Shown here one piece after another: positions 1 to 49,797 of a stretch of 49,797 nt of DNA. The stretch covers positions 1 through 49,797 of IMG/VR virus record IMGVR_UViG_3300009163_000052; one strand, 5' to 3'. Under the pieces are notes generated by a model. That model was not told where the DNA came from. It made no database searches and was given only the letters and a program-made list of their open reading frames with translations. Every line of letters begins with the position of its first letter. Within the stretch, counting starts at the first letter, position 1. The translations under genes were made by a program, and so were the position numbers. The DNA is from a virus.

Positions 1-1039
1 ACCAGATACTGCCTGTTGGGCGTGGAGTTGCATCCACTGTGCGCCATGCAGGAGTCTGTGTGTGCTTGCTGGCATAGAAGGTTGGGCGATAGTAATCGCC
101 GGCCACTAATCCAAGGTTGGATAATGCACTGCCTGTACCGCCAGCAACAATTGTTAGCTCGCCGCCACTGGCAGCATCACTGTTGACAAAAATTGCAAGA
201 CGATAAGATAATACTGTAGCAGTTACGCCGGCGATATTTGCACCATTGATGTCGCCAGCAGCCGACGAAGCTGTTGTGCCAGTTAGTGTAACAGTAGTTC
301 CGTTAAGAACAAATCTGTGACCAACGGTTGTTGTTGGGTTAGCAACAGAACCAATTACAGTAGGGATTGTATCTTGCCAATCCTGACTACCAACAAGTAC
401 CCAATCACCTTGATAATTCTTACGATATACTGGGTTGTTAGCGTTAGTTGCAACAACTGCATAATCGCCTGCTTTACCAATGCTTGGGATTGGGAGGCTA
501 CCTGTAACATAAGCAGTATTTGTTAAAACATGAAGCTTGCCTTGACCACTTGCATTAGTGGTGTTAATTTGAGCAAAACCACCAGCTGTAGCATTCCATT
601 CAAAAATACCGTATCTGCTTGCATCTGTATCAAACCATAATGTACCGTTAACAGGATCTGCCATTGGGCGAGTTAACTTGCTGGCAAGTGCATTGAGGTC
701 AATGTCTGCTCGCATTACGTATGCCATGCTTGCAACACCTAGTGTGGTGTAAGCGGCAAGTAAGCCGTATTCGTTTAGTTCGTAACCATGTACCGGAGTA
801 CCGTTTGGAGCATAAAAATTTGGCTTGCCGAAGGCGTTGACCAATTCACGCTGACTTGTTACTAGTAGTGGTTTGCCAGCATTGGCAGCAGTAGTGTACG
901 TAGCCAATGTACCAGCGGGGTTTGCTTTATTCTCAGCAGTAGCTAAAAGAATAAAAGGAATTGTGCCTTTCGAGCCCGGCGTATAGTTACTTTCGTCAAT
1001 GATTGTAACTGCTGTGCCTGGAGAAATTAGATTTGCCAT
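1..1039 (-). CDS. gp18: tail sheath protein, gp18-like (3' end outside window)
   Basis: The contractile tail sheath subunit, which polymerises around the tail tube and contracts to drive the tube through the host envelope. I translated it by hand from the ATG at 1039-1037; it stays open to the window edge, giving 346 residues of the N-terminal part. It opens MANLISPGTAVTIID, the usual start of T4-like sheath proteins, and the visible part ends at PTGSIW, resembling the PTGS-W motif of the family. The C-terminal half, including the polymerisation core, lies to the left of the window. A weak Shine-Dalgarno (AGGATGGA) and a late-promoter-like octamer at 1069-1076 sit just upstream. Identity is from recalled family features, not a search. 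Confidence 0.8.
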   Translation of the reverse strand, partial: MANLISPGTAVTIIDESNYTPGSKGTIPFILLATAENKANPAGTLATYTTAANAGKPLLVTSQRELVNAFGKPNFYAPNGTPVHGYELNEYGLLAAYTTLGVASMAYVMRADIDLNALASKLTRPMADPVNGTLWFDTDASRYGIFEWNATAGGFAQINTTNASGQGKLHVLTNTAYVTGSLPIPSIGKAGDYAVVATNANNPVYRKNYQGDWVLVGSQDWQDTIPTVIGSVANPTTTVGHRFVLNGTTVTLTGTTASSAAGDINGANIAGVTATVLSYRLAIFVNSDAASGGELTIVAGGTGSALSNLGLVAGDYYRPTFYASKHTQTPAWRTVDATPRPTGSIW

Positions 1040-1068
1040 ATTTTGTCCATCCTATTGTTGGTATAAAA

Positions 1069-1076
1069 GTATTTAG
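1069..1076 (-). promoter_or_regulatory. late-promoter-like octamer CTAAATAC before the sheath gene
   Basis: On the minus strand the octamer reads CTAAATAC inside GGCTAAATACT. It lies 30 bases upstream of the sheath ATG and matches T4 late promoter TATAAATA at the TAAATA core. The same GGCTAAATACT string precedes the 2709-residue fibre gene at 18606-18613. Confidence 0.5.
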
Positions 1077-1139
1077 CCATTTGGCCGTAAACACCCCGCT
1101 TTAGCCAGCCCTTTGCAAAGGTATTAGGTAAATAGCTGT

Positions 1140-1481
1140 ATGGAACAGAGACCATTATGCCAGGCATGTCATAAACATCCCGCTGCTATTAATTATCAAA
1201 AAGATGGAATAACGCACTTTAGACGCAAGTGCGATACCTGTGCCAGGAAGAAGAAGCCCAAGAAAACTAACTGGCAGTTAGCAGGCTATGCAAAGAAGAA
1301 GCAGTGCGAAAGATGCGGGTTTAAAAGCAAGTGGCATCAGCAGTTTTTTGTATATCATGCTGATGGCAACTTAAAAAACGTACAGCACACAAATCTAAGA
1401 ACAGTGTGTGGCAATTGTCAGATAGAGATTGCTGTCACCGGCCTAGGTTGGCAGCAGGGCGACCTGATCCCGGACTATTGA
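1140..1481 (+). CDS. small zinc-binding protein with degenerate HNH-like fold
   Basis: A 113-residue basic protein with four CxxC pairs: C7/C10, C31/C34, C56/C59 and C90/C93. The C-terminal half, CERCGF ... VYHADGN ... NLRTVCGNC, has the layout of an HNH/treble-clef domain, in which two CxxC pairs hold zinc around an H-x-DGN and N-L motif. The His that normally follows the last CxxC is Gln (CGNCQ), so nuclease activity is doubtful; a structural or DNA-binding role is as likely. Its last 39 bases overlap the 3' end of the convergent dNMP kinase gene. It stands alone on the plus strand between minus-strand genes. It is fairly surely a real gene (dense Cys pairs, basic composition); the function is inference. 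Confidence 0.6.
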   Translation: MEQRPLCQACHKHPAAINYQKDGITHFRRKCDTCARKKKPKKTNWQLAGYAKKKQCERCGFKSKWHQQFFVYHADGNLKNVQHTNLRTVCGNCQIEIAVTGLGWQQGDLIPDY

Positions 1482-2096
1482 TTCTACCTGCTTGTACAAG
1501 TGGTCAATTGAGCCATTGTTGTCAATTTCAAAATCAAATGTAGTGCCCACCCATGCTGTTTCACTGGCATGAATACCTGCACGTTCTAGCCTAGATCTGC
1601 TGGTGGCAAACAACATGTTATGATCACCTTCGTTGAAGTTAACAGCATCCTGATACCAGGAGGGTAACTCTCCACGCTTTACCCAGACAACAATACCACC
1701 GGCTTGTTTAATAGATTTAATCTCGTTGGGGAAGCGGCAATCGCTGATCACAATATCGTCTGTGGATGTTCGCATTTTGTTTTCAACACTGGCAATCCAG
1801 ATATCGTTATGGAATCCTCTGCGGCAGACTTCTGTACCCCAGAGCTGTAGTACTAGACGTGGGGTAAGATCTGGCATGTCAAGACGCTTGGACCACCATG
1901 GATCAACTTGCTCGCGCCATTCACGGGCTTCTTTGGTACGCCCTTCAAGTAGTGTGCGGTCCCAGCCAAACACTGCGGCCACAGCATCTTTGAGAGTGTT
2001 GGCAAAACTATCTCTACGGAATTCGTGGAAATTAACTAGGTAGTCAGCTACAGTGTCTTTGCCCGAGCCTATAAAACCGCACACACCAATGATCAT
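1443..2096 (-). CDS. gp1: deoxynucleoside monophosphate kinase, gp1-like
   Basis: Phosphorylates dNMPs to dNDPs in the cytoplasm for phage DNA synthesis. The N-terminus has a P-loop, GFIGSGKDT, directly after the first beta strand (MIIGVCG), and further on is WGTEVCRRGFHNDIW, resembling the conserved LxGTE-x-R segment of T4 gp1. At about 217 residues it is close to T4 gp1 (241). Open reading extends to 2138, but the start at 2096 is preferred because AGGGG lies about six bases upstream and leaves MIIGVCG as the N-terminus; ATG 2102 is the alternative. The 3' end overlaps the convergent HNH-like gene by 39 bases. It is the only obvious nucleotide kinase in the window and complements the dCMP deaminase at 40.7-41.2 kb. 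Confidence 0.85.
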   Translation of the reverse strand: MIIGVCGFIGSGKDTVADYLVNFHEFRRDSFANTLKDAVAAVFGWDRTLLEGRTKEAREWREQVDPWWSKRLDMPDLTPRLVLQLWGTEVCRRGFHNDIWIASVENKMRTSTDDIVISDCRFPNEIKSIKQAGGIVVWVKRGELPSWYQDAVNFNEGDHNMLFATSRSRLERAGIHASETAWVGTTFDFEIDNNGSIDHLYKQVESIVRDQVALLPT

Positions 2097-2156
2097 GAAC
2101 ATCCCCTGTAAGTACACTCTACTATAGCAAAGTGTCACGGGATTGTCAACGGTTAA

Positions 2157-2909
2157 TTAGCCAAAGATAAAGCTAAGTGGCTCCGATCCGTCCACATAGT
2201 TCTTAAGGTCTTCCAGGTGTTGGGTCATTTCTTCTTTGGCTTCAGACTTCAGCGATTCGCCATTGAGTGTTGTACCGCCCTGTGGGCCGGCAATGGTAGC
2301 AAACTTGCTACGTGCTTCACCTAATGTGTACTTGCTGAGACTGTAGCAGTATTCTTGAATCCAAGATTTGGTGCGTGGATCTGTCAACAGCCAAATTTCT
2401 GGCTTGTAGTTATAGGTCCATAGCAGTACAGTTTCGCCTGTGCTCAAGGGATGACGCACAATCACCAACTTCTTGGTAACTGGGTTCCAGGTAAAGTTGA
2501 TGTAGCCGCCAAACATCTTGGCAGTTAGTTCTTGATACTGTGTGTACAACTCGTAGCTTAATAGGCCGCCGGTGCGTCCCACCTTCAACAGATAGGTGTT
2601 CAGGTAACCTGCTTCAAAGGGTTCAAATTGATTGGCTGATCCCGAACTACCAATTGTTCTACGAAAGATTTGACGCACATGGTCAACTTCCTGCGGTAGT
2701 GTGTACTCTTGCTGATTTTCTACAAGCTCTAAGAAAGCATGGCTTTCTTCGCTGGCATTTCTAGCTCTAGCTCTATACAGGGATATAGTGCGCTGATATG
2801 CGTTTTCGTAGTGTTCTGGATCCAGCTCTACGTCTACCATGCCGTCGCCTAGGCGTAGACGTACATAGTCAAATACTCGTTGTTTTAAATAATCTATAGA
2901 ATCAGACAC
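2157..2909 (-). CDS. gp13: neck protein, gp13-like
   Basis: Head-completion/neck protein that, with gp14, closes the packaged head and forms the tail-joining site. It has 250 residues (T4 gp13 is 309). The N-terminus (YVRLRLGDGMVDVELDPEHYENAYQRTISLY) resembles gp13: an LRLG turn, a strand with V-x-V-x-x-D, then a helix carrying the -Y-R-T- segment. The middle and C-terminus are mixed alpha/beta with several aromatic residues. It is divergent from the gp14-like gene, as expected for a neck pair, and has its own late-promoter-like octamer (2928-2935). The C-terminal SEPLSFIFG is hydrophobic. The assignment rests on recalled family shape plus the neighbour. Confidence 0.7.
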   Translation of the reverse strand: MSDSIDYLKQRVFDYVRLRLGDGMVDVELDPEHYENAYQRTISLYRARARNASEESHAFLELVENQQEYTLPQEVDHVRQIFRRTIGSSGSANQFEPFEAGYLNTYLLKVGRTGGLLSYELYTQYQELTAKMFGGYINFTWNPVTKKLVIVRHPLSTGETVLLWTYNYKPEIWLLTDPRTKSWIQEYCYSLSKYTLGEARSKFATIAGPQGGTTLNGESLKSEAKEEMTQHLEDLKNYVDGSEPLSFIFG

Positions 2910-2927
2910 TGTGTATCCTCGTTTTAA

Positions 2928-2935
2928 GTATTTAT
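2928..2935 (-). promoter_or_regulatory. late-promoter-like octamer ATAAATAC before gp13
   Basis: On the minus strand this reads CATAAATACTTAAAACGAGG and lies about 19 bases upstream of the gp13 start codon. It matches T4 TATAAATA in seven positions. It forms a divergent pair with the plus-strand octamer at 2961-2968. Confidence 0.5.
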
Positions 2936-2960
2936 GTTTCTACAGCCAGGACTGTTGGCC

Positions 2961-2968
2961 ATAAATAC
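2961..2968 (+). promoter_or_regulatory. late-promoter-like octamer ATAAATAC before gp14
   Basis: GGCCATAAATACTC, 20 bases before the chosen ATG of the gp14-like gene. It is the same octamer as the divergent minus-strand copy 25 bases away, so the two neck genes would be switched on together at late time. Confidence 0.55.
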
Positions 2969-2987
2969 TCTACAGAGAGAACAGATT

Positions 2988-4145
2988 ATGCCCCGTATTA
3001 GTCTTTGGCAAGGTGGTAAACACACTAACGATTACAAGTTTTTTGATCGTCGTATTCACGAGATGTTTACCGCTGGCGGTACAGATATCTATGTACACAA
3101 ATACCTAGGTCCGCAGAGCCAAGGTGCTACTGGCGATGCCACACAGCCCAATTACGCTACACAAAGCGAAAAGAACATACAAGATCTATTGTTGTTAGAA
3201 AACCGCGATCGCAAGTATGACAGCAGTATCTACAACATGCGGGCCTTGTACAATGTACAAGACTTAGACTTTGATCTTAGCCAATTTGGCTTGTTCTTAC
3301 AAAACGACACACTGTTTATCACTTTCCACTTGAACGATATGGTGGAAAACATGGGTCGTAAACTCATGAACGGTGACGTACTTGAGCTGCCACACTTAAA
3401 AGAATTCTATAGTTTAGATGATACTGTGCCGCTGGCACTCAAACGTTTCTATGTTGTACAAGATGCCACCAAGAGTGCAGAGGGTTTCAGTGCCACTTGG
3501 TGGCCGCACCTGTGGCGTGTCAAAGCTGTGCCGTTGGTCAACAGTCAAGAATTCAAACAGATCATTGATCAAATCTCAAACAGTGGTGGCGAAGATCCTG
3601 TAACAGGGTTAAAACCTGTTGGCACAGGCAACGTTTCCCCAACTGTCATCAGCAACTTACTCAGTACCTACCAGAAAGACCTAAACATCAACGATGCTGT
3701 GATACAGCAAGCAGAAGCCGAAGTACCACAAAGCGGCTACGACACTACACCTTATTGGATTCCGCCACAGGAAGGTGGTACACTGACCAACAGTCCACTA
3801 GAGCCCACAGCTAGCCCAGAAGAAAACTGGACTGGATACCTGGCTGGAGACGGCGTTGCTCCAAATGGCAAGCCAACTGTTGCAGGCACTGCCTTCCCTG
3901 CAGGTGCAGCCATTGGGGATTTCTGCTTACGCTTAGACTTCTTACCAAATCGCTTGTTCCGCTACGATGGCAAGCGTTGGGTTAAAGTGGAAGATGCTGT
4001 ACGTACGAATGTTACACCTGGACAGGGTAATACACTGCGAGATCAGTTCATTAATAATACCTCAACATTTACAGACAGTCAAGGTAACAGTGAAGTCAGT
4101 AAACAAACACTCAGCGACTTGCTCAATCCAAAAGCTGATCACTAG
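2988..4145 (+). CDS. gp14: neck protein, gp14-like
   Basis: Second head-completion/neck protein, partner of gp13 at the portal-tail joint. The start at 2988 is preferred over an in-frame ATG at 2934: GAGAGA precedes it, and the late-promoter-like octamer (2961-2968) would fall inside the longer version. The product is 385 residues, beginning MPRISLWQGG, followed by YKFFDRRIHEMFTAGGTDIYVHKYLG, where T4-like gp14 also has its conserved -I-Y-V-x-K/R-x-L/I segment. The C-terminal part contains GDFCLRLDFLPNRLFRYDGKRW, a beta-hairpin seen in many phage joint proteins. It is longer than T4 gp14 (256), mostly in the region after residue 220. The stop codon TAG overlaps the AGGA Shine-Dalgarno of the next gene, so the two are probably co-translated. 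Confidence 0.7.
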   Translation: MPRISLWQGGKHTNDYKFFDRRIHEMFTAGGTDIYVHKYLGPQSQGATGDATQPNYATQSEKNIQDLLLLENRDRKYDSSIYNMRALYNVQDLDFDLSQFGLFLQNDTLFITFHLNDMVENMGRKLMNGDVLELPHLKEFYSLDDTVPLALKRFYVVQDATKSAEGFSATWWPHLWRVKAVPLVNSQEFKQIIDQISNSGGEDPVTGLKPVGTGNVSPTVISNLLSTYQKDLNINDAVIQQAEAEVPQSGYDTTPYWIPPQEGGTLTNSPLEPTASPEENWTGYLAGDGVAPNGKPTVAGTAFPAGAAIGDFCLRLDFLPNRLFRYDGKRWVKVEDAVRTNVTPGQGNTLRDQFINNTSTFTDSQGNSEVSKQTLSDLLNPKADH

Positions 4146-4154
4146 GATTAAACA

Positions 4155-5546
4155 ATGCAAACACATTTCTATGATGAACAAATAAGACGTTTCCTGCTAC
4201 AGTTGGTGCGTATGTTCAGTAACTTCCAGGTTGAGTTTGGCAAGAACGACGCTGGCGACAAAGTATTTTATCGTGTGCCGGTCAAGTATGGCGACGGCAG
4301 TCGTAATGCCGCGGTTATTCTACAAGGCAATAGCGCAAACACCTTGCCAGCAACACCACAGATTAGTTTGTACATTAGTTCACTGGATTATGCAAGAGAT
4401 CGTGTGCAAAATCCTACATTTGTTGATAAGTTCAGCATACGTCAAAAGCAGTGGGACGAGGGACAACAGGAGTTTTTAAACCAACAAGGCAACGCCTACA
4501 CCATTGAGCGTATGATGCCTGCTCCCTATGACCTAAAAATTAAAGTTGATCTATGGACCAGCAACACAGATCAGAAACTACAGTTGCTTGAACAGATGCT
4601 GGTGTTGTTTAACCCTAGCTTAGAAATACAAAGCACAGAGAACTATCTAGACTGGACCAGTCTTAGTGTTGTGACATTAGATAACGTGACTTTTACCAGT
4701 CGTAGTATTCCACAAGGCACTGATGATACCATTGATGTTGCTACCTTGGACTTTAGTATGCCAATTTGGCTCAGTGCCCCAGCCCGTGTCAAGAAGCTAG
4801 GTGTTATCCAAAAGATTATCACCAGCGTGTTTGACGCCACGGGACAGACTGGAGACCTAAGTGGTATAATTGGCAACGATGATCTGCTACTGGGCACAAG
4901 ACAAGCTGTTACCTTCCAAGATTACGGTATATTTGTACTTGATGGACAGGCAAAATTGTTGAAGAATACCGTTGTATCTTCAGCCAGCACAGTATCTATT
5001 CCCACAGTAACAGGCGATACAAGGAGTTGGCCAGCGGCCCTGGAAAAATACGGGGTAATCCGCAATGGTATCACACAAATAAGACTACAGTGGCAAGACG
5101 ATTTTGAAATTGTTGGCACTGTTGCGCTGGACCCCAGCAACGACCAGATATTATTGTTTACTCCAGACCTTGATACATTACCAGCAAACACACTAGACCC
5201 AATCACTGCTATCATTAATCCACAGAAAGTTGGTCCTGGATTTGGTTTACCAGAACCAGCGGCAGGTCAGCGTTATTTGTTACTAGACAACATTGGCAAT
5301 GCCGATGACAACGAACATGCACCGGCTTGGTATGTAGACGGGGAGCCAGTGGCTGACCGCAATGATATCATTGCCTACGATACAGTCAACAGAACATGGC
5401 GCAAGGTATTTGACAGCAAGACCAATACCACTGTACAATATGTCACTAACTTGACCACAAGTATGCAGTACAAGTTACTTGATGGTAAATGGGTACGCAG
5501 TTGGGAAGGCAAGTACGACCCAATGCATTGGAGAGTAATAATTTGA
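4155..5546 (+). CDS. gp15: proximal tail sheath stabiliser, gp15-like
   Basis: Tail terminator/sheath stabiliser that caps the head-proximal end of the tail and binds the neck. Typical features are the N-terminus FYDEQIRRFLLQLVRMFSNF, then VPVKYGDGSR, LYISSLDYARDR, a YTIERMMPAPYDL strand, DLWTSNTDQKLQLLEQM and LFNPSLEIQSTENYLDWTSL, all in the first 200 residues and in the order seen in T4-like gp15. The protein is 463 residues against 272 in T4; the extra part (about residues 240-463) contains DGEPVADRNDIIAYD and GKWVRSWEGKYDPMHW and looks like an added beta-rich domain. Its stop overlaps the presumed TTG start of the Nudix gene (TTGA). Confidence 0.85.
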   Translation: MQTHFYDEQIRRFLLQLVRMFSNFQVEFGKNDAGDKVFYRVPVKYGDGSRNAAVILQGNSANTLPATPQISLYISSLDYARDRVQNPTFVDKFSIRQKQWDEGQQEFLNQQGNAYTIERMMPAPYDLKIKVDLWTSNTDQKLQLLEQMLVLFNPSLEIQSTENYLDWTSLSVVTLDNVTFTSRSIPQGTDDTIDVATLDFSMPIWLSAPARVKKLGVIQKIITSVFDATGQTGDLSGIIGNDDLLLGTRQAVTFQDYGIFVLDGQAKLLKNTVVSSASTVSIPTVTGDTRSWPAALEKYGVIRNGITQIRLQWQDDFEIVGTVALDPSNDQILLFTPDLDTLPANTLDPITAIINPQKVGPGFGLPEPAAGQRYLLLDNIGNADDNEHAPAWYVDGEPVADRNDIIAYDTVNRTWRKVFDSKTNTTVQYVTNLTTSMQYKLLDGKWVRSWEGKYDPMHWRVII

Positions 5547-5989
5547 CCGAAGCAGTGGGCGCACTCTATTATGCCCTTTCAACAAAACGTTATCTATTCC
5601 TGTTAAGAGACGAAGCAAGACACACCAACACCTGGGGTCTTGTAGGTGGGAAGATTGAGCGAGGCGAAAGTGTCATGGAAGCACTGCGCCGAGAAACCAT
5701 TGAAGAGATTGGGTTTGAGCCCGATGTTGGCAAGTTCATTCCTCTAGAAACATTTACCAGCAGTGACGATAAGTTCAAGTACTATACGTTTGTGTGTACC
5801 ATTGAACACGAGTTTATCCCCAGCTTGAATCACGAGCACAAGGGCTACTGTTGGACGCAGATTGATTATTATCCCAAGCCCTTACACCCGGGTGTGTGGA
5901 GTACTTTTAACTTTGAAAGTGTTCAGCAGAAGATTGCCACACTTGAGTCTATACTAGATGTCAACTATTTGCCTAAACTGCCAGTGTGA
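5543..5989 (+). CDS. Nudix hydrolase
   Basis: Hydrolyses a nucleoside diphosphate linked to another group; the substrate cannot be read from sequence. The Nudix box is complete: a glycine in GGKIERGE, then SVMEALRRETIEEIGF, which satisfies G-x5-E-x7-RE-U-x-EE-x-G-U. I place the start at TTG 5543, inside TTGA, where it overlaps the gp15 stop: GGAGAG lies at 5530-5535 at good spacing, and the protein then starts LTEAVGALYYAL, just before the first Nudix strand (149 residues). The alternative ATG at 5489 would overlap gp15 by 58 bases and add 18 residues with no Nudix character. The 3' end overlaps the convergent minus-strand gene by 36 bases. It is probably co-expressed with neck and tail genes, an odd partner for a housekeeping enzyme. 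Confidence 0.85.
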   Translation: MTEAVGALYYALSTKRYLFLLRDEARHTNTWGLVGGKIERGESVMEALRRETIEEIGFEPDVGKFIPLETFTSSDDKFKYYTFVCTIEHEFIPSLNHEHKGYCWTQIDYYPKPLHPGVWSTFNFESVQQKIATLESILDVNYLPKLPV

Positions 5990-6706
5990 TAGCTGAGTGT
6001 AGTTGAGATTATATTTCCAGGGTTCTGGTGCTGGGCTGCCTTCACTGGGACAAACGTGAAAAAATTCAACTGCTGGGAAGTCTATAAACAGATTGTTCAT
6101 ATTTTCCACCCAACTGCTGTGATCTGTTGTTCCTGACTTCTTTTCATCGTAGCCGTAGGTGTCAGCGTACACATTATTATAGTCGTTTGAAAAGAAGTTA
6201 TCAAAGCCCAGTAGATAGATCTTCTTGTGTCCACTGACTGCGGCCAAATAAGCTGCCAGTGCGCCACTGTTGACAGCAGGATGGTATGGCACTAGATTTT
6301 TATCACTGTTATAGCCCAACAAGAATCGTGTGATCCATACTTGTGTTTTTTTATCTGGACACTCTTTGATGTACTTGCTGAGCATTGGGCCACGAGTGAT
6401 GATCAAGTTGTCTGCTTCAATGTCTCTATAGCCAGCATTGCAGGCCCAGGTACTGTAGGTAGTCCATTCACCTCTAGCAACAACCTTGGGGTGCGGTATT
6501 CTTTTTAAACGAGCGGCTATGCTGGCAGTTGGTATAGCAAGTCTACTGGTACCGTTGCCCAGGACAATTGCATGATCTTTGAATTTAGTTGCATCCACAG
6601 TGGCAGGAATAAACTTTTTAGTGTGGTGTTGCTGGTTATTCTTCCACTCACTGCTTTCAATGACAAATTCGCCTATGTAGTCTTTGACGTTAAATTGTTG
6701 ATACAT
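5954..6706 (-). CDS. Rossmann-like protein, possibly DUF115/GT42-type glycosyltransferase-like
   Basis: A 250-residue protein whose role I cannot name firmly. It has an early strand-glycine turn, AIVLGNGTSR (about residues 46-55), and later a helix-strand block, VNSGALAAYLAAVSGHKKIYLLGFDNF (about 146-172). This arrangement (small-residue-rich helix, then K-x-I-Y-L-L-G-F-D) resembles the core of DUF115/MptE-like proteins and of GT42 sialyltransferases. If correct, it could modify a surface or virion glycan or use a nucleotide-sugar donor. It lies downstream of a small fibre gene (gap 6 bases) and is the last gene of the minus-strand fibre block, so a fibre-related role is plausible but unproven. 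The 3' end overlaps the Nudix gene. Confidence 0.45.
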   Translation of the reverse strand: MYQQFNVKDYIGEFVIESSEWKNNQQHHTKKFIPATVDATKFKDHAIVLGNGTSRLAIPTASIAARLKRIPHPKVVARGEWTTYSTWACNAGYRDIEADNLIITRGPMLSKYIKECPDKKTQVWITRFLLGYNSDKNLVPYHPAVNSGALAAYLAAVSGHKKIYLLGFDNFFSNDYNNVYADTYGYDEKKSGTTDHSSWVENMNNLFIDFPAVEFFHVCPSEGSPAPEPWKYNLNYTQLSHWQFRQIVDI

Positions 6707-6712
6707 TATAGT

Positions 6713-7327
6713 TTATACTGCTATTAATTGACTTGATACCTTCACTGAGTTGTTTGCTGTTGCCCCAGTGAAGGATAGTTCCACGTTTCCTGTGTTTATG
6801 CCAACAGAAAACGTGCCCATGTTATTGCCTGTTAGTATTTCGCCGTAAGTGATCAAACTAGCTGTTGTGCCGTCGTGTACTACCAAGCACTCTGTGATTG
6901 AGTAGTTTGGACTATTGGAAACTGTAACTATGTACTTGGCGCCGCGATAATCAGCGGCTGCAAAAGAAGATATAACTGCAGAACTTGTGCCTACTACAAC
7001 AGCGGTTGGAGAATTTTTAAAAGAATTTGTTACATTGATGCTAGAAACTTTTAAATCTTTATAGCCAGTTACAGCAATGGTATTGGCTGTTTCTGTGCTA
7101 GATGTACTTACCAACGCAAAAGTACTATCAGCTTCCGCCCACACAACAGCCAACGTTCCGCTGGATCCGCGAGTGAACAATAGGCCTACATCTTTGGCAT
7201 TGGCGCCAGTGGTTCCGGCATTGAGACTAATTAAGTTGTCGTTGAGCCCAACGGTGGTAGAGTCGCTGGACAGTATTGACCCGTTGCCTGCATTAATCTG
7301 TCCTAGTCTGGGTTTAGTGAGCGCCAT
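6713..7327 (-). CDS. small fibre protein sharing two modules with larger fibre genes
   Basis: A 204-residue beta-rich protein. Residues about 22-75 carry a module with D-x-L-I-x-L-x-x-G ... DVGLLFTRG ... VVWAEADSTFALVS, also seen in the 2709-residue and 215-residue fibre proteins. Residues about 118-204 form a C-terminal module (ADYRGAKYIVTVSN ... CLVVHDGTTASLITYGEI ... GTFSVGI) shared with the C-termini of the 2709- and 475-residue proteins. It looks like a minimal fibre made only of the joining and tip modules. A terminator of the upstream fibre gene and a late-promoter-like octamer (7347-7354) separate it from its neighbour. The virion location is inferred from context. Confidence 0.7.
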   Translation of the reverse strand: MALTKPRLGQINAGNGSILSSDSTTVGLNDNLISLNAGTTGANAKDVGLLFTRGSSGTLAVVWAEADSTFALVSTSSTETANTIAVTGYKDLKVSSINVTNSFKNSPTAVVVGTSSAVISSFAAADYRGAKYIVTVSNSPNYSITECLVVHDGTTASLITYGEILTGNNMGTFSVGINTGNVELSFTGATANNSVKVSSQLIAV

Positions 7328-7346
7328 ATGTCTTCATTCCGTTGAA

Positions 7347-7354
7347 ATATTTAT
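7347..7354 (-). promoter_or_regulatory. late-promoter-like octamer ATAAATAT
   Basis: On the minus strand this reads GATAAATATTTC, 20 bases upstream of the 204-residue fibre gene and only 4 bases past the terminator stem of the gene before it. It would restart transcription after that terminator. Confidence 0.45.
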
Positions 7355-7355
7355 C

Positions 7356-7387
7356 AAAAAAATAGGGCTGTTGCCAACCCTATTTTT
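7356..7387 (-). terminator. factor-independent terminator after the 992-residue fibre gene
   Basis: A perfect 10-bp stem, AAAAATAGGG/CCCTATTTTT (7358-7367 with 7378-7387), and a 10-base loop. On the minus strand the stem's second arm ends in a run of T (seven in total), 23 bases after the stop codon at 7410. It could also act on plus-strand transcripts. Confidence 0.65.
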
Positions 7388-7409
7388 ATGTTACGAAATG
7401 AATTAGCTG

Positions 7410-10388
7410 TTAGACTCTGCCAACAACCACTTCAATGACGCCAGCACCTTCGCCATGAGCTTCTAGTGCTTTACCAATTACGCTACCAATCTTTGGATTG
7501 GCTTCTGCACGGGCACTGCCGTTACCAGCTGATACCATCATGTCGCCCTTGGCAACTGGGCCAACGACCTTACACGGTACACGACCTTGTAGAGCAACGG
7601 CTGCTGTGTGTGCAGACTCTAAGTGACTGTTCATCAAGTAAGCTGGTGCTGTTGTTACAACGCCTGCTACCTTGGCACACATGTCGGTGTCACACAATGT
7701 AACTTCGGCTTCACCACCAAAGTGTAGAACTGTACCTGGCTCGTATTCAGCGTCTGCTGTGTACTTTTCTGCCAAGTCGGCGTATTGTGCTGTTGTTGCT
7801 TTGGCAAATACAGTGTTGAATGTTGAGCCCGAAGATCCAATGTTGCCAACACCAGTTGTGCCACCGTTAGTAATTGCAGTGGTGGCATTATTAATTGTCA
7901 AACCAGTCAATGTACCAACACTTGTAATGTTACCTTGAGCAGCAGTGGTTACTGTACCAGCAGTAGTGGCAGCACCTGACAATGCACCAGTGAATGTGGT
8001 TGCACTCACGTTACCAGCACTGATGTTACCAGTTACTGACAAGGAAGTCAATGTACCAACACTTGTAATGTTACCTTGAGCAGCAGTGGTTACTGTACCA
8101 GCTGTGGTTGCACTTGTGGCAGCACCCGACAATGCACCAGTGAATGTGGTAGCACTCACATTGCCTGCTGAGATGTTACCAGTTACTGACAAGGAAGTTA
8201 GTGTACCCACTGATGTGATATTGCCTTGAGCAGCAGTGGTTACAGTACCAGCTGTGGTTGCACTTGTGGCAGTGGTTGCACTTGTGGCAGTACCACTCAA
8301 TGCACCAGTGAATGTGGTTGCACTCACGTTACCAGCACTGATGTTACCAGTTACTGACAAGGAAGTTAGTGTACCCACTGATGTGATATTGCCTTGAGCA
8401 GCAGTGGTTACAGTACCAGCTGTTGTGGCAGCACCCGACAATGCACCAGTGAATGTGGTAGCACTCACATTGCCTGCTGAGATGTTACCAGTTACTGTCA
8501 GTGAAGTCAAAGTACCCACTGATGTGATGTTACCCTGTGCCGCTGTTGTCACAGTACCAGCAGTGGTTGCACTTGTGGCAGCACCTGACAATGCACCAGT
8601 GAATGTGGTAGCACTTACATTGCCTGCACTAATGTTACCTGTTACTGTTAGTGAAGTCAATGTACCAACACTTGTAATGTTACCTTGTGCGGCTGTTGTC
8701 ACAGTACCAGCAGTGGTTGCACTTGTGGCTGAACCATTTATGTTGGCATTCAACGTTTTGTTCATGTTCCAACGATCGTCGCCACTTGTATAAGTGAATG
8801 TTGCAGTGGCACCGGCTACTGTTAAACCAGCGCCGTTGGCTGCTGCCGCTGAGGCTGCGTCTTTGGCTAAAGTTAAGTTTAAATCGCCAATTTCTACCGT
8901 TGTACTGTTGACTGTTGTGGTTGTGCCTGTTACCTGTAGGTTACCTGCAATAACAACATTACCACCTGTACCGGCACTGCTTGGATCAATGGTAAGAGTA
9001 GTATGGCTACTGCTGATTGTGTCACCAGTGATGGTAAGATTACCAGCATTTAAAGTACCAACGTTGGCGTTACCTGTTACTGCTACTGCGGTCAATGTAC
9101 CAACACTAGTAATATTTCCTTGTGCGGCAGTGGTTACAGTACCAGCTGTGGTTGCACTTGTGGCTGCTCCTGACAATGCACCAGTGAATGTGGTAGCACT
9201 CACGTTACCAGCACTCACGTTACCTGTCACTGATAGTGCAGTTAGTGTACCCACTGATGTGATGTTACCTTGTGCCGCTGTTGTCACAGTACCAGCTGTA
9301 GTGGCAGCACCTGATAATGCACCAGTGAATGTGGTAGCACTCACGTTACCAGCACTCACGTTACCTGTTACAGTCAATGCAGTCAGTGTACCCACTGATG
9401 TGATGTTACCTTGAGCAGCAGTGGTTACTGTACCAGCTGTGGTTGCACTTGTTGCAGTGGTAGCACTTGTGGCAGTACCACTCAATGCACCAGTGAATGT
9501 GGTAGCACTCACATTGCCTGCTGAGATGTTACCAGTTACTGACAAGGAAGTTAGTGTACCAACACTTGTAATGTTACCTTGTGCCGCTGTTGTCACAGTA
9601 CCAGCTGTGGTTGCACTTGTTGCAGTGGTAGCACTTGTGGCAGTACCACTCAATGCACCAGTGAATGTGGTTGCACTTACATTGCCTGCTGAGATGTTAC
9701 CTGTTACGGTCAATGCAGTCAGTGTACCAACACTAGTAATATTGCCTTGAGCTGCTGTTGTTACTGTGCCAGCAGTGGTGGCAGCACCTGACAATGCACC
9801 AGTGAAGGTGGTAGCTGACACATTGCCAGCACTCACGTTACCTGTTACTGTCAATGCAGTCAGTGTACCCACTGATGTAATGTTGCCTTGTGCGGCAGTG
9901 GTTACAGTACCAGCTGTTGTGGCTGCGCCTGACAATGCACCAGTGAAGGTGGTAGCTGACACATTGCCAGCACTCACGTTACCTGTTACTGTCAATGCAG
10001 TCAGTGTACCAACACTAGTTAAACTTGACGCTGTAACGCCAGATCCAAGTGTGGTTCCGTTTAATACGCTTGTGCCAGCAATGGCATAACGATCGCCTGA
10101 GGCCAAGTTAACGCCATCGGCATCAACTGTGTGTTCTGTTACACCATCAATGATGATCCGAATGTTTGCGCCAGATCCGGTGTCTGTGATGCTTAGGCTA
10201 CTGTCGCCCAAACTAATCCCGTTTGCAATCACGTTACCAACAGTGATGTTGGCTCCTGCCGCTGTGTTCAGTACTGCATTACCTGTTAAAGTAATGTTAC
10301 CACTAGTGGTTACTGCACCGTCGTTTGCATCAACTTCAAAGTTACCTACCTTGATGCCGTGCTTAATATTAAAAAACTTATTAGCCAT
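7410..10388 (-). CDS. repeat-expanded tail fibre/adhesin with C-terminal chaperone-like domain
   Basis: A 992-residue fibre protein. The N-terminus (MANKFFNIKHGIKVGNFEV) is followed by about 11 full tandem units of 47, 50 or 56 residues (TGN[VI]SAGNVSATTFTGALSG ... GTVTTAAQGNITSVGTLT), six before and five after a non-repeat insert of roughly 110 residues, plus a half unit. Length differences come from a nested ATSATT slippage tract. The last 130 residues (TTAQYADLAEKYTADAEYEPG ... GRVPCKVVGPVAKGDMMVS ... GKALE) differ completely, are Cys-containing and resemble the C-terminal domains that fold and trim many phage fibres. The repeats, composition (A/G/S/T/N) and neighbours point to a long shaft ending in a folded tip. 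AGGA precedes the start. Confidence 0.8.
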   Translation of the reverse strand: MANKFFNIKHGIKVGNFEVDANDGAVTTSGNITLTGNAVLNTAAGANITVGNVIANGISLGDSSLSITDTGSGANIRIIIDGVTEHTVDADGVNLASGDRYAIAGTSVLNGTTLGSGVTASSLTSVGTLTALTVTGNVSAGNVSATTFTGALSGAATTAGTVTTAAQGNITSVGTLTALTVTGNVSAGNVSATTFTGALSGAATTAGTVTTAAQGNITSVGTLTALTVTGNISAGNVSATTFTGALSGTATSATTATSATTAGTVTTAAQGNITSVGTLTSLSVTGNISAGNVSATTFTGALSGTATSATTATSATTAGTVTTAAQGNITSVGTLTALTVTGNVSAGNVSATTFTGALSGAATTAGTVTTAAQGNITSVGTLTALSVTGNVSAGNVSATTFTGALSGAATSATTAGTVTTAAQGNITSVGTLTAVAVTGNANVGTLNAGNLTITGDTISSSHTTLTIDPSSAGTGGNVVIAGNLQVTGTTTTVNSTTVEIGDLNLTLAKDAASAAAANGAGLTVAGATATFTYTSGDDRWNMNKTLNANINGSATSATTAGTVTTAAQGNITSVGTLTSLTVTGNISAGNVSATTFTGALSGAATSATTAGTVTTAAQGNITSVGTLTSLTVTGNISAGNVSATTFTGALSGAATTAGTVTTAAQGNITSVGTLTSLSVTGNISAGNVSATTFTGALSGTATSATTATSATTAGTVTTAAQGNITSVGTLTSLSVTGNISAGNVSATTFTGALSGAATSATTAGTVTTAAQGNITSVGTLTSLSVTGNISAGNVSATTFTGALSGAATTAGTVTTAAQGNITSVGTLTGLTINNATTAITNGGTTGVGNIGSSGSTFNTVFAKATTAQYADLAEKYTADAEYEPGTVLHFGGEAEVTLCDTDMCAKVAGVVTTAPAYLMNSHLESAHTAAVALQGRVPCKVVGPVAKGDMMVSAGNGSARAEANPKIGSVIGKALEAHGEGAGVIEVVVGRV
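7900..10020 (-). repeat. tandem repeats of 141-168 bp inside the 992-residue fibre gene
   Basis: About 11 in-frame units encode TGN-SAGNVSATTFTGALSG ... AAQGNITSVGTLT. Unit lengths are 47, 50 or 56 codons, differing by insertion of SAT/ATSATT triplet blocks. An insert of about 330 bases near 8733-9070 splits the array. Identity is high enough for recombination or misassembly. Confidence 0.9.
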
Positions 10389-10416
10389 GTTCCTAATCTC
10401 CCATAAGGCTTGTTAT

Positions 10417-10442
10417 ATAGGCGGGGTATTATCCCCGCCTAT
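10417..10442 (-). terminator. GC-rich hairpin between two giant fibre genes
   Basis: A perfect 10-bp stem, ATAGGCGGGG/CCCCGCCTAT, with a 6-base loop, just after the stop of the 2709-residue gene (10449). It has no T-run on the minus strand, so it may be a weak terminator, an mRNA 3'-end stabiliser or a processing site. Confidence 0.45.
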
Positions 10443-10448
10443 CAATGT

Positions 10449-13400
10449 TTATACTGTGATGTAACTCTTACCAAGTTTCACCACATTAGCTGGTCCTACA
10501 CCAGTGTATTTTAGTACCACCGAACCACTGGTTAAATCAACACTTAAAGTACCAAGTTCGCTGCCAGTGAATATGTGATTAGACACTGTTAGATATGCTG
10601 TAGTACCATCATGAATTACCAGTGCTTCCATTGCATCAAATGCTGTTCCACCTTGATTGGTTACTTGAATAACATACTTTGCAGTACGATATGTAGCGGC
10701 AGTAAAGGTATCAATAGTAGTAATCGTTGTACCAACTGTGGCAGCAGTTTTACTGTGTACCAATGCACCACTGTAGGTGATGTTTCTTACTGCGTTGCCA
10801 ACTGCACCAAAATCCAAGGCGTTATCTACTGCTGGGACAAAATGTCCGTTAGTACCAACTGTCCAACGTGCGGCTGCTGATGCTGTACCTGAGTAAATTG
10901 TGATACCACTGTTGGTAGCTTCAACTAGGTCAAATCCATTTGGACTTTGCAGTGTGACGTTAACCGTTGATGTTGTAGCAATCTGACGAACTTCAATTAC
11001 GTCACCACTAGCTGGCGCTTCAGTGAATGTCAGTGTAACTCCGCTGATGCTGTAAGCAGTGGTTGGAATTTGCATAACACCGTTGACTGCAACAATCGCT
11101 GCCGCAGTAGTTAACTCTTGACCCAATGTAAACTCAACAGCTGAACCATCACCATTGAATGTTTCACTGGTAATAACAGTTGATGCTGAGCTGAAACTCT
11201 GCCATGCTGTACCATTGTAACCTTCATAGCTGTTTTGGGTGCTGTTGAAACGCATCATACCTGCAACTGGGCTGATTGGACGATCGCCGTCTGCACCAAT
11301 TGGAATAATGATACTGTTTGTACTGACAATGTGTAACTTGGCTTCTGTGTTTGGTGTGTTGGTGTTGATACCAATGTTATTTTGTCCACCATTTACATGG
11401 AACAAGCTAGCATCTGCACTGCCAGAAACAGTAAAGTCAATGTTGCTGCCTGCTGTGTTGACTGTTACTTCGCCACCAGTTTGAGCAGTAATATCGTTGC
11501 CGCTGATTAGTAGGTTGCCAACATAGATATTTCCAGCAACAGTTAAGTCACTGCCATCAAATGTAAAGTCAGCATCGTCAACCAGTTGACCACTTGCACC
11601 TGCGTATGTTACACGACCAGCAGTTAGTGTTGATACAAAAGTATTACCTAAGTTTGCATTGCCACTAGCAGATAAGTCAGTGAACGCACCAGTGCTGGCT
11701 GTTGTAGCACCAATTGCTGTGCTGTTGATGTTTCCACCAGTGATTTCAACATTGCTGGATACAAAGTTTGTAACAACTGTTGCGTTGGTACCGTTTGGTG
11801 TAATGTTGATGTTACCACCAACTGATTCCACATCATTGTTGCTGACTTTAATATTAGCAACTGTCAAGTTACCAGCAATGTTGGCAGATCCGTTAGCACT
11901 TAAGATGTTGGTAGTTGAATCCCATGTTAGGTCTTCGTCAACTGTTGCTTCGCCTGCTGAGCTAGTTACTAGTACACGACTACCTGTGAATCCACTTAGT
12001 ACAGCATTCTTGATGACAGTTTTACCTGTGCCGTCTGGTGTGATTTCAATGTTACCGTTTAAGTTGGTGCTGGACAATGTGCTGTCACGCAACTGTAGGT
12101 TACCAACATTGATGTTACCGTTGACTGTTACTGTGCTGTTGGCATCGTTGTAGGTGAAGTTAACTGGGTCAAATACTTGCCCGTTAATGCCTGCAACCAA
12201 TACAGAGTACTGTGATAGATCATCAACAATCAAGGATCCAACAGTAGCAGTAGAACTTACGTCAATTGTACCAGTGATGTTGGCCGAGCCACTAAGAGCC
12301 AATGCACTAGTTGAAACGTTGTAAGTCAAGTTAGCGTCTGATTCTAGTAGTCCACCAGTGTCAGCAAATACCATTTCTCCAGCAGTCAACGAAGTAAATG
12401 TACCAGTTGAGCCTTCAACATTAGCAAAAACGTGGCTTGCACCAAGGTTGCCTGTTAAGTTTGCTGTTGTACCGTAGAATCCAACAGCATTTGAGTCGCC
12501 ACTTGAGCTGATGTTACCAGCTGTGATATTGCCTGTAACGTTGGCAAAACCAGCTGTGATCAAATTACCACCTGTGATATTGCCTGTAACGTTGGCTACA
12601 CCAACTGTGGTCAAGTTGCCACCTTCAATGTTGCCAGTGGCAGTGATAAAGCCGCCTGTGCCCAAGTTGCCAACGTTGGCATTGTTGGTTACGCTTAGTG
12701 TGTTGGCATTAATTTGTCCTGATGCATTTGCAGTGACCACTGACAAGGTGTCAGTAGCGTTGTCGTATTCAAAGCCTGCTTCGTCTGTCAACTCACCGCT
12801 AGTTGTACTAAACACAACACGACCACTTGTCAGTGCCGAGTCTTTGATGTGTGCTGCCACTAGTGTACCGGTTACGTTGGCATTGCCAACACCTAGTTCT
12901 TTGCCTGCTGTGTCAAACGTGAACGCTGAGTCTTCAGCAACTTCGCCACTAGCACCACCAAATACAACATAACCTGTAGTAATTCCAAGATCCAGTGTAC
13001 CACTTAACTCTAGGTTACCAGTGATGTTTGCGTTGACCACTGTTAATGTGTCAGTGACAGTGTCGTATTCAAAGCCTGCATCGTCTGAGAGTAAACCAGC
13101 TGTGCCTGCAAACGTAACACGACCACTTGTCAATGCACTATCTGTGATGTTACCAGCAACCAACGAACCACTTACATTGGCATTGCCAACAGTTAGTACT
13201 TCACCTGCTGTGTCGAATACAAATGCTGCATCTTCAGCAAATTCGCCACTTGCACCACCAAATGCAACATAACCTATAGTAAGATCAAGATTCAGTGTAC
13301 CATCGACTTGCAAGTTGCCACTTAGGTTGGCATTGGTTACTGCTAATGTATCAGTGACAGTGTCGTATTCAAAGCCTAGATCATCTGTTAGTAGACCAGC

Positions 13401-16400
13401 TGTTGTAGAAAATACAACACGACCACTTGTTAATGCGCTGTCTGTGATGTTACCAGCAACAATAGAGCCACTTACATTGGCATTGCCAACGCCTAGTACC
13501 TTACCTGCTGTGTCGAATGTGAATGTTGAGTCTTCAGCAAATTCACCTGTGGCACCACCAAACTGTACGTAGCTGGCTGTTAAGCCAAGATCCAGTGTAC
13601 CACCAACTTCTAAGTTGCCAGTCACATTGGCATTGGCCACTGTTAATGTGTCAGTGACACTGTCGTATTCAAAGCCTGCTTCATCTGTCAGTTCGCCACC
13701 TGTTGTACTAAACACAACACGAGTACTGGTCAATGCACTATCTTTGATGTGAGCCGCTACCAATGTGCCGGTTACGTTGGCATTGCCAACGCCTAGTTCT
13801 TTACCTGCTGTATCGAATGTAAACGCTGAGTCTTCAGCAAATTCACCTGTGGCACCACCAAACTGTACATAACCAGTAGTTAAGCCAAGATCTAATGTAC
13901 CACCAACTTCTAAGTTGCCAGTGATATTTGCGTTGACTACAGTCAGTGTGTTAGTGGCAGTGTCAAATGTTAGGTCGGCATCGTCACTTAGTAGGCCGGC
14001 TGTTCCTGCAAAAGTAACACGACCACTTGTTAGTGCGCTGTCTGTGATATTACCAGCAACAATAGAACCACTTACGTTGGCATTGCCAACTGCAAGCTCT
14101 GATGTAGCTGAGTTGAAAGTAAACGCTGAGTCTTCAGCAATTTCACCACCTGCACCACCAAACTGTACGTATGTTGAAGTGAGTCCAAGATCCAATGTAC
14201 CACCAACTATTAAGTTGCCAGTTACATTGGCATTGGTTACTGTTAGCTCATTGGCAACAGTGTCAAATGTTAGGTCAGCATCATCACTTAATAGACCAGC
14301 TGCTCCTGCAAATGTAACACGACCACTTGTTAGTGCGCTGTCTGTGATGTTGGCTGCTGAAACTGTTCCAGATAGATTGGCATTACTTGTTGATAGTGTG
14401 CTTGTAGCAAGATCGTATGCCAATCCTTGGCTGTCAGACAACAGGCCATCTGTTCCTGCAAAAGTAACACGACCACTTGTCAACGCACTGGCTTTGATGT
14501 TGCCAGCTGTAAGTGTGCCAGTTACACTAGCATCACCAGCTGTGCTGATGTTGCCTGCGGCCAAGTTGCCTGTAACGTTGGCTGTCAGTGCAATTTCCAT
14601 TGTATTACCATTGAACACACTGGCATTGCTGTTGTTTGTAGCAACAATATTGTTACCAGAAACACTGTCTGTGGCAGTGATGTTACCAACGCTGGCATTT
14701 CCATCAATAGCAATTGAGTTGCCTTCAAAACCGGCAACAATAACGTTACCAAGTGTACCGCTGTACGCACCGGCTGCTACTGTAGCATCCTTGTAGAAGT
14801 ACAGTTTGTCATCGCTGTTGTCCATAATCAGCGCAGCCTGTTTGGCGCCGCCTGCTGAATGGTAGTAGTGTAGCTCTAGGCCTCGATCATAGCCGTCGTC
14901 TGTGGTTAATACAGCACTGTTGGCACCTGTACCAAGGTTGATAACTGGATCAACAATGGCCACTGTTGTTGTATCAACAATAGTTTGTACGCCGCCAATC
15001 TGCAGATTACCTGTGATCTGGACGTCACCGTTGGCTTTGATAATACCAGACAAAGAATCAAGATTTAAGTCGCCAGCAAGTGTTGTAATGGTATTACCGC
15101 TGATGTTGACATTGTCAACTGTGGCATTACCATAGAATGTTGTACCGGCAGCGTCGGCTGTAGAAACAACATTGCCATCAACTGTGGTTATAATGTTGCC
15201 TGTGCCTGAATCGGCTACCACAACACTGCTGTCACCTTGGGAGATTGTTGTAATTGCGCTGGTAAGTTGACTTTCTAGGTAAGCAACCGTAACCACGTCT
15301 TGCTGGCTGGTTGGATCAGCAACGTTACCAACAGTAAGACCGTTGAAGTTGATGTTACCATTGCCTGTTGTATCAAATTTTAAATCAGCGTCTAGAACTG
15401 AGTTGGTGATTGTGTCAGCGGTAATTGTAATGCTGGCAATGTTTGCATTGCTTGCAACTACTTCGCCGGTGACAGTCAATGCTGTGCCATTGAATGTCAA
15501 GTTAGCACTGTCAACCAGTGCACCGCTTGTTCCAGCCAGTACAACACGACCACTTGTCAGTGAAGATACTGTGGCATTGCCTGCTGTGATCAATCCAGTT
15601 ACATTGGCGTTACCTGCTGTGGACAATCCAGTTACATTGGCATTGCCTGCGTCAAGGTTACCAGACACATTGGCGTTGCCTGCTGTGAGCAAGCTAGTTA
15701 CGCTGGCATTGCCTGCGTCAAGGTTACCAGTTACGTTGGCATAGCTACCAACCAAGTTACCATTGAATATAGCAGCATTGCTGTTACCAGTTACTGTACT
15801 ATTGTTACCATCCAAGTTACCATTGAACGTGGCAGCATTGGCCGTTGTAGAAAATACTGCGTTATTGCCAGCAACTTCACCAAGTGTGGTCAAGTTACCA
15901 CCGCTTACGTTACCAGTTGCACTGACAATGCCACCTGTGATCAAGTTGCCACCATCCACGTTACCAGTTACGTTGGCATAGCTACCAACCAAGTTACCAT
16001 TGAAGATACTTGCATTACTGTTACCAGTAACAGTAGACGTTGTACCATCCAAGTTACCATTGAATGTTGTTGCATTGGCGTTGTTTGTGGCAATAATGTT
16101 ATTGCCGGCAACATCACCCACAGTAGTCAAGTTACCACCGCTTACATTTCCTGTAGCAGTAACAACGCCACCTGTGATCAAGTTGCCACCATCTACGTTA
16201 CCAGTTACATTGGCATAACTACCAACCAAATTACCATTGAAGATACTTGCATTTGAGTTGCCAGTAACAGTAGATGTTGTACCATCCAAGTTACCATTGA
16301 ATGTAACAGCATTGGCATTGTTTGTGGCAATAATGTTATTACCAGCAACATCACCCACAGTGGTCAAGTTACCACCGCTTACATTACCTGTAGCAGTAAC

Positions 16401-18578
16401 AACACCACCTGTGACTAAATTGCCACCATCTACGTTGCCAGTTACATTGGCATAGCTACCAACCAAGTTACCATTGAATATTGAAGCATTTGAGTTACCA
16501 GTAACAGTAGATGTTGTACCATCCAAGTTACCATTGAATGTAACAGCATTGGCGTTGTTTGTAGCAATAATGTTATTGCCAGCAACGTCACCAACTGTGG
16601 TCAAGTTACCACCACTTACATTACCAGTTGCAGTAACAACGCCACCAGTGATCAAGTTGCCACCATCTACGTTGCCGCTTACATTAGCGTAGGTACCAAC
16701 TAGGTTACCATTGAAAATACTTGCATTACTATTGCCAGTTACTGTTGAACTTGTACCATCTAGGTTGCCGTTAAAGGTAACAGCATTGGCGTTGTTTGTG
16801 GCAATGATATTGTTGCCAGTGACATCACCAACTGTGGTCAAGTTACCACCGCTTACGTTGCCTGTGGCATCAATAAGACCTGTTGTTGTCAAGTTACCAC
16901 CGCTCACGTTGCCAATGGCACTAACTGTACCGTTGGCACTAACGTTACCGCTGGCAGATAAGTCAACAACACCAAAAGTACCTGTTACATTCAGGTTACC
17001 AATGTTGGCTGTACCAGTGACATTAGCGTTGGTGGCTTCTAGGTTACCGTTAAAGGTAACAGCATTGGCACTGCCTGAACTAACAATGTATCCAGTGCTG
17101 ATGTTGCCAGCACTGATGTTGCCAGTGGCGCTGACGTCAAGTGTTGTACCGTCGTAGCCCAGGTTACCAGAAGTAACAAGACCCGATGTTGTTGTATAAA
17201 GAACTTTGTCTTGATTAATAGCAGTGACTTGTAAGTTGGCAGTGCTAACTTTGTCACCAGCTGACAAGTTGTTGGCTGATACATTGCCAGTGACAGTCAA
17301 CAGTGTGCCACTGAATGTCAAGTTTGCGCTGTCTACCAATGCGCCGGCACTGCCAGCCAATAGTACACGGTCTTGTGTTAAGTTTGATGCCTTAAGGTTA
17401 GCAGAACTGATGTCTCCGCTGGCTTCTAAGTCCACAGTACCAAGTTTAGTACCGTTGAATGTCAAGTTTGCGCTGTCAACTAATTCGCCGCTTGTGCTGG
17501 CGTAGGTAACACGTCCACTTGTTAGTGCTGTTACAAAAGCATTGCCAATGTTGGCTGTTGCAAAACTGGCATTGGCAGTTGTAGTAGCGCCAATGATTAC
17601 ATTGTCCATTGCGCCGCCAGTGATCTTAACGTTAGAAGCAACAACTTGACCTGTGCCATTTGGAGTCAGTTCAATGTTGCCGTTGGCATCAATACTGCCA
17701 ATTGTGTTATTGGCCAGGCTGATGTTGCCAATGTTGGCTGTACCGTTGAGTACCAGTGCATTGGTTGTGCCATTGAATGTAAATTCGCCGTCTGTGGTAA
17801 ACTTGCCGTTGGCATCAACAACAATAACGCTGTTGGCGGATAGACCAGTTACAGACAAGTTTGAAATCTTTGTTAGACCTGCGCCATTTGGACTGATGTT
17901 GATGTTGCCATCAGTGTCTGTGCTACTGAGTGTGTTGAGTGCTAGCTTTAGGTTGCCGCCTTGCACACTTTTGGCGTAGAAATCACCAGTGGCTGGATCA
18001 AAGGTCAAGAAAGTAGTGGTAGAGAGGTACCCGCCAGCACCAGTATAAGGAAGGCGATCAGCAGTCAAACTACTGACAGTTAAATTGGTGGCAATTACGT
18101 TGCCACTTGCGGCTGTTAGGTTTAAGTCGTCGCCAGTGCTGGTAACTGAGTTACCAGTCATAGACAAGTTGCCAGCTTTAAATTCGCCAGCTTTGAATGT
18201 AGTATAACCGCTGTTGTTGATGCTGCCTGTGCTGCCTGTTGTGGCAGTGGTGCTGAAAACTGCAAATTCGTTGTTTGCTTCGTTCCAAACAATTGCTTGC
18301 TTGATGGCGTTGCCACGATTGATCAAGAAACCAACGTCGTTGCTTGGGCTACCAGATAAGCCCGATGCAAGGAGAGTCAGCGGATCAGCAACAGTGGTGT
18401 TGGTACTGTCAACGACAGTGGTGTTTCCTGTGACAGTTAGGTTACCCTGAACAGTCAAGTTAGACGCATAAACTAGGTCTGATGAAAGTTGACCACCGGT
18501 GATGGTGGTATCTGCAATCTTTGCATAGGTGATCGCTTTGTCAGTGATCTGATTATTTTTAATTCTGGTAACAGCCAT
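10449..18578 (-). CDS. giant repeat-rich tail fibre protein (2709 residues)
   Basis: A fibre protein of 2709 residues, the largest gene here. It starts MAVTRIKNNQITDKAITYAKI, a common virion-attachment start in aquatic T4-like fibres. Residues 60-110 and about 1206-1263 carry the D-x-G-x-x-x-R-G ... W-x-E module. Two tandem arrays follow from N to C terminus: five 79-residue units (near 15.73-16.87 kb) and five and a half 100-residue units (near 12.7-14.4 kb). The C-terminus has three distinct modules: a GDRPISP-x-x-G-x-x-RFN stretch (about 2431), a VNGVMQIP ... ITFTE-like beta module (about 2498) and an AKYVIQV ... VIHDGTTAYL end module (2619-2709). It most likely forms a long trimeric shaft with a C-terminal receptor-contact region; that function is inference. 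Confidence 0.8.
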   Translation of the reverse strand: MAVTRIKNNQITDKAITYAKIADTTITGGQLSSDLVYASNLTVQGNLTVTGNTTVVDSTNTTVADPLTLLASGLSGSPSNDVGFLINRGNAIKQAIVWNEANNEFAVFSTTATTGSTGSINNSGYTTFKAGEFKAGNLSMTGNSVTSTGDDLNLTAASGNVIATNLTVSSLTADRLPYTGAGGYLSTTTFLTFDPATGDFYAKSVQGGNLKLALNTLSSTDTDGNINISPNGAGLTKISNLSVTGLSANSVIVVDANGKFTTDGEFTFNGTTNALVLNGTANIGNISLANNTIGSIDANGNIELTPNGTGQVVASNVKITGGAMDNVIIGATTTANASFATANIGNAFVTALTSGRVTYASTSGELVDSANLTFNGTKLGTVDLEASGDISSANLKASNLTQDRVLLAGSAGALVDSANLTFSGTLLTVTGNVSANNLSAGDKVSTANLQVTAINQDKVLYTTTSGLVTSGNLGYDGTTLDVSATGNISAGNISTGYIVSSGSANAVTFNGNLEATNANVTGTANIGNLNVTGTFGVVDLSASGNVSANGTVSAIGNVSGGNLTTTGLIDATGNVSGGNLTTVGDVTGNNIIATNNANAVTFNGNLDGTSSTVTGNSNASIFNGNLVGTYANVSGNVDGGNLITGGVVTATGNVSGGNLTTVGDVAGNNIIATNNANAVTFNGNLDGTTSTVTGNSNASIFNGNLVGSYANVTGNVDGGNLVTGGVVTATGNVSGGNLTTVGDVAGNNIIATNNANAVTFNGNLDGTTSTVTGNSNASIFNGNLVGSYANVTGNVDGGNLITGGVVTATGNVSGGNLTTVGDVAGNNIIATNNANATTFNGNLDGTTSTVTGNSNASIFNGNLVGSYANVTGNVDGGNLITGGIVSATGNVSGGNLTTLGEVAGNNAVFSTTANAATFNGNLDGNNSTVTGNSNAAIFNGNLVGSYANVTGNLDAGNASVTSLLTAGNANVSGNLDAGNANVTGLSTAGNANVTGLITAGNATVSSLTSGRVVLAGTSGALVDSANLTFNGTALTVTGEVVASNANIASITITADTITNSVLDADLKFDTTGNGNINFNGLTVGNVADPTSQQDVVTVAYLESQLTSAITTISQGDSSVVVADSGTGNIITTVDGNVVSTADAAGTTFYGNATVDNVNISGNTITTLAGDLNLDSLSGIIKANGDVQITGNLQIGGVQTIVDTTTVAIVDPVINLGTGANSAVLTTDDGYDRGLELHYYHSAGGAKQAALIMDNSDDKLYFYKDATVAAGAYSGTLGNVIVAGFEGNSIAIDGNASVGNITATDSVSGNNIVATNNSNASVFNGNTMEIALTANVTGNLAAGNISTAGDASVTGTLTAGNIKASALTSGRVTFAGTDGLLSDSQGLAYDLATSTLSTSNANLSGTVSAANITDSALTSGRVTFAGAAGLLSDDADLTFDTVANELTVTNANVTGNLIVGGTLDLGLTSTYVQFGGAGGEIAEDSAFTFNSATSELAVGNANVSGSIVAGNITDSALTSGRVTFAGTAGLLSDDADLTFDTATNTLTVVNANITGNLEVGGTLDLGLTTGYVQFGGATGEFAEDSAFTFDTAGKELGVGNANVTGTLVAAHIKDSALTSTRVVFSTTGGELTDEAGFEYDSVTDTLTVANANVTGNLEVGGTLDLGLTASYVQFGGATGEFAEDSTFTFDTAGKVLGVGNANVSGSIVAGNITDSALTSGRVVFSTTAGLLTDDLGFEYDTVTDTLAVTNANLSGNLQVDGTLNLDLTIGYVAFGGASGEFAEDAAFVFDTAGEVLTVGNANVSGSLVAGNITDSALTSGRVTFAGTAGLLSDDAGFEYDTVTDTLTVVNANITGNLELSGTLDLGITTGYVVFGGASGEVAEDSAFTFDTAGKELGVGNANVTGTLVAAHIKDSALTSGRVVFSTTSGELTDEAGFEYDNATDTLSVVTANASGQINANTLSVTNNANVGNLGTGGFITATGNIEGGNLTTVGVANVTGNITGGNLITAGFANVTGNITAGNISSSGDSNAVGFYGTTANLTGNLGASHVFANVEGSTGTFTSLTAGEMVFADTGGLLESDANLTYNVSTSALALSGSANITGTIDVSSTATVGSLIVDDLSQYSVLVAGINGQVFDPVNFTYNDANSTVTVNGNINVGNLQLRDSTLSSTNLNGNIEITPDGTGKTVIKNAVLSGFTGSRVLVTSSAGEATVDEDLTWDSTTNILSANGSANIAGNLTVANIKVSNNDVESVGGNINITPNGTNATVVTNFVSSNVEITGGNINSTAIGATTASTGAFTDLSASGNANLGNTFVSTLTAGRVTYAGASGQLVDDADFTFDGSDLTVAGNIYVGNLLISGNDITAQTGGEVTVNTAGSNIDFTVSGSADASLFHVNGGQNNIGINTNTPNTEAKLHIVSTNSIIIPIGADGDRPISPVAGMMRFNSTQNSYEGYNGTAWQSFSSASTVITSETFNGDGSAVEFTLGQELTTAAAIVAVNGVMQIPTTAYSISGVTLTFTEAPASGDVIEVRQIATTSTVNVTLQSPNGFDLVEATNSGITIYSGTASAAARWTVGTNGHFVPAVDNALDFGAVGNAVRNITYSGALVHSKTAATVGTTITTIDTFTAATYRTAKYVIQVTNQGGTAFDAMEALVIHDGTTAYLTVSNHIFTGSELGTLSVDLTSGSVVLKYTGVGPANVVKLGKSYITV
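12700..14390 (-). repeat. exact 300-bp tandem repeats in the giant fibre gene
   Basis: Five full units and one partial. The same coding landmark (Y-V-x-F-GG) recurs at about 12961, 13261, 13561, 13861 and 14161, exactly 300 bases apart. The 100-residue unit runs GNANVSGSIVAGNITDSALT ... SDDADLTFDT ... GGTLDLGLTT ... AEDSAFTFDTAGK. Codons have diverged more than residues, suggesting selection on the protein unit. Confidence 0.9.
15730..16870 (-). repeat. 237-bp tandem repeats in the giant fibre gene
   Basis: Five units of 79 codons encoding TGNVSGGNLTTVGDVAGNN ... FNGNLDGTTSTVTGNSNASI ... GNVDGGNLITGG. The landmark FNGNLVG recurs every 237 bases (about 15758, 15995, 16232, 16469, 16706). DNA identity is high, more so than in the 300-bp array, so this array looks younger. 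Confidence 0.9.
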
Positions 18579-18605
18579 GGTAACATCCTCATTTGGTTAT
18601 ATAGA

Positions 18606-18613
18606 GTATTTAG
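18606..18613 (-). promoter_or_regulatory. late-promoter-like octamer CTAAATAC before the giant fibre gene
   Basis: On the minus strand this reads GGCTAAATACTCTATATAACC, 28 bases before the start codon. It is identical over 11 bases to the octamer region before the sheath gene. Confidence 0.5.
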
Positions 18614-18615
18614 CC

Positions 18616-18641
18616 AAAAGGACATTATTGGGGCTGTGTCC
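18616..18641 (-). terminator. weak terminator-like hairpin after the 475-residue fibre gene
   Basis: A 5-bp stem, GGACA/TGTCC (18620-18624 with 18637-18641), and a 12-base loop, followed on the minus strand by TTTT. It lies about 20 bases after the stop at 18660 and is weaker than the other terminators here. Confidence 0.35.
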
Positions 18642-18659
18642 AAGAATTTTGAGGTTTGA

Positions 18660-20087
18660 TTAAACTAGATAGAGTTTAAGCACTTTTACAAGGTTTCCGC
18701 TGTTAAACCCTGTAAAATAAAACGAGACATTACTGGCCGAGATGTTGGCAGTAACTTCGCCGAGATCGCTGGTTGAGCTAATAGTACTTATAGCAATAGA
18801 ACAATTTGTGGTGTTTTGTACAAAATTTGTGTCAAACATTGTTGCTTCGCCGCCCAAGGTGGCCTGTATCAGTAGCTTGCCGCTGGTATATTGAGTGACC
18901 GGGAATGTTAAAATTGCCACTGGACTAGTGCCAACGCTGGTGCCTGCACCTTGACTGACCACAGTGTCCACACTGGTTGACCCAGTGGCGCTGATTGTAA
19001 TATCGCCTGTGGTTGCTGTGATGTCAATGCCAGCACCTGCTGTGATACTGGTAACAGAACCGCTAGAAATAGAAGTTACTGTAAAGATCTTGATCATTAT
19101 AATGTCGGTGGTCTGCGGGATCTCAGTAAACGTGATCTCATCAGCACTAATGTTAAATGCCAGACCTGGAATCTGTGTGACACCGTTGATGGCCACAACA
19201 CAACCATCGTTGGTTGTTGTTGAATTTAGCGTGAACGTAGTGGTCAACCCATCGGGAGTAATGACCTGAGTGGCAATGTTGGTGGCCAATTCTGCTGCCG
19301 ACATCCATTGGGCGCCGTCCCAGTATTCCAACTTAGTTGAATCTGTGTTGAAACGAAGTGTCCCAGTGGCTGGGCTAACCGGTCTATCGCCAGCGTTGCC
19401 AACAGGAACAATAAAACCATTGGTGGCATCAATCTTAAAGATTCCCGAGCCAGTTGTATCAATGGTGATGTTAGCACCAGTGTTGACAGTGCTGATGGTT
19501 GTATCAACCACTGTTAAATTAGCAATGTTGGCATCTTGACCCGGTGCTGATCCTACGCCAAATTGTCCTGTGTACCGTGCGCCTGAAACAAAGATGCTCT
19601 TGCCAGTAAAGGTTTGGCTGGGTAAATTGTCACCAATAAAGTGCAATACACCGCTTTGATAGTCAAAGAACCATTCGTCGCTGTTGCCTGCACCTGCTTG
19701 AAATAGCTGTGTGCCCGTGGTCTGTGCGGTGGTGCTGCCTGTTGTATCTAAGTAGACTTTAACTAGATAGGTACTGCCAAACTCCACAGGAATCCAGTCA
19801 GTTGAACTTGTTTTCCAGGTACGATTTGCTGTGGCTGTGATGTCAGGAGTACATTCAATTGTGTTACTCAAAGAGTCTTTGTAAACTGTTACCTGTGCAG
19901 AACTACTACTTGGTATAACAGCCGGGATACTTGAGCTTTCTTGCCATACTTTGTCGCCGCGAAGCATCAACGGGCTGGCAATACTTTCATTGAAGGCCAG
20001 TTTATTGGCAGGCGTGTCTGTTTTGGTCAGACCGTAGCCCAACTTCTTCCACAAATAGTCAACCTGTTGATTGGTGCTTATTGTCAT
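18660..20087 (-). CDS. tail fibre/adhesin protein (475 residues)
   Basis: A beta-rich structural protein. The N-terminus (MTISTNQQVDYLWKKLGYGLTKTDT) is helical and specific, followed by an N-terminal domain with LHFIGDNLPSQTFTGKSIFVSG (about 150-175). Around 234 lies the GDRPVSP-x-TG-LRFN module, then at 276-335 the VAINGVTQIP ... ITFTEIPQ module, and at 395-475 a divergent copy of the YTSGKLLIQA ... VKVLKLYLV end module. All three are shared, in the same order, with the C-terminus of the 2709-residue protein, so the two genes are related by duplication or module exchange. The start overlaps the stop of the preceding 1140-residue gene by four bases (ATGA), implying coupled translation. Confidence 0.75.
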   Translation of the reverse strand: MTISTNQQVDYLWKKLGYGLTKTDTPANKLAFNESIASPLMLRGDKVWQESSSIPAVIPSSSSAQVTVYKDSLSNTIECTPDITATANRTWKTSSTDWIPVEFGSTYLVKVYLDTTGSTTAQTTGTQLFQAGAGNSDEWFFDYQSGVLHFIGDNLPSQTFTGKSIFVSGARYTGQFGVGSAPGQDANIANLTVVDTTISTVNTGANITIDTTGSGIFKIDATNGFIVPVGNAGDRPVSPATGTLRFNTDSTKLEYWDGAQWMSAAELATNIATQVITPDGLTTTFTLNSTTTNDGCVVAINGVTQIPGLAFNISADEITFTEIPQTTDIIMIKIFTVTSISSGSVTSITAGAGIDITATTGDITISATGSTSVDTVVSQGAGTSVGTSPVAILTFPVTQYTSGKLLIQATLGGEATMFDTNFVQNTTNCSIAISTISSTSDLGEVTANISASNVSFYFTGFNSGNLVKVLKLYLV

Positions 20088-23000
20088 GGTCCAATACTCA
20101 AGCTGGTTAAACTATCGCCTGCAGCCAGTGCAATAGTGATAAGAATGTTGTTGCCATAGGCATTACTAGCGTTTTCGCTGCCTAGTGTTAGCTTGCAGGC
20201 TTTGTTTGTTTGTGTGCTACCAGTAATAACTTTATTTGATGCATCAAAGGCACAGCCATTACTGCCGTTGCCACCTGAACCAGTGTTTACGCCAGGTACA
20301 CCAGCACCTGCATATTGAACTGTAGCATCTAGCCAGCCGTTCAACGAACTGGCTGCGTCAATTGCTGTTCCAGGGGCCGCAATCCATAGGCCAGAGATCT
20401 TGCCCGAATAGGTAACAACAAAGTTAGACATAACAGTTCTGCGGAAAGCCATACGGAAATACTGAGTGCCACCACGTCCTGTGCTTAGATCTGGGCCAAC
20501 TGGCAGGTATCCAGAACTTAAATTAGTCTGGAAGTGCTGTAGTGTACCAAATCGTACAATAGCTTCTGCTGTTCCAGCAACAACTCTGCTGCCTGTACCC
20601 CAGGCATTGCCTGTGTAATAGTTGGTGCTACTGCTGAACACAGGAGTAGCGCCTGATAACCCTGTGTAAATTCTAACGCCGTTGTCAGTAAAGACTGAAC
20701 CAAGACTTGCGCTTACTGGGATAGCTGTTTCACTAAAGCCAGTTAGACTGTTTTGTACTTGGATGATAGTTGGGAATATAACCGAAGTACTAATTCCGTT
20801 AAGATTTTGTAATGTAGCCGCCACTTTGCCTGCGCTGTTTACTGCGCCAGATACGCTGACCGTAACGTTACCTAACGTATAACTGTTGGACGATGTGTTA
20901 CCTGTGTTTGCCTTTGGTATGCCACTGCTTAGATATGTAGTGGCTCCGTCAATGTTGCTGTAGGTTTTATTTTGGCTACTGCTGATTACGTTGCCAGTGC
21001 CTTCCATAACGGTGCTAGCCGCAACTACAAACGGACTTGAACTGCTTAGGTAGCACTGTCCAATCCAATTATAAGCCTTAACGCCCTCTAACTGTACAAC
21101 ACCACCTGTGTTATAATAAGGAATACCGCTGACATAACGCTGTGTACCTGCTGTGTTCTCTGATACTGTTGCTGTGCTGATGTCCAGGGTTGGCACAAGA
21201 GTCACTGAGTCCTTGACAAACCCTGCCACTGTGCTGTTACCGCTGGTAGAATGTGATAATTTGTAATCGTTGTATCCATAAGATACTGTACTATTAGATT
21301 TACTAACAGAAGCAGTAAAGACTCTGTAGAAATTGCTAGGATAAGTTGATGCATTAACAGCATGAGCATCTCTGCTGTTGGCCACAACTAAACTTGTGTA
21401 TGTTCCTGCGGCATTGGCTGTAGAGAACGTAACGTTTCCACTGGCAGCACCGTTGACATAGGCGGTGAGTGTGCCGGATAAACCGTTGTATACATCTGTT
21501 AGTGAGCCTGTTGAGATTGGATCTGTTGTGGTAAATCGTGTAACTGAATTGCCGCCTGCTGGTACGTTAGCAGAAGTATTATCTGTGGCATTGGCTGCAA
21601 TGAGTGCAGTAATTCCGCCCGAGATTGATAATGTTTTTGTACTCAGTGCTGCTGGCGCACTAGGAACACTGTTAATAGTAATGTAACTTGTTCTTGTCAG
21701 TGTGTTGTCTGATGCACTGGTACTTCTTGAATTGCTGTAGGCCAACAGACTAACTGTTTTACTGCCGGTTGCGCTGTAAGAATGTGTAATATTGCCGCCA
21801 GTTGGACCACCTGGATCTGCACTGGCTAAGTTGCCAGAATCTGTAGCATCTCCCCAGGTAAACTTAAAGACGTCAGCATTTATGCTGGTATCCTGGAAGG
21901 TAAACACTGAGCGGTCGTTGCCAAGATAGTCAGTGAAGATGTATCCAGACTGAGCAGTATCGCCTGTTCTGTCACTTGTGGTCACTGCGCTGCCAGTGAA
22001 TCTTGCTGTTGGTGCAGGGTATACAGTGATTGCAGTGGTTGACGAACTAAACGGACTTGACCCATGACCATTGTATACTTTCAACTGAGCATTGTAGGAC
22101 TGCTGTACTGTTTCAGTTGACAGTGCATAGGTATGAGTAATTGTCTGGCTGGTATCTCCAGCAGTGCCGGATCCAACGTTCACAGAAGTTGTGGTACCAT
22201 CACCCCAGATCCATTGATAATAGTTGCCAGCGCCAAAGTTAGCGGTACTGCCTGGTGCTGTAATGGTATTATTGGTAAAAGTAACAGTAAGTCCGTTGTT
22301 GCCTGCTGTTACGTTGGCACTGAATAATGGTGTATGGGTGCTGTAGACTTTGACTGTCTGGCCAGCACTGGTAATAGTTTGGCTGTTGGTGCTACTGTGA
22401 GCATCCAGGGTAATAGTATAACGACTGTCGCCACTGCCGTTGGTGTAGGTATGCGATTTTGCACCACTGCCCGCGCCGCCTGCTACACTGTTAGAAGATA
22501 TAGTGTCGCTGTTGCCGTCGCCCCAGTGGATCACATAATCTGTAGCATACAGGCTGGTGTTTGTTAGACTTACTGTTGTTCCCGAATCCAATGATGTTTT
22601 GTTTAGAGTAAAACTTGGAATTGGTGTAGGTGTTGCAATTGCAATATAATCAGGCTTTGTAACTGTCGCGCTATTGCCTGGGCTTACGCCGGCGCTGTTG
22701 CTAGCTGTTAGTCCAACGCTAAACAATCCACCATCTACTTCTGTAAATCTCACTGTGGTATTGGCTGTAGCTACATTACCAGAAATATAAGTGATATTAG
22801 CTGAGCCAAAGTCCCAGAGGTATGTATTTGGGTTGCCAACTTTACTGCTGGTAAATGCCACTGTCAGTGGGCTGTTGCCGCTGACAATGTTTGCTGTGAA
22901 GTCTACACTGTTTACAAAAGTGTTATTGTAGACATTTAATACCACGGTGTTTAAGTCATCAATGGCATCTGTTACAAAGGTGCCAGTGGTCCACTCTCGG

Positions 23001-23506
23001 TAGGCTGCATTGGTTACTAGGCTGCTGTCAACTGGTGTACCTAAAGTAATTGCGTTGCCAAGTAGACCAACGTTGGCGCTTAGTGTGCCAAGATTTTGCC
23101 AGCTTACATTATTGTTGCCGTCTGACGTTAATACATAATCAGGGTTGCTGCCGTCTATTCTGACATTGGCTGGATCACCAAAATTAACTTCCGTTGAGTT
23201 TGAAAAATCAACAGTGCCACCGGTTGAGGTAAAAGAGTTAGCTGATACAACATTCGAATTACTAATATTGCCAGTGTTGACATCAATGTTGTCGGCGTAG
23301 ACAACATTGGCAGTTAGGTTGCCAGAGATGGCAGCATCACCAGTTACGTCAAATTCTACTGTGGGGTTTAGTGTATTGACGCCAACACGTCGATTGGTTA
23401 CATCAAAGACCACTAGGTTACCGTCAATCTTCAGGTCAATGCCGTCACGAACAAGGTTATTGCTCAGTGACTGACCGTAGACTCTTCCTAGATTTGATGC
23501 TGACAT
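20084..23506 (-). CDS. virion adhesin with PKD-like domains (1140 residues)
   Basis: An N-terminal fibre-type segment (MSASNLGRVYGQSL ... RVGVNTLNPTVEFDVTGDA) leads into four PKD-like immunoglobulin-fold repeats at roughly residues 202-290, 295-375, 389-495 and 495-608. Each carries the family's aromatic-D/G-DG or YLWDFG strand (YLWDFGS, IHWGDGNSD, WIWGDGTTT, FTWGDATDS) and a following H-x-Y or equivalent strand. The C-terminal 500 residues are beta-rich and end with SGKISGLWIAAPGT ... ASNAYGNNILITIALAAGDS. PKD domains usually mediate protein or glycan contact, so a host-surface adhesin is likely. A late-promoter-like octamer precedes it, and the gene is coupled by ATGA to the 475-residue fibre gene. 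Confidence 0.75.
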   Translation of the reverse strand: MSASNLGRVYGQSLSNNLVRDGIDLKIDGNLVVFDVTNRRVGVNTLNPTVEFDVTGDAAISGNLTANVVYADNIDVNTGNISNSNVVSANSFTSTGGTVDFSNSTEVNFGDPANVRIDGSNPDYVLTSDGNNNVSWQNLGTLSANVGLLGNAITLGTPVDSSLVTNAAYREWTTGTFVTDAIDDLNTVVLNVYNNTFVNSVDFTANIVSGNSPLTVAFTSSKVGNPNTYLWDFGSANITYISGNVATANTTVRFTEVDGGLFSVGLTASNSAGVSPGNSATVTKPDYIAIATPTPIPSFTLNKTSLDSGTTVSLTNTSLYATDYVIHWGDGNSDTISSNSVAGGAGSGAKSHTYTNGSGDSRYTITLDAHSSTNSQTITSAGQTVKVYSTHTPLFSANVTAGNNGLTVTFTNNTITAPGSTANFGAGNYYQWIWGDGTTTSVNVGSGTAGDTSQTITHTYALSTETVQQSYNAQLKVYNGHGSSPFSSSTTAITVYPAPTARFTGSAVTTSDRTGDTAQSGYIFTDYLGNDRSVFTFQDTSINADVFKFTWGDATDSGNLASADPGGPTGGNITHSYSATGSKTVSLLAYSNSRSTSASDNTLTRTSYITINSVPSAPAALSTKTLSISGGITALIAANATDNTSANVPAGGNSVTRFTTTDPISTGSLTDVYNGLSGTLTAYVNGAASGNVTFSTANAAGTYTSLVVANSRDAHAVNASTYPSNFYRVFTASVSKSNSTVSYGYNDYKLSHSTSGNSTVAGFVKDSVTLVPTLDISTATVSENTAGTQRYVSGIPYYNTGGVVQLEGVKAYNWIGQCYLSSSSPFVVAASTVMEGTGNVISSSQNKTYSNIDGATTYLSSGIPKANTGNTSSNSYTLGNVTVSVSGAVNSAGKVAATLQNLNGISTSVIFPTIIQVQNSLTGFSETAIPVSASLGSVFTDNGVRIYTGLSGATPVFSSSTNYYTGNAWGTGSRVVAGTAEAIVRFGTLQHFQTNLSSGYLPVGPDLSTGRGGTQYFRMAFRRTVMSNFVVTYSGKISGLWIAAPGTAIDAASSLNGWLDATVQYAGAGVPGVNTGSGGNGSNGCAFDASNKVITGSTQTNKACKLTLGSENASNAYGNNILITIALAAGDSLTSLSIGP

Positions 23507-23525
23507 TCTAAATCCCCAATGTTAA

Positions 23526-23533
23526 CTATTTAG
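23526..23533 (-). promoter_or_regulatory. late-promoter-like octamer CTAAATAG before the PKD adhesin
   Basis: On the minus strand this reads AACTAAATAGTT, 20 bases before the start codon. The flanks are palindromic (AACTATTTAGTT), so the signal would be recognisable on either strand. Confidence 0.45.
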
Positions 23534-23544
23534 TTGAGGACAAA

Positions 23545-23832
23545 TCAGCTAGCTTGCGTCGAGTTTTCGCCTGAAATTAATACAATACGTAGGCTATTTC
23601 CGGGTGCTTGACCAAAAGTGATTGTCTCTGTAACTGCATCTATTTCATAATCTTGTAAAGGTTCTTGATAGATACCACCTACAAAAACTTTAATGTCTGC
23701 TTCGTATTGGTATCCCTGCGGTAATGTAAATGCAGGGGTAAATGAGCTCAAGGCAAAGGCAGAATCTACCCCGTTAGCTGAGCCCACACTTTTGGCAATT
23801 GTTGCCTGTGTTCTTTTAACAAGTCGTCCCAT
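23545..23832 (-). CDS. small structural protein with the ING/VGG-Q-x-P beta module
   Basis: A 95-residue protein made of one short N-terminal helix plus a single copy of the beta module found in the larger fibres: IKVFVGGIYQEPLQDYEIDA ... ITFGQAPGNSLRIVLISG, compared with VNGVMQIP...ITFTEAP in the 2709-residue protein. Its start overlaps the stop of the upstream gene by one base (TAATG), so translation is coupled. It is possibly a fibre-joint or collar piece; I do not recognise it as a named protein. Confidence 0.65.
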   Translation of the reverse strand: MGRLVKRTQATIAKSVGSANGVDSAFALSSFTPAFTLPQGYQYEADIKVFVGGIYQEPLQDYEIDAVTETITFGQAPGNSLRIVLISGENSTQAS

Positions 23833-24140
23833 TAGATACTCACGTAACTTACTGTTACTGTAGTTACAGATCCTGTGTCGTCCTTGGCTCGCAAGCTGTC
23901 ACCGTTCTGAAGAATTAACTTTTCCATATCAATGATATAGGTATCCTTGGCAGCAATTGCAACTTCTTTGTAAACCTGGTTGCTTGCACTAGGCGAACCG
24001 CCACTTGGTACTACGCACAAGTCAAACTTTACAATGCCTGATGAAGTATTGCAAAGATAAATGACAGTAGTAGCAGAGTCACCAGTGGAAGTGTAAACTG
24101 CGCTGTACGATGTTGTTAATGTTGTGTTCTGGATTGCCAT
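23832..24140 (-). CDS. small structural protein (102 residues), fibre operon
   Basis: A beta-strand-rich, soluble protein: TTLTTSYSAVYTS ... TTVIYLCNTSSGIVKFDLCVVPSGG ... KDTYIIDMEKLILQNGDSLRAK. The pattern of short strands with a DTYIID-x-x-K-L-x-L-x-x-GD turn is typical of small phage virion decoration or fibre-attachment proteins that I cannot name. It is linked by TAATG to the next gene and starts 11 bases after the 215-residue gene's stop. Shine-Dalgarno GAGAAAG precedes the ATG. Confidence 0.65.
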   Translation of the reverse strand: MAIQNTTLTTSYSAVYTSTGDSATTVIYLCNTSSGIVKFDLCVVPSGGSPSASNQVYKEVAIAAKDTYIIDMEKLILQNGDSLRAKDDTGSVTTVTVSYVSI

Positions 24141-24150
24141 AGTTTCTTTC

Positions 24151-24798
24151 TCAAAATATAATGCTATAGATAATAGCTTTTTTCTTACTTATTAGTTCAG
24201 CGGTCTCAACAGCATTTGTGTACCAAATGCCTGTGCCTGACAGACCTACTGGTTGTGCGTAAATTTCTAGTTCATTTGCAGTGCCTAAGCCAACCACTAG
24301 GCTTCCAGCTGTCTGCAGATTGCCGCCTGTTATGTTGCCAGTTGTGTCAATGGCACCGTTGATATTGATATTACCTGCACCTTCTACATTTTTATTGTTG
24401 AGGTCTAGGTTAGCGCCTAACTCGGGACTTGTATCATCCACAACTGCTGTTAAGTAGCCGCCGCCACCAGCGGATGTGGTAATTTGTGAAAAATTGCCAT
24501 CTTCGTCGCTGATTTCCCAAATTTTAAGTGTTTCGTTCCAGCGTAATGTGGCTTTAGCAGAAGAATCACCACGGGCAACTTCAATGCCGCTGTAAGGGTT
24601 TGGTCCAGTTACACCCGGACCCGTTTCACCTTTGTTCAAGGTAATCACTCGATCAGTGATGTCTGTATTTGTAGTGTTTACAGAAGTGGTTGTACCATTA
24701 ATGGCTAAGTTGCCAGCAACCGTTAGATTTGTCTCAACGAAAACTGTATTGTTTGCGCTAAGGGTGATGTTACCACTGGATTTAATCATTTTGCTCAT
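24151..24798 (-). CDS. small fibre protein (215 residues), first of a three-gene operon
   Basis: It starts MSKMIKSSGNITLSANNTVFVETN and continues with short TGN-type repeats (LTVAGNLAINGTTTSVNTTN). Residues about 39-96 carry the module ITDRVITLNKGETGPG ... GIEVARGD ... TLRWNETLKIWEIS that also occurs in the 204- and 2709-residue proteins. The later half has INGAIDTTGNITGGNLQTAG, the same idiom as the 79-residue repeats of the giant fibre, and the C-terminus ends in a hydrophobic KKKAIIYSIIF. It is probably the fibre module that seeds the following short genes; the best late promoter of the window (24822-24829) drives it. Confidence 0.7.
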   Translation of the reverse strand: MSKMIKSSGNITLSANNTVFVETNLTVAGNLAINGTTTSVNTTNTDITDRVITLNKGETGPGVTGPNPYSGIEVARGDSSAKATLRWNETLKIWEISDEDGNFSQITTSAGGGGYLTAVVDDTSPELGANLDLNNKNVEGAGNININGAIDTTGNITGGNLQTAGSLVVGLGTANELEIYAQPVGLSGTGIWYTNAVETAELISKKKAIIYSIIF

Positions 24799-24821
24799 AG
24801 CTGTTTCCGCACCTTATATGT

Positions 24822-24829
24822 TATTTATA
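24822..24829 (-). promoter_or_regulatory. perfect T4-type late promoter TATAAATA
   Basis: On the minus strand this reads GCGTATAAATAACATATAAGG, an exact match to the T4 late consensus octamer, 24 bases upstream of the 215-residue fibre gene. It is the reference copy for the motif family in this window. Confidence 0.7.
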
Positions 24830-24843
24830 CGCAAACTAAAGTC

Positions 24844-24881
24844 AAAAAAATAGAGTGGAAGTTTTTCAACCTCCACCCTAT
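24844..24881 (-). terminator. factor-independent terminator after the 427-residue gene
   Basis: On the minus strand a 12-bp stem, ATAGGGTGGAGG paired with CTTCCACTCTAT (two G-U pairs), with loop TTGAAAAA, is followed by seven T. The G-U pairs exist only on this strand, which supports minus-strand use. It lies 78 bases after the stop at 24959. Confidence 0.75.
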
Positions 24882-24958
24882 CAAAGTTCACTAACTGTAG
24901 ATTAGTTAAATGTATTATAGCTGTGATTCATGAATCACGCAACAGGTAATGTTACCTA

Positions 24959-26242
24959 TTAAGCGTTGTCAATCTTCACATTGTAGCCAGTCTGCAATGC
25001 TGTGGCAGCAGGTGCGGCTGTGAATGTCCAAGGCACGCTAGCACCTGAGTCAAATTCCCAAGGACCGCCGCCACTCTGTACCACAGTTGCTTTACGACCA
25101 GCAATCTTGGCTAGACGATATGTACCACCACCGCTGTCAACAGCGTTGATGTCTACTTCATTGTCAGCATTTGCGTTTGCGTCTGTTACCAGTTTAGCAC
25201 TGCGTACAATGCCGTTTGCGCCAACTATCTTGTAGCTTTTGCCGTTGGTTTGACGAATAATGTCAACAACTTCACGACCGCCATCTACCCAACCGTAGGC
25301 AATGATAGCATTTTCTTGGTTACCTGCGGCATTCATACCGTTAGTAACACCGCTGTCTGTTGTAAGCACCGATGTGCCTGCGGCTGCGCCACCGCTGAAT
25401 GTTGGAGCGGCATCAGCTACGTTAACATAACCAGAACCAGCTTCGTCAATCACAACACCGCTAACACCAAAAGTAACTGTTGCGGCTGCGCCTGTACCAG
25501 TACCGCCTGTGAAGCTAGCTGGGTTACTTGGCATCGCTGTATAATCGCCTTGAACTGCAACTGTACCAAATGAGTATAGGCCCCAGTTTGACCCAGTGAA
25601 ACTTAATATTAGACCATTACCGTTAGTATCACCTGCTGGAGAAACTTTAGCTGTTGTTGTAGCTGTAAAACCACCAACTCCGCCTTGCATCGTTGTTGGA
25701 AATGCGCCTGTACCTGTCCAGACACCGTGCTGTTCAACTACGATACTAGTTGCAGTGCTTCCGCTGACTGCTGTAATACGAACACGCAACGGTGTTGATA
25801 AGTTAGCGTGTGTGAATGTAACCTTGTCACCATCAGATCCACTGTTTATATCATACAATGTACCACCGTTAGTAATACCCGGTGTACCTAATGTTACAAT
25901 GGCTGCTACTGGGAATGTGGCTGCTGAAGTTTTTGTACCGCCTGCTACTGTCAGTACATCACCTACCTGGTAACCAGTACCGTTGCTGGTAGTGGCCGCT
26001 GATAGTGCGTTGCCGTGTACTGTACCTGTGGTCTGAACACCACCTGGTAGTGTTGGGGTGCTGAAAGATACTGTTGGCAAACCAGCGGTGTATGCACCCA
26101 CTGTGTTGATTGTTACACTGCCTACACCTTCACCACCAATCTTGTCGTCAGCGAAGTTTTGTCCACCACCGCTGCCTGCTTCGTTTCCACCGGTACCAAT
26201 GTTACGGTTACCGAAATATTTTTTGTTTAATGGGCGTCCCAT
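24959..26242 (-). CDS. virion structural protein starting MGRPLNKKYFGN (427 residues)
   Basis: Beta-rich and Gly/Thr-rich. The N-terminus MGRPLNKKYFGNRN is a distinctive signature I associate with structural proteins of aquatic T4-like phages, but I know no defined function. Two GTGYQVGDVLTV / GSGYVNVADAAPTF-like beta turns recur in the middle, and near residues 320-375 is a more compact domain (NAIIAYGWVDGGREVVDIIRQTNGKSY). The C-terminus (GGPWEFDSGASVPWTFTA) is compact. It stands alone, bounded by its own promoter (26313-26320) and terminator (24844-24881), so it is a monocistronic late gene made in quantity. Confidence 0.7.
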   Translation of the reverse strand: MGRPLNKKYFGNRNIGTGGNEAGSGGGQNFADDKIGGEGVGSVTINTVGAYTAGLPTVSFSTPTLPGGVQTTGTVHGNALSAATTSNGTGYQVGDVLTVAGGTKTSAATFPVAAIVTLGTPGITNGGTLYDINSGSDGDKVTFTHANLSTPLRVRITAVSGSTATSIVVEQHGVWTGTGAFPTTMQGGVGGFTATTTAKVSPAGDTNGNGLILSFTGSNWGLYSFGTVAVQGDYTAMPSNPASFTGGTGTGAAATVTFGVSGVVIDEAGSGYVNVADAAPTFSGGAAAGTSVLTTDSGVTNGMNAAGNQENAIIAYGWVDGGREVVDIIRQTNGKSYKIVGANGIVRSAKLVTDANANADNEVDINAVDSGGGTYRLAKIAGRKATVVQSGGGPWEFDSGASVPWTFTAAPAATALQTGYNVKIDNA

Positions 26243-26312
26243 TTGTTTCTCCTGTTATGACGTTCTAGGTCTACGCAGAGGGAATCACTGCATAAGTTTC
26301 TATGAACAATGT

Positions 26313-26320
26313 TATTTATC
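26313..26320 (-). promoter_or_regulatory. late-promoter-like octamer GATAAATA
   Basis: On the minus strand this reads GCTGATAAATAACATTG, 71 bases before the MGRPLNKKYFGN gene. The leader is longer than for the other late genes. The octamer overlaps the 5'-proximal side of the gap after the lysin stop (26325). Confidence 0.45.
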
Positions 26321-26324
26321 AGCT

Positions 26325-26951
26325 TTACAGTACTTGCTGGCCTTGATGAAAGTGATGCATACGTTCTGCAAGTCCCAGCTTGCCACCGTTGATGATTTTA
26401 GTCATCTTGACAATGTCGCCGGCATCTGCCACAGCATTCAGCTTGTTCTTGTGCCAGAACCAACAGGCGCTGTAGATAGCATGTGACTTCTGTAGCACCT
26501 GATCAGGGTCTGTGACCATACGATCATCATGATAAACATCGTGACTAAACTGTGTGTAGTTGCTTTTGCCTGTGAGCTGAATAAGCCCGCGACCACGGAA
26601 CTTCCAGCCTTCGCCTGAATGTTCGTCACCGTTGCCCATGCGACTTGAGTAGACTTTGTTGGCAATACGCTCGGGGTTACGATTGTAAGGCTGTGCAGCC
26701 GCTACGGTAGGAAAACGCTTGGGCCACACACCATGCAGTCCTGCGGCACTGTAGTTTAAGTTTTCTTGTAGGATCTTAAATCCTGCGCTTTCGTGAGCGC
26801 ACTGTGCAACAAATGCCGCAACACGGTTCTTGGTGGTAATTTCAAAGTCTGGCAGTACTTGCTCCAGAAAGTGATGCCACTCGGCTACTTCTTTGTTCTT
26901 GGGCAACATGACCTGTAGTGCTGCCGGGGTAAATTTGCAACTAAATGACAT
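26325..26951 (-). CDS. GH19 chitinase-like endolysin
   Basis: A 208-residue peptidoglycan-degrading enzyme of the glycoside hydrolase 19 / lytic type. Motifs are AAFVAQCAHESAGF with the likely catalytic Glu54, a second Glu at 63 in the ENLNYSA segment, and KFRGRGLIQLTGKSNY (117-132), the substrate-loop signature of phage GH19 lysins. There is no signal peptide or membrane segment, so it would need a holin, which I do not see here, or act from the virion. The gene lies between capsid and fibre genes with its own late-promoter-like octamer (26990-26997), downstream of the capsid terminator. T4 uses an unrelated lysozyme (gene e). Confidence 0.85.
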   Translation of the reverse strand: MSFSCKFTPAALQVMLPKNKEVAEWHHFLEQVLPDFEITTKNRVAAFVAQCAHESAGFKILQENLNYSAAGLHGVWPKRFPTVAAAQPYNRNPERIANKVYSSRMGNGDEHSGEGWKFRGRGLIQLTGKSNYTQFSHDVYHDDRMVTDPDQVLQKSHAIYSACWFWHKNKLNAVADAGDIVKMTKIINGGKLGLAERMHHFHQGQQVL

Positions 26952-26989
26952 TGCTTGATTCTCCTAGTTAAGCCTTTGTGCTTATCTTA

Positions 26990-26997
26990 ATATTTAT
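26990..26997 (-). promoter_or_regulatory. late-promoter-like octamer ATAAATAT before the lysin
   Basis: On the minus strand this reads CATAAATATTAAG, 39 bases upstream of the lysin ATG and about 17 bases after the capsid terminator stem. It allows separate late expression of the lysin. Confidence 0.5.
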
Positions 26998-27013
26998 GAA
27001 TTTTTAGTCAACA

Positions 27014-27039
27014 AAAAAGGGACATTTCTGTCCCTTTTT
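27014..27039 (-). terminator. factor-independent terminator after the major capsid gene
   Basis: A perfect 11-bp stem, AAAAAGGGACA/TGTCCCTTTTT, with a 4-base loop and terminal T-run, 33 bases past the capsid stop codon (27072). Both strands have a T-run, so it may be bidirectional. Confidence 0.75.
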
Positions 27040-27071
27040 CGCCCTTCCCATCCCTGAGTTGGATTTTTAGA

Positions 27072-28256
27072 TTAGCTGAATGCCAAGTTGGAAACAGCGA
27101 TCGAACCCAAGTAGTCACCAGCATTGCCAAGTGACGATGCAGTGTTAGTAAGTTCAACATAACCATAACGTGTCATGAAGCTTACGACTGGTTCGAAAGT
27201 GCTTGGATCAAGCACAACGCCAGAGCTCATCAAAGGAATATATGGGCAGTAGAACGCGGCTGCATCAGCTTCGCTAGAACCCTTATAACCAACTAGAACA
27301 ACCTGGTTGTCGCCAGCATAGCTGTCAACATAAACACGCATAGCGCCATTCAATGTACCAACAAACTTGGTGTTTGTAGGAGCTTCAAATGTACCTTCTG
27401 TAGTGCGAGCAAAAGCAGAAGTTGTAGCTGACTGAAGAACTGTAAGTGCAGTTGGGGAAACAACGCACCAGTTACCAGCACCACGACGTGTACGCTGAGC
27501 GATCTTGTTAGATACACGGTTGATCAGAACTGCCAATGCGGCGTGCTCGTCACCAACGAATGTAGCTGTACCAGATACAGCGGACTGGTCAAATGTCTCT
27601 TCTGTAGAGCTTAGGCTGCGAAGTGAACCAAGGATTTCCTGGTCAATTTCAACAGTAATCTCTTGTGCAAGAGCTGCCATGATTTCTGCTTCAACGTCAA
27701 TACCATGCATGGCTTGTGCGTCTTGAGCAGCTTCAAATGTCCAGCGAGCTGACAACTTACGTGTCTTGGCTTCTACTGGTTGTTTCATGATCTGCACATT
27801 GATCTTACGACCAGCAACACCTTCATAGTTAGGTGTTGTGTCAGCCTTACCAGTAGACAAGCTACCAGAATAAGCTGTTGCGATCTTGAATGGGCTCAGT
27901 GCTTCGTCGCCAGGCAGAATGTCTGTGTCGAATGGTGAACCGGCGCTGCTGTTGGCAGCTTCTGCGTAACGAACACGCAGAGTGTGGATTTGACCAACTG
28001 GGCCAGTCATTGGCTGAACGCCGATGATTTCATTGGCAATAACAGTTGGCATTACACGACGGATTACTGGAAGAATAACGCGATTCAGTGAAGCAACGTT
28101 GCCTGCGGCAGTTGCACCAGCTGTTGCTGATTCTTTCAAGTGGCGGCGTGTGTTTTCCAAAATTACCGACATGGAATTACGCTTAGAACCTTGCAAGCCT
28201 TCGAGCAGGGCATCCTTTGTCTCATCCCAGCGGCTTTCTAAAAGTGCTGTAGTCAT
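27072..28256 (-). CDS. gp23: major capsid protein, gp23-like
   Basis: Main shell protein of the head, 394 residues (T4 gp23 is 521). The segment RVMPTVIANEIIGVQPMTGPVGQIHTLRVRYA (about 92-123) is the most conserved signature of T4-like gp23. Several gp21-type cleavage sites (L/I-x-E) occur in the N-terminal 42 residues, the last being HLKE|S at E42, which would leave about 352 residues; that choice is inference. AGGAG precedes the ATG at good spacing. A strong terminator follows. It is directly downstream of gp22, gp21 and gp20, the T4 order. Confidence 0.95.
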   Translation of the reverse strand: MTTALLESRWDETKDALLEGLQGSKRNSMSVILENTRRHLKESATAGATAAGNVASLNRVILPVIRRVMPTVIANEIIGVQPMTGPVGQIHTLRVRYAEAANSSAGSPFDTDILPGDEALSPFKIATAYSGSLSTGKADTTPNYEGVAGRKINVQIMKQPVEAKTRKLSARWTFEAAQDAQAMHGIDVEAEIMAALAQEITVEIDQEILGSLRSLSSTEETFDQSAVSGTATFVGDEHAALAVLINRVSNKIAQRTRRGAGNWCVVSPTALTVLQSATTSAFARTTEGTFEAPTNTKFVGTLNGAMRVYVDSYAGDNQVVLVGYKGSSEADAAAFYCPYIPLMSSGVVLDPSTFEPVVSFMTRYGYVELTNTASSLGNAGDYLGSIAVSNLAFS

Positions 28257-28284
28257 TTGTGATTTCTCCTAAAAATCTATATTT

Positions 28285-29379
28285 TTACTTTAGCCCTGCT
28301 AAACGCTTGATGTCAATGATGTTACTTTTATCATCGGCTTCGTATGCTTTAGCAGCCTTTTTATCGCCAGTTACTGCAACACCTTCGCTTAATACCTTTT
28401 TAGGGGCGGCAACGGTATCGTTGTTCAGTACGCTTGGCAAATACTTTTCGAATGCAGACTTCAAACGATCTGTCTGCACATTTTCTAGCAATGTGCTCAT
28501 GACATTCTGCTTGTCCTTGTTTAAGGGGTTCATCAGTTCTGACATGATTTTAGCACGAGTGCTACGTTCGTTGATGGACTTTAATTCTTTGTCCTTGCTT
28601 TCTACCAGCTTAACGGCCTTGTGAACCTGATTGGCTGCTTCTGCAATTACCTTGTCCTTCTTCTTGATTGAAAGCATCAGCTTACGAATTTCTGCATTCT
28701 CATTTAAGTGAGTTGTAGTGAATTCGCTTGCAAAGGCTTCAAAAATCTTACGTCCAAATGCGTTTTTACGGGCACTGTTGATGTCCTCACGCAACTGTGT
28801 AAGTTCAGCTCTTAACTGTTTAGCAATGGCTTCTTGCACCAGCTTGCTACTACGTGCGACGAATTTAGATTTCATTTCGTCTAACTTAGCATTGGCATTG
28901 GCAATTAGCTTTACCTTGGTCTCCACCAAGTCACGCTTGTCTGTCTGGAACTCTACGAGTTCTTCAGCTAGGGCCTTCATTACAAAGGATTCTAACTTGG
29001 CAGCAGCGGCTTTGTGTTGGCTACGGTCGCTACGGAATTCTTGAATTTCCTCAGCTAACTTGGTAGTCATAAATTCCGAAAACTTTGCGCCTGTTTGATT
29101 CATCTTCTTGGCAAAACGTACACGGTCCTCTGAGAGGGCTTTCTTTTCTGCAACAAGTTGTTCTACTTGTGCGCTTAGTGATTCGGAGACCATTTTATCA
29201 AGAGCCTCAACCATTAAATTTTTGTCGTGCTCGTAACGACCGGCAAATTCTTCACGAATCTCGCCACGGATCTGCTCACGGGCCTCATTCAGCTTGGTTT
29301 CCCAGGCTTCTGAGAGAGCAGTACGTGTCTCATCGTTAAGAAGACCGCCTTCGAGCAATGGTTTGAGAGCTTCTAGCAT
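28285..29379 (-). CDS. gp22: prohead core scaffold, gp22-like
   Basis: Internal scaffold that fills the prohead and is later cleaved by gp21. It has 364 residues (T4 gp22 is 269), is highly charged and almost wholly helical, with heptad-like stretches (KLESFVMKALAEELVEFQTDKRDL). The start MLEALKPLLEGGLLNDETRTALSEAWE is characteristic. Several L/I-x-E sites could be cut by the protease. Gene order 21-22-23 as in T4 supports the call. The C-terminal SNIIDIKRLAGLK is conserved in aquatic relatives as far as I recall. Confidence 0.85.
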   Translation of the reverse strand: MLEALKPLLEGGLLNDETRTALSEAWETKLNEAREQIRGEIREEFAGRYEHDKNLMVEALDKMVSESLSAQVEQLVAEKKALSEDRVRFAKKMNQTGAKFSEFMTTKLAEEIQEFRSDRSQHKAAAAKLESFVMKALAEELVEFQTDKRDLVETKVKLIANANAKLDEMKSKFVARSSKLVQEAIAKQLRAELTQLREDINSARKNAFGRKIFEAFASEFTTTHLNENAEIRKLMLSIKKKDKVIAEAANQVHKAVKLVESKDKELKSINERSTRAKIMSELMNPLNKDKQNVMSTLLENVQTDRLKSAFEKYLPSVLNNDTVAAPKKVLSEGVAVTGDKKAAKAYEADDKSNIIDIKRLAGLK

Positions 29380-29390
29380 CTTTTTGTCTC

Positions 29391-30014
29391 CTAGAGTTTA
29401 AGTTCTTTGATAAGTCTCGTTACTTGATCTTTGAGATATTTTTGTACTTTAGCATCTTCGCCGTTTCTGGCATTTTCAAAAATCCTATGTCCATGTTTCA
29501 TGTTCATAAGTCCTTCATAAATTGCCTTAGGGTAGGCATTAGGTGCTGATGGTTGTGCTACCACATCCACAGTAATGATTTCAAAGTCGCTAACGTGTCC
29601 ACTGGACTCGCTAACATTTCCGCTTCCGCGGCTTGAAACGCCTAGCTTAACTCCGCTTTCCAGCATACACTTAACTAGGTTCCCCATTGGGGTTGGCAAC
29701 ATTTTCAACTTGCCATAGCCGTTTGGGCCATCCATCCACATTTCTGTGATCATATGGCTTACACGATCTAAATTAATCTTAAGGTCATCCGGGTGATCTA
29801 CTTCACCTAACACACTGTATCCACCAGACACTTGTTCCATGATTGTTTTCACAGCCTTGGAAATTTCATGTACTGGGTAAACTCGTCCGTTAGCGTTTTC
29901 TAAACCACCCTGGATGCATATACCTTTTAAGAAGAGATCCTTTCCGTCATTGGCTGTCTCTGTCAGGAGTTTCGCCTGGTCAAAGGAAAGATTTTCTCTA
30001 AGATACGAAGCCAT
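29391..30014 (-). CDS. gp21: prohead core protease, gp21-like
   Basis: Serine protease of the T4 prohead protease family, which cuts the scaffold and capsid N-termini during maturation. It has 207 residues. Catalytic candidates are His74 in GEVDHPDD and Ser127/128 in LGVSSRGSG; the Ser-Ser-Arg-Gly segment is the usual nucleophile position. Upstream is the family's IQGGLENANGRVYP strand. It precedes gp22 by 11 bases and follows the acidic core gene, matching T4 order. Confidence 0.92.
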   Translation of the reverse strand: MASYLRENLSFDQAKLLTETANDGKDLFLKGICIQGGLENANGRVYPVHEISKAVKTIMEQVSGGYSVLGEVDHPDDLKINLDRVSHMITEMWMDGPNGYGKLKMLPTPMGNLVKCMLESGVKLGVSSRGSGNVSESSGHVSDFEIITVDVVAQPSAPNAYPKAIYEGLMNMKHGHRIFENARNGEDAKVQKYLKDQVTRLIKELKL

Positions 30015-30026
30015 TAAAAGGATCCC

Positions 30027-30848
30027 TTACTTTGCAAGTGGGCTTTTCTTGTTAATGCCGCCATCTTCGCCACTTGTTTTTGGCTTAGGGGCTGCACTAA
30101 GGTCTTTCTTACCACCAGCAGTATTCTGTACTTTACCGATCAAAGGCTTTGTGCCAGGAGCACTACGACCCTTTTCTTCTGCGCTGCCTTTAGCAATATT
30201 TGCTGTGGTGCCGCCCATGTCGTTCTTACCAGTAATCTGTGTACTTCTCTTGTTAACGCTACCTTCTTCGCTGTTAGCGGGTGCCTTAACTTTTTCTACG
30301 TATTCACGGACAAAACCTTCAGGCATTTCATCGCCTTCTTCATCGCCCATGTCGTCCATGCCTTCTTCGTCACCAAAGTCTGCATCGTCTTCACCTGGCT
30401 CTTCGTCCATTAGCTTGGCAAACTCAGCTTTGAGTTCGTCAAGTGCGTCTTCAAGATCAACAACGCGATCTTCAATTTCGCCTTCTTCGCCATCAACGCC
30501 GAACTCGTCGCCGCCCATGTCGTCCATGTCATCGCCACCGTGCATGTCTGGCTCGCCTAATTCGTCGCCATCAGCCATTTCTGGCTCCATGTCGTCTTCA
30601 GCTACTCCAGCCTGCTCGTCAGCTGCAATTTCGTCCATCATGGAATTGGCTTTATCGCCACCCATGCCTTCTTCCATATCGTCAAACGATTCGTCAAGGT
30701 CTTCGTCCTTGGTTTCATCAAGTTCTTCGTCAAGAGACTCATAAATCTCTTTGCTCTTTTCCACAACGATTTCGTGGAACAGGTTACGAGCAGCTTGCTC
30801 GTCTTCGTTAATGATCAGCTCGATCAGCTTTTCAAATTTCTGTGACAT
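30027..30848 (-). CDS. very acidic prohead core protein (gp68 position)
   Basis: A 273-residue protein with an extremely Asp/Glu-rich middle (about 36-175: repeats of DDMEE, DDMDDMGGDE, EEGMDDMGDE) and a lysine/glycine-rich tail with short NKRST/NKKSP-like blocks. It lies between gp20/small core gene and gp21, where T4 has 67 and 68. An acidic core could neutralise or organise basic scaffold/protease during head assembly; this is inference. There is no catalytic motif. A late-promoter-like octamer is at 30878-30885. Confidence 0.6.
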   Translation of the reverse strand: MSQKFEKLIELIINEDEQAARNLFHEIVVEKSKEIYESLDEELDETKDEDLDESFDDMEEGMGGDKANSMMDEIAADEQAGVAEDDMEPEMADGDELGEPDMHGGDDMDDMGGDEFGVDGEEGEIEDRVVDLEDALDELKAEFAKLMDEEPGEDDADFGDEEGMDDMGDEEGDEMPEGFVREYVEKVKAPANSEEGSVNKRSTQITGKNDMGGTTANIAKGSAEEKGRSAPGTKPLIGKVQNTAGGKKDLSAAPKPKTSGEDGGINKKSPLAK

Positions 30849-30877
30849 AAAGATTCTCCTTCTAGGGCTTCGTGTTA

Positions 30878-30885
30878 TTATTTAC
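30878..30885 (-). promoter_or_regulatory. late-promoter-like octamer GTAAATAA
   Basis: On the minus strand this reads TATGTAAATAATAACACG, 30 bases upstream of the acidic core gene and downstream of the gp67-like stop. It would give a second entry point for the 68-like/21/22/23 part of the head operon. Confidence 0.4.
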
Positions 30886-30951
30886 ATAATGTGACACTAT
30901 TACACCGTCTTAGCCCTCAAAACGGCGTATTTTTCTAAATTTGTAGGAATT

Positions 30952-31185
30952 TTAGACCGCAGGAGCCGCGGCGGCAGCTTTGTACTGCTTTTGGATGTCT
31001 TTGATGCGGTCCTGTTGTTCAAACTTACGGACGTCGTGCATCATACGCAGACGATTGATCTGCATGAGTGTTAACTTGGTTTTACGCAAGTCTTTGAGCT
31101 TTAGGGTAGTCTGATCTTCCTTAGCATCATAGTAGCCGTCTTGGTACTTTTCGTTGCCAGGGCCAAACATTTCGTTTAGTATCAT
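30952..31185 (-). CDS. small basic protein in gp67 position
   Basis: A 77-residue, basic, largely helical protein: LKDLRKTKLTLMQINRLRMMHDVRKFEQQDRIKDIQKQ, with an alanine-rich tail. It sits immediately after the portal gene, the place of T4 gene 67 (prohead core PIP). T4 gp67 is acidic, so similarity is positional only; the extremely acidic following gene may take that role and this one may pair with it. A TAAATA-type string at 31190-31197 is too close to the start codon to be confident of promoter use. Confidence 0.5.
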   Translation of the reverse strand: MILNEMFGPGNEKYQDGYYDAKEDQTTLKLKDLRKTKLTLMQINRLRMMHDVRKFEQQDRIKDIQKQYKAAAAAPAV

Positions 31186-31206
31186 AACTCTATTTACCCA
31201 ATTTTA

Positions 31207-32931
31207 TTATATTTGTGGGGGTGCGGCAGGTGTAGCCATAGAAGCACCAGGTGCTCCGCCACCAGCATCCAATGCGCCAGGGGTGCCGGCAGCACCTTCG
31301 CCTTCGGCAGCATCAGGTGTAACATTGGTCAAGTCAGTTTCAATACCGCCCGGTGTAATACCAACACTGCGTAGGTTGGCATTGTCCATGGCATCTTCCT
31401 GTGGCTCTTGATTCTCTTCACGCCACAGCTCGTCATTTTCCAGCATTTCTTCTTCACTCATGCCTAGGTAACGCTTCATCAAGAAACGCTTGCTGAAGTA
31501 AGGGAAAGCTTCTAGGCTGGTAAATGTAGTGATCTTGCTGGTATCGAGCTCTGCCTGGCGATAGTGTGCAAAGTTCTGCGGCTCGTTAAAGCGCAGTTCA
31601 AACATACTGTTGTCAATGTTGATGCCACGCCACTTCATGAACATCTTAAACTCTTGGTCCAAGCTGTGTCCAATCAGTTTCTGCAGGCGTTTGCAGTACT
31701 CATTGAAGCGGTATTCTTGTATTAATGCTGTGCCTACTTTACCGTCATTGAAGGTACTTGTGCCGTCTTCTGGGCCTGTAGGCAGGTAGCTACTGGGGAT
31801 ACGCAGGCCGCGCATCATCTTGTTGGTAAAGAACTTTAAGTCGTCAATTTCGCCTAGATTGGCACCGCCTGGCAGTACTTCAACGCTAGATCCACGGCCT
31901 TCTGCTGTCTGCGGAAAGAAGAAGTCTTCGTTGATACTCAGCGGGTTGTATGTGCTGTCCATGAAGCTTTGTCCACCACTTTGTGTGGGGATTCTACGTT
32001 GGTGAATTTCGTTTTTAATACGATCAACAAAGGCCATAGCAAGGTGGCTAGGCATGTTGCCAACGTCAATCTTGAACATTCTGCGCTCTGGCGCACGTTG
32101 TACACGATAGATAATGATGGCATCTTCCAGCAGTTCTTTCTGCTTGTAGACTTTAAAGATCAACTCTAAAATACTACTGCCAAAGGGCCAGTTGGCATCT
32201 AGGCCTTCTGTCAGACTCATGTGTCTAATGTGTGCGGCATCAATGGCGTGTTCGTTTAATGCTTGATTAAAACGCCCACCTGATCCATAGGGATTGTTGG
32301 GTGCATTGTAGGCTGCGGCACCATAGCCTGCTGTGTTGGGCTGTGTGTGATACAGGTTATCTGCTGTGACCTGTGTGGCTGTTAGGTTTTCAAAGTTGGG
32401 GTTAAGGTTACGCAACACATACTGCTCAGGCTTTTTACCTTCGCTTTCGTTGACAATAATCTTAACAACGTTGCTCATGTCTGTCCAGAACAGTTTGAAG
32501 TTCTGTGGGTCACGAATGAATACTTGATCGCCGTACTTGAGTGCATTGCGGAACATTTTAAATGATCTCTTGTCCCACTCGTTGAGCTCGTTCCAGGCCT
32601 GCAACTGCTTTTTAATAATGTTTAATTCAGTTTCAGTGGGCTTTTCACGGAAGAACAAGTCAAATGCTGTGTTGTTCTCTTCGTTGCTTTGAGTGCAGAA
32701 CTCCGCTAGAATATCCAAGGCAGCGTTAACTTCACTGTCCTGATCCATGGCTTCGTACTGATTGTAACGCTCAACGCGATTGGGATGACCCATGTAGACT
32801 TCTGGCAATAGATTGCCAAAGTTGCTTCTACTTGCACCAAATCCTGTGTCAGCCGTAGCAGTAGTGCTGCCGCTGATGGGACTCAAAGATCCTGCGGTGT
32901 TTACTACTCTAAAATACTTTTTCCAAGCCAT
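31207..32931 (-). CDS. gp20: portal vertex protein, gp20-like
   Basis: Dodecameric portal for DNA entry at one capsid vertex; it nucleates head assembly and holds the neck. It has 574 residues (T4 524). Hallmarks: MGHPNRVERYNQYEAMDQDSEVNAALDILAEFC (N-terminal wing), VQRAPERRMFKIDVGNMP, FFFPQTAEGRGSSVEVLPGG and RIPSSYLP. It heads the head operon with a late-promoter-like octamer at 32955-32962. The Ala/Gly/Pro-rich C-terminal tail (about 540-574) is an addition not expected from T4. Confidence 0.93.
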   Translation of the reverse strand: MAWKKYFRVVNTAGSLSPISGSTTATADTGFGASRSNFGNLLPEVYMGHPNRVERYNQYEAMDQDSEVNAALDILAEFCTQSNEENNTAFDLFFREKPTETELNIIKKQLQAWNELNEWDKRSFKMFRNALKYGDQVFIRDPQNFKLFWTDMSNVVKIIVNESEGKKPEQYVLRNLNPNFENLTATQVTADNLYHTQPNTAGYGAAAYNAPNNPYGSGGRFNQALNEHAIDAAHIRHMSLTEGLDANWPFGSSILELIFKVYKQKELLEDAIIIYRVQRAPERRMFKIDVGNMPSHLAMAFVDRIKNEIHQRRIPTQSGGQSFMDSTYNPLSINEDFFFPQTAEGRGSSVEVLPGGANLGEIDDLKFFTNKMMRGLRIPSSYLPTGPEDGTSTFNDGKVGTALIQEYRFNEYCKRLQKLIGHSLDQEFKMFMKWRGINIDNSMFELRFNEPQNFAHYRQAELDTSKITTFTSLEAFPYFSKRFLMKRYLGMSEEEMLENDELWREENQEPQEDAMDNANLRSVGITPGGIETDLTNVTPDAAEGEGAAGTPGALDAGGGAPGASMATPAAPPQI

Positions 32932-32954
32932 CGTGTATATTTCCCGGGTACAGT

Positions 32955-32962
32955 GTATTTAA
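32955..32962 (-). promoter_or_regulatory. late-promoter-like octamer TTAAATAC before gp20
   Basis: On the minus strand this reads AAGTTAAATACACTGTACCCGGG, 24 bases upstream of the portal ATG. Confidence 0.5.
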
Positions 32963-32963
32963 C

Positions 32964-35900
32964 TTAATTTACAGCGCGATGTATTTTCGTGCTAACATCA
33001 ACATTCTTCTTCATTTGGTTGACCATTTCTGACAGCATGTCAGTCATTTCTTTGTTAGATCCCATGCTTTTTGGCAGTTCTTTGAGTGTGCTGTTCAAGC
33101 TGTCTAATGTCTTGCTCAACACCAGTGCTGGATCTGCGGCTTTGCCTGCACCCGAGGCTGCTGGGTCAGCGGGCATTGAAATTTGTGATGCAGGGTCTTT
33201 GGCACCGGACGGAAGTCCTGCTTTACCAAACATGTCGTTGACAAACTGCGATGCATTGCCGCCCATCATGCTGGACAATGCTTTGCCAAAATCCTTGTCC
33301 AGCATCTTGCCTGCGTTTGCATTTGGAGCAAAGCTCTTGCCTAGAGTAGACTGTGCTTTTTGCAGTCTTTCAGCAACATAAGGTCCCATTACCTGTGACA
33401 GTTTTGCCATGCCTTCTGGATCTGTGGGTACCACAATTTCTTTGCCGTGTAGCACAACTGGATAGCCGCTGTCTGGACCTTCAAACATGCCGCCTTCTTT
33501 GGCCATTAGTGAGCCACCTTCGTGCTTGGATGCACTGAAGTGCATGGCATCCTTGCGACTCTTCCAGGCGCCGCCCCAACCCAGTCCCATAGCAGATGCT
33601 GTGCCCTGAATGCCTGCCGGCATGTCTGTGACTAGCTCGCTTTCACTCAAGGGATTAGTAGCAGGGTTAATGTCAATGGCGCCACCCTTGGCGTGTACAC
33701 TCTTGACACCTGGGCGTCCACGAACGTCACGATCAACATAGCCGCCAAGGCTTTGAATTGGGTAACCAATGCCATCCAGATAGTCAATTAAACGCTGGAA
33801 CGCAGGCTGTGCATCAGCGGCAACTGCTGTACTCTTGCCACTCTTGCTTCTAATTGTTGCCAACTGAGGCTTGCTACCTCCACCGCCTTGTGCTTGTTCG
33901 TCACCTGCGCCTGGGGGAGGAGGAGTTTGCCCACCACCGCCCGACGTCATACTTGCACCTACACTACCTGCGGCAGCACCACCTGCGGCAGCCGCTTTGG
34001 CGGTGGCTGCCGGCATTGCATTGCCTTGTGTGCCAAATGTAGAGCCAGCAAACCCAGCCTGGGCAGCAGCCATTCGCTCATCTCGAGACTTTTGTCGTAG
34101 TTCTGCTTCTTTTTGTGCTACTTCTTCATCTTTGGCAATTTCTTCTTTACTACGAATTAGTCCTGCAAATCGTGCCGCATCACCAAAAGCACTGTCGCTG
34201 ATAAACTTTTCAATTATCTTTGGTATTCTTGCAAAGAAGTCGCCTATGTTTTCTAACCCATTCATAAGAGCAGTCCAGCCAACTTTAAATCCTTTCCAAA
34301 TTGGGTCGAGCGTGTTTAGAATATTTGAAACAGTAACCCCGATAACTTTTATTTGGTCAGTGAATGCTCCCCAAATCTGCTTCATGCCTTCACCGATAGT
34401 GCTTAGGTCCCCGGTTAAGATACCTTTAACAACTTTAACCAATCCGCCTAGCAGTTCAACAAAAGGTACAAAGCTGTCTATCAGTAGGTTAGCAATGGGC
34501 TTGACCACTGGCATAATAATGTCTAGCACAGTCTTTACAACTTTTTCAACAATGCCGTAGAAAGCCATAAACACATCAGCCAGGTCGTTGATGATAGGAC
34601 CAATCAACGGTCCTGCTACACGGATAGTGGCTGCAATACGTTCAAACAGTGGTTGTAGATATTCTACAAAAATTTCGTTGATGTCTGCTAGAATTTCTTT
34701 GCCAAATGCAATGGACTTAGTACCAATGCCTTTGAAGTCAATGCCTTCCATGATATCTTTAAAGAAGTCCCTAGCTGTCACAAACGCCAGTTTGCCTGAT
34801 TCTACCAGCCCGCCGCCTAGGGTTTTAAGTCCAGGGCCAAGTTCAGTTAACGCAGTGCTAAACATTTCTTTACTGTTAGAAAATATACCTTCAAAGTTAA
34901 TGCCAAAGCTCTTGAGTGTCTTGTTTAAATCAAAGTTTTTCAAGGTATCAACAATAGCACCCATGTCAATACCCATGTCTTTGAGGTTGTCAGATACTAC
35001 TTGTCCTGCGCTCTGTAGTTGTCCTCCAACTTTTTTAGCATTGCCGTCAAGATCACCAAACAATGCGCCAAAGTTAAGGCCTGATATAAAGTTAACAAAC
35101 TTAGTCAATCCACCTGCAATAAATGTAATCGCAGGTGTAATAAACTTAACCAATGGCTGGATAACTTGATTCATTAATACATCTTTGAGATTACGCATTG
35201 TTGAATCAAAGTCGTCTAGGCCACCTTTAACATCATCACGAGCACCTTGTTCTGCACGAGCAGCCGCTTGGTCTTCTGCTAATTTTTCTTCATGGAATTT
35301 GCCGTCTTTATCCATGTACTTGTAAACACCTTTTGCAGAATCAGTTAGCATGTTACCAAGTGTGTTACCTAACCCAGGAAGTCCAGCGGCGCCGGCATAG
35401 ATGGCAGTCTCGTTGTCCTTGGCTGCTTTAGCCAAGGCTGCTGAACCTTTTCGACTATTACTGTCAAGTGTTTTACCATAGTCTTCAGTTTTAACACCAA
35501 CATCCTGGGCTTTGTCAACGTTGTCTTTCATTGCACTAATAAACCCAGGCGCGGCTGCTTCAAGAGCTCTCTGTTCATCTGTTAGTGCTGGCATACCCAT
35601 TGCTAAACGTTTAACTGCGTTTGCACCAGCATCGCCAAACTCGCTTTGAGCACGAGCCATAGCTTTGTTGAGTTTTTCTTTTTCGTTTGCATCCATCTGG
35701 CTTAGTTTCAGCTGGAAGGCTGCGTCTTGTGTTTTCTTAGCTAGTGCATCTGCTTGTGCTTTGTTTGAAACACCTGTGAGTTTAGCAGTAACGTCAAATT
35801 CTTTTGTTAACGAAACTGCACTTTTAGCCATGTCTGCCATGGATAAATTGTTGACTCTGGCACCCTGAGCCTGTAGAGCCATCATGCCAGGCAATTCATC

Positions 35901-36773
35901 GTTGACTTGCTTTAGGCTAATGCCCATGCCTTGCAATTCTGCGCCGTAGCCTGTGCGGATTGTCTTACTTAAATTAGCAAACTGTGTGGCACCCTGTGTC
36001 ATTGTGCCGCCAAACTTGGCAATATTATCTTTGTTTTCTGTGATAATACCTGTAAACTCTTTGAGGCTTAGCCCAGTAGAAGTAGCCGCTGCCTGCATTT
36101 GCATGAGGTTGTTGTTGAAACTCATGCCCGACTTTGATAGTTCGAACTGTGTTTCTCTTAATTCTTCAAACTTTGCAAACACCGCACTAATAATGCCAAT
36201 GCCCATGCTGAGGGCACCGCCAAACAAAGGAATCGCTTTGGCTGCATCACCAACAGCTCCTGTAAACCCACTGATCGTAGCTGGAGAATCTCCGTAGATC
36301 TGGCCAGCTAAGTCTGCACCCAGCGACAGTACACCGTCAGCAAATCCACTGATTATTTTGGCAGCAGAGCCAACACCACTGGCTAGAGTGCCAATGCCGC
36401 CGGCCAATAAACCAACAGCACCGTTGGCAAAACCCAGTGTGGCCCCTAGTCCGTAGGCAACTTTGCCCATACCTGCCAGTGCAGTGTTTGCTAGGCTTGA
36501 TTTTTTGGCAGCATCTTTTAATTCATCACCAAACTCGCCGGCTGCGCCTGCGGCACTGCCCATGGCAGCATCAGCGGCTTTTGCACCCTTGGTGTCCGGT
36601 GCTGGCGCTGTTTTGGTTTTGTCTTTGCCACCCTTGCCACCGCCAGACCCAATTTGTTTCTTCATCCCCAGCAAGATGTCAATGATCTCGCGTAGGCTGG
36701 TTTCCGTGGCCGCATTGACTAACTCTGCGCCATTTAGGTCAACACCTTGGGTTTTGATTGTTACTGATGCCAT
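32964..36773 (-). CDS. tail tape-measure protein with embedded M15-type peptidase
   Basis: A long protein of 1269 residues spanning the tail tube. Helical/hydrophobic stretches near residues 100-200 and 540-800 (e.g. PLVKFITPAITFIAGGLTKFVNF) are typical of tape measures. Near the C-terminus a zinc-peptidase signature is complete: SVHAKGGAIDIN with His1027 and Asp1034, and DAMHF with His1078, matching the H-x6-D ... H ligands of M15 peptidases (D-Ala-D-Ala or L-Ala-D-Glu type). Next come KEGGMFEGPDSGYPVVLHG and KEIVVP, often found in phage tape measures. It lies beside the gp26-type genes at 36.8-38.6 kb, divergently transcribed. The peptidase is predicted to help the tail cross peptidoglycan. 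Confidence 0.85.
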   Translation of the reverse strand: MASVTIKTQGVDLNGAELVNAATETSLREIIDILLGMKKQIGSGGGKGGKDKTKTAPAPDTKGAKAADAAMGSAAGAAGEFGDELKDAAKKSSLANTALAGMGKVAYGLGATLGFANGAVGLLAGGIGTLASGVGSAAKIISGFADGVLSLGADLAGQIYGDSPATISGFTGAVGDAAKAIPLFGGALSMGIGIISAVFAKFEELRETQFELSKSGMSFNNNLMQMQAAATSTGLSLKEFTGIITENKDNIAKFGGTMTQGATQFANLSKTIRTGYGAELQGMGISLKQVNDELPGMMALQAQGARVNNLSMADMAKSAVSLTKEFDVTAKLTGVSNKAQADALAKKTQDAAFQLKLSQMDANEKEKLNKAMARAQSEFGDAGANAVKRLAMGMPALTDEQRALEAAAPGFISAMKDNVDKAQDVGVKTEDYGKTLDSNSRKGSAALAKAAKDNETAIYAGAAGLPGLGNTLGNMLTDSAKGVYKYMDKDGKFHEEKLAEDQAAARAEQGARDDVKGGLDDFDSTMRNLKDVLMNQVIQPLVKFITPAITFIAGGLTKFVNFISGLNFGALFGDLDGNAKKVGGQLQSAGQVVSDNLKDMGIDMGAIVDTLKNFDLNKTLKSFGINFEGIFSNSKEMFSTALTELGPGLKTLGGGLVESGKLAFVTARDFFKDIMEGIDFKGIGTKSIAFGKEILADINEIFVEYLQPLFERIAATIRVAGPLIGPIINDLADVFMAFYGIVEKVVKTVLDIIMPVVKPIANLLIDSFVPFVELLGGLVKVVKGILTGDLSTIGEGMKQIWGAFTDQIKVIGVTVSNILNTLDPIWKGFKVGWTALMNGLENIGDFFARIPKIIEKFISDSAFGDAARFAGLIRSKEEIAKDEEVAQKEAELRQKSRDERMAAAQAGFAGSTFGTQGNAMPAATAKAAAAGGAAAGSVGASMTSGGGGQTPPPPGAGDEQAQGGGGSKPQLATIRSKSGKSTAVAADAQPAFQRLIDYLDGIGYPIQSLGGYVDRDVRGRPGVKSVHAKGGAIDINPATNPLSESELVTDMPAGIQGTASAMGLGWGGAWKSRKDAMHFSASKHEGGSLMAKEGGMFEGPDSGYPVVLHGKEIVVPTDPEGMAKLSQVMGPYVAERLQKAQSTLGKSFAPNANAGKMLDKDFGKALSSMMGGNASQFVNDMFGKAGLPSGAKDPASQISMPADPAASGAGKAADPALVLSKTLDSLNSTLKELPKSMGSNKEMTDMLSEMVNQMKKNVDVSTKIHRAVN

Positions 36774-36797
36774 TTAGTTTTCGCCATTATATATGCA

Positions 36798-36805
36798 GAT
36801 AAATA
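36798..36805 (+). promoter_or_regulatory. late-promoter-like octamer GATAAATA (to gp26-type operon)
   Basis: GCAGATAAATATCTAC, 33 bases before the first gp26-type gene. It lies upstream of, and reads into, the minus-strand octamer at 36818-36825, so the two promoters face each other. Confidence 0.5.
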
Positions 36806-36817
36806 TCTACGCTACAT

Positions 36818-36825
36818 ATATTTAT
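36818..36825 (-). promoter_or_regulatory. late-promoter-like octamer ATAAATAT (to tape measure)
   Basis: On the minus strand this reads CCATAAATATATG, 45 bases upstream of the tape-measure ATG. It faces the plus-strand octamer at 36798-36805, so transcripts from the two would cross. Confidence 0.45.
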
Positions 36826-36837
36826 GGAGACAAAAAT

Positions 36838-37716
36838 ATGGCTGATACCAATCCACTAAACAGTTTTTTTCGAAAAAGCAAATTTAACATCGATCTGCCC
36901 AGTCGCGGACGATGGTACCCAAAAACCGCACTGGCACCCACAGTAGTCAACGGTTCAGTTGCGGTATTCCCAATGACTGCTGCTGATGAAGCCAAGTTTA
37001 AAATTGGAGATGCTACCTTAACAGGCGCCGGCATTTTTGATCTTGTTCGCAGTTGTATTCCAGACATTCGCCAGCCCGAACTGGCACCAATGGCTGACCT
37101 AGATGCAATACTGCTGGCTATTCGTAGAGCCAGCTATGGCGATAACATGAAGTTTAACGTCAAGGTGCCCAACACATCGTTGATGAGAGAAATTACTCTT
37201 AACCTGTCTACCATGGCTTCGGAGAGCTTTGGCAGCGAAGCAGACTGGGACGACACCTTGGAAATCACAGATGAAGACACAGGCAAAGTATTAACTGTAA
37301 AAGTTAAACCTATTAACTTAAAGACCTTGTTTGGACACAGTAAAACACTGGTACGAGTACAGCAGATGTCTGTTAAGATGGCTGAAGCAGACGACATTGC
37401 CGATGATGCCAAGCTAGAGTCCTTGACTGAAAACATTCAAAATCTAAGCCAGGTAAACATCACCATGGTTGCAGACAGCATCGAAAGTCTCGAAACAGAA
37501 GATTTCAGCACACGCAATCCTGCAGATGTACGCAACTTGTTGGGACAAATTGATGTGGCCTACTTCAACGAGATGCAGAAGCACATTGACAATCAACGCA
37601 AGAAGATTGGCATGCAGGACACAGTGATTACCAGTACACCAGAAGAAATTGAAGCTGGTGCTCCAGAGTCATGGGTGGCAGAGATCAACTTTACCACTGC
37701 TGAATTCTTCAAATAA
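36838..37716 (+). CDS. gp26: gp26-type baseplate/tail assembly protein, first paralogue
   Basis: A 292-residue protein of the T4 gp26-like baseplate family. The start at 36838 is chosen because GGAG lies 8 bases upstream and the protein then begins MADTNPLNSFFRKSKFNIDLPS, lining up with MSDNPLKAYFRRPEVYTQLP of the second copy. Both share V-F/Y-PMTAADE, a SCIP segment and a D-x-DA-L-x-A-x-R-x-AS helix. This first copy has no Cys pairs, unlike the second; its C-terminus is VAEINFTTAEFFK, comparable with the FSLDYGSFF ending of the second. The genes are 12 bases apart. Confidence 0.7.
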   Translation: MADTNPLNSFFRKSKFNIDLPSRGRWYPKTALAPTVVNGSVAVFPMTAADEAKFKIGDATLTGAGIFDLVRSCIPDIRQPELAPMADLDAILLAIRRASYGDNMKFNVKVPNTSLMREITLNLSTMASESFGSEADWDDTLEITDEDTGKVLTVKVKPINLKTLFGHSKTLVRVQQMSVKMAEADDIADDAKLESLTENIQNLSQVNITMVADSIESLETEDFSTRNPADVRNLLGQIDVAYFNEMQKHIDNQRKKIGMQDTVITSTPEEIEAGAPESWVAEINFTTAEFFK

Positions 37717-37728
37717 AGGCGGTTTACA

Positions 37729-38553
37729 ATGAGCGACAATCCACTAAAGGCCTACTTTCGTAGACCAGAAGTCTATACACAACTACCCGGTGGCGGCGCT
37801 TTTTGGCCAGAGGGCACCATTGAGATTCCAGTCAGCGGAGAACTAGCAGTGTACCCTATGACTGCCGCAGATGAAATCAGTCTACGCACACCAGATGCAT
37901 TGATGAACGGACATGCCATTGTTAGCCTGCTGGAAAGTTGTATTCCCAGCATCAAGGACGCTTGGCAAACACCCTTGTCTGACATTGATGCACTGTTGAT
38001 TGCATCACGCATTGCCAGTGTAGGTGCTGACCTAGAGCTCAGTACCAAATGCCCCAACTGCGATCACAGCAATGAATTTATTGTGGACCTGCGTACTCGA
38101 CTAGATTTGATTCAACCTGGTTCATGGCATGAGCCTGTTGAAATTCGTGATCTTACATTTCACTTTAGACCCTTGACCTTCAAGCAAAGCAACGATTTAA
38201 ACAATCGTATCTATGCCGCACAACGCACAATGCAACAGATACAAGGCATTGAAGATGAAGATCAAAAAGAACAAGTGAACAAGAGCATCCTGGACAACGT
38301 CTCACAGATCAACTCAGACACATTGATTTGTTCTATCTCTGCCATTGAAGTAGCCGGCAACACTGTGCGTGATCCTGATCACATACGTGAGTTCATTGAC
38401 AACTGCGATCACAAGTTATCCTCTGCCATCAAGAAGGCCTTTGATGATCTACAGAAAAGCACCAAAGCTGAAGATGTTCACTTGGAATGTGAGGAATGCA
38501 GTTACAAGTTCAAAGTTCCGTTCTCACTGGATTACGGAAGTTTTTTCGTCTAA
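37729..38553 (+). CDS. gp26: gp26-type baseplate/tail chaperone, zinc-binding paralogue
   Basis: A 274-residue paralogue of the preceding gene. Two CxxC pairs, C108/C111 (CPNC) and C254/C257 (CEEC), form a probable zinc site absent in the first copy. The end of the gene reads Gly-Ser-Phe-Phe-Val-stop over GGAAGT TTT TTC GTC TAA and contains the slippery heptamer T TTT TTC at 38541-38547. A -1 shift there would replace the last residue and stop by a 77-residue extension (38547-38777). Position next to the tape measure and this layout recall the lambda G/GT tail chaperones. The usual family name is baseplate hub gp26; which role applies here is open. Confidence 0.8.
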   Translation: MSDNPLKAYFRRPEVYTQLPGGGAFWPEGTIEIPVSGELAVYPMTAADEISLRTPDALMNGHAIVSLLESCIPSIKDAWQTPLSDIDALLIASRIASVGADLELSTKCPNCDHSNEFIVDLRTRLDLIQPGSWHEPVEIRDLTFHFRPLTFKQSNDLNNRIYAAQRTMQQIQGIEDEDQKEQVNKSILDNVSQINSDTLICSISAIEVAGNTVRDPDHIREFIDNCDHKLSSAIKKAFDDLQKSTKAEDVHLECEECSYKFKVPFSLDYGSFFV

Positions 38554-38590
38554 GGCTCTTGAACCTGGACGCCGATAGAGTCCAAGAGCT
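38541..38590 (+). promoter_or_regulatory. candidate -1 programmed frameshift signal
   Basis: Heptamer T TTT TTC (38541-38547) in the X XXY YYZ register of the zinc-binding gp26-type gene, a 6-base spacer (38548-38553, which includes the zero-frame stop TAA), then a stem: GGCTCTTG (38554-38561) pairs with CAAGAGCT (38583-38590) over 8 bp including one G-U. Loop 21 bases. This is the standard slippery site + spacer + stimulatory stem arrangement. Confidence 0.6.
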
Positions 38591-38777
38591 GTTAAAGACC
38601 ATGGAAAAAGAAGTGGCGAATATCAAAAGTGATCTGCTCAAGATGACTTGGTACATGCGTGGTGGACTCAGCTACGAAGAAGCTATGAACCTCAGTCAAA
38701 GCGAAAGAAGTATTGTTGGTGACATCATCAAAGAGAATTTAGAAACAACTAAAAAATCAAGACTTCCTTTTTTCTAA
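38547..38777 (+). CDS. -1 frame extension, tail-chaperone-like C-terminal part
   Basis: Open frame -1 to the zinc-binding gp26-type gene. Read after a shift at 38541-38547 it gives RLRLLNLDADRVQELLKTM, then KMTWYMRGGLSYEEAMNLSQ and a KENLETTKK tail ending LPFF, about 77 residues. An aromatic W-Y followed by a helix and a charged helix is usual in tail-assembly chaperone partners. The same frame is open back to an ATG at 38496, wholly inside the upstream gene; an independent start could be ATG 38601 (59 residues), but its Shine-Dalgarno is weak. I therefore favour expression as a fusion, with independent translation as the alternative. Confidence 0.6.
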   Translation, partial: RLRLLNLDADRVQELLKTMEKEVANIKSDLLKMTWYMRGGLSYEEAMNLSQSERSIVGDIIKENLETTKKSRLPFF

Positions 38778-38801
38778 GCAACTTTTATTACTGTCCTTCT
38801 A

Positions 38802-38820
38802 AGACTTACTGCGTAAGTCT
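38802..38820. other. perfect 8-bp hairpin AGACTTAC/GTAAGTCT
   Basis: Inverted repeat with loop TGC (GCA on the minus strand), just after the stop of the frameshift extension. It could belong to the plus-strand transcript end together with 38821-38852, or to the candidate minus-strand RNA. Confidence 0.6.
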
Positions 38821-38852
38821 GTTTCTTTCGCTTACGCTCAGAAACTTTTTTT
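38821..38852 (+). terminator. probable factor-independent terminator of the gp26-type operon
   Basis: GTTTCT/AGAAAC stem (38821-38826 with 38840-38845) with a 14-base loop region, followed by seven T (38846-38852), 44 bases after the operon stop. The stem is short; the adjoining 8-bp hairpin 38802-38820 may add stability. Confidence 0.5.
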
Positions 38853-39223
38853 CTATCTTTAACTATAACGCTTGTGCGATAGTTTCATCTAGATTCAGTC
38901 ACAATTCACCCGTTGCCGGGCAAATCATGACAAGAGCTTCATCTGAGTTCTTTTATCACACTGTGTTAAATGAGATTGCTGTTACAGCACGGAAGCGGTT
39001 AGCCGGTACTCCCTACTCAAGATTCGATCCAACGGATGCTATGTAATGCCCTAACAAGCGAACTTTACATAACCCTAGGTTGCTTTTTCTCAGAGCCTAG
39101 ATCTTTTGACACCTTAGGTTAGTGTCTTTCCCTGCAACACCCAAGCGTCTGACGGCACAGCACAACCTGTACAACCTCAATGGGAGTCGAGCAGCCTCGA
39201 CCAAACAACGTTGCTATGATTAA

Positions 39224-39736
39224 TTACTTGCAGAGGTCTTTGACGACGTCTGCGTTTAGTTCAAAAAATGTATCAAAGTCCATGAAGATCCATGAGCCTT
39301 GTTTAACAGTTTCGTACTGTACTGACTTTTCTATTTTGATTTGTGGGAGATGTTTGACTTCAAATGCTACAAAGGTGCCTTTGCGATTAAACTTCATGAA
39401 CAGTAGATTAAAGTCTCCAGGATCTGCAACGTCCATGCATTGCTCAATCCATGATTCTAAAATTTTAACTTGTCCTTGAAATAACTGATGAAACGGAAAG
39501 TCTTTATATGATTTACATTCGGCATTTAACTTTGGGAAACTTTGTCCTGGAACTATGTCGCCCTTGAAGTTGCGAATTTGGCCTTCGTGGAGAAATTGTT
39601 TACGAGCCTGGTTTTTGCCACCCACATAAGCACCCGAACCTGGAGCTCGGATAAACTTTTCGCCGTAGAGATTGGTTAAAAAGTCAGCAACCTGACGTTC
39701 GTAACTGTTTCCTTTGGCTTTACTGGGACTGGGCAT
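39224..39736 (-). CDS. PD-(D/E)XK nuclease, Holliday-junction-resolvase-like
   Basis: A 170-residue nuclease fold of the Hjc/VRR-like kind. Likely catalytic residues: Glu13 (GNSYERQVADFL), Asp60 (NFKGDIV), Glu73 and Lys75 (NAECKSYKDF). APGSGAYVGGKNQ and FHQLFQGQVK are also typical of this group. It may resolve recombination junctions or trim DNA during packaging, complementing gp46/gp47 upstream. T4 uses endonuclease VII (gp49) for that job; none is recognised here. No strong Shine-Dalgarno is visible, but MPSPSKAKGN is the expected family start. It lies 78 bases downstream of the radical SAM gene. Confidence 0.75.
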   Translation of the reverse strand: MPSPSKAKGNSYERQVADFLTNLYGEKFIRAPGSGAYVGGKNQARKQFLHEGQIRNFKGDIVPGQSFPKLNAECKSYKDFPFHQLFQGQVKILESWIEQCMDVADPGDFNLLFMKFNRKGTFVAFEVKHLPQIKIEKSVQYETVKQGSWIFMDFDTFFELNADVVKDLCK

Positions 39737-39814
39737 GTGTAGTAGTTATCTGCGCTCTGAGGAGTTGTAATATTTTTCAAAAAGATGCATTGGTGGTGCC
39801 ATAAGAGGTGAATT

Positions 39815-40675
39815 TTAACATAGTTCTTCTTCGCTTTTCCATTGATTAGTGAAGTTTGTTTGTTTTTTTACTGCCGCACAAGTGCTTTGACATATAGAAT
39901 GTGGCTTGGTAGCCCAGGATTTTTTAATATCATCAAACTGATCAAGCGTTGCCCCGTTTGGATAGCCTAGCCAACAGCAAGGATGTAACACACCCTTGGC
40001 AGAAAGGTACACACTGGATTCTTTTAAAGCCTGACACTCGATGTTTCCTTGTGCAATGCTGTTGACATAACCGCGTGGAGGATGTAAAAATTCCACAGGG
40101 TATGTGTTAAAGCGTCTACTAACTTTAACACGAAACCAACGGAAACACAACCTGCGAGCTAGATCTCTACAATCTTTTACTTGATGTTCGTTGTGTTCGT
40201 AGACCAACATTTCCCAGTGAGCACGGCCGCCTGCACGTATAAATGCTTCGGCGTTTTCCATGATCTTAGACCAGATGGTGTTAACTCTGTAGATGTGATT
40301 GGTATCTTCCAGTCCATCGAGACTCCAGATAACATAGTCGCGTTCTTGATTTAATAGCCCTGCAAGTTCTTGCCACCAGCCGATGTTACGCAGGCTACCA
40401 TTGGTGTTCATACCCAGCGTGATAGCAGGATTTACCTGCCGGAAGTAACGAAAGATTTCTAGTGTGTGCTGTCCTGCGGCAGGATCGCCATAGTCGCCAC
40501 ACATGAACATCTTGTCTAGGCCACGGATAGCTTCGTCGCTAAAGTGTCTTTGAACTTGTGCTAGTGTCAAATGATCTAGCTTGGTCTTATCAAAGGCAGG
40601 ATCTTGTTCGCGGGCACACTGAGGACAGGCTGCATTGCAGGCTGTAGTTGGCTCAATGTGAAGAACCTTGATCAT
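39815..40675 (-). CDS. radical SAM protein with SPASM-like C-terminal cysteines
   Basis: A 286-residue protein. The radical SAM cluster motif CxxxCxxC is at C13, C17 and C20 (CNAACPQC). MFMCGDYGDP (the GGE-like position) and LGMNTNGS follow in order. A C-terminal Cys-rich part (LHPCCWLGYP, then ICQSTCAAV) could bind a second iron-sulphur cluster as in SPASM proteins. The substrate is unknown; it lacks features of QueE and of anaerobic ribonucleotide reductase activators that I would recognise. Its start overlaps the dCMP deaminase stop by four bases (ATGA), so it is co-translated with nucleotide and recombination genes, suggesting a DNA- or nucleotide-linked reaction. Confidence 0.85.
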   Translation of the reverse strand: MIKVLHIEPTTACNAACPQCAREQDPAFDKTKLDHLTLAQVQRHFSDEAIRGLDKMFMCGDYGDPAAGQHTLEIFRYFRQVNPAITLGMNTNGSLRNIGWWQELAGLLNQERDYVIWSLDGLEDTNHIYRVNTIWSKIMENAEAFIRAGGRAHWEMLVYEHNEHQVKDCRDLARRLCFRWFRVKVSRRFNTYPVEFLHPPRGYVNSIAQGNIECQALKESSVYLSAKGVLHPCCWLGYPNGATLDQFDDIKKSWATKPHSICQSTCAAVKKQTNFTNQWKSEEELC

Positions 40676-41193
40676 AGTTTGCTTATTTCAACACCGGAGT
40701 TTTCAAGGAAGCGGACTCCCGAATCATCTCTATAGTTTTCACTATAGAATACACGACTAATGCCTGACTGATGAATGAGCTTGGCACACTCGATACAAGG
40801 AGCGTGAGTAACAAATAAGTCAGCCCCACTACCACTGTCATTAGACTTCGCCAGTTTTGCAATAGCGTTTGATTCAGCATGAAGTACCTCGGGCTTAGTT
40901 TTAAGACGATAGCGACTGATATACTCTTCGCCGTTCTTGTCCATGTAAATGCCTTCAAAAGGCCACTTTTCTTTGATTTCTTCTGGGTCTAACCAACCGC
41001 CTGCGCCGCGGTCCATCCACTCAACATTTTCGCAGTTGTTGTCCCATCCCGCAGGCATGCCATTCCATCCCATGGAAATAATGCGGCCGTCTTTGACAAC
41101 AACAGCGCCAACGTGTAGCCGTCGAGCATAGCTCATCTCTGCTACCCGGCGTGCAATGTCCATGTACAGTTCGTGATATCGGTGTAGTTTCAT
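40672..41193 (-). CDS. cd: dCMP deaminase
   Basis: Converts dCMP to dUMP, feeding thymidylate synthesis. 173 residues. Zinc ligands and catalytic Glu: H105-A-E107 and C133/C136 (APCIEC). GWNGMPAGW (42-50) matches the G-x-NG-x-P substrate loop. It is coupled by ATGA both to gp46 upstream and to the radical SAM gene downstream. With the dNMP kinase at 1.4-2.1 kb it gives the phage control over its nucleotide pool. Confidence 0.93.
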   Translation of the reverse strand: MKLHRYHELYMDIARRVAEMSYARRLHVGAVVVKDGRIISMGWNGMPAGWDNNCENVEWMDRGAGGWLDPEEIKEKWPFEGIYMDKNGEEYISRYRLKTKPEVLHAESNAIAKLAKSNDSGSGADLFVTHAPCIECAKLIHQSGISRVFYSENYRDDSGVRFLENSGVEISKL

Positions 41194-42959
41194 AGTGTTT
41201 CAACATCCGTGTTATAGCTGGTAAAGCCGTTTTCTTTGACCACGTGCAGGATACTGGACACGCGACTGCTGAGTTCATCTCTGTGGCTAACAAGCCAGAT
41301 ACTCTTTTGACGATCACGCGACATTTTCTTCAGCACACTCATGGCATTCTCAACACCACTGGCATCAAGTCCGTTGTCAATGAGTTCGTCAACAAACAAC
41401 AAGTTGATGGGTTGATATAAACTTTCCCAGACATCGCGGAATGCCCAGCTCAAGCTGAGAATAAGTCTATTGCGTTCACCACGTGATAGATTATCAAAGT
41501 CTAAGTCTCTACCCAACTCTGTGATTTCAACATTCAGGTCGTTTAGGAACTTGACTTGATGTGGCAAGCCCATCTTCTCTAGATAAAAACTCAAGCGTGA
41601 GTTCAGGTAGGTCAAGTTCTGCTCAATGATCTTCTTGCGAATAAACGAATCTTTGTTGGTCAGTAGTTTAAGCAAGAACTCTTGATGTTCTTGTAGTCTT
41701 GTGAGTTCGTTCATGGCATCGTAGCTGATTTCAACAATGGCCTGTTCGCTCATTTCAACAATTTGATCTGCATACGGATCAGCTTCTGCTTGTTTGGCAG
41801 TTAACTGAGTGCGTAGGCTGGCAATACTTGCTTGGTGTTTAAGCGCATCTGACTCGTTGTCATAGAATACCTTTGGTGCCCGGCCTAATGCGCCAATTTC
41901 AATCACAGCACCGTCAATGGTGCTGACGCTTTCTATATGTGCAGTAAGATTGGCAGTGGCTTCTTCAAGTTCTCGACGTTTAACAACCAATGTTTGTTCT
42001 TGGCGATCATCATGAAACGCTTGTCCACATGCATGACATTCGTGTTTGCTGAGACTCGCAATTTCTTTCTTGAGCTTGGCAATAATTTTATCTTCACGAT
42101 CACGATCTTGCTTGGCTCTAAGTGCAGCCGCCTGTAGATCCTGTAGATCTTTCTTGGTTTGATTGAACACAATCAAAGCACGATGTGCGGCAATCTCTGC
42201 GTCAATATTAATGTGCTCTAGGTCACTGATGCTTTGTGTTAAGGCATCAACATCTTCGTTGTGCTTCTTGATCCAAAGGCTTTGCCGGCGTTTGACGCTT
42301 TCGATCTGTTCAAGCATACGCCGGTTGGCTTCTTGCACAGCCTTGATACGCACATCCTCTGCACTAACAGCATCCTTTGTGCCACGCACTAGTTCTTTGA
42401 GAGAGTCAGCTTTTTCGCTGAGCAAGGTAATGCCCAACAACTGCTCAATGATCACACGCTGACCTCCAGCACCCAGGCTAAGGAACGGTTCAGTGTAGGT
42501 ATTGAGGGCTAGCACATACTTGAACATGTCGTGGCTCATGCCCAACATCTTTTCAATTTCTGCTTGTGTTTCGCGGCTGTCACCTTGACTTTCGTCTGTG
42601 ATGGCCTGTTCAATGTTGTTGATGTAAAACTTCAGTGTGTTTGGTTTGCGTCCACGCTCGATCTTGTAGCTTTGGCTGTTGAAGTCAAACTCTACTGTGA
42701 CCAACATGCCCTTGCTGTTGGTCTTGTTGATCAAGTTGTCTTTCTTGATGTTGGTTAGAGCCTGCCCGTACAAGCCGTAGCTCAAGGCATTGATGATACT
42801 GGTCTTGCCTGTACCATTACGTGCGCCTGTGTCGTCGCCACCTAGGTCTAGGTTCTCGCCCAAGACCAACACAAGGTCCTTGCGATCAAAGTTGATGGCC
42901 TGCGTGGAATTACCCACGCTCATGAAGTTTTTAACTGTAAGTGTTTTTACTTTAAACAT
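41190..42959 (-). CDS. gp46: recombination nuclease ATPase subunit, gp46-like (Rad50 family)
   Basis: SMC-like ATPase that with gp47 processes DNA ends for recombination-dependent replication. 589 residues. Walker A in GARNGTGKTSII (about 46-57), two coiled-coil arms separated by a zinc-hook CHAC (CxxC) in the centre, ABC signature LSRGERNRLILSLS, Walker B LLFVDELIDNGLD, and WLVSHRDEL as the H-loop. It overlaps the gp47 stop by one base (TAATG) and the deaminase start by four, so translation is coupled throughout. Same order as T4 (47 then 46). Confidence 0.95.
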   Translation of the reverse strand: MFKVKTLTVKNFMSVGNSTQAINFDRKDLVLVLGENLDLGGDDTGARNGTGKTSIINALSYGLYGQALTNIKKDNLINKTNSKGMLVTVEFDFNSQSYKIERGRKPNTLKFYINNIEQAITDESQGDSRETQAEIEKMLGMSHDMFKYVLALNTYTEPFLSLGAGGQRVIIEQLLGITLLSEKADSLKELVRGTKDAVSAEDVRIKAVQEANRRMLEQIESVKRRQSLWIKKHNEDVDALTQSISDLEHINIDAEIAAHRALIVFNQTKKDLQDLQAAALRAKQDRDREDKIIAKLKKEIASLSKHECHACGQAFHDDRQEQTLVVKRRELEEATANLTAHIESVSTIDGAVIEIGALGRAPKVFYDNESDALKHQASIASLRTQLTAKQAEADPYADQIVEMSEQAIVEISYDAMNELTRLQEHQEFLLKLLTNKDSFIRKKIIEQNLTYLNSRLSFYLEKMGLPHQVKFLNDLNVEITELGRDLDFDNLSRGERNRLILSLSWAFRDVWESLYQPINLLFVDELIDNGLDASGVENAMSVLKKMSRDRQKSIWLVSHRDELSSRVSSILHVVKENGFTSYNTDVETL

Positions 42960-43975
42960 TAAAGCTCGCGGTATATTTGTATTAGTAAGTTTGGATCGTA
43001 GAAGTCGCTTTCAATGTTGGTCAATTGATTGCTGACAATTTGGTCTACACTCTCAAACTTGATTTCGCCAGGAGCAAGGTCCACAGCATGTTCTTCGTTC
43101 TTGGCAGGAATCAAACTGAGTTCTCGTAGTTGATACTTGTTTACAAAAGTTTCTTTGATGAAGTTGGCTTCTTCGTAGCTAATGTCAATGTCAATATTGA
43201 CACGAATGTGAGCCTTGGGCTTTAACAGCGCATCTGCATTGTCAATCAAGCTGGCTAGACCAAGAATTCTATACTGCGGAGCGTCTGGCCAAGCAACAAA
43301 CTCAGGATCTTGCCCCCACTCTAAGATCATTGCGCCACGCTCGTCGTCGCCGGCATCGGCGTAGTTGTGCGGGAAGCAATTGCCCATGTAGGTAATGTTA
43401 CGATCAGTCTGCCGCTTATGGAAGTGTCCGGAGAACACATTCTCTACACCCTGGAAGTGTCCAGCACGTACTTCTCCAACTTCGGGCATCTTGACCATGG
43501 CATTCATGTAGAAGTTTGGCAGCTCAAAGTGCCCAAACATATACTTGTTGGTGTCTTTTTGCAGTCGCTTCCAGTCATCACCTACTAGCCAAGGCACTAT
43601 GGTTACATCGCCTTCTGTGTAAAAGTCGTTGACAATGTTGATGTTTGGAACATTACGTGCCCAGCTAACGCTTTGTGTATCGCGACGATCCCTGTAGTAG
43701 AGATCATGATTGCCGGGTATGAAGTGTACACGATCAAAGCCCTTGCTTAGTGCTTCTATGGCTTCAAGACTGTAGTTTAGTGTTAACACATTGATACTTG
43801 ATCGGTTGTTGTGCCAATCACCCAGGAAGATTGCAGTGTCGCATCCGCGCTCTCGCCCCAATGCAATAGCCCACTTGACGAAATTTAAACAGTCTTCGTT
43901 GTGGGTAACGCTATTGCCCTTAAGGCCAAAGTGGATGTCAGTGAAACAGATTGCTCGTTTGAATAGATTACTCAT
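42959..43975 (-). CDS. gp47: recombination nuclease subunit, gp47-like (Mre11 family)
   Basis: Metallophosphoesterase nuclease partner of gp46. 338 residues. Metal-binding motifs in order: TDIHFG, FLGDWHNN, PGNHDLYYR, and GHFHKRQ near residue 182. The length equals T4 gp47 (339). A small 6-bp hairpin (43996-44011) lies between it and the preceding gene. Confidence 0.95.
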   Translation of the reverse strand: MSNLFKRAICFTDIHFGLKGNSVTHNEDCLNFVKWAIALGRERGCDTAIFLGDWHNNRSSINVLTLNYSLEAIEALSKGFDRVHFIPGNHDLYYRDRRDTQSVSWARNVPNINIVNDFYTEGDVTIVPWLVGDDWKRLQKDTNKYMFGHFELPNFYMNAMVKMPEVGEVRAGHFQGVENVFSGHFHKRQTDRNITYMGNCFPHNYADAGDDERGAMILEWGQDPEFVAWPDAPQYRILGLASLIDNADALLKPKAHIRVNIDIDISYEEANFIKETFVNKYQLRELSLIPAKNEEHAVDLAPGEIKFESVDQIVSNQLTNIESDFYDPNLLIQIYREL

Positions 43976-43995
43976 TGTACCAGTATAACAGAAAT

Positions 43996-44011
43996 GTAGA
44001 CCAAGGTCTAC
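43996..44011. other. small hairpin GTAGAC-CAAG-GTCTAC before gp47
   Basis: A 6-bp perfect stem with a 4-base loop in the 44-base gap between the 272-residue gene and gp47. No T-run. It could adjust relative expression within the operon or be a processing site. Confidence 0.4.
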
Positions 44012-44019
44012 GATAATGA

Positions 44020-44838
44020 TTAACTAAAATTGTTCACGGATGGAAACTTTACGCCCGATAGCGCAAGCCCGCAGTGGGTTATCACTCGGTTGGTCATATA
44101 TTCATAGGCCGGCTGATGCTGGGCATTTACTAGGTCACAGACCTCTTGATAGTTGACAATCAGGTCTTGGTAACGATATGGATTTTTAACAACTTTAAGA
44201 TCTTCTCGTATTGCAAGGTCATCAAGTAGACAGAAGCTCACATGCTTGCTGAACATAGTTTTTAGTGCTATTAGTTGGTTGTAGTAATTTACCATTTCTT
44301 CCAGGTAGTCGCCTACTCTCTCAAGGTCAACGGTAATTGGGGGTAGCTGTTTGACTATGTCGGTGTTTCTTTTCAGGCTGCCGGGCAAATTAGTGGTTAT
44401 CATTACCCCGGGGGTAACTTTATTAATTTCTTTACTGCACACTATGTCAATTAAGTTTTTACGTGCAACACCAACTATATAACGTGAACGTAACAGCGTA
44501 TTCAGCAAAGGATGGTTCAATGTTAACCAATGCTCAAAGTGTACAAAATTGTTAATACCGTGTACTTCTTTAACAACATGAGTACCGGTTCTAGGCACAG
44601 TGTACACAACAGCTGGCAGCTCGTAGGATGCCACTGGGATATAAGGAGCAGTGAATTGCACTTCGTCAGCGGCCCACAGATGTTCAAACATACGCCCAAA
44701 CTCGGTGGGATCACTGAACTTGGTAAAAATTCCCGAATCTACAACTTTAACAATACGATTGGTCTTGGCAAGATTGTATACTTCAAGTATGGACGTATCT
44801 CCAGGGAAACTTATACCAATGGTTAACCTGTCACCCAT
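44020..44838 (-). CDS. unknown protein (272 residues), weakly sulfotransferase-like
   Basis: I do not recognise this protein firmly. It starts MGDRLTIGISFPGDTSI, and at about residues 81-90 has VYTVPRTGTHVV, which recalls the PAPS-binding P-R-T/S-G-S/T loop of sulfotransferases; the later SRYIVGVARKNLIDIVCSKE (about 117-136) could match the R-x-x-x-D-x-x-x-S helix. Key residues are not fully conserved, so this is a guess. It sits five bases after the gp55 stop and before gp47, in the middle of the early operon. No membrane segments or signal peptide. Confidence 0.5.
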   Translation of the reverse strand: MGDRLTIGISFPGDTSILEVYNLAKTNRIVKVVDSGIFTKFSDPTEFGRMFEHLWAADEVQFTAPYIPVASYELPAVVYTVPRTGTHVVKEVHGINNFVHFEHWLTLNHPLLNTLLRSRYIVGVARKNLIDIVCSKEINKVTPGVMITTNLPGSLKRNTDIVKQLPPITVDLERVGDYLEEMVNYYNQLIALKTMFSKHVSFCLLDDLAIREDLKVVKNPYRYQDLIVNYQEVCDLVNAQHQPAYEYMTNRVITHCGLALSGVKFPSVNNFS

Positions 44839-44843
44839 ATATA

Positions 44844-45716
44844 TTATTCTTCGCCGCCGCCGTCACCACCGCCACCACTGTTCCAGCCCCAATTGAGCTG
44901 ACGTGTGTAACTTGGACTTAGGCCGTTGGCTTCTAGGATGTCATCGCGAATGTTTTGATTCTTCTTTTCAATGTTTAAGATGCGTGTAAAGCTGTTGGTA
45001 ATGGTTGCTGTGTAGTAGGCAAAGGGATTCTGACTCTTGGACTCGTCAAACTGTAGACCAATCTGGCTCAACTGTAGCAGGGCCTGGCTACGCATTTCAT
45101 CGTTGTAGGTATAGCCGCGCCAGTTACTACGAGTGGCATAGCGTTCACAGAGCTTCATGAACATGTGCGCCAGCTTCTTGGTCATAGCGCCGTGTTCTCT
45201 GCTGAAGTGTCCGTTTTCCATGCCGCCAATCCAGTGACTCTTGCCCACAAGGAACGGCTCATCGTTTTCATCCAAACGATAGTGCCAGAATGGAGGGAAG
45301 TTCAACTTGACATGTGCCTTGGCTTCAGCCGGCAAGGTCACAATCTTTTCTAGCTCTGCATCGTCTTCGCTGGTGTCTTCAATTTCAATTTCTTCCAAGA
45401 GCTTTTTAGTCTTGCCGGCGTTCTTGGGCACCTTGGGAGGGGCAATTGGAATGTGTGTCCAGGTAGTGACACGGAACACAAGCTCAGTCTTGGGAATCTT
45501 CTTGTAGTCTACTTCTGTGCCTGTTTCGCGTTTAATACGGTCGGCTCGGGCTTCACGTGCGGCCTTGATGCTGGTCCTGTTGATCTTGTCCAGTGTTGGC
45601 AGAATAACATCAAATTGATGGTCGTTTTCAGGGTCGATAAACGAGCAGTACGTGGTCTTGCTTTTGTGAATTTCTTTCAAAATGTCACGATTGTTTAGAT
45701 AGTTAACCTTAGCCAT
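44844..45716 (-). CDS. gp55: late-transcription sigma factor, gp55-like
   Basis: Sigma factor that directs host RNA polymerase to TATAAATA late promoters. 290 residues (T4 185). The C-terminal half carries the sigma region-2-like signature: YNDEMRSQALLQLSQIGLQF, then DESKSQNPFAYYTATITNSF and RILNIEKKNQN. The N-terminal 140 residues, including an acidic patch LLEEIEIEDTSEDDAELEKI, are an extension not in T4. The protein ends in a Gly/Glu tail (NSGGGGDGGGEE) with no hydrophobic clamp-binding end like that of T4 gp55. GGAGG precedes the ATG. The gene heads an operon with its own sigma70-like promoter (45745-45773). Confidence 0.85.
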   Translation of the reverse strand: MAKVNYLNNRDILKEIHKSKTTYCSFIDPENDHQFDVILPTLDKINRTSIKAAREARADRIKRETGTEVDYKKIPKTELVFRVTTWTHIPIAPPKVPKNAGKTKKLLEEIEIEDTSEDDAELEKIVTLPAEAKAHVKLNFPPFWHYRLDENDEPFLVGKSHWIGGMENGHFSREHGAMTKKLAHMFMKLCERYATRSNWRGYTYNDEMRSQALLQLSQIGLQFDESKSQNPFAYYTATITNSFTRILNIEKKNQNIRDDILEANGLSPSYTRQLNWGWNSGGGGDGGGEE

Positions 45717-45744
45717 GTGTATTCGGCCTCCATAATATACTTAT

Positions 45745-45773
45745 ATTATACGCAGTGATAAGTATAAAAGCAA
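45745..45773 (-). promoter_or_regulatory. sigma70-like promoter for gp55 operon
   Basis: On the minus strand -35 TTGCTT (45768-45773), 17-base spacer, -10 TATAAT (45745-45750), 29 bases upstream of the gp55 start. The -10 is exact. It is the only gene set in the window with a clear host-type promoter, consistent with expression before the late phase. Confidence 0.55.
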
Positions 45774-45804
45774 GCATTGTCTTAACCAAAAGAGCAAAAC
45801 ATAT

Positions 45805-48168
45805 ATGGCCATTAACACTACAATTGGAACACCTACACCGGGCAGTGACCCGCTGGTAATTGCCAGCAGGATCACCCTGCAGATCAGCAATCCAGACACC
45901 AATACCATTCTTGCTGTTGGTGTTGGTGTGTCAGCAGAAGCAGCAATAACTTCGCTCAACCGTATTAAACTCAGTAGACAACGGTTAATTGCCGAACTAC
46001 AACCACAGCTCAATGATCTAAAAGCCGAATTGGCAGCTCTTGACCCTAATGCCGCATCGTATGAAAAAAGAAAAGCCAGTAGAGAAGCTGAAATTGCCAG
46101 CTACGAAAAGAAAATTGCCAATGCAAACTCGGATATTTCAGCAGCCGACGAAGCAATAGCTTATATTAACTCTGAATATCAAACAGCCATTGACCAACGT
46201 GTCAAAGAGGCTACACAACCTGCACCGGTGGCTGTGGCTACACCAGACAGCGCCGCAGGTGAAAGCGGTAACAGTGAAAATCCACCTCCTGCTGAAGCAA
46301 CTACAAGCCCTGTTCCTAACCCTAACATTACTGCCAATCAAGAAAGTATTAACGAACAGGATACCTACGCTGAAGCACAAAGAAAGGCAGCAGCCGCCGA
46401 AGCAGCCACTCAGTCTTCGATTGAAGCTGGCGCCAAAGTAGCAAACACTGATCCTTCGGCAGTTCGTTTAGAAGCCGCTGGTGTTGCGGCCGGCGCAAAG
46501 CCGCCTTCTAAGAACCCGGCGGCTCCGTCTGTTTCATTGGGCGGTGTTAAAAAAGAAGACATGCGTGTGCGTATTGCTCTTGCTCCGCAGAGCCCTAACA
46601 TTTTTTACAAAGATCCTAAGAACGATTTATTAAAACCGCTGAAAGAAACAGACGGTGTTATATTCCCAATACAGCCTAGCATTACCATCGGCCACGAAGC
46701 ACGTTACCAAAGCACAGATTTAACGCACAGCAACTTTACATTTTTTAATTACCAAAACAGTGCAGTGAAGCCAATATCGCTAACTGGAGAATTTTTAATC
46801 AGAAACCCACGCGAAGGTCGCTACTGTATTGCAGTCATACGCTTTCTACAGGCAATGACTAAAATGTTTAATGCCAACGATACTGCTAACAACATGAAAG
46901 GTGCACCACCAGCTGTGGCACGTTTATACGGACTAGGGCTAATGGGTTTTGATAGTATACCAGTTGTTATCACTAGCGTTGATGTAACCTACGGAACAGA
47001 TGTTGACCTACTGTCACTGGCTGTAGCAGTCAACGGCACAACAGAAGTTACTAAGTTGCCAGCATCGTTTCAGATTACTGTAACAATGAACCCAGTTTTT
47101 AGTAGAGAGTTTGCCACAAACTTCTTTGGTACACAAGATTACGCATCCGGCAAAGTAAGACTATTGGGTAAACAGGTTATTACTCCTATTGTAACAACAA
47201 CCCCTGCAACAACAACCCCTGCCGCTAAAACCAATGAAACAGGCAATGTTGCCACAGCCAACAGCAACACCACTAATAGCAATATGGCTGAACCAGATAG
47301 CAATGTTGGTACCAGTGGCAATAGTGCCGGGGACGGCGACGGTGTCAATCCTGCGGCAACTGGCTCAGGCACCGACAGCAAGAATGAAGTAACTAAAGAA
47401 AAAACAACAACTCGCAATAATGATGGCTCTACTACAGAAGTAACCACAGAAACAGTTAATGGTGTAACGAAAGTTACTACTACTAATATTGATGCCAGCG
47501 GAAAATCAACTACAACAGTTGGCGGTGGGTCAAGTGGAACAGGTGCAGACTCAGCATCCACTAATGCTAACGCCACAGGCAATGGTGGCGACAGCACTCA
47601 GCCCAAAGATGAAGCAGCCGCAGCCAGTTCGATTGCAGCCAAAAAACAAGCTACAGATGATTTTATAGCACAACGAGATCAAATAATTTCACAGGTTCAA
47701 AGTGCATATGATGGTATAAAACAAGCCATCACCGATTACTCTGCAACGTATCTAGCAATGTTAAATAGAAATCAAGCAAGCCATCAAGCAGATTTGGCCA
47801 AAGATCAAGCAGAATTGGCCGCAGTACAAAACGGAACTATGACTTTTCCAACTCCTGGTGGTTTTACAAGCATAGCTGAGATACAGCAGTCTATTGCTTC
47901 TGAACAAAAGGACATAGCAAGAAGACAGGCTAACATTGACGCAGGTGCTCCATACTATGGACTGACGCAAGATCAGTTTAACCTAGCGGCCTCCACGGAA
48001 CCAGCATACTTGTCTGCAAAAAACTCTGCCTCTAGCGCATTAAATTCACTAGGTACCTTAACATCAACTCGACAATCATCAGTTGACTTTGCCGCATTAC
48101 CTAGCTACAGCGCCAGTTGGTATAGTGTACCGCCAGCGATTACCATCAATGGCAAAAATCTAACATAG
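45805..48168 (+). CDS. baseplate tail tube cap, gp48/gp54-like, with long extensions
   Basis: 787 residues. The conserved core, about 254-460 (MRVRIALAPQSPNIFYKDP ... VIFPIQPSITIGHEARYQST ... KPISLTGEFLIRNPREGRYCI ... FQITVTMNPVFSREFATNFFG), matches the tube-initiation baseplate proteins of T4 type (gp48 and gp54 are related, so I do not choose). N-terminal 250 residues contain a coiled-coil (LQPQLNDLKAELAAL ...) and an Ala/Pro-rich linker; residues about 470-610 are low-complexity Asn/Ser/Thr/Gly; the last 180 are again coiled-coil. T4 gp48 has 364 residues, so over half is added. It is divergent from gp55, and no strong late octamer is seen (GTATAAAAG at 45762-45770 is a weak match). Confidence 0.75.
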   Translation: MAINTTIGTPTPGSDPLVIASRITLQISNPDTNTILAVGVGVSAEAAITSLNRIKLSRQRLIAELQPQLNDLKAELAALDPNAASYEKRKASREAEIASYEKKIANANSDISAADEAIAYINSEYQTAIDQRVKEATQPAPVAVATPDSAAGESGNSENPPPAEATTSPVPNPNITANQESINEQDTYAEAQRKAAAAEAATQSSIEAGAKVANTDPSAVRLEAAGVAAGAKPPSKNPAAPSVSLGGVKKEDMRVRIALAPQSPNIFYKDPKNDLLKPLKETDGVIFPIQPSITIGHEARYQSTDLTHSNFTFFNYQNSAVKPISLTGEFLIRNPREGRYCIAVIRFLQAMTKMFNANDTANNMKGAPPAVARLYGLGLMGFDSIPVVITSVDVTYGTDVDLLSLAVAVNGTTEVTKLPASFQITVTMNPVFSREFATNFFGTQDYASGKVRLLGKQVITPIVTTTPATTTPAAKTNETGNVATANSNTTNSNMAEPDSNVGTSGNSAGDGDGVNPAATGSGTDSKNEVTKEKTTTRNNDGSTTEVTTETVNGVTKVTTTNIDASGKSTTTVGGGSSGTGADSASTNANATGNGGDSTQPKDEAAAASSIAAKKQATDDFIAQRDQIISQVQSAYDGIKQAITDYSATYLAMLNRNQASHQADLAKDQAELAAVQNGTMTFPTPGGFTSIAEIQQSIASEQKDIARRQANIDAGAPYYGLTQDQFNLAASTEPAYLSAKNSASSALNSLGTLTSTRQSSVDFAALPSYSASWYSVPPAITINGKNLT

Positions 48169-48178
48169 GATCAACACA

Positions 48179-48487
48179 ATGACAGTTACATACTCCGCAT
48201 ACAGTCCTTACTACAACACAGATCTCAATGCCAGCAAGACAGCATTAGGCATGTTCTCTCCACGTACTGTGCCTGCAGAAGCAGACGATGTTAGTTTTGA
48301 AATCACTGCAACCTATCACACTAGACCAGACCTGCTGGCCTATGACTTGTACAGCGATGCACGTCTGTGGTGGGTGTTTGCACAGCGCAATCCCAACACA
48401 CTGGTGGATCCCTTGGGCGACTTCACCACTGGCACCACTATCTTCTTGCCTAAACTAGCTAATCTTAAAGCAGCCCTGGGACTATAA
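48179..48487 (+). CDS. gp53: baseplate wedge protein, gp53-like
   Basis: 102 residues (T4 gp53 is 196). The core YHTRPDLLAYDLYSDARLWWVFAQRNPN, then DPLGDFTTGTTIFLP, is the LysM-like gp53 signature found in most contractile-tail baseplates. It lies 10 bases after the tube cap gene and 3 bases before the next, so the three are co-transcribed. It joins wedge proteins at the baseplate hub. Confidence 0.88.
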   Translation: MTVTYSAYSPYYNTDLNASKTALGMFSPRTVPAEADDVSFEITATYHTRPDLLAYDLYSDARLWWVFAQRNPNTLVDPLGDFTTGTTIFLPKLANLKAALGL

Positions 48488-48490
48488 TCA

Positions 48491-49797
48491 ATGGCAACTT
48501 TCGACGAAACAATTGCGCTGTATCAAGCAGTCAACGACTATGTACGTGGTAAACTGATTGAACGTGCTGAGTTCTTAGAACGTTTAGAAGCTGTTGACCT
48601 AACAGCCGCTGACGCAACAGCACAGCTTGATGCAATTAACAACGAATACCAGGCCTGGCGCACGGCAATTAACGAAGAAAAAGCAAGACAGGACAAACTT
48701 GCCGCTGATGCATTCATGACGCTCAGTGAGAGCGATAAAAAAGCAGTTAACGGGTCATCGACTATAGCCAATAGAAAGGACATAGTTAATCAACTGAAAA
48801 ATGCTCCTTCTATTCAAGGTACCACTGACAGCAAAAAAGCACAAGTGGCCAAGGCGAAAGCTGAAGCGGCCAAGCCAGAAGAAAAACCAGCAGACAGTGC
48901 CGCTACCGCAGTCAAAGACAAGCAGGCCGCCGGCGACAGCACTGCCAGTACGCAAAAACCACAGGACGATCCAACTGTTAAAGATCCTGCCACTAAAGTA
49001 GTAGCAGATTCAACAACTGCTACTACCAAAACAGTCAGCGCCGACGATGCGGCCTTGGCCAAGCAGGTTAAAACAATTGAAAGTCCCCGCCCCACTGATC
49101 CAACAGTCAAGCCAGCGATCCTGCGTCCTAATCCACTGCGAATATTTTCCAGCTACACTTATAATCTATCATTGGAGTTAACCACTCCGCAGATGTACAA
49201 CAAGATGCTAGAAAGCAATCCCACCAAGTACGATGTCAACGACTGGGTGCCAATTATAGCCACAGGTGGCACAGGACAGACCAAAGCACAATGGCCTAAG
49301 GGGCAAGGCAAAAAATACTTTACTAAAGATTTCTACATTGATGACCTGACAATGAAGGGCATTGTTGGACAAAGTGCTGACGCTCGTGGCACTAACATTC
49401 AAGAGTTTCACTTTAAGATTACTGAGCCTTATGGCATGAGCTTCATTGAAGAACTCTACGACTTTACCAAAGATGGTCTTAAAGAAAAGAATTACCTTGA
49501 GTTGCCTTGGATGCTAAAGGTCAAGTTTATTGGCTATGATGACAACGGTAAACTCATTGACGAGTCAGAAAGACTCACCAAGTATCTACCAATTAAAATC
49601 AATCAAATGAATGTATCAGTGACTTCTGCTGGTGCAATCTACGAATGTACTGCTATACCCTATGGCGCACAGGCACAAGGCGACAAGTACGGGCGCTTGG
49701 GCAAAGACATTGAACTCAAAGGCAAAACGCTGTTGGACATTTGCAACGGCAAGGCAGCGGCTGTAGCAGAGGACAAACCTGCTGATACACAAAACAC
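48491..49797 (+). CDS. baseplate structural protein (3' end outside window)
   Basis: Translated by hand from ATG 48491 and open to the window edge (435 residues seen). The first 190 residues are coiled-coil (KLIERAEFLERLEAV) followed by a Lys/Ala/Thr/Asp-rich linker. From about 205 a folded domain begins: RPNPLRIFSSYTYNLSLELT, then TGGTGQ, YFTKDFYIDDLTMKGIVGQ, FHFKITEPYGMSFIEELYD and LPWMLKVKFIGYDDNGK. I recall this fold type from unnamed structural proteins beside gp53 in aquatic T4-like phages; it is likely a baseplate or fibre-joint protein. The linker is similar in style to that in the tube cap gene. Confidence 0.65.
   Translation, partial: MATFDETIALYQAVNDYVRGKLIERAEFLERLEAVDLTAADATAQLDAINNEYQAWRTAINEEKARQDKLAADAFMTLSESDKKAVNGSSTIANRKDIVNQLKNAPSIQGTTDSKKAQVAKAKAEAAKPEEKPADSAATAVKDKQAAGDSTASTQKPQDDPTVKDPATKVVADSTTATTKTVSADDAALAKQVKTIESPRPTDPTVKPAILRPNPLRIFSSYTYNLSLELTTPQMYNKMLESNPTKYDVNDWVPIIATGGTGQTKAQWPKGQGKKYFTKDFYIDDLTMKGIVGQSADARGTNIQEFHFKITEPYGMSFIEELYDFTKDGLKEKNYLELPWMLKVKFIGYDDNGKLIDESERLTKYLPIKINQMNVSVTSAGAIYECTAIPYGAQAQGDKYGRLGKDIELKGKTLLDICNGKAAAVAEDKPADTQN

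Follow-up and report, generated by a model that had tools for sequence, protein, structure and literature searches.

The end of a gp26-family gene raises the question of how a short reading frame lying behind a T-rich run, in the -1 register, is expressed, and which role the resulting products might undertake. The gene lies in the window, by which we mean the whole stretch of DNA analyzed, a virus record of 49,797 bases whose gene set is that of a T4-like jumbo phage. A sequence-only reading had proposed a programmed -1 frameshift at this gene end, giving equivalents of the lambda G and GT proteins, and this proposal was supported by comparison with homologous loci. From sequence evidence and the analogy with lambda, we consider it highly probable that a -1 ribosomal slip in the gp26-type gene yields two tail assembly chaperones of the G/GT kind, one short and one long.

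The gp26-family gene occupies positions 37,729 to 38,553 (+ strand) in the zero frame and encodes a short product of 274 aa, the TAC-N candidate, which matched PF12322 (3e-15; 56.9 bits against the curated Pfam cut-off of 24.5) and phrog_150 (5e-17), the latter annotated as 'baseplate hub'. The zero-frame codons at the gene end read AGT TTT TTC GTC TAA, placing the heptamer T_TTT_TTC (38,541 to 38,547, +) in the correct register for a -1 slip. It is followed by a 6-nt spacer (38,548 to 38,553, +) containing the zero-frame stop TAA (38,551 to 38,553), and then by a stem whose 5' arm, GGCTCTTG (38,554 to 38,561, +), pairs over 8 bp with the 3' arm, CAAGAGCT (38,583 to 38,590, +). The heptamer, the stop-bearing spacer and the stem were thus all recovered as the sequence-only reading had described them, and its 77 open codons correspond to 76 residues plus a stop. 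This -1 reading frame (38,547 to 38,777, +; 76 codons plus the stop at 38,775 to 38,777) is the TAC-C candidate, i.e., the putative C-terminal domain of the long product, and the predicted fusion with the gp26-family protein would comprise about 349 aa. An ATG is present at 38,496 in the -1 frame of the window, upstream of the heptamer. Farther downstream, the -1 frame and a divergent ORF at 39,224 to 39,736 are separated by about 420 bases (38,780 to 39,200) in which no gene is convincing, and a comparable gap follows the gp26-type gene in 121Q, GAP32, CBB, and Munch.

The scan of IMG/VR used the -1 peptide alone as query, with the heptamer outside it, and yielded 512 relatives; in the best 80 of these 512, TTTTTTC was found immediately upstream of the peptide match in every case (80/80). 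A set of 116 loci, comprising -1-peptide matches, gp26-based matches and 12 cultured phages, carried the heptamer at the same place throughout (116/116), as TTTTTTC in 114 loci and as TTTTTTT at the same site in two, XacN1 (L121) and RAS14 (L123). The cultured jumbo phages bearing the heptamer include RaK2, 121Q, GAP32, CBB, Munch, PA5oct, Atu_ph07, and XacN1. In 91 distinct sequences of the region, none of the 6,366 codons read in the -1 frame was a stop, whereas the other two frames contained 608 and 506 stops. The zero-frame stop lies one or four codons past the heptamer in nearly all loci (maximum 11), and the -1 part measures 70 to 80 residues across them. In a codon-uniformity test on 36 conserved degenerate codon columns of the gene, covering 67 lineages, first and second place fell to the slippery Phe codons (TTT in 67/67 lineages, TTC in 65/67), the dominant-codon fraction being 0.84 in the next best column and 0.50 at the median, and the codon preceding the slippery pair always ended in T. 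A stop in the -1 frame was found 9 to 141 nt upstream of the heptamer in every locus, and 93 of the 116 loci exhibit no start codon between the last such stop and the heptamer. The residues that directly follow the heptamer, RxRLL, are conserved, and in most loci they precede the first ATG. Homologues without the slippery site, or with a second frame possessing its own start, would have spoken against the proposal; the site was never lost, and most loci have no possible start upstream of the heptamer. The occurrence of T_TTT_TTC in register at the end of the gp26-family gene is, across the compared loci, far beyond chance, and these loci combine a heptamer of the X_XXY_YYZ type in register with a conserved coding -1 frame that in most of them has no upstream start of its own.

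The region downstream of the heptamer was also examined for structure. The 53 nt following the heptamer in the window fold with -17.4 kcal/mol (z -3.1), and the position of the 5' arm is conserved over lineages. In most lineages the stem starts 6 to 7 nt past the heptamer, with the 3' arm at differing distances between lineages; the arm at +6 to +16 is typically GCCTCCTG or GGCTCTTG, and the position of its partner shifts by lineage. The mean duplex energy was -10.5 kcal/mol at the 5'-arm offset versus about -5.5 kcal/mol elsewhere. In a per-lineage duplex test, in which the 5' arm (+6 to +19) was kept fixed and the downstream codons were resampled synonymously over 69 lineages, 27 of the 69 reached p <= 0.05, with a Fisher combined p of about 1e-19, a value to be taken as a guide and not as an exact probability because the lineages are related. 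Taken alone, the window's own stem (-13.3 kcal/mol) did not reach significance against synonymous resampling (p 0.27). Of the 69 lineages in the duplex test, about 20 had no strong pairing partner within reach. Striking cases of compensated arms were observed in XacN1, Atu_ph07 and two further lineages (L017 and L091), and strong hairpins occur at the equivalent place in P-SSM2 and S-PM2. RNAalifold on the ungapped alignment returned no common structure because the 3' arm moves. Stimulatory structures are sought 5 to 9 nt downstream, and the arm of this family stands at +6/+7, being strong in most lineages.

At the protein level, the AF2 model of the gp26-type N domain reached a pLDDT of 92 and matched other gp26-type proteins in BFVD, with no convincing match among PDB structures and no solved tail chaperone fold among its matches. 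The model of the -1 domain (pLDDT 90; helices 9-36, 43-47, and 51-71) predicts a small helical unit, for which the match to solved structures was weak and unconvincing, and a PDB sequence search gave nothing significant. Two CxxC pairs of the gp26-type protein (window 37,729 to 38,547), C108/C111 and C254/C257, are nearly invariant, which suggests a zinc site.

T4 gp26 is made up solely of the PF12322 domain (1-206 of 208 residues), and T4 gp51 of the same domain (1-201) plus about 48 extra C-terminal residues. Profile alignment of the window family with the T4/cyanophage family (gp26/gp51) gave 2e-15 and ended at the slippery-site FF, so that the alignment of the gp26-type protein stops where the gp51 extension starts. 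The -1 domain and this extension share the same junction and a common (Y/L)S..E...M...ER-like motif, the profile match by itself being weak (hhalign E 0.017 against the gp51 C-terminus), and the RaK2-type -1 domain matched that of the window at 1.8e-8 (profile). In P-SSM2, S-PM2, and HTVC008M, phrog_150 is split, with its positions up to 234 in the gp26 frame and the rest in another frame; in P-SSM2 and S-PM2 this C-terminal part, which is of the T4 gp51 type, follows TTTTTTC in the -1 frame, KVP40 also presents TTTTTTC with a -1 extension, and HTVC008M has T8 at the site. The TTTTTTC site was not found in Vi01, though the -1 frame there could plausibly encode a C-terminal domain. The slippery site is absent from T4 and RB49, which have two separate genes, 26 and 51; in T4, gene 25 lies downstream of gene 26. 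Comparison shows that the short form is homologous to T4 gp26/gp51 and that the loci have the slippery site, a conserved -1 frame that codes for protein, and, in most lineages, the stem.

The sequence-only reading had also placed the gene next to the tape measure, which held in part: the presumed gene is indeed adjacent, but lies on the opposite strand. It spans 32,964 to 36,773 (-) and encodes 1269 aa, which toward the C-terminus include a domain of the M15 peptidase type (D-Ala-D-Ala carboxypeptidase; 2.6e-11); by its position and gene order, as in RaK2, PA5oct, and CBB, the product is probably the tape measure. These three phages and the window share a divergent large neighbor as tape measure candidate, and such a large gene adjoins the gp26-type gene, on the opposite strand, in the window and most cultured relatives, Atu_ph07 being an exception. 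Dividing tail length by the number of residues in the large neighboring protein gives about 0.17 nm both in CBB (123 nm, 722 aa) and in PA5oct (136 nm, 798 aa), and this value in the two phages is consistent with a tape measure. The candidate of CBB, CBB_251, was found with 29 peptides by virion mass spectrometry (PMC5259590). Elsewhere in the window, two large and very repetitive proteins of 992 and 2709 aa (7,410 to 10,388 and 10,449 to 18,578, -) contain many copies of a GNxTxxGTLTxLTVTGN-like unit and are probably tail fibre or surface proteins.

We infer that slippage takes place and how often, what the two forms bind, and that they act as chaperones, as follows. Most ribosomes would end at the TAA at 38,551 and release the 274-residue TAC-N, whereas a minority would slip one base back on T_TTT_TTC, with the P- and A-site tRNAs re-pairing on TTT TTT, a step that the stem starting 6 to 7 nt downstream would help. 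The slipped ribosomes would continue in the -1 frame and produce a TAC-NC of about 349 residues, with a small helical domain at its C-terminus. If the lambda gpG/gpGT pair is a guide, many short and few long copies may coat the tape measure protein, the extra C-terminal domain may recruit the tail tube subunit, and both forms would depart before tail completion. The likeness to G/GT in the production of a short and a frameshift-extended product from one gene is one read from the nucleotide sequence only.

The same frame could also be expressed in other ways, the most obvious being as a separate small gene translated through reinitiation or an internal start codon. Databases do annotate the -1 part as a separate hypothetical protein with an internal start in 121Q, GAP32, CBB, Munch, and others, and many loci contain an ATG within the -1 part, at its codon 14, 18, or 30. 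The conserved RxRLL, at positions 1-5, nevertheless precedes those internal starts, whose position varies and of which one sequence has none at all; together with the 93 of 116 loci in which no start codon separates the -1 stop from the heptamer, and with the invariant TTT TTC codons that a separate gene leaves unexplained, this renders such a gene very unlikely. Slippage of RNA polymerase on the T run, which would generate mixed mRNA with the -1 frame read by normal translation, is an explanation to which we give hardly any credence. It would draw on the homopolymeric nature of the run and on its longer versions, eight T in HTVC008M and seven in XacN1 and RAS14, but polymerase slippage usually requires longer runs, and here exactly six T followed by C are kept in 114 of the 116 loci, with no preceding T lengthening the run in the 84 tabulated sequences. 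Moreover, the register of the heptamer and the stem 6 to 7 nt behind it fit slippage by the ribosome.

A different objection accepts the frameshift and concerns the products, both of which would be baseplate-hub parts of the virion instead of chaperones. In genetic studies T4 gp26 was reported to be part of the hub (PMC3004832), and RefSeq names CBB gp250 'structural protein'; the review that covers those studies, however, also lists both gp26 and gp51 among the chaperones of hub assembly (PMC3004832). Neither CBB_250 (gp26) nor CBB_249 (-1 frame) is among the 55 virion proteins listed for CBB (PMC5259590), as expected for chaperones though suggestive only, and in PA5oct the neighbors carry an ESI-MS/MS tag whereas the gp26-type protein carries none. 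We regard the assignment to the hub as improbable, and favor a pair of tail assembly chaperones produced by ribosomal frameshifting.

The least expected additional feature of the locus is a second, frameshift-less gp26 copy located upstream, in the window phage and a few relatives. In the window it spans 36,793 to 37,716 (+), its true start being probably the ATG at 36,838, and it matched PF12322 at 1.1e-9, with neither heptamer nor -1 extension. A homologue scan with this upstream copy (P0002) as query found nothing, and a profile search over the loci detected extra gp26 copies also in L001, L049/L054/L055/L057, L104, and partly L068. The slippery site was found in none of the extra copies read. 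The tree, the branches of which are long, requires at least two origins of the extra copy. As a tentative and rather doubtful interpretation, the extra copy may have lost the slippery site and may represent an intermediate from a one-gene frameshift system to the two-gene system of T4 (26 short, 51 long), shifting the short:long ratio without altering frameshift efficiency. Such a copy without frameshift may be previously undescribed.

Taken together, these observations extend frameshift-made tail chaperones to RaK2-like jumbo phages and hundreds of uncultured T4-like phages, and they indicate that in many database entries the -1 domain is either missing or mistaken for a hypothetical gene of its own. 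Cultured relatives such as the E. coli phage 121Q offer tractable systems for tail-length control in T4-like phages, and a frameshift gene, a frameshift gene with an extra copy, and two genes compose a natural series for the loss of recoding signals. Frameshifting has reportedly been kept in several T4-like groups, with T4 using genes 26 and 51.

The statement in the sequence-only reading that nothing of this kind had been described for T4 gp26 genes was wrong, and its claim of novelty falls, since Vladimirov, Gautam and Davidson (2022; Virology 566:9-15) identified the tail assembly chaperone genes of T4-like phages, with a gp26-family TAC-N that the window shares. A later paper (PMC12846349) cites that work as its source on poly-T signals for -1 frameshifting in T4-like TAC-N genes, and PRFect cites it for the replacement of frameshifting by a separate short and long gene in some T4-like phages; TTTTTTC in P-SSM2, S-PM2, and KVP40 was re-derived independently in our analysis. 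T4 genes 26 and 51 belong to the same Pfam family, gp51 being the same domain with an extension from the equivalent position, but T4 and RB49 rely on two genes, whereas the window phage has one frameshifting gene. The tape measure of lambda is coated by gpG and the rare gpGT, which also recruit the tail tube protein and are both absent from the virion (PMC5009743); the rare longer form with a C-terminal domain would be the common feature (PMC5009743), whereas no sequence or fold match was detectable, the heptamer is another one, and the tape measure here lies on the opposite strand. The E/E+E' genes of phage P2, also a contractile-tail phage, similarly employ a -1 frameshift at a T-rich site, TTTTTTG (PMC3091744), though with T6G in place of T6C, and P2-like phages do without the downstream hairpin (PMC3091744) that is kept here in most lineages. 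The TAC locus of Vandenendeviridae and Andersonviridae (phage Adele) belongs to other phage families and is likened to the present one by its frameshift layout, with a predicted -1 frameshift at GTTTTT and a -1 frame open in all genomes (PMC12846349).

What the first reader, a model, noticed from the sequence alone, without database searches (positions are those of the whole stretch)
38778..39223. A 446-base structured, gene-free region: possible new phage RNA
Seen: the only long non-coding stretch in the window; at least six hairpins of 5-15 bp; two loops that are GNRA type when read on the minus strand (GCAA at 38913-38916, GUAA at 38832-38835). It sits between convergent genes and does not look like decayed coding sequence. 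Known: large ornate RNAs (for example GOLLD and ROOL) occur in phages. I cannot assign it to any of them. Inference: a stand-alone or 3'-end-derived structured RNA on the minus strand.
Basis: partly seen in the sequence, partly recalled or inferred. Interest (0 to 1): 0.7.

Follow-up and report, generated by a model that had tools for sequence, protein, structure and literature searches.

The report
Self-matching structured RNA of jumbo phages
A gap between two phage genes holds a previously unnamed, elaborately folded RNA found in many giant phages, and it carries a seven-letter word that is repeated exactly just beyond it, which suggests that the RNA is addressed to its own neighbouring DNA.

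Summary
The 446-nt gap 38778-39223 is non-coding and encodes a conserved structured RNA on the minus strand, matching no Rfam family. Homologues lie in 221 of 233 sequences searched. Eighty-seven distinct copies show massive compensatory change; in helices P1-P11, which include a pseudoknot, G-U outnumbers A-C 860 to 37 on the minus strand. The pseudoknot domain also lies in cultured jumbo phages, with four or five copies per genome in 121Q, XaC1, Munch and GAP32, all on one strand, near-evenly spaced, each behind a promoter-like sequence. Two identical 7-mers, R1 and R2, flank a hairpin at the 3' end. The word varies between phages and even between copies in one genome, yet R1 equals R2 inside each copy (86-87 of 87 at each of seven columns); no complement lies in the RNA. 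The match is thus a cis constraint. A terminator follows R1 in some copies, leaving R2 in DNA before an AT-rich stretch. Best guess: the RNA pairs with the template strand at R2 and helps start DNA replication. The RNA is near certain; that role is inferred.

The parts
38938..39216 (-). Body of the RNA, read 39216 to 38938: helices P1 to P11 and R1
   Evidence: nhmmer profile and alignment; G-U 860 against A-C 37 in its helices on the minus strand
39187..39204 (-). P1 hairpin (39204-39201/39190-39187)
   Evidence: 326 cells: 247 Watson-Crick, 52 G-U, 1 A-C, 26 other
39140..39184 (-). P2 (39184-39181/39143-39140) enclosing P3 (39176-39175/39152-39151 and 39172-39168/39163-39159)
   Evidence: P2 348 cells: 343 Watson-Crick, 5 G-U
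39109..39125 (-). P4 hairpin
39076..39099 (-). P5 (39099-39096/39079-39076) around the conserved GAAAAAG loop
   Evidence: 39099/39076 on the minus strand: UA 36, GC 30, CG 11, AU 7 of 87
39037..39074 (-). P6 long hairpin; its loop pairs with 38963-38960 (P11, weaker)
38998..39033 (-). P7 (39033-39028/39003-38998), first helix of the pseudoknot
   Evidence: 87 of 87 Watson-Crick at 39029/39002 with four pair types; 99.0% of cells paired in 61 sequences including 22 cultured-phage copies
38991..39013 (-). P8 (39013-39009/38995-38991), second helix of the pseudoknot; nested in P9 (39019-39016/38974-38971)
   Evidence: GGGGG/CCUCC in most metagenomic copies, GGGAG/CUUCC in the window, GAGAG/CUUUC and ACUGG/CCAGU in cultured phages; 83.6% of cells paired
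38978..38988 (-). P10 hairpin
   Evidence: 38986/38980: 71 of 76 Watson-Crick with four pair types
38938..38944 (-). R1, 7-mer AGATGAA after invariant CTC
   Evidence: identical to R2 in 86 or 87 of 87 at each of seven columns
38898..38931 (.). P13 hairpin between R1 and R2 (GCAA loop on the minus strand)
   Evidence: Watson-Crick 626, G-U 12, A-C 13, other 43 in its eight core pairs, strand-symmetric
38884..38890 (.). R2, 7-mer AGATGAA (minus strand) after invariant TCT; followed by an AT-rich stretch in homologues
38802..38845 (.). P14 (38845-38821) and P15 (38820-38802) hairpins; P14 followed by a T run on the plus strand, probable terminator of the convergent gene
   Evidence: strand-symmetric; T-rich stretch after the hairpin on the plus strand in 72 of 84 homologues, after the last hairpin on the RNA strand in 22 of 84
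39224..39736 (-). Gene upstream of the RNA: PDDEXK_15 endonuclease
   Evidence: PF24608, 92 bits
37729..38553 (+). Convergent gene: T4-type baseplate protein
   Evidence: PF12322, 57.4 bits
38496..38777 (+). Small convergent ORF ending at the gap (no Pfam match)

Best explanation
SHOWN: a family of non-coding structured RNAs of about 400 nt (minus strand here, with a P7/P8 pseudoknot) whose 3' part carries a 7-mer, R1, that equals a second 7-mer, R2, some 49-87 nt further on, with a GC-rich hairpin between; the equality is kept inside each copy even where copies in one genome differ. INFERRED: R1 in the folded RNA base-pairs with the DNA template strand at R2, the strand in cis that is always complementary to it. 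R2's different left flank (AATCT or AAAYCC, against CTC or CAG at R1) would tell target from source. INFERRED, less sure: this RNA-DNA pairing opens or primes the AT-rich DNA just past R2, so the element is an RNA-directed replication start (R-loop type, as at T4 oriF or ColE1 but with a dedicated folded RNA).
For: Covariation and strand. R1=R2 at seven columns, 86-87 of 87 each. In cultured phages 21 of 22 copies have a matching pair; Munch's second copy has CGTCAG twice and its fourth GTGTCA twice while the other three have CGTCAA; GAP32's fourth has CCGTCAG twice where the others have TCGTCAG: cis, not one shared trans partner. No reverse complement of the 7-mer within 400 nt of the RNA (0.093 per locus against 0.115 shuffled). 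5' helices G-U 860: A-C 37, 3' hairpins 32: 29, so R2's surroundings are not under RNA-type constraint. In several copies a hairpin plus T run directly follows R1, e.g. L264, L265, L337, L338, L342, L343. Promoter-like sequence upstream in 22 of 22 copies. AT content after R2 0.70 against 0.52 in the body (84 metagenomic), 0.78 against 0.61 (21 cultured). R2 in its flank context (AAYCCCGTCAA) occurs in 121Q only at the four elements. Copies co-oriented and near-evenly spaced. Place: T4 oriF lies between segE and gene 51, next to genes 25 and 26; this RNA lies between a SegE-like (PF19835) or PDDEXK nuclease gene and a T4_baseplate (gp26/gp51-type) gene.
Against: No transcript, R-loop or replication datum was seen. 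T4 R-loops need no specific sequence (PMC3016281, passages). A 7-bp hybrid is short. The metagenomic clade has mostly one copy per contig (14 of 17) and no shared promoter was found before the RNA (TATAAT in 4 of 42 anchored). Cumulative GC skew does not turn at the copies in 121Q or G001. The AT excess is modest. In 70 of 84 metagenomic copies no T5 run follows R1, so there the RNA may include R2. The T4 neighbourhood is similar but gene orientations differ.
Confidence: 0.33

Rival explanations
1. A stand-alone ornate RNA that acts in trans (cage, scaffold or ribosome-directed, like GOLLD/ROOL). R1 and R2 are both in the RNA and their equality serves an internal or oligomeric contact not yet understood.
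For: Complex fold with pseudoknot, found only in viral records here, promoter-like sequence in cultured phages, several copies. In most metagenomic copies no T run separates R1 and R2.
Against: Equal sequences cannot pair with each other; no complement inside the RNA and no covarying third column. The 3' hairpins lack the G-U excess of the RNA body. No Rfam match to GOLLD/ROOL/OLE.
Confidence: 0.3
2. An RNA-guided nicking or recombination element: R1 is a guide and R2 its own target site in DNA, cut or joined by a protein (in the manner of IS110 bridge RNAs or OMEGA RNAs).
For: Copy-specific guide/target identity with invariant, different flanks; GC-rich strand-symmetric hairpin beside R2; nuclease genes (SegE-type GIY-YIG or PDDEXK) directly upstream of the RNA in 67 of 81 distinct loci, and endonuclease VII in 121Q, GAP32, CBB and XaC1.
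Against: No transposase or RNA-guided effector was identified beside it; I did not scan whole genomes for one. Copies sit in rather similar relative slots in related phages instead of moving freely. Seven nucleotides is short for a guide.
Confidence: 0.17
3. R1 and R2 are two binding sites of one dimeric phage protein; the RNA is a protein scaffold or regulatory 3' UTR.
For: The RNA follows the stop of a same-strand gene by a median of 24 nt in the metagenomic clade; two equal sites at a near-fixed distance are typical of dimer binding.
Against: The word varies between copies inside one genome while each pair still matches, and ranges over unrelated words (GTCGGAA, ATAGCAG, AACAAAA). The upstream gene differs between loci.
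Confidence: 0.1
4. Chance structure or a decaying gene.
For: None found.
Against: Covariation, pseudoknot and strand test; spread over 221 of 233 sequences and 41 named phage records.
Confidence: 0.01

Closest known systems
GOLLD, ROOL and OLE large ornate RNAs (GOLLD and ROOL in phages and prophages; PMC12286853, passages read)
   Same: Long, pseudoknotted, non-coding; GOLLD and ROOL phage-borne with unknown function
   Different: No Rfam match; about 400 nt; up to five co-oriented copies per genome; the R1=R2 pair, for which I recall no parallel in them
Phage T4 oriF/oriG R-loop origins (PMC3016281, passages read)
   Same: Promoter, transcript, downstream A+T-rich stretch; similar neighbourhood (segE, genes 26 and 51)
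   Different: T4 needs no specific sequence for the R-loop; no R-loop or replication shown here
ColE1 RNA II primer (recalled, not looked up)
   Same: Folded RNA of similar length acting on its own downstream DNA
   Different: No matching 7-mer pair that I recall; plasmid; no replication evidence here
IS110 bridge RNA and transposon OMEGA RNAs (recalled)
   Same: RNA segment matching DNA of its own element
   Different: No transposase or effector found next to it; short word; syntenic rather than mobile

Membership tests
GOLLD / ROOL / OLE | Match to the family's Rfam covariance model | tested here: not met
   cmscan at gathering score of the window, 12 related loci and 13 cultured-phage loci: no hit to these families
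GOLLD / ROOL / OLE | Self-assembly into RNA-only oligomers | not testable with these tools
   Needs cryo-EM
Any other Rfam family | Match at or near gathering score | tested here: not met
   Only Xist_exon4 at 13 bits against a cut-off of 100; the two hits in related loci lie outside the element
T4-type R-loop origin | Promoter directly upstream of the transcript | tested here: met
   TATAAT or TATACT in 22 of 22 cultured-phage copies, with an upstream TGRRAC-like box judged by eye; not found in the metagenomic clade
T4-type R-loop origin | A+T-rich unwinding element downstream | tested here: inconclusive
   AT 0.70-0.78 just after R2 against 0.52-0.61 in the RNA body; modest
T4-type R-loop origin | R-loop and replication start at the site | not testable with these tools
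   No infection data
IS110 bridge RNA / OMEGA RNA | Cognate transposase or RNA-guided nuclease encoded with the RNA | tested here: inconclusive
   Neighbours are SegE-like GIY-YIG, PDDEXK or EndoVII nucleases, not known RNA-guided enzymes; whole genomes not scanned
tRNA / tmRNA | ARAGORN call in the gap | tested here: not met
   0 genes in the window

The most novel reading that the evidence does not exclude
A self-addressed RNA-DNA element: a folded phage RNA ends in a 7-nt word that pairs with the template strand of a matching word placed just downstream in its own DNA, and thereby starts phage DNA replication; jumbo phages carry about five such co-oriented units spread near-evenly over the genome. 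Any word works as long as both copies agree, which is why the word drifts between phages and between copies in one genome.
Probability: 0.3. Interest if true: 0.95.

Novelty: categorically new. Interest (0 to 1): 0.85.

Why it matters
It is an RNA family outside Rfam 15, spread over jumbo phages of enterobacteria and Xanthomonas and over many uncultured phages, with a feature I know of in no described RNA: an arbitrary word that must be the same in the RNA and in the sequence beside it. How jumbo phages of this kind start replication is, as far as I know, open; the elements give four or five mappable candidate sites per genome in phages that grow on laboratory E. coli. If the role is another one, it is still a large conserved RNA whose logic (cis-matched words) can be tested directly.

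Tried and rejected
Known RNA: Rfam at gathering and at E<=5, ARAGORN: nothing in the element. Coding: no long shared frame.

A shared trans target for the 7-mer: no enrichment of a phage's own word or its complement in about 10 kb of flanks or in the whole 121Q genome (CGTCAAG 23 seen, 19.8 expected; CTTGACG 8 seen, 10.9 expected); rejected once copies in one genome proved to differ. A complement inside the RNA: not found. A second repeat in the 5' part: the script was faulty (it did not locate the P5 word in most loci) and correctly read cases such as L227 did not match; dropped.

Replication skew: cumulative GC skew shows no turn at the copies. Bacterial genomes: the pattern hit 7 stretches in genome contigs, none with more than a 9-bit profile match. 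Pseudoknot domain in PA5oct, Phosso, SCTP-2 and Atu_ph07: nothing convincing by script; PA5oct does have a repeated promoter-led non-coding stretch, relation unresolved. A pattern over the P5 region matched none of 233 loci: badly designed.

Literature searches in which I saw no report of this RNA: (listings and abstract starts); one search was on T4 origins. A PA5oct transcriptome paper that I remember was not among the listed papers.

Full report
1. What is in the window. The window is a 49,797-base IMG/VR virus record. The gap 38778-39223 lies between a + strand T4-type baseplate gene (PF12322) with a small ORF behind it, and a - strand PDDEXK_15 endonuclease gene. tblastn of the two flanking proteins finds relatives in cultured jumbo phages: SCTP-2, PA5oct and Phosso for the nuclease; Phosso, XaC1, Atu_ph07, Munch, RaK2 and 121Q for the baseplate protein.

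2. Homologues. The first set gave the element in 106 of 113 loci; later 221 of 233 sequences (window included), 133 of them full length. For the alignment I dropped full-length copies scoring under 180 bits and those 92% or more alike, leaving 87 of 133. BLAST of the window and of L227 found nothing in the named-phage collection, and the pattern found no true copy in genome contigs: 7 stretches, two with a profile match of 9 bits and none more.

3. Structure and strand. Column pairs covary strongly: for example 39076/39099 is Watson-Crick in 84 of 87 with all four pair types, 39002/39029 in 87 of 87, 38825/38841 in 60 of 60. Because an RNA tolerates G-U while its complement would show A-C, the strand can be read off. 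A selection blind to strand (70 pairs with two or more Watson-Crick types; some of these are chance or phylogenetic pairs) gives G-U 220 against A-C 96 on the minus strand; the named helices P1-P11 give 860 against 37, the 3' hairpins P13-P15 32 against 29. The named helices were chosen on the minus strand and the counts are cells, not independent events; fixed G-U columns in P6 weigh heavily. P7 and P8 form a pseudoknot, and P9 and P11 cross other helices too; P9 and P11 are weaker.

4. Cultured phages. In 121Q the gap at the same place is unannotated. Its sequence finds 41 named records, most with 4 or 5 places per genome: 121Q four, XaC1, Munch and GAP32 five each, RaK2 at least three. Every match listed is on the same strand. 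The pseudoknot domain, sought by allowing at most one mismatch per helix, was found in 188 of 243 copies (22 of 22 cultured, 166 of 221 metagenomic; the 55 misses include truncated and divergent ones); of 85 distinct sequences I aligned 61 (22 cultured, 39 metagenomic). In these 91.2% of cells pair against 82.0% in shuffles, and 60 cells changed on both sides against 15.1, 0 of 500 shuffles reaching either; slid controls pair 39-59%. Selecting by complementarity favours pairing, so the both-sides changes matter more than the percentage. The metagenomic covariance model R1 matches RaK2 only weakly (E 0.26) but at the place and strand of the BLAST hit, and does not match the regions fetched from the other cultured phages. 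All 22 cultured copies have TATAAT or TATACT upstream on the RNA strand, with a TGRRAC-like box in front judged by eye. Spacing is more even than random on a circle in Munch (P 0.0016) and GAP32 (0.0012), less clearly in XaC1 (0.023) and 121Q (0.027); these phages are related and their genomes were treated as circles, so the values are a guide only.

5. The matching 7-mers. On the RNA strand ACTC-N7 (R1) and, mostly 50-61 nt on, TCT-N7 (R2) flank hairpin P13. A regular expression that demanded identity found the pair in 182 of 221 loci; of the other 39, seven are cut by the contig end, one matches with a different flank, three differ by one base, and 28 gave none, most of them weak, divergent profile hits. 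The unbiased count is on the alignment: at each of seven columns 86 or 87 of 87 are identical, where column composition predicts 51%, 54% and 72% at the three most variable ones, while the three bases before N7 are CTC at R1 and TCT at R2 in 87 of 87. N7 ranges from AGATGAT to GTCGGAA, ATAGCAG and AACAAAA. In cultured phages 21 of 22 copies have the pair; copies of one genome differ from each other but match within; in one (Munch, fourth copy) the match is GTGTCA, and in one RaK2 copy I found none. The spacing there is 49-87 nt.

6. What it means. Equal sequences cannot pair with each other, no complement exists in the RNA, and within-genome differences speak against one shared trans partner. 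What is always complementary to R1 in cis is the template strand at R2. Together with the strand-symmetric surroundings of R2, hairpin-plus-T-run terminators right after R1 in several cultured copies and an AT-rich stretch after R2, this points to an RNA-to-DNA contact. That the contact starts replication rests on promoter, AT-rich stretch, even co-oriented spacing and the T4 oriF neighbourhood (PMC3016281, passages). I call this inference, at 0.33.

7. Against. In the metagenomic clade the covariance model finds one copy in 14 of 17 IMG/VR contigs, two in G002 (the second weak) and G015 (both weak) and none in G008 at E<=1; no shared promoter was found before the RNA (TATAAT in 4 of the 42 of 87 that could be anchored) and a T5 run follows R1 in only 14 of 84, so the RNA may run through R2 there. 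No expression or replication data were seen.

8. Known or new. No Rfam family matches. Papers seen: PMC12286853, PMC2864571, PMC3016281 and PMC13282480 in passages, PMC6892783 searched without hits, the rest as listings. None of these describes it; subscription papers and preprints are mostly not in the library.

Noticed in passing
L136:6850-6992: A Polynucleobacter-1 RNA (RF01718, 80.3 bits) lies near the element in a phage contig; that RNA is listed from Burkholderiales and fresh water and may be phage-borne.
   Followed up: no
L120, L233, L166, L184, L041, L011: Cargo genes of unrelated families (sulfotransferase-like, SGNH-like, nucleosidase-like by eye; two tested have no Pfam match) sit on either side of the RNA in different phages, as if its edges were an insertion hot spot.
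   Followed up: partly
L226 and L130/L138: The RNA occurs outside the baseplate locus: beside a PrkA kinase gene (PF08298) in L226, and among unrelated genes in L130/L138.
   Followed up: partly
L273, L274, L275 (PA5oct 76k, 13k, 246k): PA5oct carries a repeated non-coding stretch, each copy behind a TTGACA-type promoter-like sequence, one beside the baseplate gene; possibly a distant relative or an analogue.
   Followed up: partly
L236:4987-6000 (Sinorhizobium phage Phosso): An unannotated 1-kb gap at the same place, next to a ribonuclease HI gene; no convincing pseudoknot match found.
   Followed up: partly
G001 (record behind L141): ARAGORN lists 28 genes, tRNAs and one tmRNA, in a 347-kb contig of the window's clade.
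   Followed up: no
30849-31206: Second longest stretch of the window without an ORF of 90 aa or more, 358 nt.
   Followed up: no
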